A stretch of DNA of 64,000 nt from Paenirhizobium naphthalenivorans. Lineage in GTDB: Bacteria; Pseudomonadota; Alphaproteobacteria; Rhizobiales; Rhizobiaceae. Numbering within the stretch: the first letter of the stretch is position 1; each line of letters begins with the position of its first letter. Both the position numbers and the translations under genes were made by a program. The notes beneath the pieces are model-generated. The model was not told the origin of the DNA. It made no database searches and worked only from the letters and a program-made list of their open reading frames with translations. Positions 1-64,000 of this stretch are shown piece after piece. The stretch is from the NCBI RefSeq assembly GCF_007992095.1, contig NZ_BJZP01000004.1:1-64000 (forward strand), written 5' to 3'.

Positions 1-704
1 ATGGCGATCGACACATTCTCGTCGGCAACGGCTTCCAGCGCATCGTGGATCGCGGTCAGCGGCTTGGTGATGCCGTTGATGATGAAGTAGGCGGCGATCA
101 GGCCGAGCGCGACAACGGCGCCGCCGATCATCACGGCCTTCCAGATCATCGCATTGATCTTGACCTGAAGGTCGTCGATGTAGACGCCGGTGCCGACCAC
201 GACCTGCCAAGGCTCATAGGCCTGGCTATAGGCGGCTTTCTGGAAGGCGTCGCCGTTCGGGGCGGTAGGCTTCTCCCACCAATATTCGGTGATGCCGCCG
301 CCCTTGCGCCCCTTTTCGATCATCTCTTCGCGAAAGAGGTTGCCCTTCTTGTCGGGCATGCCCTTCTGAGTGAGGCCGACCTGCTGCTGGATCGGGTGGA
401 AGACCATGGTCACGTTATAGTCCAGACCGAACAGATAGCCGTTCGGCTCGAACTTGATAGAGGTGAGCGTCTTGAAAGCCTGAGCCTTGGCGTCCTCGAG
501 GCTCATCTCGCCCGCCTTTGCCCGCTCGTCATAGCCCTTCATGATGGCGATGCCGGACTCGACCTGGGTCCGCAGCATGTCGTAGCGCTCGGCATAGATG
601 GAGTCTGATGCCGTCTTGATCTGGAAGTAGGTCGCCACGCCGAAGGCGACCATCAAGGCACCGATCAGCAGGAAGAGTTGATGGGAGATCTTCAGATTTT
701 TCAT
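1..704 (-). CDS. Methyl-accepting chemotaxis protein, N-terminal part (truncated by window edge)
   Basis: The first 234 residues of a membrane sensor are readable; the gene runs off the left edge. A transmembrane helix (about residues 9-29) precedes a periplasmic domain of about 160 residues with the NGYLFG and WWEKP patterns of single Cache (sCache_2) domains. A second helix follows (about 190-211), then the start of a HAMP linker (ITKPLTAIHDAL). Cache domains bind small molecules such as organic acids. The signalling domain is missing, so a chemoreceptor is the usual but unproven reading; a kinase or cyclase output would also fit. The start is the ATG at 704. Confidence 0.8.
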   Translation of the reverse strand, partial: MKNLKISHQLFLLIGALMVAFGVATYFQIKTASDSIYAERYDMLRTQVESGIAIMKGYDERAKAGEMSLEDAKAQAFKTLTSIKFEPNGYLFGLDYNVTMVFHPIQQQVGLTQKGMPDKKGNLFREEMIEKGRKGGGITEYWWEKPTAPNGDAFQKAAYSQAYEPWQVVVGTGVYIDDLQVKINAMIWKAVMIGGAVVALGLIAAYFIINGITKPLTAIHDALEAVADENVSIA

Positions 705-1145
705 AAGTCCTCGCTCAATCGAATGATCCGGGTCGGTTTTCTACCGATCCTGCGAGGTTCTTAAGCGCTCGCCAGCGCGTGCATCATGCTGCCACCGGGT
801 TGTATCGACACAATCCGCTTAAATGCGTAAAATTCTATTTATGCTGACGTCCCTATAAATAAACCATAAAAATTGATAGGAAAACAGTATCGAATGAGAC
901 TGAATTGCTCGGAATAAGGACTGTTTGCATCATAAAAACGAATAGGTTGCATAAGCGTAAATCAAGGTCGACGATCAAAGGGTGAGAGCGGTCCGCCTTG
1001 CCCGGAATTCGCGTAATTCGGCCGGAATACCATTTAACAAGAAAACGCCCCGGCCGGGCCGAGGCGTCTGTCCCGCTTTTTCAGCGGGAGGCCCGTGCAG
1101 CCCGGATCGTATGGCTGGTTCGGGGCAGAGAAGCTGCGAACTGCT
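705..1145. other. Intergenic region, AT-rich leader of the edge chemoreceptor
   Basis: About 440 bases without a convincing gene. The stretch at roughly 820-960 is distinctly AT-rich against the surrounding GC-rich DNA and probably holds the promoter of the leftward chemoreceptor. The right end holds the terminator of the next leftward gene. I see no RNA gene here. Confidence 0.5.
1037..1066 (-). terminator. Rho-independent terminator
   Basis: Read on the minus strand, an 8-bp GC stem (1046-1066, one G-T wobble, 5-base loop) is followed by a T-rich run. It lies 80 bases past the stop of the secreted-protein gene at 1146. Confidence 0.7.
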
Positions 1146-1625
1146 TCAGTCACCGCGCAGTTCAAATTTCGTGAGATCGAGCGTCTTGGCTGCGGCAGGA
1201 GCAGCACCGAGCGATGCGGAGACCGGCGCGGCCATCGTACCGGCTGAGACCGCCGCTGTGGTTGCGTCAACGTCGATTCCATCCGCCGGACCCATGGCCG
1301 CAGCGGCAATCACGCTGCCATTCGTGGTCCAGCCCTCAGCCTTGCTGATGAAAACGACCGGCGACCCGCCGAGCCAGGCTTCAGTCCGCTTCAATTTTTT
1401 CTCGCCGTCGATGTCGATGATTTCCGCGGACTGGGTGCCGGGGGCGATCTGCGGCACCTTGTACGCCTTCGCGTCGTCCTTGGGCATGGGCGCAGGGCAG
1501 GCCGTACAGGTCAGGACGACAATGCTGGAGCCATTGGCGGGGGCTGCGCCGACGCGTTCGATCGACGAGGCGAGCGCCGGGCCGGCGACTGTCAGTAGCA
1601 CTGCTGTAAGAACCAGGTTGCGCAT
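1146..1625 (-). CDS. Secreted protein, HPE1-like rhizobial family
   Basis: 159 residues. A cleavable signal peptide (MRNLVLTAVLLTVAGPALAS) is followed by a motif with two cysteines (CTACPAP, about residues 40-46) and a conserved-looking core (AYKVPQIAPGTQ, IDIDGEKKLKRTEAWLGGSP). The C-terminal third is rich in Ala and Thr. It resembles a small family widespread in Rhizobiaceae and annotated as carrying a plant virulence effector HPE1-like domain; I recall that label rather than having checked it, and no biochemical role is known to me. The gene appears to stand alone between its own terminator and purD. Confidence 0.6.
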   Translation of the reverse strand: MRNLVLTAVLLTVAGPALASSIERVGAAPANGSSIVVLTCTACPAPMPKDDAKAYKVPQIAPGTQSAEIIDIDGEKKLKRTEAWLGGSPVVFISKAEGWTTNGSVIAAAAMGPADGIDVDATTAAVSAGTMAAPVSASLGAAPAAAKTLDLTKFELRGD

Positions 1626-1747
1626 GGCGAACTCCGCGAATTGCTTTCACGGGCAGTTCTACGCCTGCTTTATTGCCATCCAGTCAGATCGATCATTCAA
1701 ATTTTACCGAACCCGGACTTTTTGTTTGTTTCCGGGACGCCTCGGTA

Positions 1748-3013
1748 TCAGTCTCGACCGATCGCGCGCCAGCCGATATCGCGCCGGCAAAAGCCGTTGT
1801 CCCAGTCGACCTTGTCGGCGAGCCGGTAGGCGGCGGCCTGGGCTTGTTCCACGCTCATGCCCAGCGCGGTCGCGTTCAGCACACGTCCACCGGTCGCGAC
1901 CAACTGGTGATCTATCAGCGCCGTGCCGGCGTGGAACACCTTGGCGTCCAGTGTGGCATCCGGCAGTGAACCGATCGGCGTGTTCTTCTCATAAGCGCCG
2001 GGATAGCCCTTCGAAGCCAGCACCACGGTCAGAGCCGTTTCGTCGCGCCACTCGGCGGAAACCTCGTTCAGCCGACCGGTCGCGGTCGCATGTAGAAGCG
2101 CCAGCAGGTCGCTCTTCAGCCGCATCATCAGGACCTGACACTCCGGATCGCCGAAGCGCACATTGTATTCGATCAGCTCCGGGCCTTTGTCGGTAATCAT
2201 CAGCCCGGCGAAAAATACGCCGGAAAAGGGCATCCCCATGTCCGCCATGCCGCGCATGGTCGGCTCGATGATCTCCGTCAATGTGCGCTCAATCATGGCC
2301 GACGTCATCACCGGCGCCGGGGAATAGGCGCCCATACCGCCGGTATTCGGGCCGGTATCGCCGTCGCCGACTCGCTTGTGATCCTGGGCCGCGGCAAGCG
2401 GCAGCAGCGTCTTGCCGTCGCAAAGGCAAAAGAAGCTCGCTTCCTCACCGTCGAGGAAGGCCTCGACCACCACTTCCGCACCGGCCTCGCCAAACGCGCC
2501 CTCGAAGCAGTCGTCGATCGCCGAAAGCGCCTCCTCCATGGTCATCGCCACGGTCACGCCCTTGCCGGCGGCCAGCCCATCGGCCTTGATGACGATCGGC
2601 GCGCCCTGGGCACGGACATAGGCCTTTGCCTTCGGCGCATTGTTGAAACGCTGATAGGCGCCGGTCGGAATGTTGTAGCGGGCGCAGAGATCCTTGGTGA
2701 AGCCTTTGGAGCCCTCGAGCTGAGCGGCCGCCGCCGACGGGCCGAAAACGGCAAAGCCCTCGGCGCGCAGCCTGTCGGCAAGCCCGGCGACGAGCGGCGC
2801 TTCCGGCCCGACCACGACGAAATCGATCTCGTGACCGCGACAAAAGGCGAGGATCTCCTCCTGGTCGTCGGCGCTGATCGGAACCAGTGTCGCATGCTCG
2901 GCGATGCCCGGATTGCCGGGAGCAGCAAAGAGCGTCGTCAGAAGCGGAGACTGCGCCAATTTCCAGGCCAGCGCATGCTCACGCCCACCCGAACCGATCA
3001 ACAGAACCTTCAT
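1748..3013 (-). CDS. purD: Phosphoribosylamine-glycine ligase (GAR synthetase)
   Basis: 421 residues, the usual PurD length. It catalyses step two of de novo purine synthesis: 5-phosphoribosylamine + glycine + ATP to GAR, in the cytoplasm. The N-terminal motif [17 protein letters not shown] is the PurD signature, followed by the ATP-grasp domain ([24 protein letters not shown]) and the metal-binding region GMGAYSPAP and [10 protein letters not shown]. The start is placed at the ATG at 3013, preceded by GGAGGAC; an upstream in-frame ATG at 3115 would add 34 residues with no PurD character. It is divergent from tex, sharing a 164-base control region. Confidence 0.97.
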
Positions 3014-3177
3014 CGCCCGTCCTCCGAATGCCTTGGATAGCCGGCGGTTAAGGGCAGGGGGCGCAAAGGTCAAGGAAAAACCCCGAAGCTCTGCATTCCT
3101 GTGGAGGGGCGGCACGATTTGTTGCCTTCGGCGCTGTCGCAGCTATGGTCGCCGCTCGCAATTCTGGAGAAGACCCC

Positions 3178-5493
3178 ATGGCCGACGACATCAAATCCAT
3201 TGCCGCGATCATCGCTTCCGAGATCAATGCCCGACCCGAGCAGGTGACGTCTGCTGTAGAGCTTCTCGACGGGGGGGGCACCGTGCCGTTCATCGCCCGC
3301 TACCGCAAGGAGGTGACCGGCGGTCTCGACGATACCCAGCTGCGCAATCTCGCAGAGCGTCTGACCTATCTGCGCGAACTCGGCGCCCGCCGCAAGGCGA
3401 TCGTCGAGTCGATCAATTCGCAGGGCAAGATGACCGACGAGCTGATGGTGAAGATCTTCCGCGTCGCCACCAAGGCCGAGCTGGAAGACATCTATCTGCC
3501 CTTCAAGCCGAAGCGTCGCACCCGCGCCGAGATCGCGCGCGAGAAGGGCCTTCAGCCGCTCGCCGATGCGATCTGGGCCGACCGCACCGCCGATCCGGCC
3601 AAGCTTGCGGAGGCCTATGTCACCGCCGACGTCGCGGATGTGAAGGTGGCGCTTGAAGGCGCGCGCGACATCGTGGCCGAAACGATCTCGGAGAACTCCG
3701 ACCTGATCGGCCGTTTGCGCAACGACATGAAGGATCGCGCCATCCTTTATTCCAAGGTGGTCGAGGGCAAGGAACAGGCCGGCGAGAAATTCGCCGACTA
3801 TTTCGCCCATTCCGAACGCTGGGCGACGGTTCCAGGCCACCGAGCGCTTGCCATGCTGCGCGGCTGGAACGAGGAAATGCTGACGCTGTCGATCGAGGTC
3901 GACAGGGACGATCCTTCGCCGGTCAAGCCGGCGCAGCGCACTATCGCCGCGGCCTACGAGATTGCGGCCAAGGGTCCGGCCGACAAATGGCTGATGGACG
4001 TTGCCGGCTGGACCTGGCGCGTCAAGCTCTCCGTCTCGCTGTCGCTCGACCTGATGCGCGATCTGCGCGAGCGCGCCGAGGAGGAGGCCATCCACGTCTT
4101 CGCCCGCAACCTCAAGGATCTTCTGCTGGCGGCGCCCGCCGGTTCGCGTCCGACCATGGGCCTTGACCCGGGCATCCGCACAGGCGTCAAGGTTGCCGTA
4201 ACGGACGGCACGGGCAAGGTGCTGGAGACGACGACCGTCTATCCTTTCCCGCCGAAGAACGACATTCGCGGAACCCAGGCCGAGCTTGCCGCGCTGATCC
4301 GCAAACACAAGATCGAGCTGATCTCCATCGGCAATGGCACCGGCAGCCGCGAGACGGAAAAGCTGGTCGCCGACATGCTGGCCCAGTTTCCGGCCACAGC
4401 GCCGAAGCCGACCAAGGTCATCGTCTCGGAAGCCGGCGCCTCGGTCTATTCTGCCTCCGAAACGGCAGCCAAGGAATTTCCCGGCCTCGACGTCTCACTG
4501 CGCGGCGCCGTCTCTATCGCTCGCCGTCTCCAGGATCCGCTGGCCGAACTTGTCAAGATTGAGCCCAAGTCGATCGGGGTCGGCCAGTACCAGCACGATG
4601 TCGACCAGGGCAAGCTCGGCCGATCGCTCGACGCCGTGGTCGAGGACGCAGTGAATGCCGTCGGCGTCGATCTCAATACGGCCTCCGTTCCCTTGCTGGC
4701 GCGCGTGTCCGGTCTCGGCGGATCGATCGCCGAAGCCATCGTCACCCATCGCGACCAGACCGGCCCGTTTGAAAGCCGTAAGGATCTGTTGAAAGTACCA
4801 CGGCTTGGTGCCCGCACCTTCGAGCAGTGCGCCGGATTCCTGCGCATCCCGAACGGCAAGGAGCCGCTCGACGCCTCCTCGGTGCATCCCGAGGCCTATG
4901 GTGTGGCGAAGAAGATCGTTGCAGCCTGCGGCCGCGACTTGCGCGCGCTGATGGGCGATAGCGCCACCCTTAAGGGTCTCGATCCGCGCAAGTTCATCGA
5001 CGAGCAGTTCGGTCTGCCGACCGTCAAGGACATCATCGCCGAGCTGGAGAAGCCCGGCCGCGACCCGCGCCCGAGCTTCAAGACCGCGACCTTCGCCGAT
5101 GGCGTCGATGAGATCACCGACCTGAAGCCGGGCATGCTGCTGGAAGGCACGGTGACCAACGTCGCCGCCTTCGGTGCTTTCGTCGACATCGGCGTCCATC
5201 AGGACGGACTGGTGCACGTCTCCCAACTGGCCGATCGTTTCGTCAAGGATCCGCATGAGGTGGTGAAGGCGGGCGACGTCGTGAAGGTCCGCGTCGTCGA
5301 GGTTGACGTCAAGCGCAAGCGCATCGCGCTCACCATGCGCAAGGATGGGGGCGAAGCCCCGCCGCCGTCGGCTCGCGACAATCGCGGCCCCGGTGCCATG
5401 CGCCATGCCAATGCCAAACCCGCCGGCAAGCCGGAAACGCCGGCGATCGGCGGCCTTGGGGCTGCCCTCGCGGAGGCGATGCGCAAGAAATGA
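3178..5493 (+). CDS. tex: Tex-family S1 RNA-binding transcription accessory protein
   Basis: 771 residues, matching the family. Tex is a cytoplasmic nucleic-acid-binding protein linked to transcription and stress fitness. Visible order: N-terminal helical region ([15 protein letters not shown]), a YqgF/RNase H-like fold ([16 protein letters not shown]), helix-hairpin-helix repeats ([19 protein letters not shown] and [11 protein letters not shown]), and a C-terminal S1 domain ([26 protein letters not shown]). The tail is low complexity. The ATG at 3178 is preceded by GGAG; an upstream in-frame start at 3145 looks less likely. Confidence 0.96.
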
Positions 5494-5500
5494 GCCCATC

Positions 5501-5526
5501 GGGGGCGCCGATCGGTGCCCCCGCCA
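5501..5526 (+). terminator. Hairpin after tex, possible weak terminator
   Basis: A GC-rich 9-bp stem (5501-5509 with 5514-5522, one G-T pair, 4-base loop) starts eight bases after the tex stop. There is no T run after it, so termination is uncertain. Confidence 0.4.
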
Positions 5527-5640
5527 AGCCGTGCCTCAAAAAATATGAAGCTTCTATAACAAACTGACGCTTGTCTTCGGAGCGGACCGCGTTAGAGTTT
5601 TATCGTTCAATGAAGCTAATCGTATTTTCGGGGGCATTGC

Positions 5641-6897
5641 ATGACCTCTTCATTACGCATTTTGCTGAAAAAGATCGTCCGCAAGGGGAGACTGCAGGTG
5701 ACCGGGGCGGACGGCCGGATCGAGACGTTCGGTGATGGCGGCGGTGAAATGATCTCGCTGCGTTTCACCGATGCGGAGGCGGAGCGACAGCTCCATGACG
5801 ATCCCCAACTCAAGCTCGCCGAGCTCTACATGGACGGGCGGATGGTGGTCGAGGCCGGCGACATCTACCAGCTGCTGGCGCTTATCAAGTCGAACACGCT
5901 TTCCGAGGACCTGACCTTCGGCATGATGTGGCGTGGGATTGCGCGCTACATCGCATCCGAATTGCGCAGTCTCCTGCCGGTCAACCACAATCAGCGCAAT
6001 GTCTCCCACCACTACGACCTGTCGGCTAAGCTCTTCGATCTCTTTCTCGATGCCGACTGGCAATACTCTTGCGCCTATTTTCATCCTGAGGGCATTTCAC
6101 TCGACGAGGCCCAGGTGGCCAAGAAGCGGCACATCGCCGCCAAGCTGTTGCTCGAGGAGGGACAGCGCGTGCTGGAGATCGGTTCCGGCTGGGGCGGAAT
6201 GGCGATGTACCTGGCGGAATCCTCGCAGGTCGAGGTGGAGGGCATCACGCTGTCGACCGAGCAGTTGCGGGTCTCGCGTGGGCGCGTCGACAAGCGAGGG
6301 CTATCGTCGCGGGTGCGTTTCGATCTGCAGGATTATCGCACGATGAAGGCAGCTCCTTTCGACAGAATCGTCTCGGTCGGCATGTTCGAGCATGTCGGGC
6401 GCAACAACTTCTCCACTTTTTTTCGCAAGGTCGCCGAACTTCTCAAGGATGACGGCGTGATGCTGCTGCATTCGATCGGTCAGCCTTATCCGTCCCGTTT
6501 CACCAATCCCTTTATTGAAAGATACATCTTTCCGGGCGGTTACATCCCGTCGCTCGCCGAAGTGCTGCCGGCGGTCGAGAAGGCCGGTCTTCTGGTGCGC
6601 GACATTGAAATCCTGCCGCACCATTATGCCCGGACACTACGCCACTGGCGCGAACGTTTCCTGGCTCGAAGGGAAGAGGCAACCGCGCTTTATGACGAGC
6701 GCTTCGTGCGCATGTGGGAGTTCTACCTCGCCGGCTCGGAAATGGCCTTCACCCACGAGAACTTCTTCATCTTCCAGATGCAGCTGTCGAAGAGCAATGG
6801 CGCGGTCCCGGACAACCGGGATTACATCGCCGAGCGGGAGAGCGCGCTCGCAGCCTTCGACGCGACCCGGCCCGCGCTGGAGACGGTTGCATTTTGA
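5641..6897 (+). CDS. cfa: Cyclopropane-fatty-acyl-phospholipid synthase
   Basis: 418 residues. It transfers a methylene group from S-adenosylmethionine to cis double bonds of membrane phospholipid acyl chains, typically on entry to stationary phase or acid stress. The SAM site VLEIGSGWGGMAMYLAE (about 178-194) and the downstream GITLSTEQL and SVGMFEHVG motifs are the classic CFA synthase signatures, and YSCAYF precedes them. The N-terminal 130 residues form the usual lipid-binding region. It lies 81 bases upstream of ubiA on the same strand, so the two may be co-transcribed. Confidence 0.94.
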   Translation: MTSSLRILLKKIVRKGRLQVTGADGRIETFGDGGGEMISLRFTDAEAERQLHDDPQLKLAELYMDGRMVVEAGDIYQLLALIKSNTLSEDLTFGMMWRGIARYIASELRSLLPVNHNQRNVSHHYDLSAKLFDLFLDADWQYSCAYFHPEGISLDEAQVAKKRHIAAKLLLEEGQRVLEIGSGWGGMAMYLAESSQVEVEGITLSTEQLRVSRGRVDKRGLSSRVRFDLQDYRTMKAAPFDRIVSVGMFEHVGRNNFSTFFRKVAELLKDDGVMLLHSIGQPYPSRFTNPFIERYIFPGGYIPSLAEVLPAVEKAGLLVRDIEILPHHYARTLRHWRERFLARREEATALYDERFVRMWEFYLAGSEMAFTHENFFIFQMQLSKSNGAVPDNRDYIAERESALAAFDATRPALETVAF

Positions 6898-6978
6898 ACA
6901 CTGCCGACAGGCATATGGGGCCTCGCGGCGAAAAACCGCCGGTTCCCTTGCCCGAAACTTTGTTCTATCAATCCGACT

Positions 6979-7932
6979 ATGAACATCACCGCCGATCAGA
7001 ACGGGCGTGTCTCCGACGCGCCATCCGACAACTGGGTCTACCGGGTGCTGCCGCCCGCCGCCTGGCCCTATGCGCAGCTTGCCCGCTGGGACCGGCCGGT
7101 CGGCTGGCAGTTGCTGATGTGGCCCTGTTTCTGGTCCTCGGCGCTGGCGGCCAATGTGCTGGCGGAACGCGGGCAACTGAACGTCGTCCTGTTCGCCTTC
7201 CATCTGTTCCTGTTCTTTGCCGGCTCGGTCGCCATGCGCGGCGCCGGCTGCACCTACAATGATCTTGTCGATGAGGAGATCGACATGGCGGTCGCCCGTA
7301 CCCGCTCGCGACCGCTGCCGTCGGGCCGTGTGACACGGCGCCAGGCCAAGCTCTTCCTCGTGGCACAAGCCCTGGTCGGCTTGGTGGTTCTTCTCTGTCT
7401 GAACCGTTTTGCCATTGCGCTGGGCATCACCTCGCTTCTCATCGTCGCCATCTACCCTTTCGCCAAGCGCTTCACCGACTGGCCGCAGTTCTTTCTTGGG
7501 TTGGCTTTCTCGTGGGGGGCGCTGATGGGCTGGGCGGCGCTGGCCGGCTGGCTGTCGCTTGCCAGCCTGTTCCTCTATGGGGCGGCGATCGCCTGGACGA
7601 TCGGCTATGACACGATCTATGCCCACCAGGACAAGGAGGACGATGCGCTGGTCGGCGTCCGCTCGACGGCCCGGCTGTTCGGCGAGAAGACCCAAGCCTG
7701 GTTGATCGGGCTTTACGGCCTGACCCTTTTCCTCCTGTTTGTCGCCTTTGCGCTCGCCGGCGTTGGGCTTTTTGCCTATGTCGGCCTGGCTATCGCGGCC
7801 GGCATGTTCGCCTACCAGATCAGGGTGCTGGACATCGACGATCCGGTGCAGTGCCTGGCGCTGTTCAAGTTCAACAACAAGGTCGGGGCGATGCTTTTCC
7901 TCGGACTTCTGGCGGCCTTGCCCTTCGCCTGA
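6979..7932 (+). CDS. ubiA: 4-hydroxybenzoate polyprenyltransferase
   Basis: 317 residues, an integral membrane enzyme that prenylates 4-hydroxybenzoate in ubiquinone synthesis. Both Asp-rich motifs of the UbiA superfamily are visible: NDLVDEEIDMAVARTRSRPL (about 94-113) and YDTIYAHQDKEDDALVGVRS (about 211-230). About eight hydrophobic helices surround them. The ATG at 6979 opens a reading frame with the normal N-terminal sequence (YAQLARWDRPVGWQLL). A strong terminator follows at 7962. Confidence 0.95.
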   Translation: MNITADQNGRVSDAPSDNWVYRVLPPAAWPYAQLARWDRPVGWQLLMWPCFWSSALAANVLAERGQLNVVLFAFHLFLFFAGSVAMRGAGCTYNDLVDEEIDMAVARTRSRPLPSGRVTRRQAKLFLVAQALVGLVVLLCLNRFAIALGITSLLIVAIYPFAKRFTDWPQFFLGLAFSWGALMGWAALAGWLSLASLFLYGAAIAWTIGYDTIYAHQDKEDDALVGVRSTARLFGEKTQAWLIGLYGLTLFLLFVAFALAGVGLFAYVGLAIAAGMFAYQIRVLDIDDPVQCLALFKFNNKVGAMLFLGLLAALPFA

Positions 7933-7961
7933 TCCTTTCTGTCCCGATGTGGAACATGCAA

Positions 7962-7992
7962 ACGGCCCGGATTCGCATCCGGGCCGTTTCTC
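7962..7992. terminator. Bidirectional terminator between ubiA and the DUF6101-like gene
   Basis: A perfect 10-bp GC-rich inverted repeat (7962-7971 with 7978-7987, 6-base loop) followed by TTCTC on the plus strand, lying between convergent genes. Confidence 0.75.
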
Positions 7993-8038
7993 GATCAGTT
8001 GACATTAACGGGTCGGCTCGGCTCTGCGCCGGTCAGCC

Positions 8039-8611
8039 TCAGTTGCGGGCGATGATCTCCTTGCCGGAGATCTTCATCGTCACTCCGAGCTTGCCGGTGG
8101 TGCGGCGCACCAGAAAGCGCGGACGGCGGTCGGCAAAATAGGAATGACGGCGGCGCGGCTGCGCTTCGCGGGCGCGCAGGTCGCCGAGGTGTTCTTCGAG
8201 CGGACGGGCGATGCCATCGGCCTCGACCATCAGCATGGGAATGCGGAAGGCATCCGACCAACCGCGCCAGTCGGCGGCGATGTCGCAGAGGTCATGGGCG
8301 ACCAGAAGCGGAATGCAGAGTTCCGGATCCTCGTGGTGCAGTTCGAGTGTAACGGTCACTTCCCCGTCTCCATGGTCGATCGCCCGTGCCGCGACACCCT
8401 TGAAAGCGCGCGCCGGCAAGGCGAATGAGAGTGGCAGGCCGCTCGAGGCCAGAATCTTGCGCAGCACGGCACCACGTTCGTCGATGGTTATCGTCACATC
8501 GCCGGAGGTCCCTCGCCCTGCGTAGGTGACCTGTTGCGGAAACCGAGCCGGATCCAGTCGCAACGTCGCGCCTGCCCATGCGGGCTTCATAACCGTGTTC
8601 GTCATCTTCAT
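8039..8611 (-). CDS. Conserved rhizobial protein, DUF6101-like
   Basis: 190 residues without a signal peptide or membrane helix. I recognise the overall pattern (WAGATLRLDPARFPQQVTYA at the N-terminus, a central VTLELHHEDPELCIPLL stretch, and a basic C-terminal half ending RPRFLVRRTTGKLGVTMKIS) as a rhizobial family annotated DUF6101, with no function assigned. The wording of the number is from memory. It stands alone, convergent with ubiA, and upstream lies a 405-base spacer shared with the divergent DUF1217 gene. Confidence 0.6.
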   Translation of the reverse strand: MKMTNTVMKPAWAGATLRLDPARFPQQVTYAGRGTSGDVTITIDERGAVLRKILASSGLPLSFALPARAFKGVAARAIDHGDGEVTVTLELHHEDPELCIPLLVAHDLCDIAADWRGWSDAFRIPMLMVEADGIARPLEEHLGDLRAREAQPRRRHSYFADRRPRFLVRRTTGKLGVTMKISGKEIIARN

Positions 8612-9016
8612 GCTACCCTTGTTTTACCCGAGAGCGCTTCATGCGTTCGTCTGAATGGGACTTTTCGTCCTCTATGGCTGGAAGGTAGCGCCGCTCTCTG
8701 AGAGACAGCTTAAAAATCGAGGTTAAAAAAACTTTGCCAGCTCAAATGGTTAGCGTTTTCGAATGTGGCACGGTTTCGAAAATGTGAATATGAGGGAGGC
8801 GTGTCAGGTCGGGACAGGCCCCGTGCGTTTATTATTCTCGATGAGATGGGCTTGGCTCTAAACAGAACTGCTCCATGGTTTTGACCGGTCCGGGATGCGC
8901 GCTTGATGAACGTAATGGCTGCTTTCATCTTGCCTTCGGCGGTCGATAAAGCCCCGGGCAAGCTCCGAACGTCACGATAGATAACTAAAATTCACTTCTA
9001 TTCTTGAGGAGCCTCC
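8612..9016. other. Divergent intergenic region upstream of the DUF1217 gene
   Basis: About 405 bases. A short minus-strand reading frame here (8710-8961) has no family character. The stretch 8705-8800 is AT-rich and probably promoter-bearing. I see no convincing sigma-54 element: a TGGCACG near 8765 lacks a matching -12 half. Confidence 0.45.
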
Positions 9017-11218
9017 ATGGTCTCGACCTACCTGAGCTATGATCTCGTCGTGCGCGACATGAAGGCGACTCTCAACCGAACGGCCTCTGATGCACAGGTG
9101 TCGCGCGAAGCGGCCTATTACGAGGCGAATATCGACAAGGTCTCCTCAGTCGACGAGTTCCTCGACGATTATCGGCTCTACTCCTACGCGATGAAGGCTC
9201 ATGGTCTGGAAGATATGATCTATGCCAAGGCCTTCATGAAGAAGGTGTTGGAAAGCGATCTGACGGACCAGGATAGCTACGCCAACAAGTTGACCGACGA
9301 CCGCTATCGCAATTTCGCCACGGCTTACCAGTTCAACACGGCGGCCAGCGACGCTCAGTCCGATGCGCAGGAGACGGCCGTCTTCAACCTTTATTCCCAG
9401 GCTCAGCTCGACGAGACCACTAGCATCAAGGAAGCGACCGCCTATTATCAATCGGTGATAGACAACGTCACCTCGGCTGAGCAGCTGGTCAGCACCAATA
9501 CCCTGTTCGGCTACATTCTCGACGCTTACGGCATTGATCGTACCTATTACAGTGATGATCACTTCGTTCAAGTGCTGACGAGCGACGTCAGCGATCCAAA
9601 CAGCTATGTCAATCAGCTGGTCGCCATCGATGCAGCATCCGATAACGACTATAATTCAGCGGCCTTTCTCACCCTAGCAAAGGCCTTCAGCTTTAATACG
9701 GACGGCTCCGTGTCGGGTACCAGCTCCCAGACCGATGCGCAGAAGGAAGCGACCATATCGGCCTACGTGGAGGCCAACACCACTTATGCCTCGGAATACA
9801 CGTTGGAGCGTGAACAGGCCTATTATACCGGCAAGATCGCCACGATCAGCACGGTTGATGAAATCACCGGCGACGATCGGCTGTTCGAGTATGTGAAGGC
9901 TGCCTTCCAGCTCGACAGCAACCTCTTGAGGTCGGAGTTTTACAACATCGTCACCAGCGACCTTGGCGACCCGACGAACTATGCGGCCATGAACGGAGGC
10001 TCCGCCTGGACCAGCGTGGCGGCCATGTTCAATTTCGGCACGGATGGCACCGTCAAGAGTGGCATGACGGCCCAGGATGAGACGCAGCTTGCCATCACCC
10101 AGTCGGCCTATGCTAACCACTACGACGATGCCGATGCGGAAGACATGGCGACCTTGCTCGACTATTATTCCAATACGTTGACCGACATCACCTCGGTTGG
10201 CGATTTGCTGGACGATAGCTCGATCCGTGCCATCCTGTTCAAGGCTTTCGGTATTGAGGAGGGTGAGTATTCCGACGCCCAGCTCAAGAAGGCGTTGACC
10301 AGCGACCTTACCGATCCAAAGAGCTATGCCAACAAGAGTCGCGATCAGCGTCTGATCAATCTTGCCAGCGCCTTCAATTTCGACGGCGACGGCGAGGCCG
10401 AACCGCCCCTGCTGGCGCAGAACGAAATCACCATTACGACGATAGCCAAGGCCTATATCGTCAATGAGATTCGCTATCTTAAGGACCCCGAGCTGAAGAC
10501 GGCCAAAGCGGATGCGCAGGCCGAGGCCGAATACTACCAGAAGAACATCATCGGCATCACCAGTGCGGCTGAGCTTCTGGCTGACCGTCGGCTCGTCGAC
10601 GTGGTCCTTGCCGCCAAGGGGTTCGACCCGAAGGAGGTGACGGACGACTTTCTCAAGCAGATTTTCCAGTCCGACCTGTCGGACAAAAAGAGCTTCGTCA
10701 ATAAGCAGGATGACGAGCGTTGGGCCGAGTTGCTCTCATCCTTCAATTTCGACAGTAAAGGCCTGTTGACGCGCGATGCAGTTGGTACCGTTCAACAGCG
10801 CGGCGCAGTGCTGGAGACGCAAAACCTCTACCTTCATCAAATGCTTGAGGAGGATCAGGGCAACAGCAATGCCGGGGTCCGCCTGGCGCTCTATTTCGAG
10901 CGCGTCGCCCCGACGCTTACGGACGCCTACGATCTGCTCGGTGACGACGCTCTGCTGGAGACTTTCCGTGTGACCTTCGGCTTCAGCTCGGACTTTTCCA
11001 ATATGGACATCGACATGCAAGCATCCCTGGTCGAAAAGAACCTCAAACTGTCGGACATGCAGGATCCGGAGAAGCTCAAGAAATTCCTCCACCGCTTCAC
11101 CGCCATGTATGACAGCGAAAACGGTGACTACTCCTCCTCGGCGTTATCAGTCTTGAGCGGCGGCAGCGCCAGCATCAGCGCCGATCTGCTCCTGTCCATA
11201 GCCACCCTCAAGAGCTGA
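9017..11218 (+). CDS. Large protein of six tandem DUF1217 repeats (flagellar-associated family)
   Basis: 733 residues. The protein is built almost wholly from about six imperfect repeats of 80-110 residues, each with the order YY-x3-I-x4-S, an LL/RL-Y helix, a SDL-x-D-x2-SY-x-N box and an AFxFN end. SDLTDQDSYANK, SDVSDPNSYVNQ, SDLGDPTNYAAM, SDLTDPKSYANK and SDLSDKKSFVNK mark five copies; the sixth, C-terminal copy is degenerate. DUF1217 is found mainly in rhizobia, in my recollection often within flagellar clusters, but no flagellar gene is visible here. There is no signal peptide and the composition is acidic, rich in Asp, Ser and Thr, as in flagellar axial or exported proteins. Function unknown. 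Confidence 0.8.
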   Translation: MVSTYLSYDLVVRDMKATLNRTASDAQVSREAAYYEANIDKVSSVDEFLDDYRLYSYAMKAHGLEDMIYAKAFMKKVLESDLTDQDSYANKLTDDRYRNFATAYQFNTAASDAQSDAQETAVFNLYSQAQLDETTSIKEATAYYQSVIDNVTSAEQLVSTNTLFGYILDAYGIDRTYYSDDHFVQVLTSDVSDPNSYVNQLVAIDAASDNDYNSAAFLTLAKAFSFNTDGSVSGTSSQTDAQKEATISAYVEANTTYASEYTLEREQAYYTGKIATISTVDEITGDDRLFEYVKAAFQLDSNLLRSEFYNIVTSDLGDPTNYAAMNGGSAWTSVAAMFNFGTDGTVKSGMTAQDETQLAITQSAYANHYDDADAEDMATLLDYYSNTLTDITSVGDLLDDSSIRAILFKAFGIEEGEYSDAQLKKALTSDLTDPKSYANKSRDQRLINLASAFNFDGDGEAEPPLLAQNEITITTIAKAYIVNEIRYLKDPELKTAKADAQAEAEYYQKNIIGITSAAELLADRRLVDVVLAAKGFDPKEVTDDFLKQIFQSDLSDKKSFVNKQDDERWAELLSSFNFDSKGLLTRDAVGTVQQRGAVLETQNLYLHQMLEEDQGNSNAGVRLALYFERVAPTLTDAYDLLGDDALLETFRVTFGFSSDFSNMDIDMQASLVEKNLKLSDMQDPEKLKKFLHRFTAMYDSENGDYSSSALSVLSGGSASISADLLLSIATLKS

Positions 11219-11264
11219 CCAATGGGCCGCCCGCGTCTCTTGCCGGGCAATTTCTTTTCGGTTA

Positions 11265-11290
11265 TCGATATATCTATTGGAATATATCGA
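11265..11290. promoter_or_regulatory. ModE-type operator (Mo-box) upstream of modA
   Basis: A perfect 9-bp inverted repeat, TCGATATAT (11265-11273) and ATATATCGA (11282-11290), with an 8-base spacer. It resembles the CGnTATAT-type half sites of ModE/MopA operators that repress molybdate uptake genes when molybdate is plentiful. It sits 18 bases before the modA start, ideal for repression. The assignment is by similarity to the recalled consensus and by the presence of a ModE-like gene at 13926. Confidence 0.75.
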
Positions 11291-11307
11291 ATCCGTTGGA
11301 GGACTTC

Positions 11308-12111
11308 ATGCACGCTTGTTTTCGCTCGCTCCGCATCCTGGCAAAAGTGGCGGTGGTCGCTACAGCCTTTCTCGCCCAGCCGGTAACGTCGGCCTTCGCA
11401 GAAGGCCCGGTGACGGTTTTCGCCGCCGCCAGCCTCAAGGATGTGCTCGGCGACATCTCCGAGGCATGGAAGGCGGAAACGGGCAAGGACGCCGTTCTGT
11501 CCTTCGCCGGCAGTTCGGCGCTCGCCAAGCAGATCGAGCAGGGCGCACCGGCTGATCTCTTCCTTTCGGCAGATCTGAAATGGATGGACTATCTCGACAA
11601 GGCCGGCCTTGTCGCCGCCGACAGTCGTGTCGAACTTCTCGCCAACCGCATCGTGCTTATCGCGCCGAAGGATTCGGCCGTATCGGCGACGATTGCCGAA
11701 GGCTTCCCGCTGAAGGACCTGCTGGGTGAGGAGCATCTGGCCATGGCCAATACCGACTCCGTTCCCGCCGGCACCTATGGCAAGGCGGCGCTGCAGAAGC
11801 TCGGTGTCTGGGATGGCGTCAAGGATAAGGTCGCCCAGGCGGAAAACGTGCGCGCCGCGCTGCTGCTCGTCTCGCGTGGCGAGGCTCCGCTCGGAATCGT
11901 CTACGAGACCGATGCGAAGGCCGACAAGGGCGTCAAAGTCGTGGACCGTTTCCCCGAATCGACCCATCCTGCCATCATCTATCCCGCAGCTGTGTTGAAG
12001 GACGCGACGAATGCCGCAGACGCCGCCGCCTTCCTCGCCTATCTGCAGGGCGCGAAGGCCCATCAGATTTTCACGGATGCCGGTTTCACGGTCTTGGCCA
12101 AGACCAACTGA
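11308..12111 (+). CDS. modA: Molybdate ABC transporter, periplasmic binding protein
   Basis: 267 residues. It captures molybdate in the periplasm for ModBC. After a signal peptide (to about TSAFA), the family signatures follow: VTVFAAASLKDVL, SFAGSSALAKQIEQGAPADLFLSAD and the C-terminal IVYETDA and AFLAYLQGAKA. The ATG at 11308 is chosen because GGAGG lies five bases upstream; a TTG at 11296 in frame would put that ribosome site inside the coding region. First gene of modABC, 12 bases before modB. Confidence 0.96.
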   Translation: MHACFRSLRILAKVAVVATAFLAQPVTSAFAEGPVTVFAAASLKDVLGDISEAWKAETGKDAVLSFAGSSALAKQIEQGAPADLFLSADLKWMDYLDKAGLVAADSRVELLANRIVLIAPKDSAVSATIAEGFPLKDLLGEEHLAMANTDSVPAGTYGKAALQKLGVWDGVKDKVAQAENVRAALLLVSRGEAPLGIVYETDAKADKGVKVVDRFPESTHPAIIYPAAVLKDATNAADAAAFLAYLQGAKAHQIFTDAGFTVLAKTN

Positions 12112-12123
12112 GGTCGTCCAGCC

Positions 12124-12816
12124 GTGGCTCTGACCCCGGAAGAATGGACCGCCATGCTGCTCAGCCTGAAGGTCGCGGCAACCGCCGTGATCTTCTCTTT
12201 GCCGTTAGGCGTCGCCATGGCTTGGTTGCTGTCGCGGCGTGACTTTTGGGGCAAGACGCTGCTCAACGGTGTGGTGCATCTGCCGCTGATCCTGCCGCCC
12301 GTAGTGACCGGCTATGTGCTGCTGCTCACGTTTGGTCGCCGCGGTGCGGTTGGCGCCTTCCTCGATCAATGGTTCGGCCTGGTCTTTTCCTTCCGCTGGA
12401 CGGGGGCAGCACTTGCTGCCGCCGTCATGGGCTTTCCGCTTCTGGTGCGTTCGATCCGCCTGTCGCTCGATGCCGTCGACCGCAAGCTCGAGGCCGCCGC
12501 CGCCACGCTCGGCGCGCCGCCGCCCTTTGTCTTCCTGACCGTGACGCTGCCCCTCATCCTGCCCGGCATAGCCGCCGGCGCCGTACTGGCCTTCGCCAAG
12601 GCCATGGGCGAGTTCGGTGCAACCATCACCTTTGTCTCGAACATTCCGGGTGAGACACAGACGCTCGCCTCGGCGATCTACACCTATACCCAGGTTCCCG
12701 GCGGGGAACTCGCAGCCATGCGGCTGACGGCGATCTCCATCGTCATCTCGCTTGCCGCGGTGATAGCCTCGGAAATTCTCGCCCGCCGGCTGGCGGCTCG
12801 GCAGGGGGGCGGCTGA
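12124..12816 (+). CDS. modB: Molybdate ABC transporter, permease
   Basis: 230 residues with about five to six membrane helices. The ABC-importer EAA loop is visible as EAAAATLGAPPPFVFLTVTLPLILPGI, the coupling segment that contacts ModC. HLPLILPPVVTGYVLL is a typical ModB helix. It starts with GTG at 12124, and its TGA overlaps the modC ATG by one base, implying translational coupling. Confidence 0.96.
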   Translation: MALTPEEWTAMLLSLKVAATAVIFSLPLGVAMAWLLSRRDFWGKTLLNGVVHLPLILPPVVTGYVLLLTFGRRGAVGAFLDQWFGLVFSFRWTGAALAAAVMGFPLLVRSIRLSLDAVDRKLEAAAATLGAPPPFVFLTVTLPLILPGIAAGAVLAFAKAMGEFGATITFVSNIPGETQTLASAIYTYTQVPGGELAAMRLTAISIVISLAAVIASEILARRLAARQGGG

Positions 12817-13895
12817 TGCTGGAGATTGCTGTGCGCCACGCCCAGGGCGACTTCGTCCTGGAGGCCGATTTGTCGATTGGCTCCGGCCTCACCGCCTTGT
12901 TCGGCGCCTCCGGATCGGGCAAGACGACGCTGATCAACCTCGTGGCCGGTCTCTTGCGCCCGACGCAGGGGCGCATTGCCCTGGATGGTGAGGTGTGGAG
13001 TGACAGCGCGACCGGCCATTTCCGGCCGCCGCACCGTCGGCGTATTGGCTATGTCTTTCAGGAGGGGCGGCTTTTTCCGCACCTGACTGTGCGTCAGAAC
13101 CTCCTCTACGGCCAGCGTTTCACGCCCGCCGGGCAGCGGCGCGAGAGCTTGGAGCGCGTTGTCGGATTGCTCGGGCTTGGCCCGCTTGTCGAGCGCCGGC
13201 CAGCCGGTCTGTCCGGCGGCGAGAAGCAACGGGTGGCGCTTGGTCGCGCTCTGCTCGCCAGTCCGCATCTACTGTTGATGGACGAACCGCTCTCGGCCCT
13301 TGACGTCGAGCTGAAAGCCGCGATCCTCCCCGACATCGAGCGCATCCGCGACGAGGTCGGCATTCCCATTCTCTATGTCAGTCATTCGCTGGAGGAGGTG
13401 TCGCGCCTCGCCACCCAGGTTGTCGCCATGGATCATGGCCGGGCGAAGCCACTCGGCTCTCCCGACGCGGTGCTGGAAACGGTGTCGCGGGTGGACGGCA
13501 TGCCGCCAGGCAATTTTCTTCATGCCGTTGTCACCAGTCACAGCGTTGAGGAAGGGCTGACGCTTGCCGATAGTCCGGCGGGTCCGCTTTTCCTGCGTCG
13601 CACCGATGTGGCCGTCGGCACCCATATCCGCGCCTTCGTGCCAGTGAGCGAGATCGCGCTTGCCACCAGCTTGCCGGACGGGATTTCCATGCTCAACCGC
13701 TTGTCCGGCACAATCACCGACATCCGGGACGAGGGGGCGTCGGCCATGGTTGCGGTCGATTGCGCCGGGGAAAGGCTGATCGCCGAGGTCACGCGCCGCT
13801 CGGCCCGCGTGCTCACCCTTGCCCCTGGCATGCCGGTCCACTTGTTGTTCAAGGCGGTCTCGATCGCTACCGAAGGGATTTATCGAAGCGCCTAG
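12816..13895 (+). CDS. modC: Molybdate ABC transporter, ATP-binding protein
   Basis: 359 residues. It powers molybdate import. Walker A (FGASGSGKTTLINLVAG), the signature motif (LSGGEKQRVALGRALL) and Walker B (LLLMDEPLSALD) are intact. The last 65-70 residues form a Mop/TOBE domain (MLNRLSGTITDIRDEG to LFKAVSIA) that binds oxyanion and gives feedback. Last gene of the operon, convergent with modE 30 bases away. Confidence 0.96.
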   Translation: MLEIAVRHAQGDFVLEADLSIGSGLTALFGASGSGKTTLINLVAGLLRPTQGRIALDGEVWSDSATGHFRPPHRRRIGYVFQEGRLFPHLTVRQNLLYGQRFTPAGQRRESLERVVGLLGLGPLVERRPAGLSGGEKQRVALGRALLASPHLLLMDEPLSALDVELKAAILPDIERIRDEVGIPILYVSHSLEEVSRLATQVVAMDHGRAKPLGSPDAVLETVSRVDGMPPGNFLHAVVTSHSVEEGLTLADSPAGPLFLRRTDVAVGTHIRAFVPVSEIALATSLPDGISMLNRLSGTITDIRDEGASAMVAVDCAGERLIAEVTRRSARVLTLAPGMPVHLLFKAVSIATEGIYRSA

Positions 13896-13925
13896 GCTGT
13901 CGATCGCCCTTGTGGCCGGAGGGTT

Positions 13926-14321
13926 TTACTCGTCGTCGGATGCCTTTGAAGCCTTGTCCGGTGTTTGGAATGTCGGATCCGCCATCGCTTCAAGCCAGGC
14001 GAGATCGCCGGATACGACCTTTCGGGCATCGGTCTCCATTCGCCGGTAGCAGGCAAGTAAAGTCTCGCCGAAGGGTGTGAGGCCTGCGCCGCCGCCGCTC
14101 TTGCCGCCATGGCGGGTGAAAATCGACGGTTCCTTGAACATCCGGTTGATCTCGTCGGCAAGAAGCCAGGCGCGGCGGTAGGACATGCCCATGGCGCCGC
14201 CTGCGGCGCGGATCGAACCGTGCTCGGCTATGCCGGAAAGCAGCGCCACCTTGCCCGGCCCGAGGCGCACGTCATTGGCCAGGTCGATCCGTAGCGTCAG
14301 CCTCGTCGCCTTGCCACTCAT
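13926..14321 (-). CDS. modE: ModE-like winged-helix molybdate regulator, short form
   Basis: 131 residues. Only the ModE DNA-binding domain is present: LRIDLANDVRLGPGKVALLSGI, then the helix-turn-helix HGSIRAAGGAMGMSYRRAWLLADEIN, and GGKSGGGAGLTPFGETLLACY. The di-Mop molybdate-binding half of E. coli ModE is missing, as in many short alphaproteobacterial homologues, so how it senses molybdate is open. Its start overlaps the stop of the FAD-dehydrogenase gene by four bases (ATGA), so it is transcribed with that operon and against modABC. Confidence 0.85.
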   Translation of the reverse strand: MSGKATRLTLRIDLANDVRLGPGKVALLSGIAEHGSIRAAGGAMGMSYRRAWLLADEINRMFKEPSIFTRHGGKSGGGAGLTPFGETLLACYRRMETDARKVVSGDLAWLEAMADPTFQTPDKASKASDDE

Positions 14322-15754
14322 GGAACCTGGACCATCTTGCCGGGATTCATGATGCCTGCCGGGTCGAAGGCGCGCTTGATGCGGTTCATCAGCTCGGTCT
14401 CGATCGCCGGACGGCTTTGGATTAGTTCGTCGCGCTTCAGCTGGCCGACCCCGTGCTCGGCCGAGATCGATCCGCCATGGGCATGGACGATCGCATGGAC
14501 GACGGCGTTGAGCTCGCGCCAGCGGGCGATGAAGCCGGCTTTGTCAGCGCCAACCGGCTGGCTGATGTTGTAGTGGATATTGCCGTCGCCGAGATGGCCG
14601 AATGCGCAGATGCGGGCGTCCGGCATCAGCGCGAGAACGGCGGCATCGGCCTCTGCCAGGAAGCGTGGCACGCGCGATACCGGCACAGAGACGTCATGCT
14701 TGATGGATCCGCCTTCCGGCTTTTGCGCCTCCGACATGCTCTCGCGCAGGTGCCAGAAAGCCGTCTGCTGGGCAAGCGAACTGGCGATCGCCGCGTCCTC
14801 AATCAGCCCGGCCTCGAAAGCCTCCTCCAGCAGCGTGTTGATCATAGTTTCCGCTGTCTCGGCCGAATCCGAGGTCGAGATATCGATCAGCGCGTACCAG
14901 TCATGCGGCGAGGAAAGCGGATCGCGCACGCCCGGAATATGCCTCGTGGTGAAATCGATGCCGATCCGCGGCATCAGTTCGAAACCGGTCAGCGCCGTGC
15001 CGCACAGAAGCGAGGTCCGCTCGAACAGCGCCAGCGCGTCGTCCGGCCTCTTGAGCCCGGCAAATGCCACCTGATGGCCACGCGGTTGGGGGAAGAGTTT
15101 CAGGACGGCGCCGGTGATGACGCCGAGTGTGCCTTCCGCGCCGATGAAGAGGTCTCGGAGATCATAGCCCGAATTGTCCTTCTTGAGACGCCGCAGTCCG
15201 TCCCAGATCTCACCGGTCGGCAGCACCACTTCAAGCCCCAGGCAGAGTTGGCGCACATTGCCATAGGCCAGCACCGCCGTGCCGCCGGCATTGGTCGACA
15301 GATTGCCGCCGATCCGGCACGAACCCTCCGAGCCAAGCGACAGCGGGAAAAACCGCCCGTTTTCTTCGGCCGCCTTTTGAATGTCGGCGAGGATCGTGCC
15401 GCCGTCGGCGACGATGACATCGGCAAGCGTGTCAATTTCGCGGATGCGGTTCATCCGTTCCAGCGACAAGATGACATCGGAACCACCCTCGCGCGGTACC
15501 TGTCCACCGACAAGGCCGGTGCGTCCGCCGGCCGGCACGATCGGGGTTGCAGTCTCGCTGGCAAGCTTCAGGATGGCCGAGACCTCTTGCGTCGAGCCAG
15601 GCTTCAGCACCAGTGGCGAGGCGCCGTGATAAAGGCCGCGGTTCTCGGTGAGATAGGGTGCGACATCGGCCGGCGCGCTCAGCGCATAGGCATCGCCGAC
15701 GATCGCCACGAAGGCCTTCAGCGTCTCGGACAACAGGCTGTCGCTTGCACTCAC
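14318..15754 (-). CDS. FAD-linked 2-hydroxyacid dehydrogenase (D-lactate/D-2-hydroxyglutarate type)
   Basis: 478 residues, the normal length. An FAD-binding type 4 domain (about 40-215; PIVPAGGRTGLVGGQVP, GGNLSTNAGGTAVLAYGNVR, LFIGAEGTLGVITG) is followed by the FAD-oxidase C-terminal domain with the metal and active-site region (HLGDGNIHYNI, SAEHGVGQLKRDEL). Such enzymes oxidise D-2-hydroxyacids and pass electrons to a quinone or flavoprotein. The substrate cannot be fixed from sequence: D-2-hydroxyglutarate and D-lactate are the leading options. It lies ten bases after the tsaC-type gene and overlaps modE. Confidence 0.88.
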   Translation of the reverse strand: MSASDSLLSETLKAFVAIVGDAYALSAPADVAPYLTENRGLYHGASPLVLKPGSTQEVSAILKLASETATPIVPAGGRTGLVGGQVPREGGSDVILSLERMNRIREIDTLADVIVADGGTILADIQKAAEENGRFFPLSLGSEGSCRIGGNLSTNAGGTAVLAYGNVRQLCLGLEVVLPTGEIWDGLRRLKKDNSGYDLRDLFIGAEGTLGVITGAVLKLFPQPRGHQVAFAGLKRPDDALALFERTSLLCGTALTGFELMPRIGIDFTTRHIPGVRDPLSSPHDWYALIDISTSDSAETAETMINTLLEEAFEAGLIEDAAIASSLAQQTAFWHLRESMSEAQKPEGGSIKHDVSVPVSRVPRFLAEADAAVLALMPDARICAFGHLGDGNIHYNISQPVGADKAGFIARWRELNAVVHAIVHAHGGSISAEHGVGQLKRDELIQSRPAIETELMNRIKRAFDPAGIMNPGKMVQVP

Positions 15755-15764
15755 TTTGTCTCTC

Positions 15765-16745
15765 CTATGCGTCCCGTGGGGCTGCTGCCCGCTTCAGCCT
15801 GTCATTGATTGCCTCACCCAGCCCGTAGTCGGGAATCGGCGTGATTGCGATGCCGGAAGCGTCGGTCTGGTCGGCGCGCTTCAGCAAGCCGAACAGATTG
15901 GCGGCGGCCTCCGCGAGGTTGCCCAGCGGGCTGAGATCAAATACGGCCACTGCCATGTCCATTCCCTCGACCGGCTGGTCACCGAAACGAATCAGCGCCT
16001 CGCCGGCCGATACGCTTGTGGCATCGAGTCGGACATGGGCGTTTGGCGCATAGTGCGAAGCGAGCATGCCGGGCGCCTCGATCGCTGCCGTGCCGGCCGC
16101 CTTGGGTCGCTCGACGGTCAGGCCGGTTTCGGCTTCGATGGCCTCGACCGGCACACCGCCGGGCCTGAGCAAGCGGATTCGGCCGTCCTCTACCTTGATG
16201 ATGGTCGATTCCACGCCCACGGGGCAGGGGCCGCCATCGACGATAAGGTCGATGCGAGCGCCTAGATCGGCGTCGACATGCGCGGCCGTGGTCGGGCTGA
16301 TCCGGCCGGAGGAATTGGCGCTGGGCGCTGCCAGCGGTCGGCCGAAGGCGCGGATGAGCGCGCCGGCAAACCCCTTGGGCACACGGATACCGACGCTATC
16401 GAGCCCGGCGGTCGCCAGCGGGTGGATCGTGCTTGCCGATTGAAGCGGCAGCACCAGCGTCAGCGGTCCGGGCCAGAAACGCCTGGCGAGCTGGCGCGAA
16501 ATCGGGTCGAAGATGGCATATCGCTCGGCCATGGCGAGATCGGCCATATGGCAGATCAGCGGATTGAATCGTGGCCGGCCCTTGGTTTCATAGATGCTGG
16601 TAATCGCGCCGGCATCTGTCGCATCGGCGGCAAGCCCATAAACGGTCTCGGTGGGGATCGCGACCGGGCGCGCCCTGGACAAAACCGTGATCGCGGCATC
16701 GATCGCCGCCTGTTCGTCGGGATCGCTCGGGATGATCCGCGCCAT
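15765..16745 (-). CDS. L-threonylcarbamoyladenylate synthase, Sua5 type
   Basis: 326 residues. It makes threonylcarbamoyl-AMP from threonine, bicarbonate and ATP, the first step of the t6A37 tRNA modification. The YrdC domain spans about 1-205 (PTETVYGLAADA, KGRPRFNPLICH, PSANSSGRISPTTA), and the linker plus C-terminal SUA5 domain completes the long Sua5 form rather than the short TsaC form. First gene of a three-gene leftward operon with the FAD dehydrogenase and modE. Confidence 0.93.
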   Translation of the reverse strand: MARIIPSDPDEQAAIDAAITVLSRARPVAIPTETVYGLAADATDAGAITSIYETKGRPRFNPLICHMADLAMAERYAIFDPISRQLARRFWPGPLTLVLPLQSASTIHPLATAGLDSVGIRVPKGFAGALIRAFGRPLAAPSANSSGRISPTTAAHVDADLGARIDLIVDGGPCPVGVESTIIKVEDGRIRLLRPGGVPVEAIEAETGLTVERPKAAGTAAIEAPGMLASHYAPNAHVRLDATSVSAGEALIRFGDQPVEGMDMAVAVFDLSPLGNLAEAAANLFGLLKRADQTDASGIAITPIPDYGLGEAINDRLKRAAAPRDA

Positions 16746-16978
16746 AGCAAAAGCCTTCCTGCTTGCTTCTTTCCGTCCTTAGCGCGACAGCACCGGGTCG
16801 ATCAAATCCTCATTTGACAAGCCCTGCTCGTAGGTCAGGGAGAGCTTAAAAAGCCCCTTGAAAATTACCGATATGCCGATCGTTAGAATTCTATCCATCG
16901 GCGTAACCGAAAGAAAGAAAACTTGCGCCTATAGTTCCGCCCATTCGAGCCAATTGCCTTATCTTCGGGAACCGGACC

Positions 16979-18046
16979 ATGCAACAAGTCAAGAACCCTG
17001 CCTCGAGCATCGCGCTTCGTGTCGCCACGGCCATGCATCAGATGGGCATAGACGGTTTGCCGCGAAACTATGAGCTCGTTTATGAGGCCTATGCCGGCAG
17101 CAATCCGGAACTGGTTCGCGAGTTCATCGCACTGGGCAAGAACAAGACGCAGGAGGCGCTCGATGCGCTCGGGCGCAAATTTCTGCCGCATCATCACGAG
17201 GACGGTATTCTCAGCCGGCAGAACGGCCAAGTGCGTGCCGAGATGAGCAATTTCATCAGTCTGCTCAACCAGGAAAAGGTCTCGTTGACCGACTATGGCC
17301 GGCTGATCGGTCATGCTTCCAAGGCGATCATGACCGAGGATATCGACCATGTCGAACTCGGCCATTCGATCAAGGCGCTGAAAGCCGCGACCGAGCAGCG
17401 CGCCAGCCAGAACAGCAATGTCGTCCGTGCCGTCGTTGACAAGACCGCCACCCTTGCCGATCTACAGCGCGAAGCTGAGGATGCCGAAGCGACGAAGTTC
17501 GTCGATCCGCTGACCGGGCTTGCCAGCCGCCGGGCGTTCAACAACGCAGTCGCCAAGGTCTACGCAAATCCGGAAATGCCGGTGCTGTGCAGCATGGTGA
17601 TCGGCGAGATCGACGAGTTCGCGAAACTGCCCGAACTGATGGGGCCGGCCGTCTCCGAGCGCTTCCTCAAGCAGGTCGCCAAGGTCGTGGAAGCGGTGGC
17701 CGGCACCGAGGATCTCGCCTGCCGTTTCGACGGTGGCCGATTTGGCATTCTGCTCTATACGTCCGATCAGCAGGAGGTGAACCGTATCGTTGATCTCGTC
17801 CGCTCCAAGCTCAACACGACCGTCGTCAACTCCGGCAACGGTCGCGCGCTTGGTCAAGTGCCGATGTCCTTTGGCATCTGCTTCTCGCAGCAGGCGCCAA
17901 ATGCCTTCGACTTCACGAGCTTCACCGAAAAGGCGCTCGCCGCGTCCAAGGCCGCCGGGGGCAATACGGTGACGATCTATGGCGCCAGCGACTATGCGCC
18001 GAAGGATTGGTTGATCTACAAGAAACAGCCGGTCGGCGGGTTCTGA
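16979..18046 (+). CDS. GGDEF-domain protein with degenerate active site
   Basis: 355 residues, no membrane helix. The N-terminal 150 residues are helical and resemble no domain I know. The C-terminal part is a GGDEF fold (DPLTGLASRRAFNNAV at about 179). The catalytic loop that should read GG(D/E)EF is FDGGRF, and the first metal-binding Asp of the usual DIDxFK is Glu (GEIDEFAK). Cyclase activity is therefore unlikely; it may bind GTP or c-di-GMP or act as a scaffold. It is monocistronic, with a 233-base leader. Confidence 0.8.
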   Translation: MQQVKNPASSIALRVATAMHQMGIDGLPRNYELVYEAYAGSNPELVREFIALGKNKTQEALDALGRKFLPHHHEDGILSRQNGQVRAEMSNFISLLNQEKVSLTDYGRLIGHASKAIMTEDIDHVELGHSIKALKAATEQRASQNSNVVRAVVDKTATLADLQREAEDAEATKFVDPLTGLASRRAFNNAVAKVYANPEMPVLCSMVIGEIDEFAKLPELMGPAVSERFLKQVAKVVEAVAGTEDLACRFDGGRFGILLYTSDQQEVNRIVDLVRSKLNTTVVNSGNGRALGQVPMSFGICFSQQAPNAFDFTSFTEKALAASKAAGGNTVTIYGASDYAPKDWLIYKKQPVGGF

Positions 18047-18143
18047 GGATCGGCCGGCGGTCGTTACGCGCCTTGCTCCCGCGCCGGTCTTGCGGACAAG
18101 GTCGCTCTCTCCTTTACCCCGCCGGAATGGCGGAGGGCGAAAG

Positions 18144-18749
18144 TCAAAGCTTGGCGATGATCTTGCGCAGCTCCGCGTCGCGTGCGCCGAGCATCAGCAC
18201 GTTCTTCAGCGCTTCCTTCGGATCGTGGGTGCGAAAGAGAAGGCCGTTGTCGCGGACCGAGCGGTCGATCGCCATAGACCGCGTTTCCTTGTCGGGATGG
18301 ATCGCGACGGCGAAATACATGCGCGAGTAGTTCGGCCGGATATGCTGGAAGAACTGCTCTCCGCCGCCCACTTCGGCGAAGAAATTGGCGATGTAGAAGG
18401 CCCATTTGACGTCGGCATATTTGGCGAAGTTGGCTTTCGCCGCCGTCACGTGGCAATAGCCGAGATGCGGGCGGTTTTCGAGCGTCTTGTGGAAGATCAG
18501 CTTGGGGAACTGGATCGAGCGGTGGAAGCCGTTGATGCGTTCGTGGGTCTTTTCACCCGCCGCCTCCAGCTTGCGCGCGGTGCGCTCCGCCACTTCCTCG
18601 TAGGTCAGATAGCGCTTCTCTTCCGCCAGCCAGTCTTCTCGATGGCGGGAAATGCGTCCGGTGCGCAGGAATTCGGTATGCACGGCCTTGACCGGCAGGC
18701 CGGGCTTTGCTCCGGATTTGGGGGCGGCGAAATATCGCAGCTTTTGCAT
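18144..18749 (-). CDS. Conserved hypothetical protein, DUF6656-like
   Basis: 201 residues, soluble and basic, without signal peptide. Conserved-looking blocks are FLRTGRISRHREDWLAEEKR, RINGFHRSIQFPKLIFHKT, GYCHVTAAKANFAKYADV and NYSRMYFAVAIHPDKE. The pattern matches a rhizobial family that I recall as DUF6656, without known function. It is convergent with the GGDEF gene and divergent from the riboswitch-controlled operon, with no partner gene. Confidence 0.6.
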   Translation of the reverse strand: MQKLRYFAAPKSGAKPGLPVKAVHTEFLRTGRISRHREDWLAEEKRYLTYEEVAERTARKLEAAGEKTHERINGFHRSIQFPKLIFHKTLENRPHLGYCHVTAAKANFAKYADVKWAFYIANFFAEVGGGEQFFQHIRPNYSRMYFAVAIHPDKETRSMAIDRSVRDNGLLFRTHDPKEALKNVLMLGARDAELRKIIAKL

Positions 18750-19062
18750 GGGCTGGCTCTGATCCTAAGGCCGATGCGCCGATCATACGACACCGAGATT
18801 AATGACATTTTTCCGTATCCTGAGCGCCGTCGGTTTCGCGAGGCTTGCGCACCTGTCCTGGATGTTTTTTCTGTTGGCTGGTCATTTTGCGTCATCATTT
18901 TTGCGCGGCATGGTGAGGTCGAAATCCATGTGCTTGAAAGCGCTATTGAAATTGTGACGTCACTCGGTCTGGCAAGAAAATTCGCGTGTCGCAAACGCTT
19001 GAGGCCGTGTCGTTTCGCAATGCGGCGACGCTCTGTCTCTGTGCTTATATGACCCTGAACTC
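18750..19062. other. Intergenic region before the cobalamin riboswitch
   Basis: About 310 bases between the leftward hypothetical gene and the riboswitch. It should hold the promoter of the Rieske operon, probably in the AT-rich part near 18880-18960, but no clear -35/-10 pair stands out. I see no gene. Confidence 0.45.
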
Positions 19063-19240
19063 GAGGTGCCGCCCGGCTAGGGAAGGGCGGGAAATCGGGA
19101 AGCCGGTCGAATTCCGGCGCTGCCCCCGCAACGGTAGTGGAGAATGCGTGACGGCCAAAGACCACTGGGGCGATTGTCCTGGGAAGGTGCCGCATGCGGT
19201 CCGGGGAAGGACCGCTCCAGAGCCCGGAAACCAGCCTTTG
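19063..19240 (+). promoter_or_regulatory. Cobalamin (B12) riboswitch
   Basis: The aptamer core is unmistakable: GAGGTGCC at 19063, GGGAAATCGGGAAGCCGGT at 19089-19107, the hallmark GCTGCCCCCGCAACGGTA around 19119-19136, and a B12 box AGCCCGGAAACCAGCC at 19221-19236. The expression platform probably includes an inverted repeat, CCGAGACG (19275-19282) with CGTCTCGG (19304-19311), before the start codon at 19363. B12 riboswitches normally shut genes down when adenosylcobalamin is abundant. The next gene is not a B12 synthesis or transport gene, which is unusual. Confidence 0.93.
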
Positions 19241-19362
19241 AGAATGGAATGGATTGACGGTCGCGGCGGGCGGCCCGAGACGGCTCAGGCCGGCGTCGCA
19301 CGACGTCTCGGTCCGCGCATGGCCTCGTTCTCTGCCACGACGAACGGATAACGAGGACGACA

Positions 19363-20607
19363 ATGGACTTGCACAACACAGTTTTGCGGCAGCTGAAGAA
19401 CCGCCGGGATGGTTTCAGCCTGGAGCAACCCTTCTATATCGACCAGGACTATTTCAAACTCGACATGGAGACGATCTGGTATCGTGATTGGCTGTTCGTC
19501 GGCCATGACTGCGAGATCCCGCGCGCCGGTAATTACGTCACCGCCCAGATCGGCGATTACCCGGTGGTGATCGTGCGCGGCAAGGATCAGGTGATCCGTG
19601 CCTTCCACAACACTTGCCGCCACCGTGGCCACCGCGTCTGCACCCAGGAGCGCGGCGCATCCGCCAAGCTTGTCTGCCCCTATCACCAGTGGACCTACGA
19701 CCTTGACGGTTCGCTGGTCTTCGCCCGGCAGATGGGCGAGAGCTTCGACAAGCAGGATTTCGGCCTGAAGCCGGTCCATTGCGAAAGCGTTGGCGGTTAT
19801 ATCTTTATCTGCCTGGCCAACGAGGCATCGGACTTCGCACCGGTCCGGGCGACGATCGAGCCCTATCTCAAGCCGCATCGGCTGTCGGAAGCCAAGGTCG
19901 CACATCGCAACACGATCATCGAGAAGGGCAATTGGAAGCTCGTCTGGGAGAATAATCGCGAGTGCTATCATTGCGCCGGTAATCATCCGGAACTCTGCCG
20001 CACCTATCCCGAGGCCCCCTCGGCCACCGGCGTGCAGGGCGCCAAGGACGATCCGGTCATCACCGAACACTGGGCGCGCTGCGAGGCCGCCGGCTTGCCG
20101 TCGGAGTTCACCATGGATCCGTCCGGCCAGTTCCGCGTCGCCCGTATGCCGCTGATCCAGGATGCCGAAAGCTATACGATGTCCGGCAAGCGTGCCGTCA
20201 AGCGGCCGCTTTCCGATGACGTCACCGTTTCGCACATCGGAACCATGCTGCTGTTTCACTATCCGACCACCTGGAACCACATTCTCGTCGACCACGCTAT
20301 CTCCTTCCGTGTCTTGCCGATCTCGGCCGAGGAAACCGCCGTCACCACCACCTGGCTTGTCCACAAGGATGCCGTCGAAGGCGTTGACTACAATGTCGAC
20401 GAACTCACCCATGTCTGGAAGATGACCAACGATCAGGACCGCGCCATCGTCGAGGAAAACGCCTTTGGCATCAGGTCTCCGGCCTATGAGCCGGGGCCCT
20501 ATTCCGTCGATCATGAGGGCGGTGTGATGCAGTTCGTCGAATGGTATTCCAATTTCATGGTCGAACGCCTGCAGGGCGACAAGGCCAAGCTTTCGGTCGT
20601 GGCATGA
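19363..20607 (+). CDS. gbcA: Rieske oxygenase, glycine-betaine/stachydrine demethylase type, alpha subunit
   Basis: 414 residues. It belongs to the quaternary-amine demethylase group of Rieske oxygenases (GbcA of Pseudomonas, Stc2 of Sinorhizobium), which oxidise an N-methyl group that leaves as formaldehyde. The Rieske site is CRHRGH and CPYHQW (about 86-111); the mononuclear iron site is ENNRECYHCAGNH (about 197-209). The C-terminal WLVHKDAVEGVDY is a group hallmark. Parts of the core look closer to Stc2 than to Pseudomonas GbcA, so the substrate could be glycine betaine or proline betaine. The reductase follows with an ATGA overlap; a B12 riboswitch precedes. Confidence 0.82.
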   Translation: MDLHNTVLRQLKNRRDGFSLEQPFYIDQDYFKLDMETIWYRDWLFVGHDCEIPRAGNYVTAQIGDYPVVIVRGKDQVIRAFHNTCRHRGHRVCTQERGASAKLVCPYHQWTYDLDGSLVFARQMGESFDKQDFGLKPVHCESVGGYIFICLANEASDFAPVRATIEPYLKPHRLSEAKVAHRNTIIEKGNWKLVWENNRECYHCAGNHPELCRTYPEAPSATGVQGAKDDPVITEHWARCEAAGLPSEFTMDPSGQFRVARMPLIQDAESYTMSGKRAVKRPLSDDVTVSHIGTMLLFHYPTTWNHILVDHAISFRVLPISAEETAVTTTWLVHKDAVEGVDYNVDELTHVWKMTNDQDRAIVEENAFGIRSPAYEPGPYSVDHEGGVMQFVEWYSNFMVERLQGDKAKLSVVA

Positions 20608-21686
20608 GCAAGGCGAGCGCATACAGACACGTCGATGAGATGCGGCCCTGGTCGGACCGCGAACACCTGCTCGAATGCGTGGCCTGGACGCCGGAAGCGC
20701 CGGATGTGATGACCTTCACATTCAAGCCCGAGCGTCCCGGACACTGGTTCCGCTATCTGCCTGGTCAGTTCGTGACGCTGGAAATCCCGGTCGGGCCGGA
20801 ACCGGTGATGCGCACCTACACGCTGTCATCCAGCCCGTCGCGCCCCTACACCATCGCAGTGACAGTCAAGGCGCAGAAGGATTCGATCGGCACCCGCTGG
20901 ATGTTCGACAATCTCAAGCCCGGCATGAAGCTGAAGGCGATCGGCCCGCTCGGCGACTTCTCCTATGTGAAGCATCCCGGCGAGAAATATCTGTTCATCT
21001 CGGCTGGTTCCGGCATTACGCCGATGATGTCGATGACCCGCGACATGGCCGACCGCGAGCCGGACACGGATATGGCCTTCATTCATTGTGCCCGCTCGCC
21101 CGACGACATCATCTTCCGCGCCGAACTGGAATACCGGGCCCGCCATCTGCCCTATTTCCAGCTTGGCGTCATTGTCGAGCAGTTGCAGCGGTCGCAATTC
21201 TGGTCGGGTCTGCGGGGTTTCATAGACAAGGCCAAGATTGCTCTTCTGGCACCTGACTATCTCGACCGCACGGTGTTTTGCTGCGGTCCGGCCCCGTTCA
21301 TGGCGACCGTGCGTGAATCTCTGGAAGGCGCCGGCTTCGACATGAGTCGCTACCACGAGGAGACCTTCCAGCCGGTCGCGCCGGAACTGCCGGTCGTTGT
21401 CGCTGACTATGGCGACGAGGCGAAGCCGACAAAGGTGACCTTTACCATGTCCGGCAAGCAGGGGCTGTGTGAGCCGGGCCATACGCTGCTCCAGGCCGCC
21501 CGCGCCAGCGGTGTGCGCATCGGTGCTGCCTGCGAATCCGGATTGTGCGGCACTTGCAAGGTGATGAAGTTGTCCGGCGAGGTCGAGATGAACCACAATG
21601 GCGGCATTCTCGACGACGAGATCGACGAAGGCTACATCCTCGCCTGCTGCTCGCGGCCGAAAGGCGACGTTGAAATCGAGGCCTGA
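20604..21686 (+). CDS. gbcB: Rieske oxygenase reductase, GbcB type
   Basis: 360 residues. It delivers electrons from NAD(P)H to the oxygenase subunit. Order: FAD-binding reductase domain (MRTYTLSSSPS, about 74-84), NAD-binding domain (FISAGSGITPMMSMTR, CGPAPFM), and a C-terminal plant-type [2Fe-2S] ferredoxin domain with CESGLCGTCK and a fourth Cys near ILACC. The ATG at 20604 overlaps the stop of the upstream gene; an upstream in-frame ATG at 20541 lies inside that gene and is rejected. Confidence 0.9.
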   Translation: MSKASAYRHVDEMRPWSDREHLLECVAWTPEAPDVMTFTFKPERPGHWFRYLPGQFVTLEIPVGPEPVMRTYTLSSSPSRPYTIAVTVKAQKDSIGTRWMFDNLKPGMKLKAIGPLGDFSYVKHPGEKYLFISAGSGITPMMSMTRDMADREPDTDMAFIHCARSPDDIIFRAELEYRARHLPYFQLGVIVEQLQRSQFWSGLRGFIDKAKIALLAPDYLDRTVFCCGPAPFMATVRESLEGAGFDMSRYHEETFQPVAPELPVVVADYGDEAKPTKVTFTMSGKQGLCEPGHTLLQAARASGVRIGAACESGLCGTCKVMKLSGEVEMNHNGGILDDEIDEGYILACCSRPKGDVEIEA

Positions 21687-22002
21687 TCCGCGATTACCGC
21701 CTTGCCTTGCTTCTTTATGTCAGTGACGGCGGACGCTGTGTCGGTGGCCGACCGTCGTTCGTTTTGGGACGGAACCGAAGGGCCCGAGGTGCGTTTGGAG
21801 ACGGGGTTTCGACACGGTGATGTCCTCCGGGCAGTCAGGTGCGATTCTCCGATTGTTAATGTCGTGTTCAGGCAGATTTACCTACTGTCGACGCTGGCTT
21901 TCGCTTATCATGCTCTCCTTCGGCGAAGCCGATCGTGGCGGTGATGCGAAGCGCGTCTCGTCATAGTGCATGCACCACAAACGCAGGGAATGGAGAACTG
22001 AA
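21687..22002. other. Intergenic region before the BA14K gene
   Basis: About 316 bases with no convincing reading frame, hairpin or known regulatory motif. It separates two rightward transcription units and should hold the BA14K promoter. Confidence 0.5.
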
Positions 22003-22419
22003 ATGAAAACCAAGATGAAGCGCCTGGCCGCGCTTGTGCTGGCCTCAGCAGTCGTCCTCACGAGCTTCGTGCCTAGCCAGGCGGCCATGCCACTGCCCGC
22101 CCCGGTCATCAAGGCTCCGTCCGATGTAACCAATGTCGATTACCGTCGCCCGCCGCGGTACTATCGTGGCTATCGTGGTTCCCTTCATCGCCGGCCGGGC
22201 TACCGTTACCACAATGGATATTGGTTCCCGCTTGCCGCTTTTGCCGCCGGCGCGATCATCGGCGGCGCCATCGCGACGCCTACCGCGCCGCGTGCCGCAG
22301 GCATCAACCCCAAGCATTATCAGTGGTGCGCGAACCGCTATCGGTCCTATGATGCCTATAGCAACACGTTCCAGCCGTATCACGGCCCACGTCAGCGCTG
22401 CTATTCGCCCTACTACTGA
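22003..22419 (+). CDS. BA14K family secreted protein
   Basis: 138 residues. A signal peptide (ending near VPSQAA) precedes a basic, Tyr- and Arg-rich segment, a short hydrophobic stretch (LAAFAAGAIIGGAIA, about 82-96), and a C-terminal BA14K-like motif HYQWCANRYRSYDAYSNTFQ with a second Cys near the end. BA14K is named for a Brucella immunogenic protein with reported lectin-like properties; the role here is unknown. The ATG at 22003 is preceded by GGAG; an upstream ATG at 21970 is less likely. A strong terminator follows. Confidence 0.85.
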   Translation: MKTKMKRLAALVLASAVVLTSFVPSQAAMPLPAPVIKAPSDVTNVDYRRPPRYYRGYRGSLHRRPGYRYHNGYWFPLAAFAAGAIIGGAIATPTAPRAAGINPKHYQWCANRYRSYDAYSNTFQPYHGPRQRCYSPYY

Positions 22420-22449
22420 ACCGGCGCCGCAAGGCCGTGATGGATGAAA

Positions 22450-22478
22450 ATGCCCGGCCATCAGCCGGGCATTTTTTT
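22450..22478 (+). terminator. Rho-independent terminator of the BA14K gene
   Basis: A perfect 9-bp stem (22450-22458 with 22464-22472), a 5-base loop and a run of seven T. Confidence 0.9.
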
Positions 22479-22615
22479 GTCCGCAAGGGTGCGGCTCAAG
22501 TGCCATTGCCTGTGGTGCGCTCCTGGATTAAGCACACCGAACCCTTTTTGCGCCGTTGGAATCGGCAACCACCCTGCGGCAGGCTGGGCCTGCGCTCAAG
22601 CCTTTGCTCAAGCCT

Positions 22616-23689
22616 TTACAGCAGCGAGCGCGCGACCGAGCAGACGCAGATCAGCACAAAACTCGCCGGCACACTGTAGCGGATATTGGCGCGAATCGCC
22701 GGTTCGAGATGGGCAAAGCGCAGCTTTCCCGGGAAGTTCGAATAGACCAGAATGATGTTCAGCAGCAGCACCAGGACGAGATAGAAATAGCCGAGCGAGA
22801 CCATGAAGGCGACCGGCGAATTCATCGAGATCGAGCCTGGAAAGCTTGATTCATAGGTGAAGCTCAAGGCCGCGAGTGCCAGAAGCGCCGAGTAGGTCAT
22901 CGGCGCCTTATCGCCAAGAAGCTTCTCCGGTGCCCAGAGGATGAACAGCGATACTGACAGAACGGCGACAAACGGAATGAAGATTGGCAGCAGGTAGTGT
23001 GGCCACTGCCGAGAGACCACAGTCGAGGCCCTGATTCGTACGAAGGGTTTGGCGTTCCAGCCGTAGAACCGCTCCATGACGAACTGGAGCGAGCGTGCGG
23101 TCCAGTTGGATGCCGAAAGCTCCTTGGCGACCGATGACAGTTCCCGGTCGATGTCGTTCATCACGAAGATCACCTCGTCCGCCGAATGGCGGGGTGTTAC
23201 GAGCGAAAGCGTCAACTGCTGCTGATCGAACGGAAAGGTCTGCATGTCGACGTCGACCCGGAAGTCCGCATCCAGCCGGCGAATGCGGGTCACGGTGCCA
23301 TCACTGCGCACAGAAAGCGATACCGAGCTGGACCGTGGTTCGCTGATCTGGTTCTCGATCTCCGTGCCGGGTGTCCACATCTGTCTGAGCCTGGCGTCCG
23401 CATCGGCGCCGACATAATCGAAACGGCCGAAACCGGTCACCTTCGGGTCGAAGGCCTGGCTCGGGTCGCGCCAGCGCTCGGTCATTTCGATCGTCATCGA
23501 TGCCTCGCCGGTTGTTTCGGTGAGGCGGGAAAGGCCGAGGACGCGCATGGCGAAATGGACAGACACCGGCAGACGGATTTCCCGCGGTAAAGGCGGTGAG
23601 GTGTCCTGCGCGGCGGCGGCGGAATGGGCAAGCGCCAACCAGCCGGAAAGGAGGATGAGAAACAGTCGTGGCAATCGCGTGGGCTTCAT
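22616..23689 (-). CDS. Bacterial pentameric ligand-gated ion channel (Cys-loop receptor superfamily)
   Basis: 357 residues. After a signal peptide (about 1-27) comes an extracellular beta-sandwich of about 200 residues carrying the family hallmarks: the W-x-DP strand (ERWRDP, about 81-86), the loop-A motif MWTPG (about 104-108) and FPFD-x-Q (152-157), the core of the Pro-loop/Cys-loop. No Cys pair frames the loop, as in prokaryotic members GLIC and ELIC. Four helices follow: M1 about 231-252, pore-lining M2 about 263-283, M3 about 301-326, M4 about 337-354. The pore helix is bordered by an acidic/basic GDK before it and a Glu near its outer end. Ligand and ion selectivity are unknown. Its ATG overlaps the stop of the Cache gene upstream. 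Confidence 0.87.
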   Translation of the reverse strand: MKPTRLPRLFLILLSGWLALAHSAAAAQDTSPPLPREIRLPVSVHFAMRVLGLSRLTETTGEASMTIEMTERWRDPSQAFDPKVTGFGRFDYVGADADARLRQMWTPGTEIENQISEPRSSSVSLSVRSDGTVTRIRRLDADFRVDVDMQTFPFDQQQLTLSLVTPRHSADEVIFVMNDIDRELSSVAKELSASNWTARSLQFVMERFYGWNAKPFVRIRASTVVSRQWPHYLLPIFIPFVAVLSVSLFILWAPEKLLGDKAPMTYSALLALAALSFTYESSFPGSISMNSPVAFMVSLGYFYLVLVLLLNIILVYSNFPGKLRFAHLEPAIRANIRYSVPASFVLICVCSVARSLL

Positions 23690-24816
23690 GCGGAGCCTCC
23701 GTCGGCCCCGCCGCGGGGCGGGCTGTGTCCGGCCGCCAGGGCATCGATCGCGTCATGCAGGCGGGTGTAGTCGGCAAGGCCGCTTGCGGCAGGAGCATCA
23801 TCGAGCGGCTTTCCGCTCGCGCGCATCTCGGCGTATGTGGCAAGGGCTGCCAGCGGCCGGACGACCATGGCGCGCACCGCGATCATGACGACAGAAAAGG
23901 CGGCGATCATCCCGACGACCACGACGATCATTGCCGTCGCCACGGCACGGAGAAAGCCGCTGTCGAGCCCGGAGAAATCGCGCACGATCAGGATCGCGCC
24001 GATCATTCGCCCGCTGTAGTCGAGGAGCGGCTGGGAGAAGGTGCCGTAGCGCCGGTCGTCGATGCGAGCCGTGCCTTGCACGGGTTCACGCGACAGGCCG
24101 ATGGCGCGGCGGTCCTGGAGCGCCTGGAACAGTGTCGTATTTGTGGCCGCTTCGATGGCGAGGCCTGCTGGCTCCTTCGAGGCGTCGGCGCCCTTTGGTA
24201 CGACGCCGGTCATCGCCTGGCTGAGGAACAGGGCGAAGTCGGCGCCCGAGGCGGATTTCGCCAGTTCGAGCAGGCTCTTGAGATCCACGCCCACTTCGAC
24301 CGTGCCGACCAGCGTTTCGCCGTCCTGGATCGGTGCGACGGCGCGCAGGCTCAAGCCGGCCAGTCCCACCTCTAGCCCCTTCTGCAAGACACGGCTGCGG
24401 TTGGCGGCAAGGATCATCGGGCGGATGGCCGACAGGTCCTGGCCGAAATTCGTGGGGTCCTGGACGCGCAGGAAGCTCTTGATGTCCACGGTGTGGAAAT
24501 GCAGCATGTTGACACCTGCCTCGCTGGCAAGCGCTTCGTAGCTGGGCTTCAGCATCCGGGCGAGACCGTCCCGGTCGCCGGCCTTCATCAGCGCCACGAC
24601 TTGCGGATCGTTGGCGATCCGGTCCGCATGGGTGGCCGAGAGGCTCGCCGCCTGCGCCATGGACGAGGTCAGAAGCAGCGCCGTCGCCTGCATTTCGTTC
24701 ATCTTGCCGGTGTCGAGCTGCCTCTGGCTGCCGCCGACCACGACCAAGCCGCTGATCGACAGGATGAGGGCGAAAAAGGCAGCGGTGGTGATGGCGAGAG
24801 ATCGGTCGAGAGTCAT
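23686..24816 (-). CDS. Membrane Cache sensor protein lacking an output domain
   Basis: 376 residues. One N-terminal helix (about 8-29), a periplasmic region of about 270 residues with the look of a double Cache sensor (SYEALASEAGVNMLHFHTVD, RAVAPIQDGETLVGTVEVGVDL), a second helix (about 306-330), then a short tail that looks like a HAMP domain (VVRPLAALATYAEMRASGKP to DYTRLHDAIDAL) and stops. No kinase, cyclase or chemotaxis signalling domain follows. The stop codon overlaps the start of the ligand-gated channel gene by four bases, so the two proteins are probably made together. A partner or ligand-relay role for the channel is inference. Confidence 0.8.
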   Translation of the reverse strand: MTLDRSLAITTAAFFALILSISGLVVVGGSQRQLDTGKMNEMQATALLLTSSMAQAASLSATHADRIANDPQVVALMKAGDRDGLARMLKPSYEALASEAGVNMLHFHTVDIKSFLRVQDPTNFGQDLSAIRPMILAANRSRVLQKGLEVGLAGLSLRAVAPIQDGETLVGTVEVGVDLKSLLELAKSASGADFALFLSQAMTGVVPKGADASKEPAGLAIEAATNTTLFQALQDRRAIGLSREPVQGTARIDDRRYGTFSQPLLDYSGRMIGAILIVRDFSGLDSGFLRAVATAMIVVVVGMIAAFSVVMIAVRAMVVRPLAALATYAEMRASGKPLDDAPAASGLADYTRLHDAIDALAAGHSPPRGGADGGSA

Positions 24817-24984
24817 GGCATCGGTTCCGGGGGGCAGCTTCGCTGGATCCCTCAGCTAGGCCATTTGTCTACAACGTGCATCGTCCAACTTTGGGCTTAT
24901 TCGGCGCGCCGCCACTGTTCGACCTGGCCCGGATCGGCTAGCTCTTGGTCTGGTCTGTCGGGGTAGTCGGACCGCAAAACGGTT

Positions 24985-25000
24985 TGACGTTTACGTAAAA
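24985..25000. promoter_or_regulatory. Palindromic operator-like site upstream of the acyl-CoA dehydrogenase
   Basis: GACGTTTACGTAAAA contains the perfect palindrome TTTACGTAAA (24990-24999), about 90 bases before the start codon. It resembles sites recalled for LiuR/PsrA-type regulators of branched-chain and fatty-acid degradation. No such regulator gene lies in the window. Confidence 0.4.
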
Positions 25001-25087
25001 ATCAACTAGCCAAAACGACACGTTTCCGCCGTCGCCGCGAAGCCGGCCGCGCGGGAAACCGCCAGTCGTATCCAGGAGGAGAAACCC

Positions 25088-26866
25088 ATGTACAAGGCGC
25101 CGGTAGACGAAATCGCGTTCACCCTCAAGCATGTCGCCGGAATGGCAGATGCGCTCGAACAGGGGCGACTGGGTGATCTGAGCGACGACCTCGTCGATGC
25201 CATCCTGGTTGAAGCCGGACGTTTTGCCTCCGACGAGGTGGCACCGCTCGCCGAGATCGGCGACAAGCAGGGTGCCCGCATGGTCGACGGCAAGGTCATC
25301 GTTCCGGACGGCTGGGCCGAGCTTTACCGGCATTGGGCCGAAGGCGGCTGGAATTCGCTGGTCGCGCCGGAAGAGTTCGGCGGGCAGGCCCTGCCGCATA
25401 TGCTCAACGTCGCGGCGCTGGAGATGTGGAATTCCGGCTCCATGGCCTTCGCGCTCGGGCCGACGCTGACCATGGGCGCTTCGGAAGCGCTTGCCACCCA
25501 CGGCAGCGCCGAACTCAAGGAAAAATTCCTGCACAAGATGGTGTCCGGCGAATGGACCGCCTCGATGAACCTGACCGAGCCGCATGCCGGCTCCGACCTC
25601 GGCGTGATGAAGTCGCGCGCTGAGCGCCGCGACGACGGCAGCTATCGCATCTTCGGTCAGAAGATCTTCATCACCTGGGGCGAACATGAGATCACCGACA
25701 ATATCGTCCATCTGGTTCTCGCCCGTCTGCCAGACGCGCCGGCCGGCACGCGTGGCATCTCGCTCTTCCTCGTGCCGAAGTTCCTGCTCAATGACGACGG
25801 CTCGATCGGCGCCCGCAACGATCTGCATTGCCATTCGCTCGAACACAAGCTCGGCATCCATGGCTCGCCGACCTGCACGATGATCTACGGCGACGGCAAG
25901 TTCGGTGACGAACCGGGCGCCGTTGGCTATCTGATCGGCGAGGAGAACAAGGGGCTCGCCTGCATGTTCACCATGATGAACAACGCCCGCCTCGCGGTCG
26001 GCATGCAGGGTGTGGCGATCTGTGAAGCGGCGACCCAGAAGGCGGTCGAATACGCCAAGGAACGCACCCAGGGCAGGGCGCCGGGTTGGACCGGGGCCGG
26101 CATGAGCCCGATCATCGAGCATCCGGACGTCGCCCGCACGCTTGTCACCATGAAGGCGCTGACGCAGGGCTCGCGCGCCATCTGCTATTCCTGCGCCCAT
26201 GCCATCGACATGTCGCATCACACGGACGGCGCGGAGGCGAAGAAGTGGGCGGAGCGCGGCGCGCTTCTGACACCGATCGCCAAGTCCTTTGCCACCGATG
26301 CCGGCGTCGATGTCGCGTCGATGGGCATCCAGGTACACGGTGGTATGGGTTTCATCGAAGAGACCGGTGCTGCCCGCTATCTGCGTGACGCCCGTATCGC
26401 TCCGATCTATGAAGGCACCAATGGCATCCAGGCGGCCGATCTTGTCACCCGCAAGCTGCCGCTATCGGATGGCGGCCAGGTGCGCGGCTTCATCGCCGAA
26501 CTGAAGGACATCGCCAAGGCGGTGCGTGGTTCCAACCTCGACGGCTTCGGCACCACCGCCGACCGGCTGGACGCAAGTCTTGCCGACCTCGAGGAGACGA
26601 CCGAATGGCTGCTCGCCCGTCTTGGTGAAGGCAATGTGGCCGCCGCTCTCGCCGGCGCCACCGCCTACCAGCGCCTGTTCGGTCTGGCCCTGACCGGCAC
26701 ATATCTTGCCAAGGGTGCGCTCGCCGACGAGGGCCACGGTCGCGATCATCGCGTCGCGCTCTGCCGCTTCGCCGCTGAGAACCTGATCGCCGAGACCGCG
26801 GCACTGAAGGACCGTGTCATCAACGGCGAAGCGAGCCTGACAGCCGCGCGTGTGCTGTTCGCCTGA
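25088..26866 (+). CDS. Acyl-CoA dehydrogenase, long form with C-terminal extension
   Basis: 592 residues, the length of the 60-kDa acyl-CoA dehydrogenase group (FadE5/DmdC-like) rather than the 380-residue form. It introduces a 2,3-double bond into an acyl-CoA, passing electrons to ETF. Visible: ASMNLTEPHAGSDLG and the FAD/substrate region QKIFITWGEHE, the C-terminal flavin-binding VHGGMGFIEETGAARYLRDARI, the catalytic-base region IYEGTNGIQ, and an extra C-terminal domain of about 130 residues. The chain-length preference is not readable. A good ribosome site (AGGAGGAG) lies before the ATG. An enoyl-CoA hydratase follows 190 bases later. Confidence 0.93.
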   Translation: MYKAPVDEIAFTLKHVAGMADALEQGRLGDLSDDLVDAILVEAGRFASDEVAPLAEIGDKQGARMVDGKVIVPDGWAELYRHWAEGGWNSLVAPEEFGGQALPHMLNVAALEMWNSGSMAFALGPTLTMGASEALATHGSAELKEKFLHKMVSGEWTASMNLTEPHAGSDLGVMKSRAERRDDGSYRIFGQKIFITWGEHEITDNIVHLVLARLPDAPAGTRGISLFLVPKFLLNDDGSIGARNDLHCHSLEHKLGIHGSPTCTMIYGDGKFGDEPGAVGYLIGEENKGLACMFTMMNNARLAVGMQGVAICEAATQKAVEYAKERTQGRAPGWTGAGMSPIIEHPDVARTLVTMKALTQGSRAICYSCAHAIDMSHHTDGAEAKKWAERGALLTPIAKSFATDAGVDVASMGIQVHGGMGFIEETGAARYLRDARIAPIYEGTNGIQAADLVTRKLPLSDGGQVRGFIAELKDIAKAVRGSNLDGFGTTADRLDASLADLEETTEWLLARLGEGNVAAALAGATAYQRLFGLALTGTYLAKGALADEGHGRDHRVALCRFAAENLIAETAALKDRVINGEASLTAARVLFA

Positions 26867-26884
26867 GGATCCCTTCCCCAACAA

Positions 26885-26907
26885 CCCCTCCCCACGAAGG
26901 GGAGGGG
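26885..26907. repeat. Perfect GC palindrome, rhizobial intergenic type
   Basis: CCCCTCCCC (26885-26893) and GGGGAGGGG (26899-26907) form a 9-bp perfect inverted repeat with a 5-base loop. No T run follows, so it is more like the short repeated palindromes of rhizobial genomes than a terminator. A related but imperfect repeat occurs near 36972-37000. Confidence 0.6.
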
Positions 26908-27056
26908 CCTAGCGTGCCGCCACTGTTGGACATACGGCCGAAAGCTGGCTGCAGTTTTCTCGCTCCTTGCGGGGAGATGGCCGGCGGGCCGGCGCGGGAG
27001 TTTTCGTTTGAAACGATCTCCCTCATAGGAACTGAGACACCAACTGGGAGATATCC

Positions 27057-27821
27057 ATGACCGACCACATCCTGCTCGAACGTCCTGAAGCTTACCCAGG
27101 CGTGCTGGTGATCCGCTTCAACCGGCCGGAAAAGAAGAACGCCATTACCCAGGCCATGTATGCCAGAATGGCCGAAGGTCTGCTTCAGGCTGAGGATGAC
27201 GCGGCGATCCACGCTGTCGCTTTCCTCGGCACCGAAGGCTGTTTCTCGGCCGGCAACGATATGGCTGATTTCCTCGCCTTCGCTATGGCCGGCGCGGTGG
27301 GCGAACCGGCCGCCTTCGGCTTCCTCCGGGCTTTGTGGAGTGTTTCAAAGCCAGTCGTCTCGGGCGTCGATGGTCTTGCCATCGGCATCGGTACGACGAT
27401 CCAGATGCATTGCGACATGACGATCGCTTCCGACCGTAGCCTGTTCAAGACGCCTTTCGTCGACCTGGCTCTCGTTCCGGAAGCCGGTTCCAGCCTGCTT
27501 GCGCCGAGAGCAATGGGACACCAGCGCGCCTTTGCCATGCTGGCTGCCAGCGAAGGCTTTTCCGCCGAGCAAGCCAGGGAAGCCGGTCTGATCTGGAAGG
27601 TCGTTGCCCCGGTCGAGGTCGAGGCCGAGACGCTGAGGCTTGCCGCTTCGCTCGCCGCCAAGCCGCCGGAAGCCATGCGCATAGCCCGCGATCTGATCCG
27701 TGGCGATCGCGGCGAGCTGCTCGCACGCATGGAGGAGGAGCTGAAGTTCTTCGTCGAGCGCCTGACCAGCGCCGAGGCTCGCGCCGCTTTCGAAGCTTTC
27801 ATGACCAAGGCACGGAACTGA
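27057..27821 (+). CDS. Enoyl-CoA hydratase/isomerase (crotonase) family protein
   Basis: 254 residues. Crotonase fold with the CoA-binding and oxyanion-hole segments visible: FNRPEKKNAITQAMY, FSAGNDMADF and KPVVSGVDGLAIGIGTTIQMHCDMTIAS. The usual first catalytic Glu position of hydratases (after GIG) reads T-T-I-Q, while PFVDLALVPEAGSS keeps a Glu in the second position. It may therefore be an isomerase or another crotonase rather than a classical hydratase. It lies downstream of the acyl-CoA dehydrogenase and probably serves the same acyl-CoA route. Confidence 0.88.
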   Translation: MTDHILLERPEAYPGVLVIRFNRPEKKNAITQAMYARMAEGLLQAEDDAAIHAVAFLGTEGCFSAGNDMADFLAFAMAGAVGEPAAFGFLRALWSVSKPVVSGVDGLAIGIGTTIQMHCDMTIASDRSLFKTPFVDLALVPEAGSSLLAPRAMGHQRAFAMLAASEGFSAEQAREAGLIWKVVAPVEVEAETLRLAASLAAKPPEAMRIARDLIRGDRGELLARMEEELKFFVERLTSAEARAAFEAFMTKARN

Positions 27822-28025
27822 AAACCGTCTCGCCGAAAACCCATCGGACGCCTCTGTGGTGGGTATTCTCCAAGGAGGTCCCTCCCAGGGACGACGGCGT
27901 GGGCCTCAAGCCGGCGCCGCCTTGCTTTGACGCTGATCGCGATAGGCCACATTTGTGCCCCTTCGCGCTTCTTTAATGATTTCGCGGTTTCCTGTTCGGG
28001 ACCGACCGAGCAGAAGGAGCGGACG

Positions 28026-28328
28026 ATGCGGAAACGGATGAAGGGTCTTGCCATGGTGCTCGTGGCCATCCTGGCGGGAGCGGCCGAGCCGGTGCTGACC
28101 GGCGCGACAGCCGCTCTGGCTGACAGCGACAACGTGATCGTCGAGAGCCAGTCGAACCGCGCACCACCACCGCCCGGCGTGCGGCCGCAGCGCTTCTTCT
28201 GCGTGATCCAGCCGCCTGACAGTGCCGAGACCTCGATGATGTATTCCTGTCCGGCCAGTCCGGGACGGGTCGGCGGCCGTTGCCGCTGTTCCGGCATGGT
28301 TGGCAGCGGTACGCTCTACGCGCGGTAG
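28026..28328 (+). CDS. Small secreted protein of unknown function
   Basis: 100 residues. A basic N-terminus and hydrophobic signal peptide (RKRMKGLAMVLVAILAGAAE) precede a mature part with a Pro run (APPPPGVRPQ) and four Cys near the end (CVIQPP, YSCPAS, CRCSG), as in small rhizobial periplasmic proteins. I do not recognise a family. The start at 28026 is chosen for the GGAG seven bases upstream and the signal peptide; an in-frame ATG at 27927 is less likely. It is convergent with the RNA methyltransferase gene, 12 bases apart. Confidence 0.6.
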   Translation: MRKRMKGLAMVLVAILAGAAEPVLTGATAALADSDNVIVESQSNRAPPPPGVRPQRFFCVIQPPDSAETSMMYSCPASPGRVGGRCRCSGMVGSGTLYAR

Positions 28329-28340
28329 TCCGCGCCGCCC

Positions 28341-29594
28341 TCAGCCCTTGACCAGGGTCGCTACCACTTCGACATGCGACGTCCAGAGGAACTGGTCGAT
28401 CGGCGTTACCGAGGTGATGCGATAGCCGGCGGCGGTCAGGATCGACAGGTCGCGCGCCAGCGTCAGCGGATTGCAGCTGACGGCAACGATCTTCTTCACC
28501 ACCGAACGGGCCAGTTCCTTGCATTGCTCTTCGGCACCCGCCCGCGGCGGGTCGAAGATGACCGCGTCGAAGGTCTTCAGCTCCGACACCATCAGCGGGC
28601 GACGGAAAAGATCACGCCGCTCGACCGAGACGGGCTTCAGGCCCTGGGTGTTGCGGGCCGCATGGTCGAGCGCCTTCAGTGCCCGCTCTTCGCTTTCGAC
28701 CGCGTGGACCTGGGCAATGCGCGCCAGTCTGAGCGCGAATGTGCCGACCCCGGCAAATAAGTCGGCGACGCGTTTGACCTTGCCGATATGCTCGAGCGTC
28801 AGGCGCACCATGGCCTCTTCGGCGGCGACCGTTGCCTGGGTGAAGGCGCCGGGTGGCGGTGCGACGCTGACGCCGGACATGTCGATCAGCGGTTTGCGCT
28901 GCTCGATCACGATCTCGCCGTTGAACGCGACGCGGGCGATACCGCGCATAGCAAGCACGGTTTCGGTGATCGCCCGGCGCTCCTTGTCGGAGAGCTTCTT
29001 GATGCCGTCGATTGCCACGTCGAGACCCGTCAGCGTCTCGATCACGGTCATGCGGAACGGTTCGGCCGTGGTGGCGGCGGCGTTGCCGATCTTCTTTAGG
29101 GCCTCGAGCCCGGCGAGGATGCCGGGAGAGGCGATCGGACATTCCTCGATGGCGACGATATGGTGGCTTTCGGCTTGGTTGAAGCCGATCAGCAATCCCT
29201 TTTCGGTGCTGCGTGCGGCAAAGACCACCCGCCGGCGTTCGCCGGGATGGGCCTCGATCAGATCACCGACCGGCACATCGATGCCCTTCGACTTCAGCGC
29301 CGCGACGACGAGGGATCGCTTGAAGGCGTTGTAGGCGGGCTTTGCCATATGCTGCAGGGAGCAGCCGCCACAACTGCCGCCCTTGCCATCCGGACCAAAG
29401 TGCCGGCAGGCAGGGGTAATGCGGTCCGGCGAGGTCTCGCCATAGGACATGATCGTGCCGTGGTCCTTCACCCGCGCGATGGCGAGCGTTTCGCCCGGCA
29501 GCGAGAAGGGCACATAGACCGGCCCATTCGAAGCATAGAAGATGCCGTCGCCCTGGGCGCCGAGGCTGTCGATAGTGACGGTTTCCGCGCTCAT
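28341..29594 (-). CDS. RNA (uracil-5)-methyltransferase, RumA/TrmA family
   Basis: 417 residues. It uses S-adenosylmethionine to methylate a uridine of rRNA or tRNA. Visible: an N-terminal TRAM-like region (VTIDSLGAQGDGIFY), an iron-sulfur cluster set (CRHFG, CGGCSLQH), the SAM site VADLFAGVGTFALRLA, and the catalytic segment FDPPRAGAEEQCKEL and VAVSCNPLTLARDL, with the nucleophilic Cys. The Fe-S cysteines favour RumA-type 23S rRNA enzymes. Its ATG at 29594 overlaps the tlyA stop; a longer in-frame start at 29825 lies inside tlyA and is rejected. Confidence 0.92.
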   Translation of the reverse strand: MSAETVTIDSLGAQGDGIFYASNGPVYVPFSLPGETLAIARVKDHGTIMSYGETSPDRITPACRHFGPDGKGGSCGGCSLQHMAKPAYNAFKRSLVVAALKSKGIDVPVGDLIEAHPGERRRVVFAARSTEKGLLIGFNQAESHHIVAIEECPIASPGILAGLEALKKIGNAAATTAEPFRMTVIETLTGLDVAIDGIKKLSDKERRAITETVLAMRGIARVAFNGEIVIEQRKPLIDMSGVSVAPPPGAFTQATVAAEEAMVRLTLEHIGKVKRVADLFAGVGTFALRLARIAQVHAVESEERALKALDHAARNTQGLKPVSVERRDLFRRPLMVSELKTFDAVIFDPPRAGAEEQCKELARSVVKKIVAVSCNPLTLARDLSILTAAGYRITSVTPIDQFLWTSHVEVVATLVKG

Positions 29595-30355
29595 TCTTCG
29601 GCCTCCGGCTTCAGTCCGGCCAGCAGGAATTCCTCGTTTCCGTCGCCGCCGGCGATGGGCGAGGGAATGAGGCCAAGGCTCGTCCAGCCCATATCCTCGG
29701 TCAGCCAGCGCTCCAGTTCTGCAGCGACCGCCGGTGCCGTCTCCGGCTCCTTCAGCAAACCTGCCTTGCTGATCGCGTCGCGGCCGGCCTCGAACTGCGG
29801 CTTGACCAGCAAAAGACAGTGGCAACCCGGCTCGGCCATGTCGAGTGCCGGCACCAGCGCCAGCTTCAGCGAGATGAAGGAGACGTCGGAGACGATGAAA
29901 TCGATCGGCCTGCTGTCGATGTCTTCCGGCTCAAGGTAACGGGCGTTCACTCCCTCGATACTGGTCACTCTGGGATCGGCGGCGAGGCGGGGATGAAACT
30001 GGCCATGCCCGACGTCGAGTGCCGTGACATGAGCGGCCCCGCGTTTCAACAGCACTTCGGTGAAGCCTCCAGTCGAGGCGCCGACGTCGAGGCAGTCGCA
30101 GCCTGCGGGGTCCAGACCGAAATGGTCGAGGCCAGCGACCAGTTTCAGCGCGGCGCGCGAAACGTAATCCTGGGCCGGATCGTCGATCGAGAATTCATGC
30201 TCGGCGGAAAACACCAGGCTCGGCTTGGTGACGACCTTGCCGTCGATCTTGACGGTGCCGCGCTGGATCGCGTCGCGCGCGCGCGAGCGGCTGGCGAAAA
30301 GGTCGAGGGCGACCAGGAGCTGGTCGAGACGCTGGGGTTCTGGAAGTGCTGACAT
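29591..30355 (-). CDS. tlyA: TlyA-family rRNA 2'-O-methyltransferase
   Basis: 254 residues. An N-terminal S4 RNA-binding domain (RLDQLLVALDLFASRSRARDA, about 9-29) is joined to a class I methyltransferase of the FtsJ/TlyA type (CLDVGASTGGFTEVLLKRGA, FIVSDVSFISLKLAL, LVKPQFEAGRD). TlyA methylates the 2'-O of cytidines in 16S and/or 23S rRNA in mycobacteria; older annotation as haemolysin is misleading. In other rhizobia it commonly lies next to dxs, but here about 7 kb separates them. Confidence 0.93.
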   Translation of the reverse strand: MSALPEPQRLDQLLVALDLFASRSRARDAIQRGTVKIDGKVVTKPSLVFSAEHEFSIDDPAQDYVSRAALKLVAGLDHFGLDPAGCDCLDVGASTGGFTEVLLKRGAAHVTALDVGHGQFHPRLAADPRVTSIEGVNARYLEPEDIDSRPIDFIVSDVSFISLKLALVPALDMAEPGCHCLLLVKPQFEAGRDAISKAGLLKEPETAPAVAAELERWLTEDMGWTSLGLIPSPIAGGDGNEEFLLAGLKPEAEE

Positions 30356-30618
30356 GGCTTGTCAATGGCGGTCCGGGGCAACAAGTGCAAGCCTTTTGTT
30401 GGAGAAGGGGCGTAACGGGTCGCGGCGTGGCAATTTCTTTGCTCCGAGAGCCTTTCTCGTTCGTTGCATCTCCACCTTCAGTCGCGTGAACCACCGTCTT
30501 GCGGCAATGGCTGCCACTTGCCCAGATGAGGCCGCACCGACCGATTGACTTGGCTTCGTCTTGCCCTCTAACTGGGTACAGGGCCGCTCCGGCCGCTTTT
30601 CAATTCGGGGATGACGCT

Positions 30619-31617
30619 ATGAAGAATGTCGTGCTTGCAGGCCTTGCCGCCTTGACGTTGGCTGCGCCGGCCAAGGCCAATGACACCTCCGCCGTGCTGG
30701 AGGCCGGTGGGCTCGTCTACACTCGGCAGGAGGCGGTCGACATGCTGAGCGAGGACCTGTTCATCTCGCCGAGCGAGGTTCGGGTCGATTACGTCTTCAA
30801 GAACCAGGCGGATACCGACCTCGAGACGCTGGTCGCCTTCCCGATGCCGGCGATCGGCGGCTTCATGGACTTCAATGCCGCGCTTGATGACTACGAGCAC
30901 GCCAATTTCATGGGCTTCTCCGTGCAGCAGGACGGGCAGAGCATAGAACCGAACCTGCAGCAGCGGGCAAGCGTCAACGGTATCGACATGACAGACGAGA
31001 TCGTCAGCCGCGGCGTCTCGCTCCTGCCGCTCAGCGAGGTGACAAGGGCGGCGATCGCCAAGCTGCCGCAGGATGTGCTGAAGGACTGGGAGACGCGGGG
31101 GCTTATCGTCAACATGGCTTATGACCCCGACAAGCCAGCCGATCCGGACTATTATCCGTTGTGGAAGCTGGAAACGGTTTACTGGTGGCGGACAACCTTC
31201 CCGGCCGGCCGCGAGGTGAAGGTCCATCACAGCTACAAACCGAGCGTTGGCGGCACCGTCGCGATGACCTTCGTGCAGGACGGCAAGCCCACGGAACAGC
31301 TTGCCGAATATCGCGAACGCTATTGCCTCGACGATGCCTTCCTCAAGACCGCGATCAAGTTGGAAAAGCAGCAGGACTATGATGCGGGCATCTATTTCTA
31401 TGAAAAATGGATGTCCTATATCCTCACCACCGGCGCCAACTGGGGTGGATCGATCGGCAAGTTCAAGCTGACCGTCGATAAGGGGGACACGAAGAACTAC
31501 GTGAGTTTCTGTGGTGAGAACGTCCGCAAGGTCGGTCCGACGACCTTCGAGATGACCGCTACCGATTTCTATCCGGAAAAGGACCTGCACATCCTCCTGG
31601 TGGTTCCGAGTAAGTAA
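30619..31617 (+). CDS. DUF4424 domain protein, secreted
   Basis: 332 residues. A signal peptide (VVLAGLAALTLAAPAKAN) precedes a domain typical of DUF4424: a beta-rich start (VLEAGGLVYTRQEAVDMLSE, VRVDYVFKNQADTDLETLVAFPMP) and later YWWRTTFPAGREVKVHHSYKPSVGG and GKFKLTVDKGDTKNYVSFCGE. Two Cys (YCLDD, FCGEN) could form a disulfide. No function is established. The ATG at 30619 matches the signal peptide; the in-frame ATG at 30499 does not. A paralogue is at 54968. Confidence 0.85.
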   Translation: MKNVVLAGLAALTLAAPAKANDTSAVLEAGGLVYTRQEAVDMLSEDLFISPSEVRVDYVFKNQADTDLETLVAFPMPAIGGFMDFNAALDDYEHANFMGFSVQQDGQSIEPNLQQRASVNGIDMTDEIVSRGVSLLPLSEVTRAAIAKLPQDVLKDWETRGLIVNMAYDPDKPADPDYYPLWKLETVYWWRTTFPAGREVKVHHSYKPSVGGTVAMTFVQDGKPTEQLAEYRERYCLDDAFLKTAIKLEKQQDYDAGIYFYEKWMSYILTTGANWGGSIGKFKLTVDKGDTKNYVSFCGENVRKVGPTTFEMTATDFYPEKDLHILLVVPSK

Positions 31618-31826
31618 ATCTGCATAGGCGAAATCTCGCACTGGGACATAACTGAATCATAATAGCGATTGTGCATGTTCGATGTGATTGTTCGGACTGC
31701 GCGGATAGAACGGTGCACCATGACGGGCGCCGCCGCGGCAGGATCCAATCATGTCCGAGCCCCAGTGTGCCCAGATGCCCGTATCACGATCCCTTCGGAG
31801 CGAGCATCCGCGAGAGAGTAGCCCGC

Positions 31827-33812
31827 ATGTCCCTCAAGAACGTTTCCCTGAACAAGAAGCTGATCCTCACCTTCCTCGGCATCATGGCGAGCTGCTTTCT
31901 CGCGACGGCGGTTGTTTTTGTCGAGGCCTATCGCGCCAAGCTCGCGGCCGTGGAGCAGCAGCGTTCGGAAAATATCCTTTCTCTTTCCGACCGTGCCCTG
32001 GAATCCATGCTCGAGCAAGCGGTGAACCAGCGCGGCTACCTGCTGTTCCGCAGCGAGAGCACCTATAATGACGTCTTCGCCCAGCGCGAGAAGATGCTTG
32101 GTTACATCGAAGAGGCGAAGAAAGCCGCCGCCGGCGACGCCGCGATCATCGCCTCGCTCGACGCGATGAAGGCTGCGGCCGATGTCTTCCACAAGGAGCT
32201 GACCGAACCGCAGCTCGCCGCACGAAAGAACACCGAGGCGCCGATCGCCGAGGTTATCGAGATTGGCCGCAACGCTTCCAAGGGGCAGCTCGATGCCTTC
32301 CGTGAGGAGGCGGGCAAGATCAAGGACCAGCTTGCGACTATGTCCGCAAGGAACCAGGTTGCGCTGGCGAACGCCCATCTCACGCTTGAACTCGCGCTGT
32401 TGGTTGGCGGCTCGATTGCCGGTATCGTCGCCGTCGTGCTGATCTGGCTTTTGTCGCGTGCGATCGTCACGCCGATCGTCGGCATGACCGAGGCCATGTC
32501 GCGGCTCGCTGGCGGCGATCATGATGTCACCGTGCCCGCCCTCGACCGCGAGGACGAAGTGGGCAAAATGGCCAAGGCCGTTGTCGTGTTCAAGGATGCC
32601 GCAGTCGAGAAGCTGCGGCTTGCCGGTGAGACTGAAACTATGCGCGCCAGCGCCGAGCAGGAACGCCGTCGTGCCGAGGCCGACAAGGCGCGTGAGGCCG
32701 AGGAAATCGCCTTTGCCGTCGATCAGCTGGCAACCGGTCTGACCGCCCTTGCCGACGGCAATGTCGCCTATCGTATCAGTACAAGTTTTGCCGAGCATCT
32801 GGATGCGCTCCGGGTCAACTTCAACGCTTCGCTGGAGAAGCTCCAGAGCGCGCTACGCTCCGTCGGCGCCAACGCCGCGGCGATCAATGCCGGCGCCTCC
32901 GAAATCCGTGCCTCGGCCGACGATCTCGCCCGGCGCACCGAACAGCAGGCCGCTTCCGTTGAGGAAACGGCAGCCGCGCTCGAACAGGTGACGACAACGG
33001 TCAAGGACACCGCGCGTCGTGCCGAAGATGTCGGTCAGCTGGTCGCGAGCACGCGCACCGGGGCCGAGCGCTCCGGCACGGTTGTGCGCAATGCCGTCCA
33101 GGCGATGACCGAGATCGAGAAATCCTCCGGCGAAATCAGCAATATCATCGGGGTGATCGAGGACATCGCCTTTCAGACCAACCTCCTTGCGCTTAACGCC
33201 GGAGTGGAAGCGGCTCGTGCCGGTGATGCCGGAAAGGGGTTTGCCGTGGTTGCCCAGGAAGTGCGTGAGCTTGCCCAGCGTTCCGCCAACGCGGCCAAAG
33301 AGATCAAGCAGTTGATCTCGAACTCCACGACCCAGGTCGGCAACGGCGTTGCGCTGGTTGGCGAGACTGGCAAGGAACTGGAGAAGATCGTGACCGCCGT
33401 CGGGGAGATCAGCCAGCATGTCTCGGCGATCGTCACGGCTTCCCGCGAACAATCGACCGGGTTGCAAGAGATCAACACAGCGGTCAACACCATGGACCAG
33501 GGCACACAGCAGAACGCCGCGATGGTTGAGCAACAGACGGCCGCCAGCCACTCGCTGGAGACCGAAGCCGCCTCGCTGAATGCGCTGATCGCCCAGTTCC
33601 AGCTTGGTCAGGTTGAGGCGGTCGCGTCGGTTCGTCAGGCCCGGCCCGTTCCGCCACGGATAGAGGCACGGGCATCATCCACGCTGGCTCCGGTCGTCGC
33701 TGATAGCAATGCGAAGCCTGCCGCCTCGCCGGCGCGCGCCCTTGCCGGGCGCATCAGTCAGGCCTTCTCCGGTGGAGGTGCTGCCACCAAGCCGGAATGG
33801 TCGGAATTCTGA
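31827..33812 (+). CDS. Methyl-accepting chemotaxis protein with CHASE3-like sensor
   Basis: 661 residues. Order: helix 1 (about 10-32), a helical periplasmic sensor of about 150 residues resembling CHASE3 ([19 protein letters not shown]), helix 2 (about 189-211), two HAMP-like segments ([15 protein letters not shown] and [14 protein letters not shown]), then the signalling domain with the highly conserved tip [20 protein letters not shown]. The chain ends in E-W-S-E-F, which fits the xWxxF pentapeptide that tethers the receptor methylation enzymes CheR/CheB. The start is placed at 31827 to give the first helix; the in-frame start at 31671 is unsupported. Confidence 0.93.
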
Positions 33813-33840
33813 TCACCGGCATAATATCGGATACATGACA

Positions 33841-33873
33841 AAACACCCGGCGCTCGCGAGAGGCCGGGTGTTT
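33841..33873. terminator. Bidirectional terminator between the chemoreceptor and DUF883 genes
   Basis: A perfect 11-bp inverted repeat (33841-33851 with 33863-33873) with A and T tails at its ends, located between convergent genes. Confidence 0.75.
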
Positions 33874-33894
33874 CGTTTGGCGGAAATGGTGAAT

Positions 33895-34224
33895 TTAAAG
33901 CCAGCGGCGCGGCGTGTAGGACGGCGAGTGCGATGCGGTCGCCAGGAAATAGCCGATGAGGCCGCCGACAATACCAGCGGTGAGCAGGGCGGTCGACGTC
34001 GCGGTCGGATGTTCGCGCACGATCGAACCCATGCTGACGACTTCGTCCCTGGCAAGGCTCGCTGCGTCCTGCACCTTGCGACCGGCGCCGTTCATCAGGG
34101 CGGCGGCACGGCCGCGCGCGTCGTCTGAGGCCTTTTCGCCTTCCGCAGAGAGCAACTCCTTGAAATGCATGACCTGGGCCTGGAGGCTGCGAAGTTCGTT
34201 CATCATGTCGTTGTTGTTGGCCAT
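33895..34224 (-). CDS. DUF883/ElaB-like membrane-anchored protein
   Basis: 109 residues. A soluble helical N-terminus (MNELRSLQAQVMHFKELLSA) is followed by a DUF883-type middle (ARDEVVSMGSIVREHPT) and one C-terminal transmembrane helix (STALLTAGIVGGLIGYFLAT, about 80-99) with a basic tail. ElaB/YqjD relatives in E. coli sit in the inner membrane and bind stationary-phase ribosomes; whether that holds here is unknown. Confidence 0.8.
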   Translation of the reverse strand: MANNNDMMNELRSLQAQVMHFKELLSAEGEKASDDARGRAAALMNGAGRKVQDAASLARDEVVSMGSIVREHPTATSTALLTAGIVGGLIGYFLATASHSPSYTPRRWL

Positions 34225-34319
34225 GGGAAATCCTTTCCTGTTGAAGGCTGCTCCCGAGGGAAACGCCCGGATGGTGCTAAGGTTCCGTCATCGGCGCAGT
34301 GCCGATCAGGCAAAAAGGA

Positions 34320-34350
34320 AACGCCCGGGCAACGAGATGCACCGGGCGCT
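34320..34350 (-). terminator. Hairpin terminator after sodB
   Basis: On the minus strand a GC-rich stem of about 8 bp, with a long loop and a TTTCC tail, lies 27 bases past the sodB stop. Confidence 0.55.
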
Positions 34351-34376
34351 TTTTCAAGACTCGCGGAGAACGAGGC

Positions 34377-34979
34377 TTATTTCGTGGCGGCTTCGTACAT
34401 TTCCAAGACGTAGTCCCAGTTGATCAGGTTGTCGACGAAGGCTTCGAGGTACTTCGGACGGGCGTTGCGGTAGTCGATGTAGTAGGAATGTTCCCAGACA
34501 TCGACGCCGAGGATCGGGGACGCGCCATGAACCAGCGGGTTTTCGCCGTTCGGGGTCTTGGCGATGGCAAGCTTGCCATCCTTGACGGTGAGCCAGGCCC
34601 AGCCGGAGCCGAACTGGGTTGCACCGGCAGCCATGAAGTCAGCCTTGAACTTGTCGTAGCCACCGAGGTCGGAAGCGATGGCCGCTTCCAGCTTGCCGGG
34701 CAGCTTGGTGCCGCCGCCGTCCTTCTTCATCCACTTCCAGAAATGGACGTGGTTGTAGTGCTGGGCGGCATTGTTGAAGAGGCCGGCATTGGTGCCGAAG
34801 GACTTCTTGACGACTTCTTCGACCGACAGGTCGCCCATGCCAGCTTCGGCAGCCAGCTTGTTGCCGTTGTCGACATAGGCCTTGTGGTGCTTGTCGTGGT
34901 GATATTCGAGCGTCTCGGCCGACATATAGGGCGCGAGGCTGTCATAAGCGTAGGGCAGTTCGGGCAATTCAAAAGCCAT
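34377..34979 (-). CDS. sodB: Superoxide dismutase, Fe/Mn family
   Basis: 200 residues, the usual size. It dismutates superoxide in the cytoplasm. The metal ligands are visible: a His in LEYHHDKHHKAYVDN (His27-like), a second in FNNAAQHYNHVHFWKW (His75-like), and the C-terminal DVWEHSYYIDYRNARPKYL carrying Asp and His. The FNNAAQHYNH pattern with Gln is typical of the Fe form, but the metal cannot be proved. The ATG at 34979 begins MAFELPELPY; the in-frame ATG at 35063 is in the upstream leader. Confidence 0.96.
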   Translation of the reverse strand: MAFELPELPYAYDSLAPYMSAETLEYHHDKHHKAYVDNGNKLAAEAGMGDLSVEEVVKKSFGTNAGLFNNAAQHYNHVHFWKWMKKDGGGTKLPGKLEAAIASDLGGYDKFKADFMAAGATQFGSGWAWLTVKDGKLAIAKTPNGENPLVHGASPILGVDVWEHSYYIDYRNARPKYLEAFVDNLINWDYVLEMYEAATK

Positions 34980-35277
34980 GGTCGTATCTCCTTTTGGCAA
35001 CAGAATGCGAAAAACTTGTGATCGGGAACATAGGAGCGGAACCCTATCGAGGCAACCTGTCAAAGATCAAAATCACTGACTTTGCTGTAAGATTTCTCTC
35101 AGCGATCCGGCTGGCCCGAACAGTCTTTTCTCCCCACCGTTTGCCCGTTGCTGACTGTTGCAAAGACGGCTCCGATCTCCCGTATCGCGTCTATCCTTGC
35201 CTGCCGATTGCCGACGCGCGGCCTGGAAATAGGCATGACGTGGAGACGGCCGGGATCACGCTTCCTGGCAAGTCCGC

Positions 35278-35616
35278 CTAGACGAACCGTTCCGGATCCG
35301 GCAACCCGTCGAGGCTGAAGCCGAACTCTGCGCGTGCCATCTTGCATTCCTCGTCGCCCGGCATGCAGGTGCGGCAGACCTGTGGCCGGTCGGCATAGAC
35401 CGCGCAACCGACATGCTTGCCGACCTCGCCAGTCAGTGCCGCGCAGCGGCCAGCCTCGAACTTCATGCCGGAAAGATCGGCAGCGATGAACTTGTCGGGG
35501 ATCCGGGCTATCTCCTCGTCGGTCTCCAGCGAAAAGCGCGGCCACTCCGCCGAATAGGCGCAACAGGCGCCGCAGCTCTGGCAGTCGAAGATGTCGGGTG
35601 GCGAGGTTTCCAGCAT
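35278..35616 (-). CDS. YkgJ-family cysteine-cluster protein
   Basis: 112 residues. The characteristic Cys arrangement FDCQSCGACCAYS at about 10-22, with further Cys in GRCAAL, GCAVYADRPQVCRTC and the CK near the end, marks the YkgJ (UPF0153) family of putative zinc or iron-cluster proteins. The function is unknown. It is on the same strand as the MFS gene upstream (53-base gap), so co-transcription is possible. Confidence 0.85.
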   Translation of the reverse strand: MLETSPPDIFDCQSCGACCAYSAEWPRFSLETDEEIARIPDKFIAADLSGMKFEAGRCAALTGEVGKHVGCAVYADRPQVCRTCMPGDEECKMARAEFGFSLDGLPDPERFV

Positions 35617-35669
35617 CCACTGGTCAAAGCAGATCGGCGTGGCAAAATCCAGCCCGAACTGCCGGCCGG

Positions 35670-36842
35670 TCAGGCCGCCGGCGCGCGGCGCCTGAGGCCG
35701 ATGGCGAAGGCCAAGGCAAAAAGCAGCATGATGGCGCCCACAGAAAGCGGTCCGGCGTTCAGTGAAAGGTCCATGATGACCCCGGTCGCGCCGGATCCCG
35801 CGGCGCTGCCGAGCGCATAGGCCAGCCCATAGGCCGCCGCCCCCGACACCAGCAGTCCGCCGCGAAACTGGTCTCCGAGCAGGGTCAGTGCGCAGGTGTA
35901 GAGCGAGAAGCTCGCCGCCCCGAGCAGGGAGACGGTTGCCAGCAGCGCGTATTCTGACGAGAGGAAGGGAAGCAGAAGGAAGCTTGCGCCGCAGGCGAGC
36001 GCCGAGCCAACGGCGATCAGCGGGCGCGAGGCATGGTCGAGCAGCCAGCCGACCAGCGGCTGGGCAAGGGCTGTCGGTAAAGCCACCATGGTGACCACCA
36101 GGGCGGCGAAGTTATCCGAATAGCCGCGCGCGACGAAATAGAGCGGGATCGTTGAGATCGCCGCGATGTCGGAAAACCCGAAGGCGACGACCATGAGGGC
36201 AAGAATCGGCGCGGCCCGCACGAACCGCATCAAGCCTCCGGCGCTGGACGCCTCCGGACGAGTCTTGGCGAAGCGGCCGAGCATGACGGAGGCGAAGGCG
36301 ACGAAGGCGACGTAGACGGCAATCAGCGCGAAGGCAAAACCGTCCTTTGTGCCAACGAACGGTATGGCGAGCGGCCCTGCGGCAAAGCCTGCGCACATGC
36401 TGGCGCCGTAGATACCGGACACGCGGCCGCGCAGACGATCCGGGCAGGCCGTGTTCAGCCATGCCTCGCTGACCGTGAAGATGATGCTGGTCGAAAAGCC
36501 GAGCAGGTAGCGGGCGATGAACCACACGGCAAGGCTATCGAAAAGGGCAAAGGCGGCGAGCGACACGGATGCGCCGATCAGCCCCGCGACGATCAGCCGG
36601 TCGCCGCGCAAGAGCGCCGTCAGCCGGGTGATCATCAGTGTCGAGGTGGCGAGGCCCGCGGCAAAGACGGAGGCGTTCAGACCGGCAAGGCTCGACGATA
36701 CGCCCCGGCTGTCCATCACCAGCGCGATCAGCGGATAAGTGAGCCCCTGGCCGACGGAAAAGGCCGTGACGCCGAGAATGACCACGGCGATCGCCGCCCA
36801 GTCGGGCGCGAAATCCTCAGCGATGGCGGGTGTTTGCATCAC
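35670..36842 (-). CDS. MFS transporter, YcaD-like
   Basis: 390 residues with about 12 hydrophobic helices. The first half carries LNASVFAAGLATSTLMITRL and FIARYLLGFSTSIIFTVSEAWLN, and the MFS A-loop-like RLRGRVSGIYGAS lies between helices 4 and 5. Such YcaD/YfcJ-type exporters have mostly unknown substrates. The ATG at 36842 (MMQTPAIAED) is followed by a short cytoplasmic leader, as expected. Located upstream of the YkgJ-family gene on the same strand. Confidence 0.85.
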   Translation of the reverse strand: MMQTPAIAEDFAPDWAAIAVVILGVTAFSVGQGLTYPLIALVMDSRGVSSSLAGLNASVFAAGLATSTLMITRLTALLRGDRLIVAGLIGASVSLAAFALFDSLAVWFIARYLLGFSTSIIFTVSEAWLNTACPDRLRGRVSGIYGASMCAGFAAGPLAIPFVGTKDGFAFALIAVYVAFVAFASVMLGRFAKTRPEASSAGGLMRFVRAAPILALMVVAFGFSDIAAISTIPLYFVARGYSDNFAALVVTMVALPTALAQPLVGWLLDHASRPLIAVGSALACGASFLLLPFLSSEYALLATVSLLGAASFSLYTCALTLLGDQFRGGLLVSGAAAYGLAYALGSAAGSGATGVIMDLSLNAGPLSVGAIMLLFALAFAIGLRRRAPAA

Positions 36843-37022
36843 GGCCTCCCTCGGGGCGGCGTATTATTCTATGTCGCGGGTGCCCGGGTTCCCACGCCCC
36901 GGAGCTTGTCATGAAGCTAGCTGGGCGGCGCGTCTAAGTCCAGCGAGCGGGGCGGGAGCGCCGAGAGATGACGCCCCTCTTCTCCCAGCGGGGGGAAGAG
37001 GGAAACCATGGGCGTGGCGCTG

Positions 37023-37277
37023 TTACTGCTGCGTTCGTCGCGTACACGTATATGCCGCCTTGATGCAGGCGGTCGATGGCGTCGAGCAGACCGGCAGGCC
37101 GTCCTTGACCTTGCAGATGCTGCATTGGTCGGTGAACTCGGCGCAGTCCGGCTCCTTGATGAGGAATTCCCTCATGCTCCGCATCGTCTGTCCGGCATTC
37201 TCGGCTGCGGCCGATTGAGCAAGGAAAAAGGCAAGGAATGCGGGCGTAAAAGCCACGGCGGCGATGGATGTTCGCAT
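37023..37277 (-). CDS. Small secreted cysteine-rich protein
   Basis: 84 residues from the ATG at 37277 (in-frame ATGs at 37289 and 37328 are alternatives). A signal peptide (AAVAFTPAFLAFFLAQSAAA) is followed by about 58 mature residues with six Cys (EPDC, DQC, IC, VC, AC, TC), suggesting three disulfides. I do not recognise a family. It ends a small gene cluster upstream of the MFS gene, with no visible partner. Confidence 0.5.
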   Translation of the reverse strand: MRTSIAAVAFTPAFLAFFLAQSAAAENAGQTMRSMREFLIKEPDCAEFTDQCSICKVKDGLPVCSTPSTACIKAAYTCTRRTQQ

Positions 37278-37314
37278 CGTCCTTTCCATTGCCTCGGAAG
37301 CCTCTTTCCAGGGG

Positions 37315-39234
37315 TTACCCTGCGGCATTCACCCCGACGCCGCTCTGGCCAAGCGCCTTGAACACGGTCGAGACAATGCCCGCGGCGTCGAGGCCGGCCT
37401 TGGCATACATCACTTCCGGTTTGGCCTGCTCCATCCAGAGGTCCGGCAGAACCAGCGGGCGAACCTTCAGGCCATTGTCCATAAGACCTTCCATTGCAAG
37501 AAACTGCATGACCTGACTGCCAAAGCCGCCCACAGCACCTTCCTCCACCGTGACCAGAACCGCGTGTTCTCGCGCCAATTGGCGGATCAGGTCATGGTCG
37601 AGCGGCTTGGCGAAGCGTGCATCGGCAACCGTGGTCGACAGGCCCGACGCATCGAGGTCTTCGGCGGCGAGCAGGCAGTCGGCAAGGCGGGTGCCGAAGG
37701 ACAATAGCGCGACCTTGGTGCCTTGCTTCATCACGCGGCCCTTACCGATCTCAAGGATCTCGCCGCGTTCGGGCAGTTGCACGCCGACCCCTTCGCCGCG
37801 CGGGTAGCGAAACGAGATTGGCCCTTCATTATAGGCGGCGGCGGTGCGCACCATATGCTTCAGTTCCGCCTCGTCGGCGGCCGCCATGACGACGAAGCCG
37901 GGCAGGGAGGCAAGGAAGCCGGTGTCGAACGAACCGGCATGGGTCGGGCCGTCCGCGCCGACGAAACCGGCACGGTCGATCGGGAAGCGCACCGGCAGGC
38001 CCTGGATCGCCACGTCGTGGACGACTTGATCGTAGCCGCGCTGCAGGAATGTCGAATAGAGCGCGCAGAACGGCTTGAATCCTTCGGCGGCAAGGCCGGC
38101 CGCGAAGGTCACGGCATGCTGTTCGGCAATACCGACATCGAAGGTGCGCTTGGGGAAGATCTCGGCAAGCTTGTCGAGCCCTGTGCCGGATGGCATGGCG
38201 GCGGTGATGCCGACGATCTTCTCATCGAGTGTCGCTTCCTGCACCAACGCCTCGCCGAACACGGCGGTATAGCTCGGCGCATTCGGCTTGGCCTTGGCCT
38301 GTGTTCCGGTGATGACGTCGAACTTGTTGACGCCATGATACTTGTCGGCGGCGGCTTCGGCCGGGGCGTAGCCCTTGCCCTTCTGCGTCACCACATGGAT
38401 CAGCACCGGCCCCTGGCCATTGTCACGCACATTGCGCAGCACCGGCAGCAGGTGCTCGAAGGAGTGCCCGTCGATCGGGCCGATATGGTAGAAACCCATT
38501 TCCTCGAACATCGTGCCGCCGGTCACATAGCCCCGCGCATGCCCGACGGCCCGGGTAATCGCGCGATCGATGTTCTTGCCGAGATAGGCCGTCAGCTTCT
38601 TGCCGAGGTCGCGGAAGCCCATATAGGTGCGGCCGGAGGCGAGGCGCGCCAGATAGGCGCTCATCGCCCCGGTCGGCGGAGCGATCGACATATCGTTGTC
38701 GTTGAGGATGACGATCAGGCGCGCGTCGAGCGCGCCGGCATTGTTGAGCGCCTCATAGGCCATGCCCGCCGACATCGCGCCGTCGCCGATCACGGCGATC
38801 ACCTTGCGGTCGCTGCCGGAAAGATCGGCGGCAACCGCCATGCCGAGGCCGGCCGAGATCGAGGTCGAGGAATGCGCGGCGCCGAAGGGATCGTAGACAC
38901 TTTCCGCGCGCTTGGTGAAGCCGGAAAGACCGCCTTCCTGCCGTAGCGTGCGGATGCGGTCGCGCCGGCCGGTCAGGATCTTGTGTGGATAGCACTGGTG
39001 GCCGACGTCGAAGATCAGCCGGTCGTTCGGCGTATCGAACACCTTGTGGATGGCAATGGTCAGTTCGACGACGCCAAGCCCCGCGCCCAGATGCCCGCCG
39101 GTCTTCGACACCGCGTCGATCATCTCGTCGCGCACTTCGTGCGCCAGTTGCGGCAGGTCACGGTCTTCGAGCTCGCGCAGGTCTGCGGGATAGCGGACCT
39201 TGTCCAGCAAGGGTGTCTGGGGCTGGGATGTCAC
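37315..39234 (-). CDS. dxs: 1-deoxy-D-xylulose-5-phosphate synthase
   Basis: 639 residues. It condenses pyruvate with glyceraldehyde 3-phosphate, using thiamine diphosphate, to start the MEP isoprenoid pathway. The TPP motif [18 protein letters not shown] (about 154-171) and N-terminal [15 protein letters not shown] are visible. The transketolase pyrimidine domain ([18 protein letters not shown]) and C-terminal domain ([16 protein letters not shown]) complete it. The ATG at 39234 begins with the typical [17 protein letters not shown]. It is needed for ubiquinone side chains, so it fits with ubiA functionally. Confidence 0.97.
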
Positions 39235-39348
39235 GGGGCTCGTGCCTCTTGTCGTTGTCGTCTTTCGGCGTGTCGCTCGCCTTATAGAGATTTTACCGTT
39301 GAGGCGAAAGCTCGTGTGCGGGGCGGTGGGCCTCTTCCTATATAGAGT

Positions 39349-40275
39349 TCAAATGCCTGGTGGCAAAGGCACAAACTCCTCTTCGTCGCCGGGGACGATG
39401 TCAAAGCGACCGGTTCTCCACTCTTCCTTGGCTTGCTCGATGCGTTCCTTGGAGGAGGAGACGAAGTTCCACCAGATATGCCGCCTGGAGGAAAGCGCCG
39501 CACCGCCGAACAGCATCACATGCGCGCCTTGTGGACCGCCGACGAGCGTCAGCGCATCACCGGGGCGAAAGACCAGCAACTGGTCGGGAGCGAAACGATC
39601 GCCGGAAATCTCGATTTCGCCGGAAAGCAGATAGGCCGCGCGTTCCTCCTGCTCTGCCTCGAAGTGGAAGCGACCGCCCGGCTGAAGGGTGACGTCGACA
39701 TAGAGCGTATCGGAGAAGACCTTGACTGGAGAGGAGAGCCCGGCCATCGAGCCGATTACCACCCGGCCGCTAGCACCATCCGCATCGAACGGCGGCATGG
39801 CGCTCTTTTCCGTATGGGCAAAGGCCGGGTCTATCTCCTCGCGCTCGTCGGGGAGCGCCAGCCAGGTCTGCAAGCCGGACACCGAATGCGGCTTGCCGCG
39901 CAGTTTTTCAGGCGTGCGTTCGGAATGAACGATCCCGCGCCCGGCGGTCATCAGGTTGATGTCGCCCGGTTCGATGACCAGTTCGGTGCCCAGGCTGTCA
40001 CGATGCTTGATCTCGCCGTCGAACAGGTAGGTGACGGTTGAAAGGCCGATATGCGGATGCGGCTTGACGTCGAGTGCCTCGCCGGCGCGCAGCAAGGCCG
40101 GGCCCATGCGGTCGAAGAAGATGAACGGTCCGACCAACCGCCGTCTGACAGTGGGTAAGGCGCGTCTGACCGCAAAGCCGCCGATGTCGCTGGAGCGAGG
40201 GATGATCAACTGCTCGATCGCATCGCTGGCAAAGGCGTCGCCGGGAAGAGGGTCGTTGCCGGGAAAGAAGGACAT
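39349..40275 (-). CDS. Pirin family protein
   Basis: 308 residues from the ATG at 40275. Two cupin domains: the N-terminal one has the metal-binding motif HPHIGLSTVTYLFDGEIKHRDS, with two His, and EPGDINLMTAGRGIVHSE. The C-terminal one has QPGGRFHFEAEQEERAAYLLSGEIE. Bacterial pirins are iron-binding proteins, some with quercetinase activity; the role here is unknown. An upstream in-frame ATG at 40317 is possible. Same strand as dxs, 114 bases upstream. Confidence 0.9.
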   Translation of the reverse strand: MSFFPGNDPLPGDAFASDAIEQLIIPRSSDIGGFAVRRALPTVRRRLVGPFIFFDRMGPALLRAGEALDVKPHPHIGLSTVTYLFDGEIKHRDSLGTELVIEPGDINLMTAGRGIVHSERTPEKLRGKPHSVSGLQTWLALPDEREEIDPAFAHTEKSAMPPFDADGASGRVVIGSMAGLSSPVKVFSDTLYVDVTLQPGGRFHFEAEQEERAAYLLSGEIEISGDRFAPDQLLVFRPGDALTLVGGPQGAHVMLFGGAALSSRRHIWWNFVSSSKERIEQAKEEWRTGRFDIVPGDEEEFVPLPPGI

Positions 40276-40367
40276 GGGATCCAATCCTCGCTGGAGAAGA
40301 GGTCTGTATCCTAGCACAACCCGTCAGGGGCTGAAGATGCCATCCAGGCGACAGTGTGTCGTTGCCG

Positions 40368-40757
40368 CTAGCCTTGCTTGAGCGTCTCGCCATCCGGACA
40401 CGGGCGGATCACGACGTCCTCGCCAGCCTTGGCGCCCAGTTCGGCACAGCCGCCGGCGTGGCAGAAATGCCAGCCGCCGCCGGTCATGCCAGAAGCGGCA
40501 AGACGCAGGTCGCTGACCGGCGGATTGGCCGGTTGCCATTCCCACCAACCGTCCTTGAGGACGGCGCCGTCGCCCGGATCCATGCCGGCGCCGGAGCCCT
40601 TGACGCGGGCCGCCATCAGCTGGAGACCGGCCGGTGTCACGGTCCAATCCTCCTGCCATTCCGTCTTCTGCACCGAATGGGTCCAGGCGAGCGAGAACAA
40701 CGAAACCGCAAAGCTCATCGCCTTGGCGCCCGCGACGATGCAGACGGACGTGGTCAT
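40368..40757 (-). CDS. DUF1850 protein linked to a TRAP transporter
   Basis: 129 residues. The core FSLAWTHSVQKTEWQEDWTV, GMDPGDGAVLKDGWWEW and CHAGGCAELG matches DUF1850, a small exported family that in my memory is commonly encoded next to TAXI-TRAP transporters. A hydrophobic N-terminus (VCIVAGAKAMSFAVSLFSLA) suggests export or anchoring. Its ATG overlaps the TRAP permease stop by four bases, so it is coupled with it. The function is unknown. Confidence 0.85.
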   Translation of the reverse strand: MTTSVCIVAGAKAMSFAVSLFSLAWTHSVQKTEWQEDWTVTPAGLQLMAARVKGSGAGMDPGDGAVLKDGWWEWQPANPPVSDLRLAASGMTGGGWHFCHAGGCAELGAKAGEDVVIRPCPDGETLKQG

Positions 40758-42880
40758 GCCGTTCCGCCGGAGGTCGTCGCGGCCCGTCTGGCGGCAGTCG
40801 ACCGACGCCAGATCACCAGCACAAAAAGGATCGCCAGACCGAAGCCGATCTCATCCGTCATAGGCAGGGCGGCAACCAGTGTGAAGGCGGCGAGCACGGC
40901 AAGCGCCCTTTCCAGGATGCCGAGCCGCACGCTGAGGAAGCCGATCACGGCCGCGCCCCACAGGCCGATCGACACGGCGGTCTTGAAGACGATGTAGGCG
41001 ACGGCCGCTGGAAAGCCGATCGATTGGGCCAGAGCTCCGCCGTCTTGCAGCATCAGCGCCGGCGTATAGACCGCCATGAACGGGATGACGAATCCGGCCG
41101 CGGCGACCTTGATCGCTTCGATCGAGATTTTCAGTCCGCTTTCCTTGGCGATCGGGGCTGCGGCAAAGCAGGCGAGCGCCACCGGCGGCGTCAGGTCGGC
41201 AAGGATGCCGAAATAGAAGACGAACATGTGGGAGACGATCAGCGGGACGCCAAGCTGGAGCAATGCCGGGCCGGCGATCGACGAGGTGATGATATAGTTC
41301 GGGATCGTCGGAATGCCCATGCCGAGCACGATGCAGGTGATCATCGTCAGCACCAGCGACAGGAAGAGGCTCGTTCCACCGACCGAAACGATGAACTGGC
41401 CGAAGGTATTGGCGGCCCCTGTGAGCGTCATCGTTCCGACGATCACGCCGACTACGGCGCAGGCGATCGCCACCGGCAGCGCGGTCTTGGCGCCTTCGGC
41501 GAGCGAATCGCGGCAGACGAGCAGCGTTTCGCGTCCACCCTTGGAAAAGGCGTTCCAGGCGACCAGTACGGCGATGGTGACCAGAACCACGCCCATGCCG
41601 AACTTGAAGAAGGATGCGGCAAGCAGGCCGAGGCCGATCCAGAACAGGACCCGCACCACCATGGACGGCAGGCCGAACGCGATCGAGCTGCCGAGGATGA
41701 GGAGAAGCGTGAAGGCCAGTCCGACCGTGCCGGCAAACAGCGGCGTGTAGCCGGAGAACAGCAGCCAGACGAGCGCGGCCAGTGGCAGGATCAGATACCA
41801 CTGGCTGGCCAGGGCCTTCATCGGCGAGGGAAGCTCCGATTTCGGCAGGCCATGGAGCCCGTGTTTTCCGGCCTCGAGATGCACCATCCAGAAGGCCGAG
41901 CCGAAATAGAGCAGCGCCGGAATGAGCGCCGCCTTGACGATCTCGTGGTATTCGACGCCGAGCGTCTCGGCCATGATGAAGGCGACTGCGCCCATGACCG
42001 GTGGCATGATCTGACCGCCCATCGACGAGGTTGCCTCCACCCCGCCGGCAAAGGCGGCGCGATAGCCGAAGCGCTTCATCAGCGGAATGGTGAACTGGCC
42101 GGTGGTCACGACATTGGCGACGCCGGAGCCCGAGATCGTGCCCATTAGGCCTGATGATATGATCGCCACCTTCGCCGCGCCGCCGCGCTTGTGTCCGACG
42201 AGACCGAGCGAAATATCGGTGAACAGCCGGATCATGCCGGCCTTTTCGAGAAAGGCGCCGAACAGGATGAAAAGGAAGATGTAGGTCGAGGAGACATAGA
42301 TCGGGATGCCGTAGATCCCCTCGGTGCCATAGGTCATGTGCTCGATGACCTGGCCGAAATCATAGCCGCGGTGGTCGAACGGCGCGGGCAGATATTCGCC
42401 GAACAGGCAATAGGCCAGAAAAAGCCCGGAAATGACCGGCAGAGTTGGTCCCATGGCGAACCAGGCGGCGGCGAAAACGGTAAACAGCGCGAGCACACCC
42501 ATTGCCAGATCGAGCGGCAATGGATCGCCGGCCCTGACCAGCAGTGCCGAGTATTCGAACCATTGATAGCCGGCGACGGCCACGCCGAGCAGCGCCAGTC
42601 CCCAGGCGACGGCTTTGCCGAGCGATCCGTAGCCGCGGGCAAGAGCCAGCAGCGGGAAGATCAGCGCGGTGACGAAGCCGACGTGGACGGCGCGCACGAC
42701 CTGGCTTGGAAAGTCGATGAGATGGGCGGCCGTGGCGACTTGGAACAGCGAAAAGACGATCGCCAGATAAAACAGGAAGCGTCCTTCGCGTCCGGGCGGA
42801 AAACTCTCGGCGAGGGGATCGTGCAGACCAAGTTCGCGGCTGTCGGCCGGCATGTCGTGCTTGACCGTGTCATGCAGCAT
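40754..42880 (-). CDS. TRAP transporter permease, fused 4TM/12TM subunits
   Basis: 708 residues. TRAP importers use the ion gradient with a periplasmic binding protein. The first 230 residues hold the small DctQ-like subunit with flanking helices; the rest is DctM-like, with many helices and the hallmarks FTDISLGLVGHKRGGAAKVAIISSGLMGTISGSGVANVVTTGQFTIP and MPPVMGAVAFIM. This fused arrangement is typical of TAXI-TRAP systems. The ATG at 42880 has GGAG upstream; the in-frame ATG at 42916 is weaker. Organised TAXI protein, permease, DUF1850. Confidence 0.92.
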   Translation of the reverse strand: MLHDTVKHDMPADSRELGLHDPLAESFPPGREGRFLFYLAIVFSLFQVATAAHLIDFPSQVVRAVHVGFVTALIFPLLALARGYGSLGKAVAWGLALLGVAVAGYQWFEYSALLVRAGDPLPLDLAMGVLALFTVFAAAWFAMGPTLPVISGLFLAYCLFGEYLPAPFDHRGYDFGQVIEHMTYGTEGIYGIPIYVSSTYIFLFILFGAFLEKAGMIRLFTDISLGLVGHKRGGAAKVAIISSGLMGTISGSGVANVVTTGQFTIPLMKRFGYRAAFAGGVEATSSMGGQIMPPVMGAVAFIMAETLGVEYHEIVKAALIPALLYFGSAFWMVHLEAGKHGLHGLPKSELPSPMKALASQWYLILPLAALVWLLFSGYTPLFAGTVGLAFTLLLILGSSIAFGLPSMVVRVLFWIGLGLLAASFFKFGMGVVLVTIAVLVAWNAFSKGGRETLLVCRDSLAEGAKTALPVAIACAVVGVIVGTMTLTGAANTFGQFIVSVGGTSLFLSLVLTMITCIVLGMGIPTIPNYIITSSIAGPALLQLGVPLIVSHMFVFYFGILADLTPPVALACFAAAPIAKESGLKISIEAIKVAAAGFVIPFMAVYTPALMLQDGGALAQSIGFPAAVAYIVFKTAVSIGLWGAAVIGFLSVRLGILERALAVLAAFTLVAALPMTDEIGFGLAILFVLVIWRRSTAARRAATTSGGTA

Positions 42881-42978
42881 GAAACGCTCCTGAAACCGGC
42901 GACGCGCACCGGGCATGTCGATTGACGTATGTGGTCATGGAATGAAGCGGCCCGGTCGAAGCCGGGCCGCAACAGGCA

Positions 42979-43935
42979 TTAAAGCATGCCCTTTTCCTTG
43001 TAATAACGTTCGGCGCCCGGATGCAGCGGCACCGGCATGCCCTTGAGGGCGTTCTCGAGCTTGATCTGCGCGGCGGCCTTATGCGCGGCTTCCATTTCCG
43101 GCAGGTTCTCGAACAACTGCTTGGTCATCTGGTAGGCGGTCTCGTCGGAGACATCCGAATGGGTGATCAGGAAGTTGACCACGGCCACTGTCGGCACGTC
43201 GGCATCCTGGCCCTGATAGGTGCCGGCCGGAATGGTCGCGGGGATATAGGGCGCGCCAAGCTTGGTCACCACGTCTTCTGGCACGGCAACCACCTGGATC
43301 GCCACCGAGGTCGCGAGGTCCTTGATCGAGGAAACGCCGAGACCGGCCGATTGCAGGGTCGCGTCGAGCTGGCGGTTCTTCATCAGTTCGACCGATTCGG
43401 CAAACGGCAGATATTCGGTCTTGGTCAGATCCTCGTAGCTCATGCCGGCGGCGGCGAAGATCGCCCGGGCGTTGAGTTCGGTGCCGGACTTGGCGGCGCC
43501 CACCGAAAGGCTCTTGCCCTTCAGGTCCGCGAGGTTGGTAATGCCCGTTTCCTTGGCGGCGACGATCTGGATGTAATTGGGATAGATGGCGGCAATGCCC
43601 CGCAGCTTATCGAGCGGCGCCTTGAAGCCGGCGTCGGCATTGCCTTCCCAGGCAAGTTTGACGCTGTCGCCGAGTGCGAAGCCGATTTCGCCCTTGCCCT
43701 GCTGCAAGAGGTTGAGGTTCTCGACCGAGGCCTTGGTGGCCTGGACCTGGGTGCGAACCCCTTCGATCTTCTCGCCGTAGATCTTCGACAGCGCCGCACC
43801 GAGCGGATAGTAGACCCCGGACGTGCCGCCGGTCAGGACGTTGATGAATTCGGATGCCTTGGCCGAAGTTGCGCCGAGCGTGGTGGACAGCACGAGCGTG
43901 CTGGCAAGAATGGTGGCGAGTTTCGTTTGTTTCAT
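42979..43935 (-). CDS. TRAP transporter TAXI-type solute-binding protein
   Basis: 318 residues. After a signal peptide (LATILASTLVLSTTLGATSAKA), the TAXI signature appears: FINVLTGGTSGVYYPLGAALSKIY, then QGKGEIGFALGDSV and the LSVGAAKSGTELNARAIFAAAG motif. TAXI proteins bind substrates such as glutamate or other organic acids; this ligand is unknown. The start at 43935 is preceded by GGAGG; the in-frame ATG at 43998 is weaker. It precedes the permease by 98 bases. Confidence 0.93.
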   Translation of the reverse strand: MKQTKLATILASTLVLSTTLGATSAKASEFINVLTGGTSGVYYPLGAALSKIYGEKIEGVRTQVQATKASVENLNLLQQGKGEIGFALGDSVKLAWEGNADAGFKAPLDKLRGIAAIYPNYIQIVAAKETGITNLADLKGKSLSVGAAKSGTELNARAIFAAAGMSYEDLTKTEYLPFAESVELMKNRQLDATLQSAGLGVSSIKDLATSVAIQVVAVPEDVVTKLGAPYIPATIPAGTYQGQDADVPTVAVVNFLITHSDVSDETAYQMTKQLFENLPEMEAAHKAAAQIKLENALKGMPVPLHPGAERYYKEKGML

Positions 43936-44070
43936 GAGGTCCTCCCAAACCAATGTCGTAGTGCAGCCATCATGGGGGAGGCGGCATGCCCGCGTCAATC
44001 GAGAGTATGATTTTTACTTTTCTTGATTGTAGCGATCCCCTGCCGGTATGGAACGGGTCGCCCCAGCGGT

Positions 44071-44703
44071 TCAGACGCGGATGACGATCTCGCGACGCAG
44101 CTCATCGGCGATCTTCAGGCCGAAGAGCACCATGAAGATGCCGGCGATGCGGTTGAGCGCGGTCGAGACGCGGGCGTATTGCTTGCGGCTGAACGGGGCC
44201 GAGAAGACAAGCGCGACGGCGCTGTACCAAAGGAACGCCTGGGCACCGATCAGGGCCACCACGGCAAGGTAGAACCAGCCGGGCGCTTCGCTTGGCAGCA
44301 CGACGCTGAAAACGCTGGTCCAGAAGATCGCCGACTTGGGATTGCTGAGGGTCGTGAGCGCACCGGCCATGAAGGGCGAACGATAGACCGGTCGCCCAGA
44401 GGCCTCCAGCGATCCGCCGCGCGAGCGCAGCATCCTTACGCCGACATAGACCAGATAGAGGGCGCCGGCGAGCCGCGCGACGCGAAAGAGATCACCCACC
44501 TGCATGAGAAGCACACTGATGCCGGCAAGGCTGAGCGTCAGCCAGACCAGCGAGGCCGAGGCGACGCCAAGCGCGGCGGTGAGCCCTGAGCGGCGCGAGA
44601 GGCTGGCGGAGCAATAGCTGACCACAACCGTGTTCGGACCCGGAAGCATCGCCATCAGTATGTGGATGGCGGAGAGATGCATTAGCGTTGCAATGGGATC
44701 CAT
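44071..44703 (-). CDS. LysE/RhtB-family amino-acid exporter
   Basis: 210 residues with about six hydrophobic helices. The N-terminal MLPGPNTVVVSYCSASLSRRSGLTAALGVA and LTTLSNPKSAIFWTSVF motifs are characteristic of LysE/RhtB exporters of amino acids and derivatives. The substrate is unknown. It lies 26 bases after xseB on the same strand. Confidence 0.9.
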   Translation of the reverse strand: MDPIATLMHLSAIHILMAMLPGPNTVVVSYCSASLSRRSGLTAALGVASASLVWLTLSLAGISVLLMQVGDLFRVARLAGALYLVYVGVRMLRSRGGSLEASGRPVYRSPFMAGALTTLSNPKSAIFWTSVFSVVLPSEAPGWFYLAVVALIGAQAFLWYSAVALVFSAPFSRKQYARVSTALNRIAGIFMVLFGLKIADELRREIVIRV

Positions 44704-44729
44704 GGTCGGCGGTGCCCCGCGTTGGCCGG

Positions 44730-44984
44730 TTATTGCGGATCGAGCGGCTCTGTGCCGGCGGGCTTGCCGGCGCGGTCCAGACGGATTTTCTCAATCCGGC
44801 TTTCGGCGGCGTTGAGCAGGGTTTCGCAGTGCTTTTTCAACAGTTCGCCGCGCTCGTAGATGGAAATCGACTCGTCAAGCGCCACGTCCCCCCGCTCCAG
44901 CCGGGCCACGATGCTCTCGAGCTCTGCCACGGCCTTCTCGAAGGAATAGCCGGAAATTTCGGCGGAAACGGCGCTTTCGGTCAT
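44730..44984 (-). CDS. xseB: Exodeoxyribonuclease VII small subunit
   Basis: 84 residues, the usual size. XseB assembles with XseA to degrade single-stranded DNA. The segment [20 protein letters not shown] and [19 protein letters not shown] is the family hallmark. The ATG at 44984 has AAGGG upstream; an in-frame TTG at 44990 is an alternative. It follows the HDAC-like gene by two bases, an arrangement seen in other rhizobia. Confidence 0.95.
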
Positions 44985-44986
44985 AC

Positions 44987-45922
44987 TCAACCCTTCATCA
45001 GTCTCATGATATGCAGGCCCGCCGACTCGGCAAGGCCTTCGAGATCATAGCCGCCTTCGAGAATGCTGACGACCCGGTTGTGGGCAAAACGGTCGGCCAC
45101 TTCCATCAGCCGCCCCGTCGCCCAGTCGAAATCCTCGCCGACGAGGTTGATCTGCGCCAGGGGATCGCGGTGATGCGCATCGAACCCGGCCGAGATCAGG
45201 ATGAGGTCCGGCGAAAAATTGTTGAGCGCCGGCAGGACCCGGCTCTTGAACGCCTCGCGAAAATGCTCCGAGCCGACATTGGGCGACAAGGGCGCGTTGA
45301 CCACATTGTTTTTGATCCCCGTCTCGTCCTTGGCGCCGGTACCGGGATAAAGCGGCATCTGGTGCGTCGAGCAGAACAGCACGGACGGATCATCCCAGAA
45401 GATGTCTTGTGTGCCGTTGCCGTGATGCACGTCCCAGTCGACGATCGCCACCCGTTCGGCGTCGTATTTCCGTTGCGCGTGCCGCGCGGCGATCGCCACC
45501 GTGTTGAATAGGCAAAAACCCATGGCCTTCGATTTTTCCGCATGATGCCCCGGAGGGCGCCCGGCGATGAAGGCGTTGGAAATCTCGCCGGTCATTACCG
45601 CGTCGACGGCGGCCATCGCCCCGCCGATCGCCGTCAACGCCGCCTGCAGGCTTTTCGGCGAGGCATAGGTGTCGGTCTCGATCCGGTTGATCTCGTTTTC
45701 TTCCTCCGGAATTTGCCGCATGATGGCAAAGAGATGCTCCTCCGGATGAACAAGCGTCACGGCGTCTTCATTGGCGATCTGCGCCTCGACGCGCTGAAGG
45801 CTTGAGAAATTCGGATGCTCCAGCGCGATGTTGAGCGAGCGCAGCCGGTCGGCCCGTTCCGGATGGCCCGCGGGTGTATTGTGCTCGAGAAAGACGGCGT
45901 TCTCGTAGAGGCGTGTGGTCAT
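44987..45922 (-). CDS. Histone deacetylase-fold hydrolase (acetylpolyamine/acyl-amide type)
   Basis: 311 residues. A zinc-dependent arginase/deacetylase fold with the class II HDAC-like motifs [33 protein letters not shown] and [17 protein letters not shown] carrying the catalytic His pair and zinc ligands. In bacteria such enzymes deacetylate polyamines or other amides; the substrate is unknown. The ATG at 45922 is preferred; the in-frame ATG at 46117 would add 65 low-complexity residues. Located just upstream of xseB. Confidence 0.92.
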
Positions 45923-46140
45923 CGCTCGTTCTCCTCGAAGGTCGAGGCCAACATAGTGCGCCGGGCCGTCATGTTCCACCGGCCACGGCAAAACCAGACG
46001 CCTTGCCCTGTGGACAGCGGGGAAGACGCCCGGCGGCGGGACGCCGCCGCCCGGCGCGGCGATTTTTGACCGTGCCTTGTGGTTGCCTGGAAAATGCCCT
46101 TGAATGCGAAGGGGCAATTGGCAAAGGGGGAGGAAGTTCC

Positions 46141-46542
46141 ATGGACGACGTAGAACGTGTCGAGGTGACGGACATTCGTGTCCCCTATCGCGACATCGAC
46201 ATGAACGGCCAGCTGCATAACTCCGCCTATCTCGCCTATGCCGAAAGCGCGCTCTCGCATTTCTGGCGCTACCGCCCGCCGCTCGAGGACGAGCCGCATT
46301 TCCAGGCCAGCAAGATCGAGATACGCCTGCACGAACCGCTCCACCTTGATGACACGGCCCGCCTCACCGTCACCATCGACAAGATCGGCGGCAAATCGAT
46401 CGGTTTCAATGTGGCGATCGAGAAGGACAATGTGCTGTCCGCCGAGGTCGAGATGGTTTGGGCGTCGACCGATCCCGAGACCGGCGACCCGGTGGGTCTG
46501 CCGGAGGATATCCGCGACTGGCTGTACGGCTATTTGAAATAG
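46141..46542 (+). CDS. 4HBT-type acyl-CoA thioesterase
   Basis: 133 residues. Hotdog-fold thioesterase with the YbgC-like motif VPYRDIDMNGQLHNSAYLAYAESA (about 13-36), including the Asp used in catalysis. It hydrolyses acyl-CoA; the substrate is unknown. The ATG at 46141 has GGGAGG upstream. It is monocistronic, between the HDAC gene (divergent) and the AraC gene (convergent). Confidence 0.9.
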   Translation: MDDVERVEVTDIRVPYRDIDMNGQLHNSAYLAYAESALSHFWRYRPPLEDEPHFQASKIEIRLHEPLHLDDTARLTVTIDKIGGKSIGFNVAIEKDNVLSAEVEMVWASTDPETGDPVGLPEDIRDWLYGYLK

Positions 46543-46604
46543 GAGGGCTGAAGCGCCCGGAAGCGGTGCCGCGGGGGCTTCATAATCCGGTTGCCACCTG
46601 ACGG

Positions 46605-47519
46605 TCAGGAGCGCACCTGCATGGTCTGGGACGGGGTTTCCCCGAACATGGCGCGATAGCGGGTCGAGAAACGGCCCCAGTGAAAAAAGCCCCAGTCCAG
46701 CGCGATGTCGGAGACGCGACGAGGCGCGTTTCGCGCGGCAATCAGGTCGCGCCGGGCGTAGTTCAGTCGGCGGATCAGCAAGACGTCGTCGAGGCGGTAA
46801 CCGATGATGCGCTGGCAGGCTGCGCGCAGCGTGCGGCTCGGCAGGTGCAGTTCGCGCGAAAGGGCGGTGACAGAAATCGGTTCGCGCGGATTGTCCTTCA
46901 GCCATTCTTCCATGCGGCGATAGATGCGCAGGTCCGCCTGGTGCTGCGGGTCCGCCTGCGGTTGCTGGGGTACGGTGCTTTCCTGCAACAGAGACAGCCG
47001 GTCGCGGATCATCTCGGGTAACAGACCGTCGAGTTGTTCCGGCAGGCTGTCAGTTCCGGAGTTGTAAAGTTCGAGAAGCGTGTTTAGCCACTGACAGACG
47101 CCATCGGCCTGAGCGGCCGCCGGACCGTGCAGGAGGCCCGTGCGGACCGGTGCCCGCTCGGGAAGATCGGAGAGTTCGACGACGGCCATCAGATGGTCGC
47201 TCATCGGTCCTGTCACGGAAAGCTGTTCCTGCCAGCGATGCCCGAAGCCGATTGTCTTGCCGCCGTAGACCTGTCCGTCGACGCGCGCGCTGCTTGATCC
47301 GGCCGACTGGCCGAAGAAGATCAGGCTGCTGTCCGGCGATGTGTAGTGCTGTTCCACCGCGGCGTTCATGCGCTCGCGAATGATGGTCAATCCCGGAAAC
47401 TGGAGCATCGTGACCTTGCCCTCGAACGGACCTGGCGACAGTTGCCGGTATTCCTGGTCCCAGCCGGGCAGTGACTTCTCCTGTTCCGATGCGTCGGTGA
47501 AGGCCGTCTCGTTGAACAT
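46605..47519 (-). CDS. AraC-family transcriptional regulator beside the amine dehydrogenase operon
   Basis: 304 residues. The C-terminal AraC/XylS DNA-binding domain has two helix-turn-helices (ISVTALSRELHLPSRTLRAAC and RVSDIALDWGFFHWGRFSTRYRAMFGETP). The N-terminal 190 residues probably bind an effector. It is divergent from the aau operon with a 208-base spacer, so it is the likely activator, responding perhaps to an aromatic amine; this is inference from position, comparable in logic to FeaR. The ATG at 47519 is chosen over an in-frame ATG at 47651. Confidence 0.88.
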   Translation of the reverse strand: MFNETAFTDASEQEKSLPGWDQEYRQLSPGPFEGKVTMLQFPGLTIIRERMNAAVEQHYTSPDSSLIFFGQSAGSSSARVDGQVYGGKTIGFGHRWQEQLSVTGPMSDHLMAVVELSDLPERAPVRTGLLHGPAAAQADGVCQWLNTLLELYNSGTDSLPEQLDGLLPEMIRDRLSLLQESTVPQQPQADPQHQADLRIYRRMEEWLKDNPREPISVTALSRELHLPSRTLRAACQRIIGYRLDDVLLIRRLNYARRDLIAARNAPRRVSDIALDWGFFHWGRFSTRYRAMFGETPSQTMQVRS

Positions 47520-47727
47520 GGTCGGTGAAATCCCAGTCGATCGCGCCTCGCAGCTTAGGCCGCCGTTCGCACTGCAACATAATAGGATGCCATGTGAAAG
47601 TCTGCAACAGAAAGGAGCAAAATTAAAAATGAATAAAAAATAGGCATTCATGAGATTGCGGGTGGATAGATCGCGGCGTGCCGAGTCGCTACGAGTCGCT
47701 CAACGGCAATCGAATGGAGACTTAACG

Positions 47728-48876
47728 ATGCGGTTTCTGAGAACATGTCTGGCCGCTGCGGTCAGTACGCTCGCCATTGGCCAGGCCTTCGCCGAAGAGG
47801 ATTTCGTTCCCGAGAAGATCACGGTCGAGGAACGGATCAAGCCCGGTCCGAACGTCTTCGCTGTCGACCAGAGCTGGACCGGGGCGAGCCGGATCAACGT
47901 TGTCGGTGCCGGCGAGCTGGATCGCAAGGGCAACCTTAGCGTCGGTCTGGTGACCCAGTTCGTACTGACCAAGGACAAGAAGACCGCTTATACGGCTTCG
48001 GCCTATGCCAAGCGCATCACCTATGGCCCGACGGAAGCCGTGTTGCAGGAGTTCGATATCGAGACCATGTCGGTCAAGCGCGAGATCATCGTGTCGCCGA
48101 AGATGGCGCAGGTGGCGCCGCAGAAGAGCCTGCTGGCGCTCTCGGCCGACGAGAAATATGCCTTCGTCCAGAATGCCACGCCGGCGACTTCGGTCAGCGT
48201 TGTCGATCTGACCGCCGGTAAGGAGATCGCCGAGGTGCCGACGCCGGGCTGCTGGTCGATTCATCCGGCGCTTTCCGGCATCCAGTTCTCGACGCTCTGC
48301 GGCGACGGCACGCTTCAGACCTTCACGGTTACCGCTGACGGCAAGTTCGAGGCTCCGCTCAAGAGCGAGAAGATTTTCGATGCCGACACCGACCCGCTCT
48401 ACGTGGTTGGTGAGCGCGCCGGCGACAAGCTGATCTTCATGTCGTTCAACGGCAATGTCTACTCGATCTTCGACAAGGACGGTGCGCCGAAGCTCGTCGA
48501 CAAGTTCTCGATCACCGAGGGCGTCGAGGGCGGCTGGGCGCCGGGCGGTATCGAGGTGATCGCCTATAACGCGGCGAACGACGTGCTGTTCGTCACCATG
48601 CATCCGGATGCCAAGGAAGGCAGCCACAAGGATGCGGCGACCGAGATCTGGCCGGTCGACATGAAGGCCAAGAAAGTCCTTTACCGCTCGGCGGTTGAGG
48701 GCGTGAAGTCGATCGCCGTTACTCAGGGCGAGACACCCACACTGTTCGGCCTCAACGACGACGAAGGCATCCTGACGCGCTATGCCATCGATCCGGAGGC
48801 CAAGTTCGCCGCCAAGCAGACCGGCAAGCTGGAGGAAATGGGTTCCTTCGCGCCGCTCGTTTTCGTGGGTGAGTGA
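47728..48876 (+). CDS. aauB: Aromatic amine dehydrogenase heavy (beta-propeller) subunit
   Basis: 382 residues. Signal peptide, then a seven-bladed propeller typical of TTQ amine dehydrogenases. ITYGPTEAVLQEFDIETM, LQTFTVTADGKFEAPL, MHPDAKEGSHKDAATEIW and GCWSIHPALSG look closer to the aromatic amine dehydrogenase heavy chain of Alcaligenes than to MauB of Paracoccus. It forms the periplasmic complex with the TTQ subunit at 50082 and oxidises primary amines to aldehydes. The ATG at 47728 follows a GGAG site. The next gene's ATG overlaps its TGA. Confidence 0.86.
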   Translation: MRFLRTCLAAAVSTLAIGQAFAEEDFVPEKITVEERIKPGPNVFAVDQSWTGASRINVVGAGELDRKGNLSVGLVTQFVLTKDKKTAYTASAYAKRITYGPTEAVLQEFDIETMSVKREIIVSPKMAQVAPQKSLLALSADEKYAFVQNATPATSVSVVDLTAGKEIAEVPTPGCWSIHPALSGIQFSTLCGDGTLQTFTVTADGKFEAPLKSEKIFDADTDPLYVVGERAGDKLIFMSFNGNVYSIFDKDGAPKLVDKFSITEGVEGGWAPGGIEVIAYNAANDVLFVTMHPDAKEGSHKDAATEIWPVDMKAKKVLYRSAVEGVKSIAVTQGETPTLFGLNDDEGILTRYAIDPEAKFAAKQTGKLEEMGSFAPLVFVGE

Positions 48877-49406
48877 TGGAGAGCTCCTTCACCGCAATGG
48901 CAGCGGCGGCGGCAACGACCTTCACGGTCCTCGTCTTCCTGCGCGCCGCCTGGCACAAGGTCGCCGATTTCGGCACCTTCTCCGGCTATGTGGCTGACTA
49001 TCGGCTTCTGCCGGAGGCCCTTGTCGAGCTGGCGGCAAAGGCGCTCGCCGTCGTGGAGTTCCTGGCTGTCGCCCTGCTGGTCTACCCGGCGACGGTGCGT
49101 GCGGGCGCGGTGCTTTCAGTTGCCCTACTGGCTCTCTACGGGCTTGCCATGGCGGTCAACATCGCAAGGGGACGCACGCGGATCGAATGCGGCTGCGGCG
49201 GCGCGGCCCAGCGGCTGTCGCAGGCCCTTCTGCTGCGCAACGCCCTGCTGGCGGCGATCGCGCTCCTGCCGGCCGTTTTCGGCGGCAGCCCGCTCGGGCT
49301 TGCTGAAGCCGCCGTCGCGGTCACGGCCGGCCTGGTGGCGTGGTTCGTCTACAACGTGATCGAGCAATTGCTGGCCAATGATGGGCACATGCGTCTGTCG
49401 CTCTAG
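48876..49406 (+). CDS. mauE: MauE-type membrane protein for amine dehydrogenase maturation
   Basis: 176 residues with four to five hydrophobic helices, DoxX-like. The motif RTRIECGCGG and the spacing of helices match MauE, which is required with MauD for disulfide-dependent folding of the small subunit. The ATG at 48876 overlaps the heavy-subunit stop (TGATG), so translation is coupled. It precedes mauD by 50 bases. Confidence 0.9.
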   Translation: MESSFTAMAAAAATTFTVLVFLRAAWHKVADFGTFSGYVADYRLLPEALVELAAKALAVVEFLAVALLVYPATVRAGAVLSVALLALYGLAMAVNIARGRTRIECGCGGAAQRLSQALLLRNALLAAIALLPAVFGGSPLGLAEAAVAVTAGLVAWFVYNVIEQLLANDGHMRLSL

Positions 49407-49456
49407 GGCGTCGACGGATCTGCCGGAACAAAACTACCAGAAAGCCGAGTAAGCCC

Positions 49457-50056
49457 ATGAATGCTCTAATTTTCGCCGTTGCCGTCCTGTTCGTTCTGGT
49501 CCTCGTGCTGGTGGGTGTGGTCTTCGCCCTGGCGCGTCAGATCGGCATCCTGTTCGAGCGTATTTCGCCCGTCGGCGCGCTGGTCAACGAGTCCGGTCCC
49601 AAGATCGGCGAGGCGACGCCGAATTTCACGCTCGCCAGCCTCAATGGCGGGGCCATTTACATTGGTCCGCGCGGTCAGCGCAGCACGCTGGTGTTCTTCC
49701 TGTCCACCACCTGCCCGATCTGCAAGAAGATGCTGCCGGTACTGCAATCCATGCGCAGCAGCGAGGGCAAGTGGCTGGACATCGTGCTCGCTAGCGACGG
49801 CGACTTGGACAAGCACATGGCCTTTATCAAGAAAGCCGGACTTGAGGACTTTCCTTACGCCCTTTCGCCCGAGCTGGGCATCACCTACCGCGTCTCCCGC
49901 CTGCCGTTCGCCGTGCTGATCGACGGTGAGGGCATCGTCCGCGCCAAGGGACTGATCAACAGCCGGGAACAGCTCGAGAGTCTGTTCAACGCCGCGGAAA
50001 TGGGCGTCAGCTCGATCCAGACCTTCCTCAATGCGCCGGCGGCGGCGCATTCCTGA
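49457..50056 (+). CDS. mauD: MauD-type membrane-anchored thiol-disulfide protein
   Basis: 199 residues. One N-terminal membrane helix (about 5-27) and a thioredoxin-like domain (TPNFTLASLNGGAIYIGPRG) with the active-site CPIC (about 90-93). MauD is thought to form or isomerise the six disulfides of the methylamine dehydrogenase small subunit. Here the small subunit has fewer cysteines, so the task may be lighter. It precedes the TTQ subunit gene by 25 bases. Confidence 0.92.
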   Translation: MNALIFAVAVLFVLVLVLVGVVFALARQIGILFERISPVGALVNESGPKIGEATPNFTLASLNGGAIYIGPRGQRSTLVFFLSTTCPICKKMLPVLQSMRSSEGKWLDIVLASDGDLDKHMAFIKKAGLEDFPYALSPELGITYRVSRLPFAVLIDGEGIVRAKGLINSREQLESLFNAAEMGVSSIQTFLNAPAAAHS

Positions 50057-50081
50057 TCTTCTAGCCCACTGGAGAGAAACG

Positions 50082-50615
50082 ATGATCAACCTCATTGATG
50101 GCCTGCTTCGCATGATCGACAAGGCCGCCGAACAGGGCACCCGCCAGGCCGCCCGTCAATACGGTCGCCGCAGCCTGCTGGCCAAGACCGGTGCCGCACT
50201 GATCGGCGGAGCGCTGCTGCCGATCCTGCCCTTCGACCGCACCTCCGGCAGCGCCTTCGCCGCCGAAGGGGAAGACGAGACGGCCTGCGAATACTGGCGC
50301 TACTGCGCGCTCGACGGCAATCTCTGCAATACCTCCGGCGGCACGACGACGTCCTGCCCGCCCGGATCTTCCGCGTCCAAAGTGTCTTGGGTCGGTACCT
50401 GCCTCAACCCCAACGACGGCAAGGACTACCTGGTTTCCTACAACGACTGCTGCGGCAAGGCCTCGGTCACCGGTTCGACCTTCTGCTTCACCTCGGAACG
50501 TGAGCGTCCAGGCTACCGCATGGGCCTCTACAACGACATCAACTGGTGCATGGCCAATGACGACAAGGGCTATCACTGCACGGTCGCCGTCCTCGTCGGG
50601 CTTGCCGATGAATAA
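50082..50615 (+). CDS. aauA: Aromatic amine dehydrogenase light subunit (TTQ-bearing)
   Basis: 177 residues. A twin-arginine signal (RQYGRRSLLAKTG, cleavage near residue 61) exports a folded, cofactor-containing protein. The sequence resembles the aromatic amine dehydrogenase light chain: GTCLNPNDGKDYLVSYNDCCGK and NDINWCMAND with VLVGLAD at the end. W103 and W155 match the two tryptophans that form tryptophan tryptophylquinone, and Asp78 and Asp122 match Asp32 and Asp76 of Paracoccus MADH, needed for cofactor synthesis. Only ten Cys are present (69, 75, 82, 92, 107, 123, 124, 135, 156, 166), two fewer than MADH. Positions equivalent to Cys38 and Cys86 are Thr84 and Thr133. Confidence 0.9.
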   Translation: MINLIDGLLRMIDKAAEQGTRQAARQYGRRSLLAKTGAALIGGALLPILPFDRTSGSAFAAEGEDETACEYWRYCALDGNLCNTSGGTTTSCPPGSSASKVSWVGTCLNPNDGKDYLVSYNDCCGKASVTGSTFCFTSERERPGYRMGLYNDINWCMANDDKGYHCTVAVLVGLADE

Positions 50616-51057
50616 ACCGCATTACCGGGCGGCCGCGGCCGCCCTTCTGCTGTCCGTCTTGCCGTCGGCCTCATATGCCGAAGAGACGGGGGAGGCTATG
50701 TTTGCGTCGATCTGCGCCGCTTGCCATGGTGACAAGGGGGTCGGCATCGAGGGGCTTGCGCCGCCGCTGGTCGATCCGGCGCTCTGGCAAACCCTTGGCG
50801 ACAAGGCGCCGCTCTATATTGCCGGTGTCATGGCTGGCGGCATGAGCGGCAAGATCACCGCGAACGGCATCGACTATATCGGGCTCGTCATGCCGACACA
50901 GGCCGAGCATGGTGCCGACGCGCTGGCCGCGATCGCCGCCTATGTGCTGAAGGACCTGAATGGGCTGGCGGCCGGGCCCAGCACGGCCACGGTTGAGGCG
51001 GCCCTCAAAACACCGCCGACGCACAAGGAATTGCGCGCCACGCGCAAGGGAGAGTGA
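50608..51057 (+). CDS. Periplasmic c-type cytochrome (amine dehydrogenase partner)
   Basis: 149 residues. Signal peptide, then one haem-binding CAACH (about 33-37) in a class I cytochrome c fold; LVMPTQAEH supplies a plausible Met ligand. The ATG at 50608 overlaps the light-subunit gene by eight bases. The position suggests it carries electrons from the amine dehydrogenase, by analogy with the cytochromes or cupredoxins used by other TTQ enzymes. Inference from context. Confidence 0.85.
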   Translation: MNKPHYRAAAAALLLSVLPSASYAEETGEAMFASICAACHGDKGVGIEGLAPPLVDPALWQTLGDKAPLYIAGVMAGGMSGKITANGIDYIGLVMPTQAEHGADALAAIAAYVLKDLNGLAAGPSTATVEAALKTPPTHKELRATRKGE

Positions 51058-51058
51058 G

Positions 51059-51514
51059 ATGAACCGGTTGTTGAAGCAGTGGAAAGCTCTGGTCGCCGTC
51101 TGCTATCTCATGGCATCGGTTGCGCCGGCGGTGGCCGATGGCCGGTCTGCCAAGTTCAACTATCTGTTGCGCTGCTCCGGCTGTCACGACCAGGACGGGA
51201 CGGGCCTGCCGAGCGCCGGTATTCCAGCGCTTCCCGGCTATATCGATGCCTTTGCCGGTGATGACGAGGGGCGGACCTATATCGCCCATGTGCCCGGCGT
51301 CGTGGCGACGGGCCTTACCGACGTCGAGATCGCCGCCGTCCTCAACTACGTGATCGACAGATGGGGGGATCCAAAAACGGTCGAACCGTTCACCGAAGCC
51401 GAGGTGAAAAAGCGGCGGGCCGAGCCCGTCAGCGATGTCGTCGCCTACCGTCGCCGGATCGTCGAGCGCCTCAAAACGAGTGGTGTGAAGATCGCCGACT
51501 ATCCCTGGCCGTGA
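51059..51514 (+). CDS. Second periplasmic c-type cytochrome
   Basis: 151 residues. A signal peptide (VAVCYLMASVAPAVA) and a haem motif CSGCH (about 38-42) followed by DQDGTGLPSAGIPALPGY. The C-terminal VVAYRRRIVERLKTSG is unusually basic. It starts one base after the previous stop, so it is co-translated. It is probably a further electron carrier of the amine dehydrogenase. A Met ligand for the haem is not obvious in this chain. Confidence 0.8.
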   Translation: MNRLLKQWKALVAVCYLMASVAPAVADGRSAKFNYLLRCSGCHDQDGTGLPSAGIPALPGYIDAFAGDDEGRTYIAHVPGVVATGLTDVEIAAVLNYVIDRWGDPKTVEPFTEAEVKKRRAEPVSDVVAYRRRIVERLKTSGVKIADYPWP

Positions 51515-51739
51515 AGGCGAGGGTGGCTCCTGTTGGCAGCCTGCCAGGCATTGGATGGTATGCGGGATTGCTGGCAGGCGGGTATTGGTCCAAAACAGCC
51601 TTGGGGCAAGAACCAAGGCAGAGGCTTGGCCGGTCCGCCAAATTGCCGTGGTGCAGCAAGGGATGCTCGACAACGCGTCAGTATGCGCCCCAGGCTGCGG
51701 TCGTGGACAGTCAGACTGCCCATGGACACCAGGACTTGG

Positions 51740-51904
51740 TCAAAGGCTTACGCGTCGGCCTTCCTTGTCGGCCGACTTGCGGTCCGCGCCGTGCTTTTCG
51801 ATGATGGCCTTTGCATCCTCGACGGAGATGCGGTGTTTCTTGGCGAACTGAATGGGCTCGTAGGGCTGGTTCGTTGCTGAATTGCTCGCTTTGATGTCGG
51901 ACAT
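51740..51904 (-). CDS. Small DUF3606-like protein
   Basis: 54 residues. The core YEPIQFAKKHRISVEDAKAII resembles DUF3606-type small proteins (about 60 residues, common in rhizobia, function unknown). The ATG at 51904 has GGAG seven bases upstream; the in-frame upstream start at 52036 is low complexity. The gene is convergent with the aau operon, 225 bases apart; that gap holds an 8-bp inverted repeat, CCTGCCAG near 51540 with CTGGCAGG near 51571. Confidence 0.6.
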   Translation of the reverse strand: MSDIKASNSATNQPYEPIQFAKKHRISVEDAKAIIEKHGADRKSADKEGRRVSL

Positions 51905-52055
51905 GCTCGTCTCCTGTTGTGCTGGCCTCGGCGGGATACCGAGGTTGGTTCCATAGATCGGAAGGGTGAGAGGAAAAGGAGCGCAGATGTTCCTGCGCCG
52001 CCATGGATGCTGGTGCCTAGCTCGATGGGCCGGCATCCCGTTTCACAATGGCCGT

Positions 52056-53180
52056 TCAGTATTTATTCCGGCGCACGACCTTGTTGCCGCGGGGGCCGGT
52101 TTGCACGGGTGTTCTGCTGCGGCTTTCCTCGAGCAGTGCGCGCCACCGTCCCAACCGCTCGGCGTCGAGCTGGCCGGAGGCGACCGCCGCCTGCACGGCG
52201 CAGCCGGGTTCATGGACATGGGTGCAGTCGCGGAACCGGCATCGTTCCGCCAGATCGGAAATATCTCCGAACAGTATATCGATGCCGTCGGTCACGTCGC
52301 TCACATACAGCGTCCTGATCCCCGGCGTGTCGATCACCCATCCGCCCCCGGCTATGGGATGCAGTGAGCGCGCCGTCGTCGTGTGTCGACCCTGCGCGTC
52401 ATGTTCGCGGATCGTGCCGGTCTTCTGCGCCGTATCGCTCCCGGAACCGGCCAGTGTATTGACCAGCGTCGATTTTCCGACCCCGGAAGATCCGACCAGA
52501 GCCACGGTCTGCCCAATGCCGCACCAGGGCTTCAAAATCTCGACTGCATCCGTTGAGCGCGCGTTGAGGACAACGACTGGCAAGTCCTTCTTCAGGGCCA
52601 TAGCCTGGCGATGATAGTCCTCGGCATCAGGGGCCGTGTCCGCCTTGGTCAGCACGATGACCGGCGTGGTTCCCGCCTGATGTGCCATGATCAGGTAGCG
52701 CTCCAGCCGTGCCAGGTTGAAGTCCGCATTGCACGAAGTCGCGATGAACAGGGTGTCGACGTTTGCGGCCGCCAGTTGCTGCCCGTTCCGGGCTTCCGTA
52801 TGCCGTTGCAGCAGGGTCTTTCGATCGAGACGGCGCATGACCACGTCGGTGAGCGGATCGGCCAGGACCCAGTCACCGACGGCGTAGTCGGCGGTATTGG
52901 CATTTGCCGCAAGCTCAAGCCCGGCCTGACCCTGGGCATCGATCCCCTCCAGGCGGGCCCGGTGAACCGAGGCCACGCGTCTGGGTGCAAGGTTGGCCTC
53001 GCTCGGGTTCACTTGATCGGCAAAGAAATCTGACCAGCCAAGCCGCTCCAGCGACGAGGACGTGTTGGACCCGCTCAAGGTTTGATCCGCATATTGGCAA
53101 GGTCGTTCATAGGTCAGCTTTCCGTCGAATGGAGAAAATGCGGTCTGTCGTGCGGTAGTCCTGCCGCGATCGCCATGCAT
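52056..53180 (-). CDS. rsgA: Ribosome small subunit-dependent GTPase A
   Basis: 374 residues. It tests late 30S assembly. OB-fold region (YAVGDWVLADP), circularly permuted GTPase with G4 LTKAD, G1 VGSSGVGKSTLVN and G3 DTPGIR, and the C-terminal zinc motif CRFRDCTHVHEPGC. The start at 53180 gives a slightly long N-terminus; a downstream non-ATG start before LGWSDFF is possible. No obvious operon partner. Confidence 0.94.
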   Translation of the reverse strand: MHGDRGRTTARQTAFSPFDGKLTYERPCQYADQTLSGSNTSSSLERLGWSDFFADQVNPSEANLAPRRVASVHRARLEGIDAQGQAGLELAANANTADYAVGDWVLADPLTDVVMRRLDRKTLLQRHTEARNGQQLAAANVDTLFIATSCNADFNLARLERYLIMAHQAGTTPVIVLTKADTAPDAEDYHRQAMALKKDLPVVVLNARSTDAVEILKPWCGIGQTVALVGSSGVGKSTLVNTLAGSGSDTAQKTGTIREHDAQGRHTTTARSLHPIAGGGWVIDTPGIRTLYVSDVTDGIDILFGDISDLAERCRFRDCTHVHEPGCAVQAAVASGQLDAERLGRWRALLEESRSRTPVQTGPRGNKVVRRNKY

Positions 53181-53228
53181 GCTGTTGTGCGTTGAGCACT
53201 GCCGTCAGATTTGGCAAAACCGCTTGTG

Positions 53229-53504
53229 TCAGGCGCGGTCAAAGGTGAAGGACGTCAACAGGCTGGTCACGAAGTTGCTGGCTTTTTCCTTGACCAGAAC
53301 CTCTGTCCATTCGTTTGTACCGCGAAGCATCAAACCGGTATAGATGCTGTCGACAGCGGCCTCTTCAATTCGCTTGATATGTGCCTTGAACTCTTCCTCG
53401 CTGCCTGTCCTGTAGATATCGCGCACGACGATTCGCAGGATTTCCTGAATGGCGATTTGCCAAGCGGTGGTGGTTGCCTGAAGTTCGCTTTCCGCTGTTG
53501 TCAT
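53229..53504 (-). CDS. Small hypothetical protein
   Basis: 91 residues, soluble and helical (AWQIAIQEILRIVVRDIY, EFKAHIKRIEEAAVDSI), without Cys or signal peptide. The ATG at 53504 has a good GGAG site, and the composition is protein-like, so it is probably real. I do not recognise a family. It lies upstream of rsgA on the same strand with a 48-base gap and may share its transcript. Confidence 0.55.
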   Translation of the reverse strand: MTTAESELQATTTAWQIAIQEILRIVVRDIYRTGSEEEFKAHIKRIEEAAVDSIYTGLMLRGTNEWTEVLVKEKASNFVTSLLTSFTFDRA

Positions 53505-53586
53505 TGGTCACTCCGATCTTGCGGCTCGACCATGCCCGTCCGGCCGTGAAAATGGCCCGGACTACGGTCAGACGAACGGCAGAGCA

Positions 53587-53616
53587 TAAAAAAAGGCCAG
53601 GCAATTTGCCTGACCT
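53587..53616 (-). terminator. Terminator after the cold-shock gene
   Basis: On the minus strand a strong, nearly perfect stem (53594-53616, one mismatch) is followed by seven T, about 64 bases past the stop. Confidence 0.8.
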
Positions 53617-53679
53617 CGCTTGGTAACTTGGCTTTCGACAGTGCCAGTACATCCGTGGTCAAAGGAAAGCCGTTACCGA

Positions 53680-53889
53680 TTATACGGCCTGCAGGTTGCA
53701 GGCGGACATCTTGCCCGACTTGCTGTCGCGCTCCATGTCATAGCCGATCTTCTGGCCTTCGACGATTTCGCGCATTCCGGCGCGTTCGACGGCAGAGATG
53801 TGCACGAAGGCGTCCTGGCCGCCGTCGTCAGGCTGAATGAAGCCGAAACCCTTGGTGGAATTGAACCATTTTACTGTGCCAGTGGTCAT
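53680..53889 (-). CDS. CspA-family cold-shock protein
   Basis: 69 residues. A single OB-fold with RNP1 KGFGFIQ and RNP2 DAFVHISAVE, which binds RNA or single-stranded DNA as a chaperone. The ATG at 53889 (MTTGTVKWFN) is the family start. Upstream is a 290-base AT-richer leader that may act as a cold-responsive untranslated region, as in other csp genes; that is inference. A terminator follows. Confidence 0.95.
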   Translation of the reverse strand: MTTGTVKWFNSTKGFGFIQPDDGGQDAFVHISAVERAGMREIVEGQKIGYDMERDSKSGKMSACNLQAV

Positions 53890-54180
53890 GATGAACCCTT
53901 TCTTAGCATATTGAATGACCACAGCGCATATGCGCTGCGGATGGGAATAGCGATTTTTGAAAGGAAGGTTCGTTCAGGGCGCGGTGCCAGACGCGCGGTA
54001 ACCAAAGCTCAGCAAGCAAATCTCGATAAGCTTCATATAGGCAGCGGCATTCGAATTGTCAACTTTTAGTTTATCACGCTTGTCGATCTCGTATTTTGGT
54101 TGCGGTATCCGGAGAATGCAATTCTGCGGACCCGTCGAGAAGCGCGGACTCTGTCGGCCCCCAAGTGCCCTGTTGGTCGC

Positions 54181-54726
54181 TCAAAAACTCCCCGGCGGGT
54201 TCTCGTCGCAGTCGAACAATACACCGTCGGGCTTTGCTCCCCCCGCGGTGCAGAAAATGCCGCCCCAATGGTAACCGGTGCCGGACGTGGTCTTGACCTT
54301 GAACCACTGGTAGTCGTCGGTCCAGATGCCGGTCGCCTCGAGCAGGCGGATCGGCTGGCCGGGCCTGAGGCTGGCCTTCTTCTTCGAAGCCATGCTTGGG
54401 CCGGAGCGCAGGATGCCGCCATAGGAGAGGGCGGAGAGATCCCCGATCGAGGTGATGGCCTTGCCGTCGACGGGCGCGGCCCCTTCGGCGGTGGCGGAAT
54501 CGTTTTCCGCCTCGAACATGCTCTGCACGTCGCCGTGACAACGCTCCTGGATCTTGCTCCACTGGGCATCGTCGGAAAAGCAACGCATCACGGGGGTCCT
54601 GCCGCAGAGCTTTTCGACGGCCTGCATGCAGGCCTCGTCATAGCCTTGCGCGCGGGATGGCAAAGACGATCCGAAGAGGATGAAGACAGTGGCAAGCGCG
54701 GTGATCGAAATCGGTGTCTGACGCAT
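54181..54726 (-). CDS. Secreted SH3-like domain protein
   Basis: 181 residues. After a signal peptide (TALATVFILFGSSLPSRAQ), a short Cys-containing segment (YDEACMQAVEKLCGRTPVMRC) and a C-terminal SH3b-like domain (RPGQPIRLLEATGIWTDDYQWFKVKTTSGTGYHWGGIFC) appear. Such domains bind cell-wall or periplasmic partners. The ATG at 54726 gives the signal peptide; an in-frame start at 54849 does not. It is divergent from the second DUF4424 gene. Confidence 0.65.
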   Translation of the reverse strand: MRQTPISITALATVFILFGSSLPSRAQGYDEACMQAVEKLCGRTPVMRCFSDDAQWSKIQERCHGDVQSMFEAENDSATAEGAAPVDGKAITSIGDLSALSYGGILRSGPSMASKKKASLRPGQPIRLLEATGIWTDDYQWFKVKTTSGTGYHWGGIFCTAGGAKPDGVLFDCDENPPGSF

Positions 54727-54967
54727 GGGAACCTCGGCGCGGTGGGGCGGGCGGGATTTTTGGCCGCCAGTGCCGGTCATCCTAACCGTTCGCTCGGCCA
54801 AAAGTACGGCCCATTTTAGGGTCCCGGCCGCGGATGGCCCGGCACGCACCCCGCCACTGCGCTGTGTCGCTGCATTTGACGTGTGTCAAGGCCTTGGCCG
54901 TATCGGCGTGGTCTTCTTGACGAACCGGTCATGGAGGCCGGGCGATGACGCTGCGGGAGAGGGAGCG

Positions 54968-55972
54968 GTGAGGCACAAACAGATGGTCGGCTGCGTCGCG
55001 CTGGTCTCGGGGATGCTATTGACCGCCGAGGCCGGTGCCAGCGAGATCTCTCGCAGGATGGCCGCCGGCAGGCTGCTTTTCGGCGAGGCGCCCGACGTCT
55101 CGCTGAAAGCGCAGGAGATTTACATATCGCCGGACCGCGCTCGATTGAAATATGTCGTCCGCAATGACGGGGCGACCGACCGGACGGTCGTCGTCGCCTT
55201 CCCGCTGCCGGACATTGCGCCGCTGCGCGACAACTCCGGCATTGATTTTGCCATCGGCACGACGGCCGATTTCCTCGAAACCCACATCGCCGTCGACGGA
55301 AAGCCGGTCAAGCTCGAGATAGAACAGCGGGCGCTGGCGCTCGGGCTCGACCGGACCGAGCTCCTGCGCGAACACGGCATTCCGCTCGAGGCCTATCTCT
55401 CGCCGCTTGATCCGGCCGCACCCGCTGCGGCCCTCAACGCTTTGACACAGCGGCAGCGCGCCGACTTCCGGGCACTCGGCCTCCTGCGGCAGGATGACGA
55501 CTATCTCGCGACCAACTGGACGGTATCGACCACACTCTACTGGACCGTGATGCTTGCTGCCGGGCGCGACACGGTCATCGAGCAGGACTATCAGCCCTAC
55601 AGTGACCACAACCTCGATCCGCCTGCTGGCCTCTATCTTGATGATGAAGGCGACGCCCGGCGCGACTTCTGCATCTCGGATGACGATCAGCGGGCATTGG
55701 CGGAGCTGCATGAAGGCCGGACAAACGGCAAGACCTACACCGCCTTTTCGGACGAAGTCGGCTTTGTTCTGGGCGTCAAAGGCCGTGATCCCTGGCCGCT
55801 CATGAACCTCAAGGTGGTGATCGAGGCCCGCGAGCCGCTCGATTTCGTCTTTGCCTGCCTTGATGGCGCAAAGCGCATCTCGCAATCTCGGCTTGAGCTT
55901 GCGGCTGATCGCTATTGGGCGCTGCATGATCTCGACGTACTCTTTGTTACTTCGCACCAACTGGAAAACTAG
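54968..55972 (+). CDS. DUF4424 domain protein, secreted, second copy
   Basis: 334 residues from the GTG at 54968, chosen for the GGAG site before it; an ATG at 54983 is possible. A signal peptide (VGCVALVSGMLLTAEAGASE) is followed by DUF4424 hallmarks: VSLKAQEIYISPDRARLKYVV, TVVVAFPLPDIAPL and TTLYWTVMLAAGRDTVIEQDYQP. It resembles the copy at 30619 but has diverged strongly. The next gene starts 16 bases later and probably shares its transcript. Confidence 0.83.
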   Translation: MRHKQMVGCVALVSGMLLTAEAGASEISRRMAAGRLLFGEAPDVSLKAQEIYISPDRARLKYVVRNDGATDRTVVVAFPLPDIAPLRDNSGIDFAIGTTADFLETHIAVDGKPVKLEIEQRALALGLDRTELLREHGIPLEAYLSPLDPAAPAAALNALTQRQRADFRALGLLRQDDDYLATNWTVSTTLYWTVMLAAGRDTVIEQDYQPYSDHNLDPPAGLYLDDEGDARRDFCISDDDQRALAELHEGRTNGKTYTAFSDEVGFVLGVKGRDPWPLMNLKVVIEAREPLDFVFACLDGAKRISQSRLELAADRYWALHDLDVLFVTSHQLEN

Positions 55973-55988
55973 ATGGGAGTATCAGCGC

Positions 55989-56477
55989 ATGCGCAGGATA
56001 GTGCAGGGAGCTTTCTGCCTGGCGGTCATGACGACTGCGAGCGCCGAGGCGGCGGAATGGCGGGCCTATGAAAATCCTCGCTTCGGCACCTACGCTGAGG
56101 TGCCGGCGAGTTTCGCGCCCGAACCCGCGCCGGAAAACGGCGACGGGCGGCGTTTCAGCACTCCGACTGGCGGGACAATCGCCGTCTATGGCGCGCTTGA
56201 TTTCACCGGCGGCGGGATAGCCACCTACCGCGCCTTCCTGATGGAGACCTTGCGGGGCGAAGGCTGGAACCTGACCTACACGCCCTCCGGGGATGGCTGG
56301 TTCGTTTTGTCCGGGGTTCGTGGCGGAGAGATCCTCTACCAGCGCGTCGAACAGCCGCCTGGCTGCGGCGGCGATCTTTTCCATCACATCGAGTTTCGCT
56401 ATCCGGCGCGCGACAAGGCGCTCTGGGCGCCGCTGGTCAAGCATGGGGCGGACTCGCTCGGTGGGCCTTGCGGCTGA
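55989..56477 (+). CDS. Secreted hypothetical protein downstream of DUF4424
   Basis: 162 residues. Signal peptide (VQGAFCLAVMTTASAEAAE), then a small beta-rich domain (WRAYENPRFGTYAEVPASF, GTIAVYGALDF, GDGWFVLSGVRGGEILYQRV) ending in a pair of Cys (PPGCGGD and GPCG). I do not recognise a family with certainty. Coupled with the DUF4424 gene by position; a strong terminator follows. Confidence 0.6.
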   Translation: MRRIVQGAFCLAVMTTASAEAAEWRAYENPRFGTYAEVPASFAPEPAPENGDGRRFSTPTGGTIAVYGALDFTGGGIATYRAFLMETLRGEGWNLTYTPSGDGWFVLSGVRGGEILYQRVEQPPGCGGDLFHHIEFRYPARDKALWAPLVKHGADSLGGPCG

Positions 56478-56506
56478 CGGCATAGAGCCGTGCTGGCCGA
56501 AATGAA

Positions 56507-56531
56507 AACGCCCGGCTCATGACCGGGCGTT
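56507..56531. terminator. Bidirectional terminator
   Basis: A perfect 9-bp stem (56507-56515 with 56523-56531) and a 7-base loop between the secreted-protein gene and the convergent sugar-dehydrogenase gene. Confidence 0.8.
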
Positions 56532-56555
56532 CTGCTTTGACATTTTTCTCTGCGC

Positions 56556-57851
56556 TCAGGCGCCGGTCACGCGCCAGATAACGTCGCCGACATCGTCGGC
56601 GATAAGCAGTGAGCCGTCCGGCCCGATGGTCACGCCGACCGGGCGGCCGTAGGAGTATTTCTCGTCCGGCGCCAGGAAGTCGGTGAGGATGTCACGCGGC
56701 GGGCCCGACGGGCGGCCGTTCTCGAAGGGCACGAAGATCACCTTGTAGCCGGCAAGGTTCGAGCGGTTCCACGAACCATGCTGGCCGATCACCATGCCGT
56801 CCGGGAAGCCCGGCAGCGTGCCGGCCGGCAGCCAGCAGAGGCCGAGCGAAGCCGTGTGTCCGCCAAGCGCATAGTCGGGACGGATCGCGGTCGCGACTTT
56901 GGCCGGATCCTGCGGCACGCGGTCGTCGACCGTCTGACCCCAGTAGCAGAACGGCCAGCCGTAGAAGCCGCCGTCCTTGACCGAGGTGAGATAGTCGGGC
57001 GGCGTCTCATCGCCGAGTCCGTCGCGCTCGTTGACCACGGTAAAGAGGTCGCCGGTCGTCGGCTCGAACGCGAGGCCGACGGGGTTGCGCAGGCCGCCGG
57101 CGAAAATCCGCTGCGTTTCGGTCTCGAGGTCCACCTCATAGATGCAGGCGCGGCCTTCCTCCTGGTCCATTACGTCTTCGCCGATATTGCTGAGCGAGCC
57201 GACGCCGACATAGAGCTTCTTGCCGTCGCGGCTCGGCAGGATGCTGCGCGTCCAGTGACCGGCCGGCTTGTAGTCGGCGATCTTGCGGCCCTGCGCCTGG
57301 ATCTTCGTCGCGCCCTCGGCATAGGGAAAGGCCATGATGCCGTCGGTATTGCCGACATAGAAGGTGCCGTCGAGCATGGCCATGCCGAATGGGTGGTTTA
57401 GCCCTTCCATGAAGGTGTGACGCACCTCGGCCACCCCGTCGCCGTCGGCGTCGCGCAGCAGCGTGATGCGGTTCGGACTGTTGCCGACGGCTGCTGCCCG
57501 CTTCATCGTCGAATACATGGCATAGTCGAACGGCGTCCTGATCCGGCCGCCGTCGACGCCGAGCGCCTCGGCCGTCAGCACGTCGCCATTCGGCAGCACA
57601 TAGATCCAGCGCGGATGCTTGAGGCCCTTCGCAAAGGCGTTGGCCTTGAGGCCGGGGGCGGCGGTCGGTGCATGGCCGTCCTCCCAACCCTTGGCGGTCG
57701 GCATCTTGAGCGTCGGGATTCGCTGCGGCCGGGCTTCCGGAATGATCGGCGCGCCGCCGAGAGCCGGCCGCTCCGGGCTTTTTCCCCAGCGCCGCATCAG
57801 GATCATCGCCGCGCCGATCATGGCGACAAGGCGAGCGAAAAGGGCGGTCAT
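56556..57851 (-). CDS. PQQ-dependent sugar (sorbosone/aldose) dehydrogenase
   Basis: 431 residues. A six-bladed propeller of the soluble glucose/sorbosone dehydrogenase family (YliI-like). An N-terminal hydrophobic stretch may act as an anchor or uncleaved signal. Visible: KGLKHPRWIYVLPNGDVLTAE, AGGLRNPVGLAFEPTTGDLFTVVNERDGLGDE and GQHGSWNRSNLAGYKV. Such enzymes oxidise aldoses in the periplasm using PQQ; the pqq operon next door fits. The substrate is unknown. Confidence 0.85.
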   Translation of the reverse strand: MTALFARLVAMIGAAMILMRRWGKSPERPALGGAPIIPEARPQRIPTLKMPTAKGWEDGHAPTAAPGLKANAFAKGLKHPRWIYVLPNGDVLTAEALGVDGGRIRTPFDYAMYSTMKRAAAVGNSPNRITLLRDADGDGVAEVRHTFMEGLNHPFGMAMLDGTFYVGNTDGIMAFPYAEGATKIQAQGRKIADYKPAGHWTRSILPSRDGKKLYVGVGSLSNIGEDVMDQEEGRACIYEVDLETETQRIFAGGLRNPVGLAFEPTTGDLFTVVNERDGLGDETPPDYLTSVKDGGFYGWPFCYWGQTVDDRVPQDPAKVATAIRPDYALGGHTASLGLCWLPAGTLPGFPDGMVIGQHGSWNRSNLAGYKVIFVPFENGRPSGPPRDILTDFLAPDEKYSYGRPVGVTIGPDGSLLIADDVGDVIWRVTGA

Positions 57852-58029
57852 GTCATTCTCCTCCAGTGTTCTGCCGGAACCATAGCCGAAGCCCGAAGCG
57901 CTTGGAACTGACGTTCGGCAAAATCAGCGCAGATCCTCGGTTAGTTCCGGATGATGGCCGAGCAGTCGCGGAAGCCGGCTTATCGGCCCGCTCGTGACGC
58001 CAGCGAAGGAGGAGAAGTGATTCCTGGTC

Positions 58030-59145
58030 TTACCGTCCCCGATAGACGAACGGACCGGGCTGGGCCTCGCCGTCTTCTTCGGCTGCCGCGACAAGAGCGG
58101 CGTGGAGGTCGGAGCGCACGCAGACCGGGTCGGTGGCGGCGGCATTGCCCGCCAGCGCCATCGCTTGGCAGCGGCAGCCGCCGAAGTCTATGTGCTTGCG
58201 CTCGCAACTGCGGCAGGGTTCCTGCATCCAGTCGTCGCCGCGAAAGGCGTTGAAGGCGGCCCCCTCGAGCCAGATCTCGGAGAGCTTCGTCAAGCGGACA
58301 TTGTCGAAGGTGAGCCCCGGTATGGTCTCTGCCGCATGGCAGGGCAGGACGCGCCCCGCCGGATTGACGTTGAGCCCCGTGCGGCCCCAGCCGCCCATGC
58401 AGGCCTTCGGGTAGCGCGAATGGTGGTCGGCCGGCACATAGTCGATCACCAGCGTGCCGGCGAGCCGCGTCCGCGCCTCGGCGACGAAGGCGGTGGTCGC
58501 TTCCACCTGCGTGCGGGTCGGCATGAGTGCTGCCCGGTTGTGCTCGGCCCAGCCGTGGAACTGCACGGTGGCGATCTCGATCCGCCGCGCGCCAAGCTCG
58601 ATGGCGAGCGCCACCATGGCCTCCAGTTCGTCCATATTCTGCTTGTGGCAGACCGCATTGACGGTGAGCGGAATGCCCGCCGCATGGGTCCAGCCGGCGA
58701 CCGCGATCTTGCGGGCATAGCCGCCCGGATAGCCGCCGACCAGATCCGCCTTTTCCGGCGTGACCCCCTGGATCGACAGCTGCAGGTGGTCGAGGCCAGC
58801 CTCCGACAGTTCCGCGACCCGCACCTCGGTCAGCCCGACGCCCGACGTGATGAGATTGGTATAGAGCCCGAAGCCGGAGGCGGCCCTGGTGAGTGCCACC
58901 AGATCGCGGCGCGAGGCGGGTTCGCCGCCGGAGAGATGCAGGTGCAGCACGCCGAGGTCTGCCGCCTGGCGGAAAACGTCGATCCACTGCTCAGTCGAAA
59001 GCTCTTCCGAGGCGCGGGAAAGCTCCAGCGGATTGGAGCAATAAGGACAGGCGAGCGGACAGCGATGGGTGAGTTCCGCCAGCATGGCGATCGGCGGTGG
59101 CGGGCGCTGGGTGGCGAAACGGGCGGGCGAGGGCTGTTCGTTCAT
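58030..59145 (-). CDS. pqqE: PQQ synthesis radical SAM enzyme PqqE
   Basis: 371 residues. It cross-links Glu and Tyr of PqqA. The radical SAM motif CPLACPYCSNP (about 29-39) binds the 4Fe-4S cluster; the C-terminal SPASM cysteines are seen in YPKACMGGWG, CHAAET and CRSCERKHIDFGGCRCQA. Its ATG overlaps the pqqD stop by four bases. Last gene of pqqABCDE. Confidence 0.96.
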   Translation of the reverse strand: MNEQPSPARFATQRPPPPIAMLAELTHRCPLACPYCSNPLELSRASEELSTEQWIDVFRQAADLGVLHLHLSGGEPASRRDLVALTRAASGFGLYTNLITSGVGLTEVRVAELSEAGLDHLQLSIQGVTPEKADLVGGYPGGYARKIAVAGWTHAAGIPLTVNAVCHKQNMDELEAMVALAIELGARRIEIATVQFHGWAEHNRAALMPTRTQVEATTAFVAEARTRLAGTLVIDYVPADHHSRYPKACMGGWGRTGLNVNPAGRVLPCHAAETIPGLTFDNVRLTKLSEIWLEGAAFNAFRGDDWMQEPCRSCERKHIDFGGCRCQAMALAGNAAATDPVCVRSDLHAALVAAAEEDGEAQPGPFVYRGR

Positions 59146-59483
59146 CGGAGGATCTCCAGCAGGCGCCGGTCGGAAAACTCGCGGATAAAGGCGATGACGT
59201 CGGTCAGCACCTGATCCTGCGGCGCATCGAACTGGCGGGCGAAATCCGCAGCGATCGTGTCAAGGTCGCGGGTGCCGTCCAGCGCCTTGACGATGGCGAC
59301 CGCGATCTCGTCAAGCGCCAGCGCCCGCTCGGGCGCGAGCAGCACCGTCTGGCCGCGCACCGGGTCTTCGCGCAGACGCACGCCGCGCGCCAGCCGGGCC
59401 ACCGTTGCGCCGGTGACGACAATGCCCGGGGGGCCGGCGGCCGCGCTTTCTCCGCTCACTGGGGCCGTCCCTTCGCCGCTCAT
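59142..59483 (-). CDS. pqqD: PqqA peptide chaperone PqqD
   Basis: 113 residues. PqqD holds PqqA for PqqE. The core RLARGVRLREDPVRGQTVLLAPERAL to FAREFSDRRLLEIL-like C-terminus (IAFIREFSDRRLLEIL) is typical. An Ala/Gly-rich N-terminal extension of about 30 residues precedes it; an internal start is possible. ATGA overlaps join it to both pqqC and pqqE. Confidence 0.92.
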   Translation of the reverse strand: MSGEGTAPVSGESAAAGPPGIVVTGATVARLARGVRLREDPVRGQTVLLAPERALALDEIAVAIVKALDGTRDLDTIAADFARQFDAPQDQVLTDVIAFIREFSDRRLLEILR

Positions 59484-60274
59484 TCCGCTGCCCCGCGCAA
59501 GGGGTTCTCGTCGAGCGCGCCGGTCACGCCCTCGCGCCCGTCCCAGCCGCCTGGCGGAATGCGCGCCGGCGCCACATAGGCCGAATGCAGCGTGTCGAGC
59601 TGCGACCACAGCACATCCGTCTTGAAGGTCAGCGCCGCGGCCGCCGCATCCTGCTTCTCCAGTGTGTCGGCATGGTCGAGTACGAAGGCGAGGCCGAACC
59701 GGACGTCCTGCGGCGCCTCGTTCAGCCGCTGGCGGAAATAGGAGAGCGCGCTGTCGTCGGCGAAGGCATAGTGCTTGAGCAGCCCGGCAATCCGGTTCTC
59801 GTGGATCGCGGGCGCGAAGAGCTCGGTGAGCGATGAGGCGACGGCCTCGAGGAGCGGCTTCTCGCGGACGAAATGCACATAGGCGTCGACGGCAAAGCGC
59901 GTGCCGGCCAGCACCCCGTGCGTCGAGGCGACAAAGTCCGGGTCGAGCCCGACGGCTTCGGCAAGCTTCAGCCAGCGGCGGATACCACCACCTTCCGATA
60001 TTCCGCCGTCATGGTCCTCGATGCGGCTGCGCCAGATGCGGCGTAATTGCGGATCCTCGCAGCGCGACAGGAAGGCCGCGTCCTTCATCGGGATGCGGCT
60101 CTGGTAGTAGTAGCGGTTGATCACCCAGGCGCGCACCTGGGTCATCGAGCAGCCGCCGCCATGCAACATCTGGTGAAAGGGGTGCTTGTCATGATAGCGC
60201 GCCGCGCCGATCGCCCGCAGGCGTTTTTCGAAGGCCACTCTATCTTCGGCTTGTCTGTCAGGGTTGGGCTGCAA
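59480..60274 (-). CDS. pqqC: PQQ synthase PqqC
   Basis: 264 residues. The final step: oxidative ring closure of the precursor, oxygen-dependent and cofactor-free. The motifs FHQMLHGGGCSMTQVRAWVINRYYYQ, RSRIEDHDGG, THGVLAGTRFAVDAYVHF and LKHYAFADDSAL match PqqC throughout. The start is placed at the TTG at 60274 because GGAGG lies six bases upstream; an ATG at 60295 is the alternative. Either way the 5' end overlaps pqqB (17 or 38 bases). Confidence 0.93.
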   Translation of the reverse strand: MQPNPDRQAEDRVAFEKRLRAIGAARYHDKHPFHQMLHGGGCSMTQVRAWVINRYYYQSRIPMKDAAFLSRCEDPQLRRIWRSRIEDHDGGISEGGGIRRWLKLAEAVGLDPDFVASTHGVLAGTRFAVDAYVHFVREKPLLEAVASSLTELFAPAIHENRIAGLLKHYAFADDSALSYFRQRLNEAPQDVRFGLAFVLDHADTLEKQDAAAAALTFKTDVLWSQLDTLHSAYVAPARIPPGGWDGREGVTGALDENPLRGAAE

Positions 60275-61172
60275 GGATGACCTCCATTCCGTCATGGCCG
60301 ATTTCAAAACCGCGTGCTTCGACCGCCGCGCGTTGCGCGCCGGGACGCCAGATCGGGTTGGTGTTGTTGATGTGGATGAAGATTTTGCGGCCAATCGAAA
60401 GGGGCGAGAGTGCCGCAAGGCTGCCGCCGTCGCCGTTGATCGGCATGTGCCCCATCCGCCGTCCGGTTTTTTGTCCGACGCCGGCCTGCACCATCTCGTC
60501 GTCCTCGAACACGGTGCCGTCGAAGAAGACGAGGTCGGCGCCCTCCAGCCGCTGCGAAAGCGTCGCGGGCATCGAGCCGCAGCCGGGAACGTAATAGGCG
60601 CGGCGATCGGCGATCCGGAATTCCACCCCGACGGTGTCGTCGGTCTCCTGGCCGAGCCTGAGATCATCCCCTTCGAGATAAAGCGGCACTTTGCCCGGTA
60701 CGGCGAACAGGCGAATCTCGAGGCCGGGGAGCGGTGAAAACGGTATGTCGAGACCAACCGCCCGCGCCTGCACGAAAGCCGGGTCGAGCACCTGGAAGAC
60801 CGGGTTCTGCCCCAGCGTCTCCATCAATGCCGGCGTGGCATGGAGCGTGAACGCCTGTTTTTCGCGCAGCGTCAAAAGCCCGGTGATATGGTCGATGTCG
60901 CCATTGGTGATAACCACGCTCGCGATCGGGCTGTCGCGGAGCGCGCGCGGATGAAGACAGGCATTGTGCTCGATCTGGGCACGGATGTCGGGCGAGGCGT
61001 TGAACACGACCCAACGTTCGCCGTCCGGGCTGACCGCCAGCGACGATTGCGTCTGGGGTTTGAGGCCCGACGCCGGATCACGCGCCGCGCGACAGTTCGG
61101 GCAGCCGCAGTTCCATTGGGGAAGTCCACCGCCGGCCGCGGCACCGAGCACGAGGAAACGGACCTGAGTCAT
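60258..61172 (-). CDS. pqqB: PQQ synthesis protein PqqB
   Basis: 304 residues, metallo-beta-lactamase fold. It acts as a hydroxylase on the diamino-acid precursor. The N-terminal VLGAAAGGGLPQWNCGCPNC is the PqqB hallmark, with zinc-type residues in NGDIDHITGLL, and NGDGGSLAALS downstream. 25 bases separate it from pqqA. Confidence 0.95.
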   Translation of the reverse strand: MTQVRFLVLGAAAGGGLPQWNCGCPNCRAARDPASGLKPQTQSSLAVSPDGERWVVFNASPDIRAQIEHNACLHPRALRDSPIASVVITNGDIDHITGLLTLREKQAFTLHATPALMETLGQNPVFQVLDPAFVQARAVGLDIPFSPLPGLEIRLFAVPGKVPLYLEGDDLRLGQETDDTVGVEFRIADRRAYYVPGCGSMPATLSQRLEGADLVFFDGTVFEDDEMVQAGVGQKTGRRMGHMPINGDGGSLAALSPLSIGRKIFIHINNTNPIWRPGAQRAAVEARGFEIGHDGMEVILAAQP

Positions 61173-61197
61173 CGCCTCGTGCCCCGTTGCCGTTCAA

Positions 61198-61293
61198 TCA
61201 GAACAGGACCGGCTCGTCGCCGTCCGCCGGAGCGTAACGGTTGATTTCCATGCCGCAGCTGACCTCGACGAATTTAGGGGCATTCCATTTCAT
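61198..61293 (-). CDS. pqqA: PQQ precursor peptide PqqA
   Basis: 31 residues, too short for many gene callers. The sequence begins MKWNAPKFVEVSCGMEINRY; Glu16 and Tyr20 in the E-I-N-R-Y segment are the residues fused into PQQ. A strong AGGAGG-like site (GGGAGG) sits before the ATG. First gene of the pqqABCDE operon. Confidence 0.95.
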   Translation of the reverse strand: MKWNAPKFVEVSCGMEINRYAPADGDEPVLF

Positions 61294-61599
61294 GGTACTT
61301 CCTCCCAAGGTTGAAGAGCATGCTTGACGTCCTTTGCCATGGGCAAAAAAAGGCCGATTTCCGACGGATCGGAAGCATGCTGGCCGGACGCTCCTCCAAG
61401 CCCCCCGATCTTAGGTGCCGGTGTTTGCATGGCGCAACACAGCGAAACGTATCGGTTTTGGACACCCGCTGCCCGCCTGTCGGCGGTCGCCTGCGCACCG
61501 GTCACCGGGGTCCGGTACGCATCCGGCAGGAGCTATCGCTGTCAATCATGCCGACCGAACGGCACCGCCGGCCACGCCCCGCCCTTTCGCCGATCACCC
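61294..61599. other. Promoter region of the pqq operon
   Basis: About 300 bases upstream of pqqA. It holds the leftward pqq promoter, but no clear box is seen. Short reading frames on both strands lack family features. Confidence 0.4.
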
Positions 61600-61862
61600 C
61601 GGCCGGGGCCTTTTCGCCGCCAGAGATTGGCGGAGCGCTTAGCCGACAGGCTAGGGGACGACTGCGTCCAGCCATCCTCCGCCAGGCGCGGCTTGACGTG
61701 GGTTTGCGACAGAGCCGGAGTTCCCGCAACTGATTCGTCAGCATCCTCTGGGTCAGGCCAGCAATAGGCGCTCCAATTCACTGAAACGCTTCACGCCGTC
61801 GAGAATGTGGAGAAGCTGGATTGTTTTCCATTTGCCGCTGATGATGTTCATTGTCGCTTCCA
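61600..61862 (-). pseudogene. HxlR-family regulator remnant, frameshifted
   Basis: On the minus strand, from near 61851, one frame reads ISGKWKTIQLLHILDGVKRF then SELERLL and stops. In the next frame, from about 61780, it continues IAGLTQRMLTNQLREL. Together these match the HxlR core (GKW-LLILxxLLDGxKRFxELxRLIxGIxQRMLTxxLREL). A one-base shift separates them. Further on, HVKPRLAEDGWTQS fits the VEYRLTxxG end of the domain after a gap of some 12-15 residues. The N-terminal CPV segment is also absent. The gene is clearly broken. Confidence 0.75.
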
Positions 61863-61881
61863 CCTCGCAAAGGAGCAAGCC

Positions 61882-62295
61882 ATGTCCGACGTTTCGACCG
61901 ATGTTCATCCCGTGATTGATCTGGAAAAAGCCGCACTCGCTCGATGGTGCAACGGTGATCCCTCAGGCTTTCTCGAGCTATGCGCGCCGGATGTGGTCTA
62001 TTTCGATCCGTTCCTGCCGACCCGCATGGAGGGGCTCGCCGCCCTCACGGACTATTATGAGGCCATCAGAGGCAAGATCTACGCGCCGCATCACGAGATG
62101 ATAGAGCCGCGCGTGATCGAGATCGGCGACGCGGCGGTGCTCACCTTCCGCTTCATCTCTCATAGCGGTAGCGAGGGTGCGCGGATGCACTGGTATTGCA
62201 CTGAGGTTTATCGCCGGGGCGAAGGTGGCTGGCGGATCGTGGCGACCCACTGGTCCTTCGTTTCCGACAGCGCGACAGGCGACAGCGGCAACTGA
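61882..62295 (+). CDS. NTF2-like/SnoaL-like protein
   Basis: 137 residues. A single small alpha+beta barrel of the NTF2/SnoaL/DUF4440 group (WCNGDPSGFLELCAPDVVYFDPFLPTRMEGLAAL; MHWYCTEVYRRGEGGWRIVATHWS). Members range from isomerases to simple binding proteins; no catalytic assignment is possible. The ATG at 61882 has GGAG upstream. It is divergent from the HxlR remnant, which may once have regulated it. Confidence 0.85.
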   Translation: MSDVSTDVHPVIDLEKAALARWCNGDPSGFLELCAPDVVYFDPFLPTRMEGLAALTDYYEAIRGKIYAPHHEMIEPRVIEIGDAAVLTFRFISHSGSEGARMHWYCTEVYRRGEGGWRIVATHWSFVSDSATGDSGN

Positions 62296-62318
62296 GCCGG
62301 TGAGCCGTCATGAAAGAA

Positions 62319-62342
62319 TGGCGGACCGTGTTCGGTCCGCCA
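62319..62342. terminator. Hairpin between convergent genes
   Basis: A perfect 10-bp inverted repeat (62319-62328 with 62333-62342), 4-base loop, without a strong T run on either strand. Confidence 0.55.
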
Positions 62343-62361
62343 CTTGAAAACGCGTGCGCGC

Positions 62362-62925
62362 TTATGTCCGCTGCGGCAGCAGCGGATAGCCGACCATCAC
62401 GGCACGTCCGGCAAGACCGGCGACCGCCGCCTTCAGGAGATCGCCCGGAATGAAGGCCATAGAGCCGAGGAAGGCCTTTTCGAGGCCAAGGCCGGCGCCG
62501 AAGGCGAGATAGCCGATGCCGAAGACGTAGAGCACGACGACGCCACCAAGTGCTGCGGCGGCGAAGAAGCCGAGCGTCTGTGTGAGGGCGGAAAGACCCG
62601 GCCGGGCGAAGCGCTCGGCGATCATGCCGGTGGCGAAGACGGCCGGCACCCAGCCGATCAGGAAGCCGACGGTCGGGCCGGCGAAGACGGCCAGGCCGCC
62701 ACGACCGCCCGACAGCACCGGCAGGCCGATGGCGACGAGCAGAATGACGAGAACGGCGGCCAGCGCGCCGCGTTTTGCACCGAGAACGACGCCGGCCAGC
62801 ATCACGCCGAGCGACTGCGCGGTGATCGGCACCGGAACGAAACCGAGCGTGATCGGCGGAATGAAACCGAGCGCGACGATGATGGCGGCAAACAGCGAAA
62901 TGAGCACGAGGTCACGGGTCTGCAT
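62362..62925 (-). CDS. bioY: Biotin transporter substrate-binding subunit BioY
   Basis: 187 residues, six hydrophobic helices. The S-component of the biotin ECF importer. Hallmarks: GFIPPITLGFVPVPITAQSLGVMLAG and GGRGGLAVFAGPTVGFLIGW. The ATG at 62925 (MQTRDLVL) with GGGAG-like spacing is preferred over an in-frame ATG at 63057. Follows bioN by 79 bases. Confidence 0.96.
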   Translation of the reverse strand: MQTRDLVLISLFAAIIVALGFIPPITLGFVPVPITAQSLGVMLAGVVLGAKRGALAAVLVILLVAIGLPVLSGGRGGLAVFAGPTVGFLIGWVPAVFATGMIAERFARPGLSALTQTLGFFAAAALGGVVVLYVFGIGYLAFGAGLGLEKAFLGSMAFIPGDLLKAAVAGLAGRAVMVGYPLLPQRT

Positions 62926-63004
62926 GGTGTCTCCCTTGGGCATGGCGCGCAAAACTGCGAAAATACGACATGCGTGAAACCTGAAAATTCCCCAGCGGAA
63001 AACG

Positions 63005-63607
63005 TCACTGCCCGCGAATGCCCCGGGCGTCAATGGCGGCGGCGATATTATCCGCATCCTTGAGAGTGGCGATGATCAGCGGTCCGAGGATGGTGGTGAC
63101 CTTCGGGCGGACGCCGCGCGCGCGATGGGCCTCGCGGATCGCCTCGTAGCGCGTGAGGATCTCCGGCACGAAGCGCACCACCAGACCGACCGCAAGGCCG
63201 ATGTCCGAGGCCTTGACGAGACCGGCGCGCTCAAGCGGAAAGGCGGCTTTCGTGACGGTCTCGATGAAGGCCGAGACCGTGGTCGTCGCCGTCACCGCCG
63301 CCCCCAGCAGCATCAGCGTCGAAAGCCTGAGCACCGTCACCATGGCTTCCTCCGCGCTGGTCAGCAGCAGATGAAACAGACCGACAATCAGGATGGTGAG
63401 AAAGACGGGTCTGAGGGGCGAAAGCGCGGCGCGCGGCGGCTGACCGAGGCTGAAATAGAGACCGGTCGCGACGAGCAGAACCAGCGTCAGGATGCGCGGG
63501 TCGCGGGTGAGAAAGATCAGCACCGCGACAAGGGCAAGCCCGCCGATCTTCACCGCCGGCGGCAGGCGGTGCATCAGGCTGTTGCCGGAGACGAACAGGC
63601 TTCTCAT
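63005..63607 (-). CDS. bioN: Biotin ECF transporter transmembrane subunit BioN
   Basis: 200 residues, an EcfT-type membrane subunit linking BioM to BioY. The coupling motif IREAHRARGVRPK and the second AAAIDARGIRG (A-R-G motifs) are visible near the C-terminus. Its ATG overlaps the bioM stop by four bases. Confidence 0.93.
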   Translation of the reverse strand: MRSLFVSGNSLMHRLPPAVKIGGLALVAVLIFLTRDPRILTLVLLVATGLYFSLGQPPRAALSPLRPVFLTILIVGLFHLLLTSAEEAMVTVLRLSTLMLLGAAVTATTTVSAFIETVTKAAFPLERAGLVKASDIGLAVGLVVRFVPEILTRYEAIREAHRARGVRPKVTTILGPLIIATLKDADNIAAAIDARGIRGQ

Positions 63608-64000
63608 GACAGCGCGATCTCCCGGTAGTGGGCAATTGCCTCCGCCGCTTCACCGTCGAAGGCGATCCGCCCCTGATGGAAGACCAGCACGCGTTCGAAA
63701 TCGGCCACCAGGTCGAGATCGTGGCTGATGACGATCGCCTGCTGCTCCAGTCCCTCGATCGCCGCCTTCACCATGGCGCGGTTCCTGATGTCGAGCTGGT
63801 TGGTCGGCTCGTCGAAGATCACAAGCTCGGGCGCGGTGACGACGACGGCGCAAAGCGCCGCCAGCTGTAACTCGCCGCCAGACAGCTCGTGCGGTCGCCG
63901 CGCGGCCAGATGGGTTATGCCGAACCGGGCAAGCGCCGCATCGACCGCTTGGTTCAGGGCCGCCCCTTTGACGCCCCGGCTTTTCGGGCCAAAGGCGATG
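63604..64000 (-). CDS. bioM: Biotin ECF transporter ATPase BioM (truncated by window edge)
   Basis: The last 132 codons of an ABC ATPase are present; the start lies beyond the right edge. Visible: the signature RRPHELSGGELQLAALCAVVV, Walker B ELVIFDEPTNQLD and the switch His in VISHDLDLVADF. It powers biotin uptake with BioN and BioY. Confidence 0.92.
   Translation of the reverse strand, partial: IAFGPKSRGVKGAALNQAVDAALARFGITHLAARRPHELSGGELQLAALCAVVVTAPELVIFDEPTNQLDIRNRAMVKAAIEGLEQQAIVISHDLDLVADFERVLVFHQGRIAFDGEAAEAIAHYREIALS

Follow-up and report, generated by a model that had tools for sequence, protein, structure and literature searches.

To our knowledge, little has been established about which ligands and partner proteins bacterial pentameric channels have in nature. 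Cache-type sensor domains are commonly assayed by ligand screening, and an obligate Cache partner, if real, would offer a route through such screening to a channel's natural stimulus, as well as a simple two-protein model of an auxiliary sensor controlling a Cys-loop-type channel. The closest described system comes from Rhodopseudomonas, in which a channel gene (ART-LGIC) and a stand-alone Cache gene form a predicted operon (Tasneem et al., PMC549065). The sections of that article on which we draw suggest that channel and Cache cooperate, perhaps in chemotaxis, with prior concentration or sensing of a ligand that then binds the ligand-binding domain (LBD) of the channel itself. The same sections describe single-chain proteins of Methanosarcina, Cytophaga, and Microbulbifer that join MCP-N and Cache modules to a channel, as well as channels fused to periplasmic binding proteins (PMC549065). 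A further relative, DeCLIC, carries an N-terminal domain that the excerpts of its paper used here liken to jelly-roll and calcium-binding domains, and the same excerpts state that little is known about the N-terminal domains of bacterial pentameric channels (PMC12664993). The word Cache is absent from the main text of PMC4795631, PMC9897478, and PMC12664993, and among the literature matches listed, no other report of a channel-Cache pairing was recognized by its title or the start of its abstract. An earlier note on the present locus, which knew of no described case, was mistaken on this point given the Rhodopseudomonas operon and the Cache-fused channels of PMC549065.

The locus considered here lies in a 64,000-nt stretch of a Paenirhizobium naphthalenivorans contig (the window) and belongs to this already-described kind of pair, to which it adds breadth, a tail-less branch, covariation beyond that of neighboring genes, and two candidate signatures. 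The Rhodopseudomonas operon appears in the consulted part of PMC549065 as a prediction for one bacterium; three Rhodopseudomonas loci (L182, L191, and L193) lie in the channel clade of the window and carry the pair, and it is from these loci that we infer the Cache of PMC549065 to be of the dCache_3 type. The MCP-N and Cache fusions combine the same Cache and channel modules as the window pair, although in a single chain rather than in two proteins (PMC549065, in part). Channels fused to periplasmic binding proteins likewise place a small-molecule module on the same superfamily (Peripla_BP_6 occurs in 8 of the 9 long channel ORFs that were scanned), whereas the Cache of the window is separate and membrane-anchored. 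DeCLIC resembles the window pair in adding a periplasmic regulatory module to a bacterial pentameric channel, but its module, as described in the excerpts used (PMC9897478 and PMC12664993), is an N-terminal domain of the same chain, while the window channel (357 aa, with an LBD match from residue 39) has no such domain and its Cache is a separate protein. The comparison with DeCLIC made in the earlier note thus holds for the extra periplasmic module, yet DeCLIC is only a loose analogue. Chemoreceptors built of dCache_3, HAMP, and MCPsignal domains have a related sensor domain and keep the signaling half that the paired Cache lacks. Finally, GLIC is the best PDB match of the window channel by both sequence and fold, at about 20% identity.

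The Two Genes in the Window

The Cache gene (24816-23686, 376 aa) comes first and the channel gene (23689-22616, 357 aa) second, both on the minus strand. The two reading frames and their order were confirmed, as was the overlap that the earlier note had reported, which is read directly from the sequence: a 4-nt ATGA (23686..23689) is common to the Cache stop codon (TGA, 23688-23686) and the channel start codon (ATG, 23689-23687). Upstream, an acyl-CoA dehydrogenase gene begins at 25088 on the plus strand and runs divergently, and downstream a gene for a BA14K-like protein (21970-22419, plus strand) is convergent, so that Cache and channel form a two-gene unit alone on their own strand. A site search returned no promoter-like site and a single terminator-like one, located within the Cache gene, compared with a chance expectation of 1.8.

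The Cache protein (23686..24816) was assigned from its open reading frame, its Pfam match, its AlphaFold2 model, and the dCache sensors among the PDB matches of that model. The Pfam match is to dCache_3 (PF14827, E = 1.1e-28, 100.9 bits against a cut-off of 25.7) and covers residues 55-280 (23977..24654, minus strand). In the model (mean pLDDT 89.4), two long helices flank a Cache-type alpha/beta domain, and a short tail follows the second of them. By hydropathy, TM1 would lie at about residues 8-30 (24727..24795, minus strand), within a helix assigned by DSSP to residues 5-68 of the model, and TM2 at residues 296-314 (23875..23931, minus strand), within a predicted helix at 282-334. The modeled fold resembles the sensor domains of chemoreceptors and histidine kinases, and many dCache sensors occur among its PDB matches; integrative models occupy the top two rows, and the first solved structures score E about 4e-7, with modest TM-scores for 3lie_B of 0.40 (by query) and 0.54 (by target length). 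What follows TM2 is a cytoplasmic tail of 62 aa (23689..23874, minus strand). The earlier note had called this tail HAMP-like and devoid of any output domain; the second statement is borne out by Pfam, which reports no HAMP, kinase, cyclase, GGDEF, or MCP domain in the window Cache up to E = 1, while the first is a resemblance by eye only. NCBIfam gives two weak histidine-kinase matches (15.7 bits against a cut-off of 194, and 12.3 against 356), and one relative, P0110, carries a precomputed HAMP match. The protein has the double Cache domain between two transmembrane helices that is expected of a dCache_3 sensor, and it is without the cytoplasmic HAMP and signaling domains of chemoreceptors and histidine kinases. 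Three related dCache_3 proteins were scanned, two of which (L075 and L080) have HAMP and MCP signaling domains and are chemoreceptors, while the third (L078), cut by a contig end, has neither match. Profile and model together support the view that the window Cache is a membrane sensor of the dCache_3 type that lacks an output domain, probably crossing the membrane by two helices.

The channel protein (22616..23689, minus strand) matches Neur_chan_LBD (PF02931, E = 8.2e-17, over the cut-off) at residues 39-227 (23009..23575). By sequence, GLIC is the closest PDB entry (profile E = 1.7e-21), and the AlphaFold2 model of the channel (mean pLDDT 86.9) aligns with the GLIC fold at E = 3.6e-21 and TM-scores of 0.72 and 0.82. 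The motifs noted earlier are present at residues 73-76 (WxDP), 104-108 (MWTPG), and 152-157 (FPFDQQ), as are the four C-terminal helices, predicted at 230-252, 255-282, 292-316, and 328-356. A probable signal peptide, judged by eye and from a predicted helix at 6-25, occupies residues 1-27 (23609..23689, minus strand). The extracellular ligand-binding domain, the Pro-loop FPFDxQ, and the four helices are the features of the pentameric channel superfamily, and within the Pro-loop Phe152 and Pro153 are found in 70/70 paired channels and Asp155 in 69/70. These features support a GLIC-like subunit of that superfamily, with pentamer formation and gated conduction as predictions from sequence and model. 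In the alignment to GLIC, the putative M2 pore helix (residues 255-282; 22844..22927, minus strand) places Asp260 at -1', Ser at 6', Leu270 at 9', and Glu280 at 19'. Under the M2 numbering and the cation-selectivity rule that we take to apply to this pore, the channel is probably cation-selective; Asp or Glu stands at -1' in 58/62 clade A channels (the clade of the window) and 8/8 of clade B, the other four clade A channels having no acid there.

Conservation of the Pairing

The pairing was followed through four partly overlapping sets of genomes. For the first, named genomes were searched with two peptide patterns taken from the clade A channel alignment, a search expected to reach clade A only; it gave 61 channel loci, and at 61 of 61 a Cache gene lies just upstream on the same strand. 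By NCBI class these loci comprise 53 from Alphaproteobacteria, one from Betaproteobacteria (L205), and seven without a class; ten families are named, one of them betaproteobacterial, with 11 loci lacking a family. The window and all 61 loci, three of them from Rhodopseudomonas, thus have the layout described by Tasneem et al., with adjacent same-strand genes for a channel of simple architecture and for a Cache. Among the 297 genomes of the order there were 33 channel matches, 30 of them with a locus; a Cache gene precedes the channel at all ten loci of at least 100 bits, one of which is that of the window, whereas for the 20 loci below 70 bits the flanks of about 1.5 kb contain no Cache match. 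The 394 genomes of the family hold 23 channel loci in 22 genomes, of which 22 have the Cache gene (in one, G601, inside a single ORF) and the exception, L052, is a distant channel of 29 bits. In the phylum set (349 genomes), a Cache was found at 3 of 29 loci, two of which had been counted before and one of which (L121) is new. The Cache profile used in these searches would miss unrelated sensor types. The earlier note had named channel homologues mostly lacking a Cache neighbor as an observation that would speak against a sensory unit; within this channel clade the opposite was found (61/61), and it is the distant channels that are unpaired (0/20 at order level).

The same agreement appears when the Cache is taken as the starting point. 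When a threshold of 100 bits, picked once the scores had been seen, is applied across the 394 family genomes, the channel matches and the Cache matches that reach it occupy the identical 21 genomes, with 22 such Cache matches in all. The next Cache matches below that threshold are G437 (98.8 bits, in a 719-aa frame), which is the chemoreceptor L075, and G430 (96.1 bits, in a 724-aa frame), and most weaker matches also sit in long open frames. In 101 order genomes there are 18 PF14827 matches, four of which are channel-paired Caches (G000, G019, and twice G065). Two genomes carry more than one pair: G368 holds one of each clade, and G065 holds two of type A. Short dCache_3 frames without a channel were sought as counterexamples. 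One in G381 (369 aa, 49.5 bits) and L078 both run off the contig end, one in G337 (492 aa) lies close to a contig end, and one in G368 (contig C29) scores 20.6 bits without support from the Cache profile. A 538-aa frame in G547 scores 76.9 bits by the Cache profile and has no channel match in the surrounding 9 kb.

In a survey of the genes around 70 loci, with flanks of about 8 kb or to the contig end, the 45 most widespread neighbor clusters were inspected, 17 of them by position. Only the Cache-channel pair was recognized at all 70 loci; the widest other families, acyl-CoA dehydrogenase and enoyl-CoA hydratase, reach 18/70, and the non-pair clusters at more than 18 loci resemble, by eye, shadow ORFs read in alternative frames of the Cache and channel genes. 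The pair is patchily distributed (21/394 family genomes), and this spread, together with the betaproteobacterial L205, indicates that it has probably been transferred. It could be argued on the same grounds that the two genes simply travel together, by transfer or chance, with no functional link. That reading is very improbable, as the genes are never separated at the 61 pattern-scan loci or in either deep clade, while no other recognized family around them exceeds 18/70. Pairing at 61/61 pattern-scan loci and 22/23 family-set loci is well beyond chance, and the two genes are supported as a conserved two-gene unit.

Spacing was assessed in 71 pairs (the window, the 61 from the pattern scan, and nine of clade B, among them the frameshifted G601), with start codons picked by script. 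Stop and start overlap by 4 nt in 38/71 pairs and by 1 nt in 12/71; a gap of 11-59 nt is seen in 7/71, and one pair, whose start is uncertain, has a gap of 368 nt. An upstream, overlapping Cache gene would fit co-translational assembly, and this order, along with the constancy of the pairing, could be taken to mean that the Cache helps the channel to assemble or keeps it stable, instead of gating it under ligand control. We regard this as improbable, since Cache residues common to other dCache_3 proteins, such as Arg117 and Arg132, are kept in 70/70 paired Caches, a pattern that suggests ligand binding has been retained.

Tails, Trees, and a Possible Receptor-Channel Unit

The length of the Cache tail, counted as residues past the most hydrophobic 19-residue stretch beyond position 230, divides the clade A pairs into 34/62 with 51-67 aa and 28/62 with 7-21 aa; these sets were picked through the channel and are silent on tail-less Caches elsewhere. 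Twenty-seven of the 28 short-tailed Caches coincide exactly with a single supported clade of 27 rows in the Cache tree, whose members include Rhodopseudomonas, Bradyrhizobium, Bosea, and Acidovorax; the remaining one, from A. undicola, falls outside it. Rhodopseudomonas Caches, for instance, have 10-12 aa past TM2 compared with 62 in the window. With so short a tail in 28/62 Caches and a constant channel neighbor, a combination that makes the strongest case here, the channel is the likeliest output, and the output of the paired Cache is probably the channel. The tail-less branch offers a clean test case in this regard, as the channel is the sole evident output there. A Cache that instead signals to other cytoplasmic partners, for example to chemoreceptors through its HAMP-like tail, and has only its regulation in common with the channel, would be in keeping with the 51-67 aa tail of window-type Caches, with the two chemoreceptors (L075 and L080) among the three related dCache_3 proteins scanned, and with a chemoreceptor-like family, named by eye, within about 8 kb at 8/70 loci. 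All eight of these loci belong to Rhizobiaceae, however, and Caches with 7-21 aa past TM2 have little to signal with, so such signaling seems to us to have only a small chance of being the explanation. A cognate kinase near the Cache, which the earlier note had listed as unfavorable to its proposal, has no widely conserved candidate among the neighbors; the nearest are this chemoreceptor-like family and a response-regulator-like family at 7/70 loci, likewise named by eye.

Trees and signature counts were made from 70 pairs, with G601 excluded; the trees are quick ones, outgroup-rooted by choice, with several long branches flagged. In the Cache tree, the 62 clade A and eight clade B Caches fall on one side of a branch and nine other dCache_3 proteins on the opposite side. 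The channel tree repeats the A/B split, the pair being kept in both deep clades. Patristic distances of Cache and channel correlate at r = 0.964 over the 62 clade A pairs and at 0.809 over all 70, and the nearest row agrees between the two trees in 39/62 clade A pairs. Genes that are always adjacent share a history, and parallel trees would therefore be expected even without contact. A partial correlation was computed over 18 loci that share acyl-CoA dehydrogenase and enoyl-CoA hydratase as syntenic neighbors, conditioned on both. It amounts to 0.843 for Cache and channel, a value reached in none of 5000 permutations, compared with 0.447 between the two neighbors themselves and 0.02 and 0.24 for the other control pairings, although joint transfer could also account for it.

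Two signatures, both noticed after the fact, distinguish the paired proteins. Lys187 of the Cache (24256..24258, minus strand) is present in 70/70 channel-paired Caches and in 5/21 other dCache_3 proteins, and Met134 in 66/70 and 2/21. In the channel, Gly210-Trp211 (23057..23062, minus strand) occurs in 70/70 paired channels and is flanked in the model by strands 196-209 and 215-227; from the GLIC alignment and general knowledge, this hairpin would correspond to loop C. The comparison set consists of 46 unpaired rows, obtained from 47 loci of which one yielded no match; some rows are repeats of one gene (e.g., L018 and L124), and a row counts as unpaired when a flank of at most about 1.5 kb holds no Cache match. 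None of these rows has Gly-Trp within aligned columns 201-222; over a broader stretch, 5/46 have it and 13/46 have a nearby Trp without the Gly, the loop-C alignment being uncertain for distant channels. Lys187 and the loop-C Gly-Trp are candidate contact or ligand signatures, and both may also date to single ancestral events.

Taken together, these observations favor an obligate receptor-channel unit, in which the Cache binds a small molecule and controls channel opening, with a probability of about 0.62. The Cache carries no signaling domain of its own, and its signal would hence be handed to the channel. The dCache_3 protein, a relative of chemoreceptor sensors, would span the inner membrane twice and bind a small molecule in the periplasm; the ligand-loaded form would, as the most likely step, shift its helices or its periplasmic face. 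Either through the periplasm or along the membrane helices, this change would reach the pentameric channel, which is probably co-translated with the Cache, and a probably cation-selective pore would open or close as a result. Observed here are the genes with their overlap, the predicted folds, the near-complete co-occurrence inside the clade, the parallel trees, and the absence of an output part; physical contact, direction of control, ligand, selectivity, physiological effect, topology, and co-translation are what we infer. Of the sensory unit that the earlier note had proposed, the conserved gene pair and the Cache without an output domain are thus observed, while contact and gating keep the conditional form given here. 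As a more specific and decidedly tentative arrangement, the Cache could dock on the outer face of the channel LBD near the loop-C Gly-Trp and act as a ligand-controlled protein agonist or antagonist subunit. GLIC functions as a channel without any Cache, and the distant channels examined have no Cache match within about 1.5 kb; both observations speak against an obligate unit.

The channel retains a canonical ligand-binding domain, and the Trp at its loop-C tip is invariant among the paired channels. It is thus conceivable, though unlikely, that the Cache captures or senses a ligand near the channel without touching it, gating being left to the channel's own site. Such an arrangement is close to the proposal in the sections of Tasneem et al. 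cited above (PMC549065), yet a two-helix membrane-anchored sensor would seem a poor concentrator.

Two lines of inquiry into contact and ligand were set aside. A natural Cache-channel fusion would have served as proof of contact, and two candidates were dropped as frameshift products: G601, where a 754-aa ORF runs over both genes and, compared with its relatives, the reading frame switches by eye inside the Cache tail, and P0139, a metagenome protein with both Pfam domains and, by eye, an out-of-frame-looking stretch. Both look like frameshifts, either real or due to sequencing errors. A glycine-betaine or quaternary-amine ligand was unsupported, the corresponding reductase family being present at just 12/70 loci as local synteny. 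Near the window pair, genes for a Rieske oxygenase and a reductase are found. Clade-B-like proteins, two of them named from Myxococcota, also carry Gly-Trp when inspected by eye.

Genes flanking the Cache-channel pair

On one side of the pair, the window carries an acyl-CoA dehydrogenase and an enoyl-CoA hydratase gene (window 25088-27821), and this arrangement is syntenic, adjoining the pair at 18 of the 70 loci compared. On the other side lie genes for a Rieske ring-hydroxylating oxygenase and a flavin/2Fe-2S reductase (window 19363-21686), which resemble GbcAB, the glycine-betaine oxygenase pair. The reductase family is found near the pair at 12/70 loci. Less frequent is a chemoreceptor-like gene family, named by eye, which lies no more than about 8 kb away from the pair in eight of the 70 (L148, L149, L150, L152, L153, L157, L159, and L166).

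Where the BA14K and channel genes converge, the gap separating them holds a GC-rich inverted repeat with A and T runs on either side (window 22447-22477, found by eye). It is perhaps a two-way terminator; a scan of the sequence for terminator-like sites did not include this repeat among its sites.

Probable transfer, multiple pairs, and an apparent fusion

The pair of Acidovorax delafieldii (L205) is the sole copy in the scan with a betaproteobacterial rank, and both the Cache tree and the channel tree place it inside alphaproteobacterial rows. It was probably acquired by transfer. Two genomes, G065 (L004 and L028) and G368 (L038 and L053), each carry two complete pairs, with an own Cache present for each channel. 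At one further locus, Cache and channel appear as a single 754-aa ORF (L046:1471-3732, minus strand); this was rejected as a fusion, as comparison with relatives indicates an apparent frameshift within the Cache tail.

Variant and distant channels

The paired channels of two Reyranella loci (L170 and L175) are without an acidic residue near the -1' position of the pore, and because of this their ion selectivity may differ. Six clade-B-like channels (P0141, P0144, P0150, P0152, P0159, and P0168) feature, by eye, an additional N-terminal stretch and the loop-C Gly-Trp, and two of them bear Myxococcota-type source names (Labilithrix, Polyangiaceae). Among more distant channels, one (L122:373-1281, minus strand) adjoins a gene for a phosphonate-type periplasmic binding protein, a neighbourhood that resembles the PBP-II operons described by Tasneem et al. 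(PMC549065). Two other distant channel ORFs form a tandem pair on the same strand (L026:2-2199).
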